Positions 1 to 20,666 of a DNA stretch of 20,666 nt are shown piece after piece. The translations under genes and the position numbers were made by a program. How positions within the stretch are numbered: position 1 is the stretch's first letter; every line of letters starts with the position of its first letter. The notes below the pieces were generated by a model. That model was given only the letters and a program-made list of their open reading frames with translations. It had not been told where the DNA came from and ran no database searches. This stretch comes from a virus, in the IMG/VR virus record IMGVR_UViG_3300021335_000116, positions 1 through 20,666 of that record; one strand, 5' to 3'.

Positions 1-669
1 TGGAACTCAGTGAACAACCCGGACGTGTCGGAAGAACTACCGCCCAACACTTACGTCAAGTTTATGTACGGACACTTGATCGAAGAACTGTTGTTGTTTT
101 TAACTAGACTGTCAGGACACGAGGTTACTGATGAACAAAAGAGGTGTGAGGTTTCGGGTATTACAGGGTCTATGGACTGTAAGATTGATGGCGTTGTCAC
201 TGATGTTAAGTCTGTGTCCACTTTTGGGTTTAAGAAATTCAAGGATGGAAGTATGGCTCTTGACGACCCGTTTGGTTACGTTGCTCAAATTAAAGGTTAT
301 GCACATTCAGAGGGAGGAGACAGCCGTTTTGGTTGGCTAGCGATGGACAAACAGAACGGACACCTGACGTACCTCATGTACGACACGGAAGACACACAGT
401 CTTTTGTCCACCCCACAATCTCTTACGACATCGAAGAACGAATCGAACACATCAAAGAAGTCGTACAACAAGAAGAACCACCAGAGCATTGCTACGAAGC
501 TGTTGAAGACGGCAAGGGTGGCAACAAGAAGCTGGCAGTAGGATGTTCTTACTGCTCTTACAAGAAAGTTTGTTGGCCTAACGTCAGGGGCTTCGCCTAC
601 GCCAACGGTCCACGTTACTTAGTCGAGGTAGTCAATGAACCGCAAGTCCCGGAAATCGAAGTTAGGTAA
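1..669 (+). CDS. RecB/Cas4-like PD-(D/E)XK exonuclease, 5' partial
   Basis: This is a predicted DNA exonuclease of the PD-(D/E)XK superfamily, close in layout to Cas4/RecB nucleases, likely used in recombination or host DNA breakdown. The frame is open to base 1, so the gene probably begins before the window; a GTG at 10 is only a possible start. Numbering from that GTG, an N-terminal helix with GHLIEE (21-26) precedes GSMD (D56) and DVKS (D65, K67), which form the metal-binding core, then Q93-x3-Y97 as the RecB-type QxxxY motif. Four cysteines near the C-terminus (C161, C179, C182, C188, the last three as CxxCx5C) fit an Fe-S cluster as in Cas4 and AddB. It overlaps the endonuclease I gene by 35 bases, so the two are probably co-expressed. 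Family assignment is firm; the exact polarity and substrate are inference. Confidence 0.88.
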   Translation, partial: WNSVNNPDVSEELPPNTYVKFMYGHLIEELLLFLTRLSGHEVTDEQKRCEVSGITGSMDCKIDGVVTDVKSVSTFGFKKFKDGSMALDDPFGYVAQIKGYAHSEGGDSRFGWLAMDKQNGHLTYLMYDTEDTQSFVHPTISYDIEERIEHIKEVVQQEEPPEHCYEAVEDGKGGNKKLAVGCSYCSYKKVCWPNVRGFAYANGPRYLVEVVNEPQVPEIEVR

Positions 670-1045
670 GTTCAGGTCGGAGTTTGAGAAGGATGTCGCG
701 CAGCAGTTACAACCATTTGGTTTTACGTACGAGTCGTGCCAAGTCCCGTACAGAATCGAGCGTGTCTACACACCAGATTTTGTGTACGAGAGAGAAGGAG
801 TTACGTACTACATTGAATGTAAAGGGTACTTTCGGGCAGGGGACACGCAGAAGTACCGCTCCGTAAAGAAGTGTTTAGCTGAAGACGAAGAGTTAATATT
901 TGTTCTGATGAACCCTAAACAAAAAGTGAGTAAAAGTACCAAAAATACTATGGCCCAATGGTGTGACAAAAATCACATTCTGTGGTACGATCTGAATACG
1001 CTCAAGGAATTAGTCGATTATGTCTCTGACACTAGAAGAAACTAA
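635..1045 (+). CDS. Endonuclease I-like Holliday-junction resolvase
   Basis: A 136-aa homologue of phage T7 endonuclease I (gp3), which resolves four-way junctions and branched DNA before packaging and helps degrade host DNA. The catalytic residues line up well with T7: FRSEFE (E18, matching T7 E20), YTPDF (D48, matching D55) and ECKG (E61 and K63, matching E65 and K67). The length is near the 149 aa of T7 gp3. A GAGGT ribosome-binding site ends five bases before the ATG and supports this start, although it lies inside the end of the upstream nuclease gene. The N-terminus is rich in Lys/Arg, as in T7. The gene overlaps the next small gene by 26 bases. Confidence 0.93.
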   Translation: MNRKSRKSKLGKFRSEFEKDVAQQLQPFGFTYESCQVPYRIERVYTPDFVYEREGVTYYIECKGYFRAGDTQKYRSVKKCLAEDEELIFVLMNPKQKVSKSTKNTMAQWCDKNHILWYDLNTLKELVDYVSDTRRN

Positions 1046-1211
1046 AGAGCGATTGTTGCGGTTCTACGATCCGGACGATCTTCTAGAAGCTCTACAAATA
1101 TCAGCCCACGAAATCTTAGACCGCTTTGAAGACAAGCTCATCAAACGTCTGGACTTCTTTTACGAAGAGTTTGAAGAGCAGGACGAGGAGTACTACGAAG
1201 ATGAGTATTGA
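1020..1211 (+). CDS. Small acidic protein of unknown function
   Basis: A 63-aa protein with no catalytic motif that I recognise. The N-terminal two thirds look helical (LEETKERLLRFYDPDDLLEALQ begins the pattern). The last 20 residues are strongly acidic, ending in runs of Glu, Asp and Tyr. Its ATG overlaps the end of the resolvase gene, with AAGGA 11 bases upstream, and its stop lies past the ATG of the DUF3310 gene. The tight overlaps on both sides make it a real member of the nucleotide/DNA metabolism operon. Similar short acidic helical proteins occur beside replication genes in marine podoviruses as far as I recall. An acidic tail could mimic DNA or bind a partner protein; that is speculation. 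Confidence 0.75.
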   Translation: MSLTLEETKERLLRFYDPDDLLEALQISAHEILDRFEDKLIKRLDFFYEEFEEQDEEYYEDEY

Positions 1212-1497
1212 TTCGGCTACACCCGAAGAGTGGAACAAGTCTAGTAAAACAGCGTACGGTAAACTGTACCACCCAGAAGACAACCACAATCCTGTAACAC
1301 AACCAGACCACTACAACCGTGGAGCCATCGAAGCTATCCAAGCTATCAAGGCTTCCATGCACCCGCAAGAGTACAAGGGTTACCTCAAGGGTAACTGCTT
1401 GAAGTACCTTTGGAGGTACGAGTACAAGAACGGTTTAGAGGATCTGAAGAAAGCACGGGTGTACCTTGGTTGGTTAATCGAAGAGTTAGACTCGTGA
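1201..1497 (+). CDS. DUF3310 (SaV-like) protein, possible nucleotide kinase
   Basis: A 98-aa protein with the classic DUF3310 signature: PVTQPDHYNRGAIEAI near residues 31-46, then GYLKGNCLKYLWRYEYKNG and LEDLKKARVYLGWLIEEL to the end. DUF3310 is widespread in phages; T7 gp1.7, a dGMP/dTMP kinase, is as I recall a member, so a role in dNTP supply is plausible, but the function here is inferred. I chose the ATG at 1201 over the earlier in-frame ATG at 1126 because the latter sits deep inside the preceding gene and would add a non-homologous stretch. GAGGAG lies ten bases before 1201. The stop overlaps the GTG start of the next gene (GTGA). Placement two genes before a ribonucleotide reductase fits nucleotide metabolism. 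Confidence 0.9.
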   Translation: MSIDSATPEEWNKSSKTAYGKLYHPEDNHNPVTQPDHYNRGAIEAIQAIKASMHPQEYKGYLKGNCLKYLWRYEYKNGLEDLKKARVYLGWLIEELDS

Positions 1498-1742
1498 AAG
1501 TTGTCGAAGGAAAGTTCGGTAACAAAGAGAAAGAGATTACCACGTCTGAGTTCCTAGCTGCCTTTGCAGCCAAGGCGCTTCAGTACGAAGAAGAAGGTAG
1601 GGTGGTCAAGGTTGCCGTCGTGATGTACGAAGACGGTGAGGTGTTTGAAGTTGCGTCTAACGAGCAGTACCCGGACGGGGTTTACATGTTACTACAGATG
1701 GCAGCACAGGCAATAATTAACGAGACACTAGGGATAACTTAA
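1494..1742 (+). CDS. Small protein of unknown function
   Basis: An 82-aa protein whose family I do not recognise. It has a helical segment (TSEFLAAFAAKALQYEEEG), a beta-like stretch (VVKVAVVMYEDGEVFEV) and a C-terminal helix (YMLLQMAAQAIINETLG), consistent with a small alpha/beta domain. The GTG at 1494 is preferred over an ATG at 1410: it overlaps the DUF3310 stop in the typical GTGA coupling and has GAAGAG eight bases upstream, whereas 1410 lies inside DUF3310. The stop codon shares bases with the nrdJ start (TAATG), so translation of this gene and nrdJ is probably coupled. Its place between two nucleotide-metabolism genes is the only functional clue. Confidence 0.75.
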   Translation: MKVVEGKFGNKEKEITTSEFLAAFAAKALQYEEEGRVVKVAVVMYEDGEVFEVASNEQYPDGVYMLLQMAAQAIINETLGIT

Positions 1743-3607
1743 TGGACGCATATCAACAGTACATACACAAGTCGAGATACGCACGGTACTTGCCAGCAGA
1801 GCAACGCCGTGAGTCTTGGGAAGAGACAGTAAGTCGTTACGTAGATTACTGGGGGGAGAAGCTGCCTGAAAAAGAACACAAGGAAGTGTTCAAGGCTGTA
1901 CACGATCTGGATGTCATGCCATCTATGCGAGCGTTGATGACCGCTGGCGAGGCACTGGACCGTGACAACGTAGCTGGGTTTAACTGTAGCTACTTACCGA
2001 TCGACCACCCCAAAGCATTCGACGAGATGATGTACGTCTTGATGTGTGGTACTGGTGTGGGCTTCAGTGTTGAACGGCAGTACGTACAAAAGTTACCAGA
2101 AGTAGCGGAGACATTCCATGCAACCGACACAGTTATTAATGTGGCAGATTCGAAGATCGGATGGGCGAAATCGTTTAGGGAGTTGGTATCACTGCTGTAT
2201 TCAGGTCAAATTCCCCAATGGGATACTAGCCGAGTTAGACCTGCAGGTTCCCCGCTCAGAGTTTTTGGCGGTAGAGCATCGGGTCCAGAGCCTTTGCTCG
2301 AACTGTTCCGATTCACAGTTGACCTCTTTCAAGCTGCGGCTGGCCGAAGACTTAGCTCCGTTGAATGCCACGATCTTTGCTGCAAGATTGCTCAAATCGT
2401 CGTCGTCGGAGGAGTCAGAAGGTCAGCACTCATCAGCCTCAGTAACCTCACAGACGACAGACTTCGACGGTGTAAGCACGGTCAGTGGTGGGTAGATAAC
2501 CCCCAACGAGGATTAGCTAACAACTCTGCGTGTTACACAGAGAAGCCAGACTTTGAGGCATTTTTGAATGAGTGGACAAGCCTTTACGAATCCCGATCCG
2601 GAGAGCGAGGCGTCTTTTCTAGAGTGGCTAGTCAAAAGCAAGCTGCAAGAAACGAGCGACGAGATGCTACTTACGATTTTGGAACTAATCCATGTAGTGA
2701 AATCATCCTCCGTCCCTATCAATTCTGCAATCTATCGGAGGTTGTTGTCCGGTCAACCGATACGCTCGCAGACCTCAAACGAAAAGTACGCATTGCGACT
2801 ATCCTTGGAACTCTACAGGCTACCCTGACTGACTTCAGATACCTGCGAAACATCTGGAAAGTAAACACAGAAGACGAAGCACTGCTTGGTGTTAGTCTTA
2901 CTGGTATCATGGATCATCCCATGCTGTCAGGACGAGGAGACAAGAATGAACTCAAGAAGTGGCTCAGAGCCATGCGAGCAGAAGCAGTTAAAACTAATGC
3001 AGAGTGGGCTGATAGGTTGGGCATTAACGTATCTACAGCCATTACTGCTGTTAAGCCTTCAGGCACTGTTAGTCAGTTGGTCGATTCTGCTTCTGGTATC
3101 CATCCTCGTTATTCTGCTCAATACATTCGACGTGTACGTGCAGATGCTCGCGACCCGCTTTGCACCGTCCTAGAGGCCGCTGGTGTCCCTGTAGAGGACG
3201 ATGTGATGTCACCCAGTACACGGGTATTTAGCTTCCCTATCGCGTCTCCTGACGGCGCTGTGACAGCCTCAGAGATGGGTGCTATGGAGCAGTTAGAACT
3301 GTGGGAGATATATCAGGACGAGTGGTGCGAACACAAGCCGTCCATGACGTGCTACTACAGGGACGACGAGTTCTTGGAGGTAGGACAGTGGTTGTACAAC
3401 AAGTTTGACAAGGTGTCAGGCATTAGCTTCTTGCCGTACTCAGACCACACGTACCAACAGGCACCGTACGAGCCGGTGGACAAGAAGACGTACAACCAGT
3501 TGGTGAAGGAGTTCCCGAAGGAAATATCGTGGGATATAGAAGAGGCCAGCGATATGACTGAAGGGTCACAACAACTGGCCTGTACTGGAAACAACTGCGA
3601 ACTTTAA
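1742..3607 (+). CDS. nrdJ: Class II (adenosylcobalamin-dependent) ribonucleotide reductase, monomeric RTPR type
   Basis: This 621-aa enzyme reduces ribonucleotides to deoxyribonucleotides with a B12-derived radical and supplies dNTPs for phage replication. Key residues match the Lactobacillus leichmannii enzyme: C82 (FNCSYLP, for C119), GTGVGFS at 103-109, N316/C318/E320 in NPCSE (for N406/C408/E410), C329 in FCNL (for C419; the 11-residue gap is identical), PSGTV at 439-443, and a tail CxxxxC at C614/C619 (for C731/C736). All residues needed for catalysis are present. It is about 118 residues shorter than the Lactobacillus enzyme, 53 of them between C82 and C318, where the monomer's dimer-mimicking effector region lies. 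It is the last gene of the + operon, translationally coupled upstream by TAATG, and its stop shares TTAA with the convergent gene. No B subunit is needed. The enzyme depends on host cobalamin. Confidence 0.97.
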   Translation: MDAYQQYIHKSRYARYLPAEQRRESWEETVSRYVDYWGEKLPEKEHKEVFKAVHDLDVMPSMRALMTAGEALDRDNVAGFNCSYLPIDHPKAFDEMMYVLMCGTGVGFSVERQYVQKLPEVAETFHATDTVINVADSKIGWAKSFRELVSLLYSGQIPQWDTSRVRPAGSPLRVFGGRASGPEPLLELFRFTVDLFQAAAGRRLSSVECHDLCCKIAQIVVVGGVRRSALISLSNLTDDRLRRCKHGQWWVDNPQRGLANNSACYTEKPDFEAFLNEWTSLYESRSGERGVFSRVASQKQAARNERRDATYDFGTNPCSEIILRPYQFCNLSEVVVRSTDTLADLKRKVRIATILGTLQATLTDFRYLRNIWKVNTEDEALLGVSLTGIMDHPMLSGRGDKNELKKWLRAMRAEAVKTNAEWADRLGINVSTAITAVKPSGTVSQLVDSASGIHPRYSAQYIRRVRADARDPLCTVLEAAGVPVEDDVMSPSTRVFSFPIASPDGAVTASEMGAMEQLELWEIYQDEWCEHKPSMTCYYRDDEFLEVGQWLYNKFDKVSGISFLPYSDHTYQQAPYEPVDKKTYNQLVKEFPKEISWDIEEASDMTEGSQQLACTGNNCEL

Positions 3608-3903
3608 GTAGGCAGTTCTTCTATCTGATCTATACCACAGACTTTCTTGTTACCATCAACGGTGATAACTAGGGAGTCTGTGGTACTTAGTTTCTTTTTG
3701 GAACGTAGTGGCTTGATGTCCACCACAGATTTACTAGAAAGGTACAGGTAACAATCGTGAATAATCTTGAACGATGTACGTTGAGTTCCAAAGATTACCT
3801 CGTTGTTGCTGACCTGAGCCGTTTGAACTAAGTGGCTAGGTACAGTACCTGCACTGGCAGTTAGGGTCACTGATGCCAACAGTGCTAGAGCTATGTTTTT
3901 CAT
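3604..3903 (-). CDS. Putative exported protein with signal peptide
   Basis: A 99-aa protein with a textbook Sec signal peptide: MKN, then a hydrophobic core of about 12 residues (IALALLASVTLT), then ASA-G, with likely cleavage after residue 18. The mature part of about 80 residues is predicted to be beta-rich, holds one cysteine pair (in HDCYLY and KVCGI) that could form a periplasmic disulfide, and has a basic RSKKK patch. A strong AAGGAGG ribosome-binding site ends five bases before the ATG. I do not recognise the family. As the last gene of the long late operon it would reach the periplasm of a Gram-negative host; possible roles are superinfection exclusion, envelope modification or help in lysis. 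These are inferences from the signal peptide and position only. Its final TAA overlaps the nrdJ stop. Confidence 0.8.
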   Translation of the reverse strand: MKNIALALLASVTLTASAGTVPSHLVQTAQVSNNEVIFGTQRTSFKIIHDCYLYLSSKSVVDIKPLRSKKKLSTTDSLVITVDGNKKVCGIDQIEELPT

Positions 3904-3931
3904 AGCTTCCTCCTTGGCGCTTCACAGCGCG

Positions 3932-4111
3932 TCACATAAAGAGGATAGAGTATCCTCCTTTTCTCTCTGATACGTCCTCTGGCTTGTCTTTAGGATCGTG
4001 GGACGTAGGTATTCCTTCCTTCTGCATTTGCTTGATGCGGTTCTTTGACTTCTCACACATAGAGTGATAGTCTATAGATGTATACGATACAGTGTGGTCT
4101 TTGTCTTTCAT
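3932..4111 (-). CDS. Small hypothetical protein (59 aa)
   Basis: A 59-aa reading frame starting MKDKDHTVSYTSIDYHS and ending at TGA (3934-3932). An AAGGA ribosome-binding site lies seven bases before the ATG, and the start comes ten bases after the stop of the 999-aa gene, the usual spacing in this operon. The protein is hydrophilic and charged, with one Cys and a central basic helix (KSKNRIKQMQKEG) followed by a Pro/Asp-rich stretch (SHDPKDKPED). It fills what would otherwise be a gap between two genes. No family recognised; coding status rests on spacing, Shine-Dalgarno sequence and open frame. Confidence 0.65.
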   Translation of the reverse strand: MKDKDHTVSYTSIDYHSMCEKSKNRIKQMQKEGIPTSHDPKDKPEDVSERKGGYSILFM

Positions 4112-4121
4112 TGGTTAGTCC

Positions 4122-7121
4122 TTAGTAAAACTCTTCTTCTAAGAAAGGTTGGGCTACACGCATAAACGGCAACCATCGTATTCCTCGGCCCTCAAAGATT
4201 ACTTCTTCTAAGTCATCTTCTCCGGTTACTAGACCCGTTAAGTCTTCAACAATGTCTATTGACCCTGAAACTGGTGCAGGCATAACGCTTAACAATAGAG
4301 GTATTGCATCTTTCTCTGCAAGTCTGCCAATGTTGTAAGTACTAAGAGTATTTACAGACGCTAAACTTAGAGCAAAATCTGCAGCGTACTTTTGCATGTG
4401 GTCCATTTCAAACGCTTCTCTCTTCATTATTGGCTGACGTAGTTCGTTTAACAGTACGTTACCACCACCAACAATAGTTAAGTAAGCAAGTGCGTTCTTC
4501 ACAGCCTCTGCTTTTTTCTTGTTGTCTTTGTTTTTAACACCTTCTTTGTAAGTGTTGTACACCAAGTTCTCTATTTGTTGTAGTTGTTTTAAACCAAACG
4601 TGCGGAGCATGTACAAAATTCGACCGCGCGGATGATCTAAGTACCACTTAGGCATCTGGGCTAAATCAGAAGGCTGAATTCTAGCAAGCTCTGCAGCCGC
4701 AAGCTCCTTGACTCTTTGTGTTTTCTTGTTGGCTAACAAGTCACGCTTAAGTAGGCGCATTTCAGTAGGACCAAACAACCAAGAAAACTCAGCGTCCAAA
4801 GTACCGTCTATTATTTTTTGCTTTGCTCTGTTTACAGCAGCAGTTAACGAAACGTTCTTACCAGCCATGTCTGCCGCTTGAAAGCCAGACGCTTTGAACG
4901 TAATTTCAGACATGTCGTTAAATCTGCGGTTCCACTTAGTAGCACCTTCTCTTAAAAATTCTCCGGTTGCTTGCCTTGCTAAACCAACATCTGCAGTGTT
5001 AACTGTTTGTCCTCTTCTAGTTAAAAAAGAAACAACAGCATCAGCGGTGTTACTGGCTCCGTAGTTGACTACAGAATTACTGAGGTCGCCTAAGTTTAAA
5101 AACGCAGAGTACGGGTTTCCAATAGTTCCCACGTACCCCAGTTTTCTAGCGTTAGCTATCCAAGTGTCTGGGCCTTTACTTCCGTTAACAATCAAACTAC
5201 TAAGGAGTTCATCAGCAACTTCTCTTGTCTGTTCTTGCGCGCCTTCTTTCTTTAGCGTTTCTTTTAGTTCTTGGAACGAATACCGACCTTCAGCTAACTC
5301 TTCTTGAATGTTACGTTCAGTAATTGTAGCTTTTTGTTTTAGTCTGTTGCTTGCGTTCTGAATACCAAAAGTACGGTGCATTTCGATTGTTGCCGCATCC
5401 CTAGTCATCTTATCTTTTAAAACAACAAGAGGGTTTTCGTATAGCTCTTTAGCTTCGGCGGCACTTAGATAACCACGGCTTCTCTCCTGTAAGTTTTCAT
5501 CTGCAGATCGTTTAGAAAACGCACGACGCATACGAATACTAGGCTTTTCTGGCGTTAACGCACGAGAAGGCATGTACATATCATCTTCAGGCAAACCTCG
5601 CCACACGTACGTACGGTAGTCATTCTCCTGCGCGCGACGAATTTTCATCAACGCTTCGTATCCTTCAAAGCCTCGTTTACTGATACTTTCTTTAAACAAC
5701 TCAAACTGTTGTTGTCTTACTTCTGGTGCTAGGTTAGAGTTAGAAAAGTTTGCAATAGTCTTTTTAAGTACACCCGTTGAATCGTTTTCTAATTCTCGGG
5801 CAAAAGCAATAACAGGTCTACTGTTAAACACTTCTTCAAAAGACTGTTGCTGCTGCGCCATTTTGGTAGCAAGTCTTTGCATGTTTCCACCAAAGGTGTC
5901 ACCTACTCTTTCTCTAGCAACGTTAACAAGAGGACGCATTTTGTCCTCGTAAAAATTAATTACAAAATTCCTTTTCCTAGCAGCAATAGCTTCAGGAGTA
6001 AACCCTGTTTTGCCTGCGTTGAGTTTAACTCTGTTTCTAACGTCATCAATATTTTGACCACGGTAGTCTAGAGATGAACGTTTGCCACCTTTAGCCATTT
6101 CACTACGTATAATAGACCCTACGTTTACGCCTGTTTCTTCAGCAGCTTGTCGGTAAGCCAGTCCCAGCGCAGGACCAGACAGCATCTCACCTGTCGTGTT
6201 GTAGTGATTAAGAGCAATACGATCCATTACGGGCTGTACTTCGTTTATAACGTCTGTGGTTGCTGTCTCTCCGCGTCCTGTAGCCACTGCTCTAACACGT
6301 TGAGCTTCTTGTGTTGCAGCCTCTGTTAGTTCTTTTTGTACTTTTTCTATTCGACCAACAGAACGACCACCTATACCACCAAGACCACCAGCCAACAAAG
6401 AAATACCCATGACTAACGGGTTCTGAAAAGTTTCTGCAACAGCTTCTGCTCGTTGTTCTGCAGACCCTTCAGATTCCATGAAGCTGTAAGTACCCATTTC
6501 AGCACTTGTTAAACCACCTTGTCTAGCAAAACCACCAGCAAATGTTTTACCAACGCCTAATGTTTTTGCTAACATAGCAGACGGCATTACACCACCAGCA
6601 ACACGCAGAGTTAAATCAAGTTGAGGGTTAGCTTCCGCAAAACTTTCCTCGTAGTTTCTGTACATATCCAGCGTTGCTTGATAAGGCACTCCTGTAATTT
6701 TAGAGTTAATGTACGAAGCTACTTCTTCGCCTACTACACCAGCAGTAAGACCTTCTGTTAAGGCCAGAGAAGCGCCAACTACATCGTCTGTAATACCCTC
6801 AAAGTTCCTGATGTCTTGGTCTACTTCAAGTTTAAACTTCAGTGCTTTGTCTAAAGTTTCTTGATCTAACTCTTTTTCTGCACGGTTAATTATGTCGGTT
6901 AGTTGCTTAGACTGCTCTACTTTTTTGTTGTACGCTTGGCGTTCTTCTGTTTCGGTTGAAACAATTTTTTCAGATAAGCCTTTTGTTTTTTCAGCAGGCG
7001 TCCCTAACTCTTCTGAAAGAGACAGAATAAATCCCTGTGCTTTGTCTGCAGTTTCTTGATCGCCTCGGTCTAAGGCATCTTGTTTTATCTGCAAGAGTTG
7101 CGTTAGTTTTTTGTAACTCAT
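4122..7121 (-). CDS. Large internal-virion-like (ejection) protein
   Basis: A 999-aa protein, the largest in the window, at the distal end of the tail/internal protein series, the slot held by large internal virion (DNA ejection) proteins in T7-like phages. The first 100 residues are charged helices that seem to hold a short internal repeat (around 7-36 and 74-102, each with a DQET element). Residues about 113-255 are Gly/Ala-rich and amphipathic (GASLALTEGLTAGVVG; LLAGGLGGIGG), suitable for membrane insertion. The middle is long, charged and helical. A second hydrophobic stretch (ALAYLTIVGGGNVLL) lies about 120 residues from the end. I see no lysozyme or transglycosylase motif. The ATG overlaps the preceding gene's stop (ATGA). 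Assignment rests on size, composition and position, not a recognised domain. Confidence 0.7.
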   Translation of the reverse strand: MSYKKLTQLLQIKQDALDRGDQETADKAQGFILSLSEELGTPAEKTKGLSEKIVSTETEERQAYNKKVEQSKQLTDIINRAEKELDQETLDKALKFKLEVDQDIRNFEGITDDVVGASLALTEGLTAGVVGEEVASYINSKITGVPYQATLDMYRNYEESFAEANPQLDLTLRVAGGVMPSAMLAKTLGVGKTFAGGFARQGGLTSAEMGTYSFMESEGSAEQRAEAVAETFQNPLVMGISLLAGGLGGIGGRSVGRIEKVQKELTEAATQEAQRVRAVATGRGETATTDVINEVQPVMDRIALNHYNTTGEMLSGPALGLAYRQAAEETGVNVGSIIRSEMAKGGKRSSLDYRGQNIDDVRNRVKLNAGKTGFTPEAIAARKRNFVINFYEDKMRPLVNVARERVGDTFGGNMQRLATKMAQQQQSFEEVFNSRPVIAFARELENDSTGVLKKTIANFSNSNLAPEVRQQQFELFKESISKRGFEGYEALMKIRRAQENDYRTYVWRGLPEDDMYMPSRALTPEKPSIRMRRAFSKRSADENLQERSRGYLSAAEAKELYENPLVVLKDKMTRDAATIEMHRTFGIQNASNRLKQKATITERNIQEELAEGRYSFQELKETLKKEGAQEQTREVADELLSSLIVNGSKGPDTWIANARKLGYVGTIGNPYSAFLNLGDLSNSVVNYGASNTADAVVSFLTRRGQTVNTADVGLARQATGEFLREGATKWNRRFNDMSEITFKASGFQAADMAGKNVSLTAAVNRAKQKIIDGTLDAEFSWLFGPTEMRLLKRDLLANKKTQRVKELAAAELARIQPSDLAQMPKWYLDHPRGRILYMLRTFGLKQLQQIENLVYNTYKEGVKNKDNKKKAEAVKNALAYLTIVGGGNVLLNELRQPIMKREAFEMDHMQKYAADFALSLASVNTLSTYNIGRLAEKDAIPLLLSVMPAPVSGSIDIVEDLTGLVTGEDDLEEVIFEGRGIRWLPFMRVAQPFLEEEFY

Positions 7122-7471
7122 CGACTCATAGACTCAGTAATAAACGCATCCATTTCACTTTCTGACCCAGTTTTACCGTCAGGTGTACCGCCAGTATCTG
7201 TTACCTTTAGATCTGTCATTTCAAGAATCTTTGAACCTTTTTGGTACGCGGAGAGTAAACGAAATCCGTCTTCTACTTGGCCTGTTTTTTGTGCCTGTTG
7301 AGCAGCCTTTAATCCTAACTGTGCAGCCAGACTTTTTATCTGTGCTAGCTCGTCTTCTCTTCTAGGATTTAAATCGTTTTCTTCCATGATACGTTGTTCG
7401 GCTGCTTTAGAAAATATAGTTGCCATTTGTGCAGACGGAAGCTCACCAGCTGTAGATTTAGCAACCAACAT
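7118..7471 (-). CDS. Internal-virion-region protein of unknown function, start uncertain
   Basis: A hydrophilic, helical protein of 117 aa if it starts at the ATG at 7471. That ATG has no good Shine-Dalgarno sequence, and the same frame stays open a further 31 codons upstream to a TGA at 7567-7565. The upstream stretch reads like real protein (RELGFSDADIEVINAIK, then NQSKNEAVVKM) but has no ATG, GTG or TTG. So the true N-terminus may use a rare start such as ATT or ATA, arise from frameshifting at the end of the upstream gene, or be hidden by a sequence error. Downstream the gene couples by ATGA to the 999-aa gene. Two segments look like helix pairs (SAQMATIFSKAAEQR; LAQIKSLAAQLGLKAAQQAQK). 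Function unknown; position suggests a virion component. Confidence 0.7.
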   Translation of the reverse strand: MLVAKSTAGELPSAQMATIFSKAAEQRIMEENDLNPRREDELAQIKSLAAQLGLKAAQQAQKTGQVEDGFRLLSAYQKGSKILEMTDLKVTDTGGTPDGKTGSESEMDAFITESMSR

Positions 7472-7554
7472 TTTGACAACAGCCTCGTTTTTTGATTGAT
7501 TACTTTTAATTGCATTAATTACTTCTATATCTGCGTCAGAAAAACCTAACTCTC

Positions 7555-8424
7555 TTAGTTTTCTTCAGTATACGAAAAATTAGTTTTAAGTACGTTGTCT
7601 TTAGCCTCTGCTACGCGAGCGTTATTAAGTATTTGCTGATCCACAGCATTTTTCCATACATCTTCTTTACCGGGATTTTGAGCCAGCCACTGGTCTTTAG
7701 CTTCCTCGCCTCCTCTTGCGTAAGCTGCTGAAGCACTTCTGCTTAAACCCTCTAACGTTGCTTTGTCTCTGTTAGCTTGACGAATAACATCATTCTCAAT
7801 ATAGTCTTGGTATCTTTGTTTTGCAAAATCTCTGTTTATATCTCTTATTTCTGCATCAGCAAGCCATTCGTCAAACTTTGCCCTTTCTCTTTCAACAGCT
7901 TCCCTTGCATTTTTTTGTGATTCAAGAGTAGCTTCTAAACCTGCAGCAAAACCTTCAAGCTGTTGTTGTTGCGAGAAAGGTAAATTACGGGCAGCAGCCA
8001 GTAGCTCTTTTTCTAGAGCAGCTCGTCGAATAGAGATAGTACTTGGGTCTGCGTTAGGATCAGACATTAACTCTCTGAGTTCAGATTGAATACGAGTAAC
8101 CTCTGTGACAGCTTCTTGATCTAAGGCTCCTTTGGAAGTTGCTCTTGCTTCAGAAACAGTACGAAGAATATCTTCAGGGTCTACACCTAGAGCCTGCATA
8201 CTCCCTGAATATTCTTTTAACATTTCTTCGGTAACTTCACCAGCTTCAGCCATTTTTTGTAAAGCAATAGTACCGCCTAACATTCCTTTTTGCCTATCTT
8301 CCTCCTCCCGCTGCATACGCATAACGCCGGGAGTTTGACCTAACCCACGCGCAGCCTCGAACAAACCCTGCTGGTAAGTAGGCTGGAGCAACCCTTGTAA
8401 AAACGCCTGTGAAAATCTAGCCAT
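7555..8424 (-). CDS. Putative internal virion protein, coiled-coil rich
   Basis: A 289-aa protein rich in Glu, Ala, Arg and Gln, with long predicted helices and coiled coil over most of its length (for example LRELMSDPNAD flanked by charged helices, and VERERAKFDEWLADAE). The N-terminus (MARFSQAFLQGLLQPTYQQG) is a non-charged amphipathic segment with GLGQTPG following, a type seen in virion-internal proteins of marine podoviruses. There is no enzyme motif. AGGAGG lies nine bases before the ATG. It sits between a Gln/Ala-rich structural-like protein and the 999-aa protein, so a role in the internal core or DNA ejection is likely but inferred. Its stop codon lies within the upstream open part of the following gene's frame. 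Confidence 0.7.
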   Translation of the reverse strand: MARFSQAFLQGLLQPTYQQGLFEAARGLGQTPGVMRMQREEEDRQKGMLGGTIALQKMAEAGEVTEEMLKEYSGSMQALGVDPEDILRTVSEARATSKGALDQEAVTEVTRIQSELRELMSDPNADPSTISIRRAALEKELLAAARNLPFSQQQQLEGFAAGLEATLESQKNAREAVERERAKFDEWLADAEIRDINRDFAKQRYQDYIENDVIRQANRDKATLEGLSRSASAAYARGGEEAKDQWLAQNPGKEDVWKNAVDQQILNNARVAEAKDNVLKTNFSYTEEN

Positions 8425-8429
8425 GGGTC

Positions 8430-9329
8430 TTAGCCTCCTGTCAACAAATCACTAAGCAAGGAACTAACACCGCCTCCCTTAGTAGCTACTGGGGTAAACA
8501 AACCACCTAAAATACCTGAACCAAGGCTACCCAACAGGTTAGCCCGTGCTTGTTCTGCAATCAGTCTAGCTTCCAGACCAGTCATTTGAGTCTCACCGAA
8601 CTGACCAGCACCGAACAACTGAGCCTGTTGCTGCAACTGTGGGAACAACTGAGCAGCTTGCTGTACGTTCAGCATCTGGGCTTGTGGTACGTAAGAGGCA
8701 CCCAGCAACTGTGAACCCAAAGAGGCTTGTTGTGCTTGTTCTGCCTGTGCTTGCTGCATTGCCATCAGAGAAGCTCTGTTTCTAGCTTCTTCTTGAGCCT
8801 GTGCGAGAGCCAACTGTTCTGGCGTACCACCAAACATAGAAGTACGTACACCTAAACGGCCTTGGCTAGCTAGTCTTTCTTCTAAAGCAAGACGCTGACG
8901 TTCTTCTTCAGCGGTCTGTGTTGCGCGAATACGGTTAAATACTTCTTGTTCACGCTGTGCTGTAGGCGTCATGGCCTGTCCAAAGAACTGTTCAGCGCCA
9001 CCGAAGAGTCCAGTCTGCAACGCCTGCTCTTCAGGAGACACTGCAAGCTCTGCGCCTGTCCCTGTAACAGCCCCTGTGGTTGGGTCTATCTGTGGTGTAA
9101 CACCGAACCGGCCACCAGTAGCTGAAGTGACAGTAAACGGCCTGAACTGAGAAAGTTCTAGAGCCTGTTCAGCCATCTCCAACGCACCGGGAATACGCTG
9201 TCCGTCTACAGTAGTGCCTAAGACAGCTTGTTCGCCTATATCTTCAAGACGATCATAGGCTTCTTTAGTAAGAAGACCACCGCCTACGGCCCCGCCTATT
9301 CCTAAAAGTTGCTCTAAAAAATCGTTCAT
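8430..9329 (-). CDS. Putative structural protein, Gln/Ala-rich
   Basis: A 299-aa protein with three parts: an N-terminal hydrophobic Gly-rich segment (LGIGGAVGGGLLTK), a mixed segment with short Thr/Gly-rich beta-like stretches (TVTSATGGRFGV; DPTTGAVTGTG), and a long Gln/Ala-rich helical region (about 125-255) with many Gln-Ala repeats, ending in another Gly-rich hydrophobic tail (LLGSLGSGILGGLFTPVATKGGG). Hydrophobic Gly-rich ends around a helical body fit a protein that meets membrane during DNA ejection. No catalytic motif seen. The ATG overlaps the nozzle gene's stop (four bases) and has AGGT eight bases upstream. I know similar proteins only as hypothetical neighbours of tail tube genes in marine podoviruses. 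Confidence 0.68.
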   Translation of the reverse strand: MNDFLEQLLGIGGAVGGGLLTKEAYDRLEDIGEQAVLGTTVDGQRIPGALEMAEQALELSQFRPFTVTSATGGRFGVTPQIDPTTGAVTGTGAELAVSPEEQALQTGLFGGAEQFFGQAMTPTAQREQEVFNRIRATQTAEEERQRLALEERLASQGRLGVRTSMFGGTPEQLALAQAQEEARNRASLMAMQQAQAEQAQQASLGSQLLGASYVPQAQMLNVQQAAQLFPQLQQQAQLFGAGQFGETQMTGLEARLIAEQARANLLGSLGSGILGGLFTPVATKGGGVSSLLSDLLTGG

Positions 9330-10846
9330 AGTGTTTTACCTATTAGTGCTAGTACATTCATTTCCTGTAGGGAGATAGCGTTTCCGTTTACTTCTGTTTG
9401 TAAACCCACAGAAACTACAGACCCGTAACCAGTAGTGTTTATTCCTTTACGACTAATCAAATCACCTAACGTAAACTCTACTTCTGTGTACTCTGATTCG
9501 CCGTAGAATCCCGGTGTTGAAGAACCTACTCTAAAACGTGACGTATTCGCTTGAACCGAAAAGTCGTACGTCCAACTAAGAACAATGTCAGCGTCATTTC
9601 CGCCAACAATCGTTGGTCTAATCTTTTTGAGTATCTTGATCTTAGAAGGATCGCCAAAGGTTAGGCCGGGACTTGTGTACCGGAAGACGTACGACGAGTT
9701 GTTGTCATCGTACCCACTGTACGTACCTATCCCGTCAACTGTGCCTATGTACACGTCACCGTTACGATCCCTAGCAAAGCTCTTGAAGTTGACACTAGGC
9801 CACTTGGTTACGCGGAACGATCCATTTTGTAACTGGCCCCTAAGATCAAAACAATAAACGAGGTTGCTATCTGGTAAACACAACAGGTAAAAATAGTTTT
9901 CAGGGCTGTACACAGAACTAGCGGGGCTAGTCTTAGCTGCCAGCTTTGAAATTAAATCTTGTTTTACGTTACGGCTCAGGTCTGTTATAGGTAACGATTT
10001 TTCTTGTATAGTACGCCCTAAACTTCTGAGTCCGTCGTCACTCAGGAACAACAAGTCAGTACCGATACTTTGTACTGTCTTACGATCTATGCACCCAACA
10101 CCCGCTACGGTGTCTGAGAGGGCCATAGAAGCCGGTGTTTCAGGGTTGCTGTACACCAGTATGCTGTGTTCCCCAAAGATCACCAGAAAGCCGTTGTGGG
10201 CCGCTAGAGCTACTACCTTGTCAGCCCCCGCAGGCCATGCCTTAGATACGTCGATAGAACCACTAGAGCCGCCACTAAAGTCGTCACCGTCCAGCAAGTC
10301 AGACCAGTAGATAGTAGTGTCGTTAGTTGAGTTACCTACAACCCACAACCTACCAAACCCAGCTATCACTTCGTGAGAGTACTGGGCAGACGTTACAGAC
10401 GATCCTGATACAGCAGTCATCTTGGTCACTGCACCTAGACTGTTGCTGTAAACTAACGGCTCGTAGCCACGCTGGAAGAAGTACGCATGATCGTTAAAGT
10501 TTACAATCTTCCAATCGTTAGCCGTAATGGTGTACGATGCTGGAGTAGCGTCAACCAGTGTGGTCGTACCTGTCATAATCTTGTTGTTGCCAGTGCTAAA
10601 GATTACTTCGTTACCAGCACTGTCGTAAAACTCGTGGATGTTATGTATGTAATCAGTACCTAAGACAGTCTTGGTCGTGGTAACAACGTCGTTGCCTTTG
10701 CGTGACGCTAGCCGACCCTGACGATCAATAATCGCGTTGTCTGCGATCTCAGCAAAAGACGTGTCCTGTGCAATAGGGGAGTCTTCTGTGTTGATTCCTT
10801 GAAACGCAGGAGCAACTAGGTTAATACTTTGAAGCTGTTGTGCCAT
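9326..10846 (-). CDS. Tail nozzle / tail tubular protein B-like
   Basis: A 506-aa protein likely to form the short-tail nozzle below the adaptor (T7 gp12 or P22 gp10 type). The body shows repeated beta-strand blocks consistent with a beta-propeller: DNAIIDRQGRLASRKG near 37-51, then FGRLWVVGNS with TTIYWSDLLDGDDF at about 164-190, followed by VVALAAHNGFLVIFGEHSILVY and LLFLSDDGLRSLG. The GRLWV...YWSD...DF pattern is characteristic of these nozzle proteins. It follows directly the putative tail adaptor gene, the standard order in podoviruses. AGGAA lies five bases before the ATG. The stop overlaps the next start (ATGA). The role is confident by motif and synteny; whether it resembles gp12 or gp10 more closely cannot be settled by eye. 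Confidence 0.87.
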   Translation of the reverse strand: MAQQLQSINLVAPAFQGINTEDSPIAQDTSFAEIADNAIIDRQGRLASRKGNDVVTTTKTVLGTDYIHNIHEFYDSAGNEVIFSTGNNKIMTGTTTLVDATPASYTITANDWKIVNFNDHAYFFQRGYEPLVYSNSLGAVTKMTAVSGSSVTSAQYSHEVIAGFGRLWVVGNSTNDTTIYWSDLLDGDDFSGGSSGSIDVSKAWPAGADKVVALAAHNGFLVIFGEHSILVYSNPETPASMALSDTVAGVGCIDRKTVQSIGTDLLFLSDDGLRSLGRTIQEKSLPITDLSRNVKQDLISKLAAKTSPASSVYSPENYFYLLCLPDSNLVYCFDLRGQLQNGSFRVTKWPSVNFKSFARDRNGDVYIGTVDGIGTYSGYDDNNSSYVFRYTSPGLTFGDPSKIKILKKIRPTIVGGNDADIVLSWTYDFSVQANTSRFRVGSSTPGFYGESEYTEVEFTLGDLISRKGINTTGYGSVVSVGLQTEVNGNAISLQEMNVLALIGKTL

Positions 10847-10854
10847 AGTAATTC

Positions 10855-11502
10855 CTACGGTGTATAGAAGATTGTTTCTTCAGGGTGCTTCTGTGCGTCT
10901 AAAGCAATAGCGTCAGACAGGTGTTTGTCAGCAATAGCAAAGTACTCCGGTGTAGATGTACCACCAGTTTCGCCACGCTCTCGGGCCAACAGAGCAATCG
11001 CCATGTGAATCACAGGGCTGCTAGGTATAGCCAGTGTATCTGAGTCAGCACTAAGAGGTACGTTACGAAGAACCATCTTTGCTTTTAGTGAGTACACTCC
11101 GTCAGGCTTAGGGTACACGTCAATCTGAGTGTCACCGCTACCGTCTACACCGTTGTACGTAAAGTACTCAGGCGCGCCAGAGGCAGGAGTCTGTACAAAA
11201 AACTTGTCGTCAAACCAGTTTTGAGTTTGGTACTGCATTGTCAGGTTAGAGGTATCGTTGATAAGGTTTAGTACCTTGCCTTCGTTACCGCTACCTGTCA
11301 GTGAGTACGTGTAGTCGTCAGCAGCCGTAGTAATCGTAAGCGTTGTACGTAACGCTGACCAATCCCAAGCTGTTTCTACAAGCTCCTTTGCGTCGTTTAC
11401 AAAGTCACCCACCATCTTGCTGTACGTGTTTTCAGAGACGTTAGTTACTTCGTCTTCTCGTAGCCGTCTGAGTACGTTGTTTACTAAGTTTAAGTAGGTC
11501 AT
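10855..11502 (-). CDS. Tail adaptor / tail tubular protein A-like
   Basis: A 215-aa protein of the short-tail adaptor family (T7 gp11 or P22 gp4 type), which joins the portal ring to the nozzle. The N-terminus is typical: LNLVNNVLRRLREDEV, then a helix carrying NDAKELVETAWDWSALR at about 36-52, where the AWDWSALR motif is the hallmark. A beta-rich middle (TLTITTAADDYTYSL) and a C-terminal helix with MAIALLARERGE follow, then a polar helix near the end. Length is near T7 gp11 (196 aa). The start overlaps the upstream stop (ATGA), and AGGAA lies nine bases upstream. The nozzle gene follows after eight bases. Confidence 0.9.
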   Translation of the reverse strand: MTYLNLVNNVLRRLREDEVTNVSENTYSKMVGDFVNDAKELVETAWDWSALRTTLTITTAADDYTYSLTGSGNEGKVLNLINDTSNLTMQYQTQNWFDDKFFVQTPASGAPEYFTYNGVDGSGDTQIDVYPKPDGVYSLKAKMVLRNVPLSADSDTLAIPSSPVIHMAIALLARERGETGGTSTPEYFAIADKHLSDAIALDAQKHPEETIFYTP

Positions 11503-13244
11503 GCTTTCATATTCCTAAAAAGTAATTGACCTAGAGCATCCATAGAAACACTAGGACTCATTAAACCAGAAGCTCGCACAGGCGTGGCAGGGGCCAACAA
11601 ACCCGCAGCAAAGTTAGCCTGTGCTGTCGGACGTATAGCTAAAGGTACAGTAGGTGTGTAACTTAAACCCCTCAAAAAAGGAGATGCAGATGCTTGACCA
11701 CCACCAACGGATCCACCACCCGTTGCAGCTTCTGGTTGTTCTGTACCGCCAATCTCTATTACTGGCTCATCGTCGTAGTTCAAACTATCGTCAATTACAC
11801 TACCTACAATAACTTTGGTAGTATCAGTATCGTCAACTGTAGCCCCACCACCGGGGATAGTTGTTTTACAAGAAGAACTAAAAGAACTTTTTGAATAAGT
11901 TCCTCCTGCACCGTCGTGGTAGCTTGTTACTAACGTTCCACCAGTGTCGCCTCTTGTTTCACAGTAAGCACTGGCATACGTACCCCTAGCTGGGTAATCA
12001 TCATCAGAATCGTTTAAATCTCCACCAACAAGTACAGTATCATCTGACTTTTTTGTATCAGTTACTTCTAAATTGCTTGTTACAGTACCCAAGAGAGAAG
12101 AAAAAACATCTGTAGAGTTTGGGTCTCCACCAACAGTAGTAGTGGTGTCATCGTCTAAAGTACTGTCTGCTCCAATGTCTACTACGTCATCTGTTTTTAA
12201 AGTATCTTGAACAGTTCCTAGTATTTGACTAAACCTATCTGTAGAATCTTCTTTGTCGTCAGTATCTGTGTCAGTACCGCCAACAACAGCAGTAGTGCCT
12301 ATGTCTTTAGGCTCAATTAAACCTTTTGCAGTGTCGTAAATATCTGTGAGGACTGCACCACCTACAACGTTACCTAGTATCCCTTTGACCCATCCTTCAA
12401 AACCGCCCATAGTACCACCCCAAGGATCGTCTATGGTTCCATCAACAACACCTTTTACAGTACCCATAATCGTGGTGCCGATGTCTTTTAAAGTGCCTGT
12501 AGGATCCGTTAGTACCTTGTTTACAAAATCACCAACAGAACTAATGGCTCCTTCAACAGCTTCACCTGCGTTTTGTACTGCTTTTTCTATGTCTCCTAAA
12601 GTTACATCAATAATACCCGGAGGAAGAGGCACACCGGGAATAGCAAGAGGACCAAATACTTTCCATGTTCGCCAGTCTTTAAAAATTTCAATTTCAACAC
12701 CAGCACCCATGTCTCTTTTTATCTGAGCCATAGGATCGTTTATCTTTGCTACTTCTTCAAGAACTTTAATTATATTGTCTTCAGTAATAAGTCCTTTAAG
12801 TTGGTCAGGAACTTTAGCCATAACAGTAGAAATAGCATCTTCGTCTGATATTGCACTAGCATCTTTACTAGTGTCTACTTCTTCGCCTACAACACCAGAG
12901 TAGTACTCTGACCATCCGGGCATTTCAGCAAGATCGCTAACGTCTACTGCTTTTAAATCTTCTTCTGTTGCGTTACCAACAGCATACTCACCAAGAACAC
13001 GAAGCCACTCTGCCGCTTGAGTCTGTCGTTCTAATCTCCCATCATCTTCTGCTTGAGATTCTCTAAAAATTTCCATAAAGTCTAGAAAAAACTCACGCTG
13101 AATATCTGTGTTAATGAGCAGATCAGAAGGTATTTGACCGTAATCAACTTTTCCGGGTAAACCTACTCCGGGTGCTACAGTAACTGTGACGCCTCCTGTA
13201 GTGCTGGTATTATCGCCGCCTGTTCTAAACATACCTACAGCCAT
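11499..13244 (-). CDS. Large virion-associated protein with internal Asp/Thr-rich repeats, function unknown
   Basis: A 581-aa protein without a recognised domain. The N-terminal third is mostly helical and acidic (DLLINTDIQREFFLDFMEIF). A Gly/Pro-rich part with hydrophobic stretches (PLAIPGVPLPPGIIDVTLG near 199-217; GILGNVVGGAVLTDIYD near 288-304) follows. Residues about 320-410 hold two copies of a unit: STDRFSQILGTVQDTLK at 334-350 and STDVFSSLLGTVTSNLE at 377-393, each followed by an Asp/Thr-rich linker and VGG. A Gly/Ser/Tyr segment with C428 and C459 (GTYASAYCETRG to SSFSSSC) comes next, then another acidic linker and a tail ending in ALGQLLFRNMKA. AAGGG lies eight bases before the ATG. 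Position between holin and tail adaptor suggests a structural or internal protein. Confidence 0.72.
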   Translation of the reverse strand: MAVGMFRTGGDNTSTTGGVTVTVAPGVGLPGKVDYGQIPSDLLINTDIQREFFLDFMEIFRESQAEDDGRLERQTQAAEWLRVLGEYAVGNATEEDLKAVDVSDLAEMPGWSEYYSGVVGEEVDTSKDASAISDEDAISTVMAKVPDQLKGLITEDNIIKVLEEVAKINDPMAQIKRDMGAGVEIEIFKDWRTWKVFGPLAIPGVPLPPGIIDVTLGDIEKAVQNAGEAVEGAISSVGDFVNKVLTDPTGTLKDIGTTIMGTVKGVVDGTIDDPWGGTMGGFEGWVKGILGNVVGGAVLTDIYDTAKGLIEPKDIGTTAVVGGTDTDTDDKEDSTDRFSQILGTVQDTLKTDDVVDIGADSTLDDDTTTTVGGDPNSTDVFSSLLGTVTSNLEVTDTKKSDDTVLVGGDLNDSDDDYPARGTYASAYCETRGDTGGTLVTSYHDGAGGTYSKSSFSSSCKTTIPGGGATVDDTDTTKVIVGSVIDDSLNYDDEPVIEIGGTEQPEAATGGGSVGGGQASASPFLRGLSYTPTVPLAIRPTAQANFAAGLLAPATPVRASGLMSPSVSMDALGQLLFRNMKA

Positions 13245-13245
13245 T

Positions 13246-13620
13246 CTACTTACCCTTCATCTGCATTAGCTTGTCAGCACCACGTATACCAAAGCTGGCC
13301 GTGACTGCTACGTAAAGCAAGTACTGGTAGTAATCAGGTAGTTTGTCTAGCTCAGTAAACGCCATACCTACCCGTTGCATAATACTCAAGTCATCCATAG
13401 CCACTCCGTAACACACAGCCAACAGGGGCATCGACAGTACCACAGTAAACCACTCGTCTTTCCACGAGGTTGTACTAGCAGCAGCCATCTCTTGTTCCCA
13501 CGTAGCTGTGTTCTTGATGACTTCCATCTTAGCTACGTGTTTGGCTTGTGATTGCTCGTGTCGGTTGTTTAACCAGTTCTTAGCGAGTCCAGCGATAGGG
13601 CCTATGAGTGCAGTCCACAT
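13246..13620 (-). CDS. Holin, three-helix (GTA_holin_3TM-like)
   Basis: A 124-aa membrane protein that would permeabilise the inner membrane at the end of infection. It has a short hydrophobic N-terminal helix (ALIGPIAGLA, residues 4-13), a charged middle (21-56), then WKDEWFTVVLSMPLLAVCYG (53-72) as one membrane helix and YLLYVAVTASFGIRGADK (100-117) as the next. The WKDEWFT...MP pattern matches the GTA_holin_3TM family as I recall it. The C-terminus is short and basic. The start codon has only a weak ribosome-binding site (AAGG close to ATG). No endolysin gene lies nearby. Next to it lies a second small membrane protein that may take part in lysis control. Confidence 0.82.
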   Translation of the reverse strand: MWTALIGPIAGLAKNWLNNRHEQSQAKHVAKMEVIKNTATWEQEMAAASTTSWKDEWFTVVLSMPLLAVCYGVAMDDLSIMQRVGMAFTELDKLPDYYQYLLYVAVTASFGIRGADKLMQMKGK

Positions 13621-13623
13621 ACC

Positions 13624-13794
13624 TTAGTCTTTGTCCTTGTTCCTAAAACTTTGGACTGTATCGGTTTCCCATATCCTGATGCCTACCCATACAATAGTAA
13701 ACGTGGCAGATATAGGAGGAAGAATTGCACTGATAGTACCTAACATAGTTCCTACGCTCATTACGTCAACAATTTGTTTTGCGGACTCATCCAT
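13624..13794 (-). CDS. Small single-span membrane protein
   Basis: A 56-aa frame starting MDESAKQIVDVMSVG, with one hydrophobic span (about residues 14-39, TMLGTISAILPPISATFTIV) followed by VGIRIWETDTVQ and a charged end (FRNKDKD). It overlaps the stop of the upstream gene by eight bases, has AGGGG seven bases before the ATG and ends three bases before the holin start. Short proteins with this pattern, double Pro in the span and a WxGIRIxET-like motif behind it, are common in marine podoviruses as I recall. It may be a second holin or antiholin, or a membrane-bound virion factor; function is not established. Confidence 0.78.
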   Translation of the reverse strand: MDESAKQIVDVMSVGTMLGTISAILPPISATFTIVWVGIRIWETDTVQSFRNKDKD

Positions 13795-14263
13795 TACTCA
13801 ACCCCTGTATAATACTTGCAGTAGTCCAGACAACTCCACCAGAAACTATTAGACCCGTAATGATTGCTGATACGTCTAACATACGTCTTTGTCTGCGTCT
13901 TTGTTTGTAGATTATGCGTTCACGTTTGGCTTTTATGTCCTTCCGCATCTGCATCATTTCTTTGTACGTCTCAACTCCGTATGCCCAAGTAATTAGTTCT
14001 CTTACTTGTTTTTCTTGCTCTTCTATTTTCTTCTTGGCTATAACAGCGTTGAGTGCTTGTTGTTCTACAGAATCACCAGCAAACATCTTTTTAAATAAAG
14101 GTGGGTTTTCTGCTTCTTTTTCAGCTTCTTTTATGTCAGAAACTAAGCCGTACCAGTGTCCTAACTTCTGAGCTACGTGTTCAATTTCAGCACCTTTAGA
14201 TACAAGTATCTGTACGCCCTTGAACGTAGTAGACGCCATTGCTACCAAAGATACGGGGTCCAT
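13787..14263 (-). CDS. Conserved phage protein with C-terminal membrane helix
   Basis: A 158-aa protein of a type common in marine cyanophage-like and pelagiphage-like genomes but without known function. It begins MDPVSLVAMASTTFKGVQ, has a Trp/Tyr motif KLGHWYGLVSDIKEAE, a charged helical middle (VIAKKKIEEQEKQVRELI), and the typical MMQMRKDIKAKRERIIY stretch (about 103-119) followed by a highly basic RRRQRR patch. A single membrane helix (SAIITGLIVSGGVVWTTASI, about 132-151) ends the protein. The basic patch before the span suggests the bulk of the protein faces the cytoplasm. It lies between the fibre chaperone and the small membrane protein. The ribosome-binding site is weak (AGAG). Confidence 0.75.
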   Translation of the reverse strand: MDPVSLVAMASTTFKGVQILVSKGAEIEHVAQKLGHWYGLVSDIKEAEKEAENPPLFKKMFAGDSVEQQALNAVIAKKKIEEQEKQVRELITWAYGVETYKEMMQMRKDIKAKRERIIYKQRRRQRRMLDVSAIITGLIVSGGVVWTTASIIQGLSNG

Positions 14264-14266
14264 AGT

Positions 14267-14548
14267 TTACTCTGGCTTCGTAGGCCATGTGATAGTCTGT
14301 GGAAACCCTGACTGCCCCGGCACATCACGAAGAGCTTGGCGGTATGTTGCCCATTCTGTTGACAGTGTTAGATCGCTAGATGCTCGCCAGTCCGTATCAA
14401 CTAACAATCTATCTCTTTTGGCACGTTCTTTTTCTGCCTTTCGGTTGTCAGCATCCGCAGTCCATGCCGCTTCTGCCGCATCAAATTCAGCTTCTTCTTC
14501 GGCAGTAAAAGGAGCGTTCCCATTGGCTGTTGCGTGGTATCTAGTCAT
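14267..14548 (-). CDS. Tail fibre assembly chaperone-like protein
   Basis: A 93-aa protein matching the phage tail assembly chaperone family (Phage_tail_APC type). The C-terminal half carries the signature: RDRLLVDTDWRASSD (about 45-59), then WATYRQALRDVPGQSGFP with WPTKP at the end. The N-terminal half is Ala/Glu/Asp-rich helix (FTAEEEAEFDAAEAAW). Proteins of this family lie next to tail fibre genes and help fibre trimerisation or attachment; here it follows the tail fibre gene by nine bases, which supports the pairing. AAGGA lies six bases before the ATG. The family call is firm; activity as a chaperone is by analogy. Confidence 0.83.
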   Translation of the reverse strand: MTRYHATANGNAPFTAEEEAEFDAAEAAWTADADNRKAEKERAKRDRLLVDTDWRASSDLTLSTEWATYRQALRDVPGQSGFPQTITWPTKPE

Positions 14549-14557
14549 ATTTTGTCC

Positions 14558-16108
14558 TTATGATCCTTTGGTAATTCCATAAAGACGGAACGTACCAGTA
14601 ATGGTTCCTGTTGAAAGATAAAAACGAATGCCTGTTAACGCCGCCGTTCCTGAATTAAAACCAATACCCCATACGTAGTGAATGTCGTTGTCATCCTCAA
14701 AATAATTACCATGCCATCTAGTAATTTTGCGAGTTGCCGTATCAGTTGGATTAGATATGTACATCACAAGGTCAGCAGTTGCATGAGAAGCGTTGCCAAC
14801 ACCTGCCATTACGCTAATGTTTGACGCGTTGCCAAAACCGTTGGAATAGCTAGTTACAGTGCCATCAGTATCATAACGCCTTGTTACATAATCGTATGTG
14901 CTAGTTGTGATATATGAACCACCAACTTTGTGCCTCATAAGCAAATTTGCACCGTCAGTGCTAACAGTAACGTCGGTCATTATTAACTGGTATGTGTCAT
15001 AGGTAGAATCAAACGTAGTTTCTATATCTACAGTTGATGCACCGCTTGCTGTAACAGTGGATAAATGCGTTAAGCCGCCTGACGCAACAGTGGTAAAACC
15101 AAGGTTTCCTGACCCATCAGTTTTAAGCATTTGGTCTGCTGTGCCATCGGCTGTTGGCAATGTCAGCGTAAAGCTAGAGCCAACGGTTGCAGGAGCCTGC
15201 AAAGCAACGTATTCGCCACCGGAACTATCCTGAAGTCTAAGATCGCCCTGACCAGTAATGTCTACCTGAGTAGCTGTCAATTCCCCCGCTGACCCATAAA
15301 TAACAGCTTTTGAATTAACAACAGTATTCGCAGATGATCCATCAACTAAATTTAACTCTGCGGCGGTAGATGTCACACCATCAAGGATATTCAACTCTGA
15401 AGCAGTAGACGTAACATCACTAAGCTGGCTAGCAGTAATGGATAAAGCCGCTTGATGCTGGGTTACAGATGACTGAGTGATATTTGCATCAGGAACATCA
15501 GCCCACGTTACAACAGTGCTAAGATCGTTAACTTCTGCAATACCGGGAATAGCACCCGCAACGTAGTCAATAACAGCGGCATTAGTAGGAATCTGGTTAT
15601 CTACATCTGAAAAAGTTTCAGTCGAAAGTGTGACTGCACCAGCGTCAATATCTGAAAACGCAACGCTAGTTAATACAGATGAGCCGCCTACCGTAAGTGA
15701 AGTAGACGCAAGCGTAGTAAATGTTCCTGCCGCTGGCGTTGCGCCACCAATAACAATGTTATCTGCTGTACCACCATCTAAGTTGGCGGTCGTAATCGTC
15801 CCAAGGTTGCTAATAGTTGCACCGCTAAAGTTAACAGTGCCACTAGCAGTTAAGTTAGTAAATGTACCAGCGGCGGCTGTAGAAGCGCCTATTATGGTTC
15901 CATCAATGTTACCGCCGTTAATGTCAGCGGTAGGAACGGTAACTGTGCCGGTAAAAGTAGGGCTTGCTGTATCAGACTTCGTAGCAATCGCAGTCGATAT
16001 AGCGTCAAATTCTGTTTCAAACTCTGTGCCGCGAACAACCTTGTTGGTATCGCCACCGGGCAGAGTATCTTTAGCTGCAAAGTCAGTAGTCTTGGTGTAG
16101 TTAGCCAT
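14558..16108 (-). CDS. Tail fibre protein
   Basis: A 516-aa fibre, probably the host receptor-binding structure. The N-terminus (MANYTKTTDFAAKDTLPGGD) with VVRGTEFETEFDAI is a conserved virion-attachment head domain of marine phage fibres. The shaft (about 45-160) has repeated units of the AAAGTFTNL and PAAGTFTTL kind with Thr/Ser/Ala/Gly and TxxNxDGG elements, followed by two ELNxLDG-type copies (SELNILDGV, AELNLVDGS). The distal part (about 345-516) is beta-rich and ends SGTAALTGIRFYLSTG...FRLYGITKGS, a C-terminal domain found in many marine phage fibres. TAGGAA lies six bases before the ATG. The gene follows the capsid terminator and precedes its putative chaperone. Placement next to the capsid gene, well before the adaptor and nozzle genes, differs from T7. 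Confidence 0.9.
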   Translation of the reverse strand: MANYTKTTDFAAKDTLPGGDTNKVVRGTEFETEFDAISTAIATKSDTASPTFTGTVTVPTADINGGNIDGTIIGASTAAAGTFTNLTASGTVNFSGATISNLGTITTANLDGGTADNIVIGGATPAAGTFTTLASTSLTVGGSSVLTSVAFSDIDAGAVTLSTETFSDVDNQIPTNAAVIDYVAGAIPGIAEVNDLSTVVTWADVPDANITQSSVTQHQAALSITASQLSDVTSTASELNILDGVTSTAAELNLVDGSSANTVVNSKAVIYGSAGELTATQVDITGQGDLRLQDSSGGEYVALQAPATVGSSFTLTLPTADGTADQMLKTDGSGNLGFTTVASGGLTHLSTVTASGASTVDIETTFDSTYDTYQLIMTDVTVSTDGANLLMRHKVGGSYITTSTYDYVTRRYDTDGTVTSYSNGFGNASNISVMAGVGNASHATADLVMYISNPTDTATRKITRWHGNYFEDDNDIHYVWGIGFNSGTAALTGIRFYLSTGTITGTFRLYGITKGS

Positions 16109-16119
16109 TGGTTATTCCT

Positions 16120-16156
16120 AGCAAGAGAAAGAGAAAGGGGGCCATTGCGACCCCCG
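16120..16156 (-). terminator. Hairpin terminator after the major capsid gene
   Basis: On the minus strand, nine bases after the capsid stop, five G pair with five C (16151-16155 with 16137-16141), extended inside by a T-G and a C-G pair around the loop GCAAT. A pyrimidine run (TTTCTCTTTCTC) follows in place of a pure T tract. The GC stem is strong, and the place directly after the most highly expressed structural gene is typical for a partial terminator or RNA-stabilising hairpin. The mixed C/T tail suggests incomplete termination, so the fibre and downstream genes can still be read through. Confidence 0.75.
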
Positions 16157-16164
16157 TAGTTCTA

Positions 16165-17148
16165 TTAGGCAGAAGGTACTGCCAGAACAAAACCAGCTTC
16201 AGGACGATACACCTGAACACCGTAGAGGGTGTCAGCAGTGTACAGAGTAGACAGGTACTCTTGCTTGTACTGAGTCTGAGAACGAACAGCCATCTGTTCA
16301 GCCATAACGATTGCTTCGTTGTGGAACAGCAAAGCCGCACGAGTATCGACAGTGCCAGCAGTGTTGTCAGCAGCTGCCTCAATGGTTGCACAGTTGGCAG
16401 AAACGTAAACGTCTACACCGTACAGGTTACCAATAAGACCACTGTTTACTGACTGACCACTTACAAAGTCAGAAGACACATACCGATCAATACCCATAAT
16501 CGCATTGCGCGTTGCAGGCGGAATAATCAGGTTACGATTTTCCATTGGTACGTTGTTGTCATCCAGCTTTTGGATCATGTCGCGGAAGAAAGCATCCGTG
16601 AAATCATCACCAGCTACCAGAGTGTCATCAGTGTACTGAGTGGTAGTACCACCGTCGTTAAAGAAACAGCCACTGTGTTGGTAGTCAGTAGGTGCTACGG
16701 AGCCTGAGTAGACAATAGCGCCACCGTCACCAAAGCCAGTGCCAGCAGAGTGCAGGTCAGTATCAACCTGTACAGCCAGAGCGTAACCAGCGTCTTCAGT
16801 GTAGAACTGACGCAGAGATGACAATGCTTGTACCTCTACGATGTCCTCAATCAGACGTGAGTACTCAAAGTGACGGTTAATGGTAACCTGCAACTCTGAC
16901 TCTGTGTTGGCAATGATCGTTACCGCAGTATCAGCCGCCTTAGCGTTGGCATCACCACGAGTGGGCTTCGGGATATGAATAACGTCACCCTTCTTGCCAG
17001 TCATAGCGAGACGCTTGACAAGGGGTGCCATCTTCAAGTTCTTTTGATAGGCGGCAATAATTTCGTCGGACCAAATTTCTGGTACAAAAGTTGCCGCTTC
17101 TGTTAGGGCGGTATTACCAGCCGCGCCGGGATAAGTTGCTGTAGCCAT
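16165..17148 (-). CDS. Major capsid protein
   Basis: A 327-aa protein with the HK97-like capsid pattern of T7-like phages. The N-terminus (MATATYPGAAGNTALTEAATF) leads to the classic VPEIWSDEIIAAYQKN and APLVKRLAMTGKKGD, then IHIPKPTRGDANAK (about 55-70). The middle has VDTDLHSAGTG and the C-terminal third has LYGVDVYVSANC, LLFHNEAIVMAEQMAVRSQ, and a beta-strand end (YGVQVYRPEAGFVLAV). Length is near T7 gp10A (345 aa). A strong AAGGAG lies seven bases before the ATG. The order scaffold-then-capsid with a hairpin behind the gene is standard. Confidence is very high. Confidence 0.96.
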   Translation of the reverse strand: MATATYPGAAGNTALTEAATFVPEIWSDEIIAAYQKNLKMAPLVKRLAMTGKKGDVIHIPKPTRGDANAKAADTAVTIIANTESELQVTINRHFEYSRLIEDIVEVQALSSLRQFYTEDAGYALAVQVDTDLHSAGTGFGDGGAIVYSGSVAPTDYQHSGCFFNDGGTTTQYTDDTLVAGDDFTDAFFRDMIQKLDDNNVPMENRNLIIPPATRNAIMGIDRYVSSDFVSGQSVNSGLIGNLYGVDVYVSANCATIEAAADNTAGTVDTRAALLFHNEAIVMAEQMAVRSQTQYKQEYLSTLYTADTLYGVQVYRPEAGFVLAVPSA

Positions 17149-17166
17149 GATAAATCTCCTTTAAGG

Positions 17167-17964
17167 CTATTTGACCCGACCTTCTGCGTATGCTTGTAGA
17201 ATCTCATCTGACAAAGCGTTGTATCGGTCTGGGTCGGTTTTCATAAGTTTAATAATGTCAGCACGACGATAGACTTTCCTACGAGATCCTTCTGCTGTAC
17301 CACGAGCGTTGCCTGTTGTTGCAGACTTTACGGCACTCTTACGGGCTGCTTTTTCAGCTTGAGCCGTCTGCTGAACCACTTGATTACGTTCTTTCCAAAG
17401 CGTAAAAAGTTCGTCAGCAGAATCATAATCGTACCCTTGGTCTGCTTCTACAAACAGTTTAGTTCTAACCTTTGATCCTTTGATCCACTCAGCAAACTTT
17501 GGGTCTTGCAAGATAGTATCCATTTCTGGATGGTTAGATTTAAGCTGTGCAAGAGTAGCCTGTTGTTTGTACTGTTGAGTGTAAGCTTCTGCTTCTTTAA
17601 TCTTAGGATGGTTATCAATTGCCCTGTTTACAGCGTTCTGCGGATCTACAAAAAAATCTACTTCTTCGTCTTGTTGTTGCTGTTGTTGAGGTGCTGGTTG
17701 GTTTGAGAGTTCTGTCTGAATGTAACTATCAACAACTTTACGTAACTCACCTACTTCCGTACTCTGTTTGCCAGAAAACTTTTCTAGCTCTTGGTGCATC
17801 TGTACAAGTTCTTCTACAGATTTATTTTGGTACTTTTCTGGAACATCAGGTTCTTGAGGTTGTTCCTCTTCTTGAGGAATCTCTATTGTATCCTGAGTAT
17901 CGAGTTGGTCTGTTGTTTCAAGCTCCTCTTCTGGACGCTCATCAATAATTGTCGCTCTTGACAT
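17167..17964 (-). CDS. Capsid scaffolding protein
   Basis: A roughly 265-aa, highly acidic, helical protein just upstream of the capsid gene, the usual scaffold slot; it guides procapsid assembly and leaves before packaging. The first 45 residues are Glu/Asp/Gln/Pro-rich (ERPEEELETTDQLD), followed by SVEELVQMHQELEKFSGKQ (about 50-68) as in other scaffolds of T7-like phages, a run of six Gln near residue 95, and a helical middle with NHPEMDTILQDPKFAEWIKG. The C-terminal part is basic (SRRKVYRRADIIKLM) and likely binds capsid protein. Two starts are adjacent: GTG at 17967 and ATG at 17964; I chose the ATG. A GGCGGGG stretch lies 11 bases upstream. Confidence 0.92.
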   Translation of the reverse strand: MSRATIIDERPEEELETTDQLDTQDTIEIPQEEEQPQEPDVPEKYQNKSVEELVQMHQELEKFSGKQSTEVGELRKVVDSYIQTELSNQPAPQQQQQQDEEVDFFVDPQNAVNRAIDNHPKIKEAEAYTQQYKQQATLAQLKSNHPEMDTILQDPKFAEWIKGSKVRTKLFVEADQGYDYDSADELFTLWKERNQVVQQTAQAEKAARKSAVKSATTGNARGTAEGSRRKVYRRADIIKLMKTDPDRYNALSDEILQAYAEGRVK

Positions 17965-18005
17965 CACTAAAGTTACCCCGCCTTTTTAGGTTATGGAGAT
18001 TATTG

Positions 18006-18245
18006 TTATTGGGATTGACTCTGGCGAGCTTCCCTACCCTTTCGCCCAGCTTCTTCGTGTTCTCGTACCCACTTCATGTGTCTTCCGGGGAAGTCACCAG
18101 TAGAGCCATCAAGAATACACGGCGTTGCTGAAACGATCTTTGTAGCGTTAGCACCACAACCGCACCTAGTGGCTGTACAAGTACTGTCTACAAAATCTTC
18201 AAAGATGTGTCCGTTAGTACAACGGAAGTCAAATACTTTAATCAT
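18006..18245 (-). CDS. FmdB-like zinc-ribbon protein
   Basis: A 79-aa protein that starts MIKVFDFRCTNGHIFEDFV with probable metal ligands C9, H13, C23, C28 and C30 (CTATRCGCGA), the pattern of a small zinc ribbon related to the FmdB regulatory family. The second half carries the conserved GDFPGRHMKWVREHEEAG motif seen in many marine phage homologues near the capsid genes. The role is not known; it may bind DNA, RNA or a capsid partner. Its start overlaps the upstream 82-aa gene by eight bases. The ribosome-binding site is weak (GAAGAG 11 bases upstream), so translation is probably coupled to the gene in front. Confidence 0.82.
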   Translation of the reverse strand: MIKVFDFRCTNGHIFEDFVDSTCTATRCGCGANATKIVSATPCILDGSTGDFPGRHMKWVREHEEAGRKGREARQSQSQ

Positions 18246-18486
18246 TATTGTTGTTAAGCTCTTCGTAATTATTATTAGTAGTAGATTCTAAATTAAGAAT
18301 ATAGGCTAAGACGTTTATTTGTCCTTTACGCATATATAAATCATTTGCATCTTTAGTAGCTTCTACACTGTTAATCACTAAAGCATTCTGTTGAAGTTCT
18401 TCAGTTAACTGTTTCCAACCATCAGTAGAAAACAGGGTGAAGTAATTATCGTAGTACTGTTGTGTTTCTTGGTCTAGCGAGGCCAT
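18238..18486 (-). CDS. Conserved phage protein of unknown function, first gene after the head promoter
   Basis: An 82-aa protein, MASLDQETQQYYDNYFTLF followed by TDGWKQLTEELQQNA, then DLYMRKGQINVLAYILNLE, ending in a Glu/Asn-rich tail with four Asn. Small helical proteins with the YYxNYFxLFxTDGWKQL pattern appear in front of zinc-ribbon and scaffold genes in marine podoviruses as I recall; function unknown. It is the first gene downstream of a strong predicted sigma70 promoter with a very short leader of about 20 bases. Only a modest AGAGA sequence lies ten bases before the ATG. The Asn-rich tail overlaps the next gene. Confidence 0.8.
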   Translation of the reverse strand: MASLDQETQQYYDNYFTLFSTDGWKQLTEELQQNALVINSVEATKDANDLYMRKGQINVLAYILNLESTTNNNYEELNNNND

Positions 18487-18514
18487 AAGGTTATCTCTTG
18501 TATACTTAAATGTT

Positions 18515-18543
18515 ATTATATCACACTTTTACTTAAAAGTCAA
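18515..18543 (-). promoter_or_regulatory. Sigma70-type extended -10 promoter driving the head genes
   Basis: Read on the minus strand: -35 TTGACT (18543-18538, five of six consensus bases), a 17-base spacer, and a perfect -10 TATAAT (18520-18515) preceded by TGA, giving an extended -10 (TGnTATAAT). Eight A residues (18554-18547) lie just upstream of the -35 box, like a proximal UP element. Transcription should begin near 18507, about 20 bases before the ATG at 18486. It lies at the boundary of the basic small-gene cluster and the 82-aa, zinc-ribbon, scaffold and capsid genes, with the -35 touching the stop codon of the upstream gene. This is as near to consensus as natural promoters get. Confidence 0.88.
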
Positions 18544-18809
18544 GTCTTTTTTTTGGTATTTTTACGCCTTTTTCCTGATGCTGTTACTGCGTGTTTAATC
18601 CTAGCTGGGCCTGTTTTACGCCTAGATGACGAGGCTTTTTCAGCTTTTGTCATCTTTTCAGCCACAGCTTTGGGTCTACAGGAAGGGTACGGACGTTTAG
18701 ACTTAGTGGCAGACTTACGACCACATGGCTTCCCGGTCTTCACGTCAACCCACTCTTCTTTAAACCACTTCTTGAGTGCGGCTCCTTTTTTACTTTTTCT
18801 TACGGCCAC
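18540..18809 (-). CDS. Small basic protein (Lys/Arg-rich, Cys pair)
   Basis: About 89 aa from the GTG at 18809, extremely rich in Lys and Arg. Motifs are AALKKWFKEEWVDVKTGKPCGRK, in which KKWFKEEWVD and GKPCGR are diagnostic, then KRPYPSCRPKAVAEKM and MTKAEKASSSRR. This WF-x-E-x-WVD...PCGR...YPxCRP layout is shared by a small family in marine phages and large viruses (DUF5872 as I recall; uncertain). The two Cys could bind metal. Upstream in-frame TTG at 18836 and GTG at 18833 would lengthen it to 97-98 aa, but would overlap the previous gene by more than 40 bases. I prefer 18809, where the start region (GTGGCCGTAAG) mirrors that of the preceding basic gene. Its stop codon touches the head promoter's -35 box. 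Confidence 0.72.
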   Translation of the reverse strand: MAVRKSKKGAALKKWFKEEWVDVKTGKPCGRKSATKSKRPYPSCRPKAVAEKMTKAEKASSSRRKTGPARIKHAVTASGKRRKNTKKKT

Positions 18810-18948
18810 TTTTTTTACCCCAGTTTTTAGCACCAACCTTGCGGCACTTAGCTACGGCACCAGACGCATACGCAGAAGGCCAGACCTTGTAACGGGCTTT
18901 GACCTTCTTTGCACACACATCGTTTGCTTTTTTCTTTTTAACGGCCAC
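18790..18948 (-). CDS. Small basic protein (52 aa)
   Basis: A 52-aa frame that starts at a GTG, reads MAVKKKKANDVCAKKVKARY, then KVWPSAYASGAVAKCRKVG, and ends KNWGKKSGRKKK. The motif ARYKVWPSAYASGAVxKCRK recurs in small marine phage proteins as I recall, often several copies per genome. CGGAGC lies seven bases before the start. It overlaps the upstream gene by 11 bases and the downstream basic gene by 20. With about 40 percent Lys/Arg and two Cys it is a likely nucleic-acid-binding protein; that is inferred from composition. The GTGGCCGT start motif is shared with the next gene. Confidence 0.78.
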   Translation of the reverse strand: MAVKKKKANDVCAKKVKARYKVWPSAYASGAVAKCRKVGAKNWGKKSGRKKK

Positions 18949-19135
18949 GAGAACTGCTCCGTCGAGCTGCTGTTTTCATTTTAGCGTCAAGTCTTTTCTG
19001 ACCAATTTTCTTTTTCATTGCAGCTTGTTTTTTAGCTGAAGGAATAGGATTAGCAGCATCTTTTTTAGCCTGTGCAATCATTCTGTCAACTTGCGCTTGC
19101 GTATACATCTTAGGTTTAGGTTTAGTATTTGGCAT
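18938..19135 (-). CDS. Small basic protein (65 aa)
   Basis: A 65-aa, strongly basic protein (MPNTKPKPKMYTQAQVDRMI then AQAKKDAANPIPSAKKQAA, ending MKTAARRSSSRGR). It is predicted to be helical in the middle with unstructured Lys/Pro and Arg/Ser-rich ends. It contains no cysteine. AGAAGG lies ten bases before the ATG, which shares bases with the stop of the 21-aa gene (TAATG). It is one of a run of tiny basic genes and may take part in DNA condensation or head assembly; no family is recognised. Confidence 0.72.
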   Translation of the reverse strand: MPNTKPKPKMYTQAQVDRMIAQAKKDAANPIPSAKKQAAMKKKIGQKRLDAKMKTAARRSSSRGR

Positions 19136-19200
19136 TACTTTTTTACCTTCTTCTTTTTCTTTTTAGGCTTAGACTTGTACGCACCCATTCCGTAACCCAT
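19135..19200 (-). CDS. 21-aa Lys-rich micropeptide
   Basis: A 21-aa frame, MGYGMGAYKSKPKKKKKKVKK, with a perfect AGGAGGT ribosome-binding site five bases before the ATG and a stop that overlaps the next start as TAATG. Eleven of 21 residues are Lys. I recall similar MGYGM-type, Lys-rich short peptides in marine phage genomes. The strong ribosome-binding site and exact stop/start fusion argue against chance. Gly/Tyr head plus polylysine tail suggests nucleic-acid or capsid binding, which is inference. Confidence 0.78.
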   Translation of the reverse strand: MGYGMGAYKSKPKKKKKKVKK

Positions 19201-19209
19201 TACAACCTC

Positions 19210-19359
19210 CTATTTTCCTTTGTGGACTTTTTGCACTTCAAAGTTTGCAGACTTAGACGCACCCTTGTGGGGCTTATATCCACCTGCAGGATCTTTCATC
19301 AACTTGTAACTGTTACCGTTTTTCATCCAGTGGTAACCTTTTGGTGCTGAAACTTTCAT
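19210..19359 (-). CDS. Small basic protein (49 aa)
   Basis: A 49-aa protein that begins MKVSAPKGYHWMKNGNSYKL and continues with KDPAGGYKPHKGASKSANF to a Lys/His tail ending KVHKGK. The GYHWMKxGxSYKLM motif recurs in small phage proteins as I recall. The start overlaps the upstream stop (ATGA), AAGAGAG lies eight bases before the ATG, and the stop lies within the ribosome-binding region of the 21-aa gene. It is basic and Gly/Tyr/His-rich, with no Cys. Function unknown. Confidence 0.78.
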   Translation of the reverse strand: MKVSAPKGYHWMKNGNSYKLMKDPAGGYKPHKGASKSANFEVQKVHKGK

Positions 19360-19553
19360 GCGTAGTACTCTCTTGTGTAAACTTTAGAGTTTGTAGTTAC
19401 GTGACCGTCGTGGTCGTACACAGTAACATCTGTTGTTGTAGCTCTAACTTTTTCTGTGCCTTCAACTAACTGACCGTCCCATACTTTGTAAGTTACGTGA
19501 CGCTCTGTGTACTGCGTAGGTACAGAACTAATAGGTTGTACTTCTGTTACCAT
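19356..19553 (-). CDS. Small protein of unknown function (65 aa)
   Basis: A 65-aa protein, predicted to be mostly beta-strand: YTERHVTYKVWDGQLVEG, then VRATTTDVTVYDHDGHVTT and SKVYTREYYA. Unlike its neighbours it is not strongly basic. The alternation of Val/Thr/Tyr suggests a small beta-sandwich or a structural decoration-like fold, but I do not recognise a family. Its ATG overlaps the stop region of the upstream gene by seven bases and has no strong ribosome-binding site, so translation is probably coupled. Its stop overlaps the start of the 49-aa gene (ATGA). Confidence 0.72.
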   Translation of the reverse strand: MVTEVQPISSVPTQYTERHVTYKVWDGQLVEGTEKVRATTTDVTVYDHDGHVTTNSKVYTREYYA

Positions 19554-19837
19554 TTAACTTTATCTGCCCAGTAAGCTGCAGACATTTTGCCTTTGCTGAT
19601 GTTTTTTCTGTGCCTTGCTTTAAATGACGCCCGTTTCTTTTTCATACGTTCCGACTCACCAGCCTTTGGTTTCCCTGCTGTCTTGGCGCCTTGCTCACCA
19701 AACCGAATAGTTTTAACTTTGTCGCCTTCCTTAGCAACAACTACGTGGCTTTTCTTAGGGTGATTAGGCGTCCGCTTCGGCTTGTTGTACCCGCTTACTC
19801 CTGCTCGCTCCAGCCTTGGGTCTTTTTTCTTGGGCAT
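19547..19837 (-). CDS. Conserved basic marine-phage protein (96 aa)
   Basis: A 96-aa Lys/Arg-rich protein beginning MPKKKDPRLERAGVSGYNKP, with KRTPNHPKKSHVVVAKEGDK, then IRFGEQGAKTAG and a C-terminal FKARHRKNISKGKMSAAYWA ending DKVKW. This architecture (MPKKKDPRLxRAGVSGxNKPKRTP...IRFGxQG...AYWAxKVKW) is well conserved in marine T7-like phages (DUF6321 by memory, unsure). A GGAGG ribosome-binding site lies nine bases before the ATG. The start is inside the coiled-coil gene, so 74 bases are used in two frames. It has no known function; the strict conservation of both ends suggests a structural or assembly role. Confidence 0.85.
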   Translation of the reverse strand: MPKKKDPRLERAGVSGYNKPKRTPNHPKKSHVVVAKEGDKVKTIRFGEQGAKTAGKPKAGESERMKKKRASFKARHRKNISKGKMSAAYWADKVKW

Positions 19838-19958
19838 TAACTTTCGCCTCCAAACTGTCTAATTGTTTTTGTAACGCTTGTATTTTTTCTTTTTGTTCTT
19901 TGAAAGCATCGTTTACTTGACCAAACAAGTTATTTAGCTCTGTTTGCGTCATTAACAT
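19764..19958 (-). CDS. Small coiled-coil protein (64 aa)
   Basis: A 64-aa protein with a heptad-like helix (NDAFKEQKEKIQALQKQLD, continuing SLEAKVNAQEKR) and a polar Lys/Arg/Gln tail (AGASRSKRVQQAEADA). Two starts are close: ATG at 19958 and ATG at 19952; a GAGGTGG stretch lies five bases before the first. The stop of the upstream gene ends at 19959, directly next to the ATG. Its last 24 codons overlap the 96-aa gene in another frame. The helix probably forms a dimer or trimer, as in small virion linkers; this is inferred from sequence alone. Confidence 0.72.
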   Translation of the reverse strand: MLMTQTELNNLFGQVNDAFKEQKEKIQALQKQLDSLEAKVNAQEKRPKAGASRSKRVQQAEADA

Positions 19959-20318
19959 TTATGCCACCTCAACCCAAGAGGTAGAGTCTTCATCCCATGA
20001 ATACATCTGCCCATCGTCAGGATACGGCGTTGGAGGCTCCCACCGGCACGTTGTTTCGTCCAGTGTCCAGCTTGCAAAAGGCTTGGGTGGTATAAAAGCG
20101 TCTCTATCAGAGTCATAAGTACAACCCGGCCCGGCAAAGTTTTTACGTATGTTTCCGTTATAGCTGGTCTGCACCCATGTGCCACCAAACAGGTCGCGGC
20201 AGAAATCAGCGCCAAGCGATTCCTGCTCTACGCCGTTGCCATCAAGTAGCTCTGCGTTATTGACAACAATCACGCGAAGCACAGTGTTGTCTAATCCGAT
20301 TTCAGCAAAGTGTGCCAT
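19959..20318 (-). CDS. Conserved marine-phage protein (119 aa), probably virion-associated
   Basis: A 119-aa protein with a layout I recognise from many cyanophage and pelagiphage genomes: MAHFAEIGLDNTVLRVIVVN, then FCRDLFGGTWVQTSYNGNIR and KNFAGPGCTYDSDRDAFIPP, ending in KPFASWTLDETTCRWEPPTP, YPDDGQMYSWDEDSTSWVEV. The repeated Trp/Asp/Pro pattern at the end is highly conserved. It usually lies near tail fibre genes; exact function unknown, possibly a fibre-associated or capsid-decoration protein. The ATG shares bases with the stop of the upstream glycine-rich protein (TAATG). The stop lies next to the start of the coiled-coil gene. Confidence 0.83.
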   Translation of the reverse strand: MAHFAEIGLDNTVLRVIVVNNAELLDGNGVEQESLGADFCRDLFGGTWVQTSYNGNIRKNFAGPGCTYDSDRDAFIPPKPFASWTLDETTCRWEPPTPYPDDGQMYSWDEDSTSWVEVA

Positions 20319-20665
20319 TAGAACGTTATGCTCCCTGATCCGGTAAACTCATACACATTATCTGACCCAACTGTCGTTACAGTAGGGGATCCCGTAGTAG
20401 ATGAAGCTGTTGTAGCAGTGCGTATAATTACAATCCCAGACCCTCCTGTTCCTGCTGTATAACCGCCTCCTCTGCTACCACCGCCACCTCCGCCAGTATT
20501 TGCTCCAGCAGGGCCGCCTGACGGACTACCGGACCCGTTACCGTCTGTTCCTGCATTTTTTGCAGACCCTCCGCCAACGCCCTGTTGTTGGTACCCAGCG
20601 CCGCCACCTCCGCCGCCAAGACCCCCGTTTGAGTAGTCGGTTCCTGTTCCGTTATGCGCGCCGCC
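20318..20665 (-). CDS. Glycine-rich fibre-like protein, C-terminal part (5' end outside window)
   Basis: The frame is open from the window edge to a TAA at 20320-20318, so only the last 115 or so residues are visible. They are very rich in Gly (GGLGGGGGGAGYQQQ; ANTGGGGGGSRGGGYTAGTG), then GGSGIVIIRTATTASS and a beta-strand end NVYEFTGSGSITF. The polyglycine blocks plus GSGIVIIR and FTGSGSITF end are typical of glycine-rich tips of phage receptor-binding fibres and virion adhesins. It has no start codon in the window, which is why it is reported as partial. The stop and next start overlap (TAATG). A second fibre-like protein besides the 516-aa one suggests two receptor-interacting proteins. 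Confidence 0.82.
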   Translation of the reverse strand, partial: GGAHNGTGTDYSNGGLGGGGGGAGYQQQGVGGGSAKNAGTDGNGSGSPSGGPAGANTGGGGGGSRGGGYTAGTGGSGIVIIRTATTASSTTGSPTVTTVGSDNVYEFTGSGSITF

Positions 20666-20666
20666 G

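Follow-up and report, generated by a model that had tools for sequence, protein, structure and literature searches.

The presence of a near-consensus bacterial promoter in front of the capsid genes of a phage raises a question of timing. Such a site lies in the DNA of a virus from the IMG/VR collection (record IMGVR_UViG_3300021335_000116, positions 1 to 20,666; this whole stretch of 20,666 nucleotides is referred to as the window). Read directly from the minus strand, 18543 to 18515, it consists of TTGACT, 17 nt and TATAAT, with the extended -10 element TGTGA. The order along that strand is AAAAAAAA (18554-18547), GAC, the -35 box, a 17-nt spacer (18537-18521) that ends in TGTGA, and the -10 box. 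When compared with sigma70, 11 of the 12 hexamer bases are matched, five of six to TTGACA and six of six to TATAAT, the spacing of 17 nt falls within 16-18 nt, and the TGTGA agrees with TRTGn; this score refers to the general bacterial consensus, and recognition by the sigma70 of the host is assumed from it. Judged from the sequence, transcription is expected to start at the A at 18507 (or the T at 18508), which would give a leader of about 21 nt up to the ATG at 18486. The features of the region are collected in Table 1.

Table 1 Positions of the promoter elements, the neighbouring genes and a related early-strand site.
Feature	Position	Strand	Remarks
-35 box TTGACT	18538..18543	-	C at 18544 just before it, invariant
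Spacer upstream of the extended -10	18526..18537	-	A run next to TRTG constrained (AAAAG, 18530-18526); remainder drifts
Extended -10 TGTGA (TRTGn)	18521..18525	-	TRTG mean pairwise identity 0.96
-10 box TATAAT	18515..18520	-	Assigned from sequence and conservation
Predicted transcription start	18507..18508	-	A at 18507 preferred, otherwise T at 18508; placed from the position of the -10 box
AGAGATAACC motif, consensus AGAGAYAACC	18489..18498	-	Directly before the 82-aa start codon; in nearly all relatives
Lys-rich (basic) ORF upstream of the promoter	18540..18836	-	Stop codon within the -35 box; last Lys codons form the A8 tract
82-aa gene, predicted first gene of the transcript	18238..18486	-	No relative in cultured phages
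Small zinc-ribbon (FmdB-like) protein	18006..18245	-	Overlaps the 82-aa gene
Probable scaffold protein	17167..17967	-	Named from position and composition
Major capsid protein	16165..17148	-	PHROG 267 major head protein, E 1.6e-49
Early-strand site in relatives	G001 1731-1759 (+); G009 2934-2906 (-); G002 16850 (+); G004 14601 (+); G011 17647 (+)		

The window contains 23 promoter-like sites. The site described here ranks best; it is the sole 11/12 match and it has the TG. When the window was shuffled 300 times with a first-order Markov model, the pattern TTGACN-14-TGN-TATAAT never occurred on either strand. The initial annotation had called the site a near-perfect extended -10 sigma70 promoter and the only clear promoter in the window, and the observation is confirmed. 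One other promoter-like site, GTGACA-17-TGG-TACGAT at 963-991 on the plus strand, has counterparts in relatives. It was set aside as a promoter, being located inside a conserved coding stretch (...WCDK..ILWY...) of an endonuclease-like gene, and its conservation is probably due to the encoded protein.

Conservation was assessed in the 150 bases upstream of the aligned first codon of the 82-aa protein, for each locus in IMG/VR and MAG contigs. The best two-box match was scored without requiring the motif, and a promoter was counted as conserved at 12 or more of 14. There were 96 distinct upstream regions, and removal of L262, L265 and L292, which are artefacts of truncated loci, left 93 usable ones. 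The promoter is kept in 76 of these, every time with the 17-nt spacing. Random windows from the same loci have a mean score of about 8, and the best of about 20 random windows per locus usually reaches 9-10, with 11-13 in a few loci. The promoter is also present in the MAG contigs L216 and L217, whose 82-aa proteins are 53% and 44% identical, and the distance from the -10 box to the aligned first codon ranges from 13 to 65 nt across relatives. In a set of 25 divergent sites, any two of which are less than 80% alike, the -35 box has a mean pairwise identity of 0.92, TRTG of 0.96, and the -10 box and the C before the -35 box of 1.00 each. The corresponding values are 0.81 at spacer positions -21 to -18, 0.39 in the outer spacer (-29 to -22) and 0.34-0.52 in the flanks (0.34 downstream). 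In 35 distinct homologous sites, for which the pattern required TTGAC, this pentamer is invariant and the final -35 base is A or T; both sets are selected for consensus-like sites, and the fairer, unselected figure is 76/93. The boxes are thus nearly fixed while leader length, flanks and half of the spacer vary, and the conservation at the same place in related phages that the initial annotation had proposed looking for is found.

That the site is a chance match or a by-product of coding is hardly conceivable. It is true that the -35 box overlaps the stop codon with which the upstream ORF ends, that the A8 tract lies in coding sequence, and that the total of weak promoter-like matches in the window (23) agrees with that expected from shuffles (24.5). 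However, the motif did not arise in the 300 shuffles, it is kept in 76 of the 93 regions, and in other lineages the promoter box lies outside coding sequence; the conservation already refutes this explanation. The promoter is almost certainly real and used, as judged from its sequence and its distribution.

The upstream basic ORF ends with the TGA that lies within the -35 box. The initial annotation had counted the A8 tract just upstream of the -35 box among the promoter features. This part does not stand: the tract is made up of Lys codons belonging to that ORF, and relatives do not conserve it. A reading of the tract as an UP element was rejected since it is coding and not conserved; the region upstream of the -35 box is A-rich, but conserved A tracts were not found there. 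Downstream, the 82-aa protein has hundreds of relatives in IMG/VR, and the genome scan added two distant ones in MAG contigs. The zinc-ribbon assignment is based on a homologue in L083 that matches Zn_ribbon_8 weakly, below the curated cut-off, and the PHROG match of the probable scaffold protein is to a family of unknown function only. The motif AGAGATAACC differs from the standard Shine-Dalgarno sequence. It persists in relatives that do not have the promoter and, because it is kept where the promoter is gone, it is probably a translation signal. Further upstream in the window, at 19547-19837 on the minus strand, a gene for a small basic protein is 72-79% identical in DNA to genes of the Roseobacter phages CRP-1, CRP-603 and CRP-207 and Synechococcus phage S-CBS2. 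This identity exceeds that of the neighbouring late genes, which suggests wide exchange of the gene.

The promoter has a matching partner, which the initial annotation had missed. A stringent form of the pattern mostly gives one or two copies per relative, all on one strand. We refer to the site at 18543..18515 as PL2 and to the promoter that opens the late region in relatives as PL1. PL1 is on the same strand, 5.4-7.3 kb upstream of PL2, at the junction of the divergent early and late genes, and it precedes the terminase and portal genes. Of the 11 long relatives scanned first, 10 have it, and the leader sequence retrieved about 60 further contigs in which it stands beside a conserved leader hairpin. 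In G034, PL1 and PL2 are identical at 29 of 29 positions. Both are present in G009, whose capsid protein is 98% identical to that of the window, and the window's own phage would be expected to have PL1 as well, the window ending before that point.

The PL1 leader has features of its own, located outside the window. Its conserved hairpin, GTTCGTATAGATCCC...GGGACTCATGCGAAC, is found at L098:8717-8831 (-), L099:1222-1337 (+) and in about 60 other contigs. The outer stem is invariant on both strands, its 3' strand being the search pattern and its 5' strand part of the filter, and in some sequences both partners of three inner pairs are changed. A search of seven contig pieces, the hairpin included, gave no match to Rfam at gathering thresholds. 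In the contigs G001, G010, G013 and G019 the PL1 leader has another sequence. On the early strand of relatives, a recurring TTGACA/T-17-TGA-GATAAT/GATACT site lies ahead of the replication genes, and it may represent a middle or early promoter class.

Which polymerase reads these promoters can be approached from the gene content of the relatives. G001 (37020 bp) is probably a complete genome because it has a 99-bp terminal repeat. It encodes a primase-helicase, a family A DNA polymerase (PolA), an exonuclease, a GP88 protein, a terminase and a portal; no RNA polymerase, no unexplained early ORF of the size of an RNA polymerase and no sigma-like early protein were found in it. The phage RNA polymerase family PF00940 had no matches in the records of 38 relatives, with P-SSP7 as positive control in the same search (2.7e-69); most of these records are fragments, so that the absence depends mainly on G001, the only one that looks complete, together with partial genomes. 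The window, a fragment that was outside the PF00940 searches, has no T7-type RNA polymerase among its long ORFs by inspection. As the sampled relatives yielded no T7-type RNA polymerase, the host polymerase is the likely reader of the late promoters. The scan of genomes for a host returned two distant MAG contigs only. Tyrosine integrases (PF00589) were absent from 11 relatives of both module types, with positive controls; the search for this mark of a temperate phage covered tyrosine integrases.

We regard it as very improbable that an RNA polymerase or sigma factor encoded by the phage, and not that of the host, reads the sites. Two matched promoters in one phage do recall the repeated sites of phage-specific polymerases. 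However, the motif is a standard bacterial one, with two boxes at 17 nt, unlike the single-block T7-type or the TATAAATA T4-type sites, a search of the relatives whose control worked found no T7-type polymerase, and none of the early proteins of G001 was recognised as sigma-like.

Scans gave no convincing terminator between the upstream genes and PL2, and because of this PL2 probably adds to read-through from PL1. The initial annotation had offered two implications, that the head genes are boosted separately or that the phage uses host polymerase for its late genes. The comparison of relatives favours both, and they fit together: a T7-type RNA polymerase was not seen in any of the relatives sampled, and PL2 would be a second start for the head genes.

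The promoter is missing in 17 of the 93 regions. In most of these, AGAGATAACC and the start codon come almost immediately after the stop codon that ends the upstream ORF, and the promoter therefore behaves as a separable cassette. L285, with TTGACG-17-TACAAG, and L281, with the -35 box alone, look like decayed copies. Relatives that have lost the boxes but retain the flanking genes, which the initial annotation had taken to count against the promoter, do occur, in two lineages; in the long contigs this loss coincides with replacement of the early module and with loss of PL1. As these two lineages lack PL2 and keep the flanking genes, PL2 is not essential to the head module. A tree of the scaffold protein, which the method does not root, indicates that the promoter changed at least twice, and the presence of the promoter in the outlying L216 and L217 makes loss more likely than gain.

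A different explanation of a clean cassette would be that the element is a conserved boundary sequence for recombination of modules, or another cis-acting site, and not a promoter. It lies between genes, it is cleanly absent in some relatives with the upstream stop almost joined to AGAGATAACC, and the capsid genes are up to 93% identical in both module types. However, the conservation is limited to the boxes and the nearby spacer and does not form a block on which homologous exchange could act, the flanks have drifted, and a boundary sequence gives no reason for the exact 17-nt spacing. We therefore give this explanation very little weight and retain the promoter reading.

All long contigs that lack PL2 (G021-G024 and G035) also lack the PolA family and PL1. 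Every long contig with PolA has the promoters, and every long one with the ERF/NinB/NinG module is without both, the latter type being identified in G023 by matches to ERF, NinB and NinG (NinG just below the curated cut-off) and an ArdC-like protein, and assigned in G021, G022, G024 and G035 from the absence of PolA and partial annotation. The early/late junction pieces of two PL2-less contigs contained no sigma70-like site above the cut-off. Among the contigs examined there is no exception to the link between promoters and early module, which corresponds to one or two independent changes; the test of linkage was not significant, with too few independent pairs, and we consider the link a lead. 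The same contigs (L299-L304, L307-L309) show the head and terminase module joined to an unrelated early module, and no tyrosine integrase was found in them. The capsid proteins of PL2-less contigs are up to 93% identical to that of the window.

These observations return us to the timing of PL2, which could be delayed by the order of DNA entry or by a regulator. PL1 and PL2 are both constrained at -21 to -18, and a spacer repeat, CTTTT-N4-AAAAG, occurs in PL1 and in some PL2 copies. The constraint on some of the spacer bases thus exceeds what the standard consensus requires, which leaves room for a phage regulator. It would be a protein of the PolA-type early module, activator or repressor, that controls a site read by the host polymerase, and its proposed bases are the C before TTGAC, A or T at -30 and -29, the A run at -22 to -19 and sometimes CTTTT-N4-AAAAG. 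Such a protein would explain why a near-consensus promoter is kept for late use, why the spacer varies little more at -21 to -18 than the boxes do and agrees there between PL1 and PL2, and why the long contigs with ERF/NinB/NinG lack both promoters while the long PolA contigs have them. However, no candidate was recognised among the early proteins of G001, many of which have no family, the CTTTT-N4-AAAAG dyad is missing from many PL2 copies, the association with the module corresponds to no more than two independent losses, a number that does not permit a test, and A-rich spacers aid sigma70 promoters directly. We consider this regulator rather improbable. Still somewhat less probable is the further proposal that PL1 and PL2 form a phage-specific class of late promoters, with a bacterial core and a C-TTGAC-WWW ... 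AAAAR-TRTGR-TATAATA element read by a regulator of the PolA module. If this were true, a phage that exchanged its early module would be forced to give up both promoters but would retain its head genes.

We consider it highly probable that the site functions as an extended -10 promoter of the sigma70 type for the host polymerase, within the following scheme of late transcription as a whole. The group to which the phage belongs is uncultured and mostly marine; its replication module is of the PolA type, and a T7-type RNA polymerase gene is not detectable in it. The late genes would be transcribed by the host sigma70 polymerase. PL1, before the terminase and portal genes, would open the minus-strand late region. 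A second transcript would begin at PL2, some 21 nt ahead of the 82-aa gene, and would supplement the read-through from PL1 with mRNA for the 82-aa, zinc-ribbon, scaffold and capsid genes. Transcription from PL2, the host polymerase as its reader and the boost of capsid mRNA are what we infer from comparative sequence data. A promoter near consensus is not always the strongest, as escape from it can be slow.

The type of element is ordinary and well known; its comparative support is unusually strong and the phage group is uncultured. The scheme would give a widespread uncultured marine phage group a plan of late transcription that uses the host polymerase and two near-identical strong promoters, the second of which is placed before the capsid genes. 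Nearly the same capsid genes are found with or without the promoter according to the early module, and this natural comparison makes the timing of late genes in phages without their own RNA polymerase testable.

A limited search of open-licence papers found no literature on this phage group, and it can be compared with several known systems. The group resembles the Autographiviridae (T7-like, P-SSP7) in the replication genes of PolA and primase-helicase type in the window's relatives, but no single-subunit RNA polymerase gene was found in those sampled and the late promoters are of bacterial type. The closest annotated capsid relatives, at about 31% identity, are those of the freshwater cyanopodoviruses Pf-WMP3, PP and A-4L, which are distant kin. 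PL1 and PL2 are like bacterial sigma70 (RpoD) extended -10 promoters in having TTGAC(A/T), a 17-nt spacer, TRTGn and TATAAT just before a gene start; unlike these, they are also constrained at -21 to -18 and have an invariant C before the -35 box. In pelagiphages that lack a phage RNA polymerase, such as Polarivirus skadi (HTVC010P-type), use of the host polymerase has been inferred and sigma70 promoters have been predicted, which lie near the DNA replication genes (PMC10504331). The gene content of the present group differs from that of Polarivirus skadi, its 82-aa protein being without a match in cultured phages, and here the promoters form a matched pair that precedes late genes and whose conservation was measured across many relatives.
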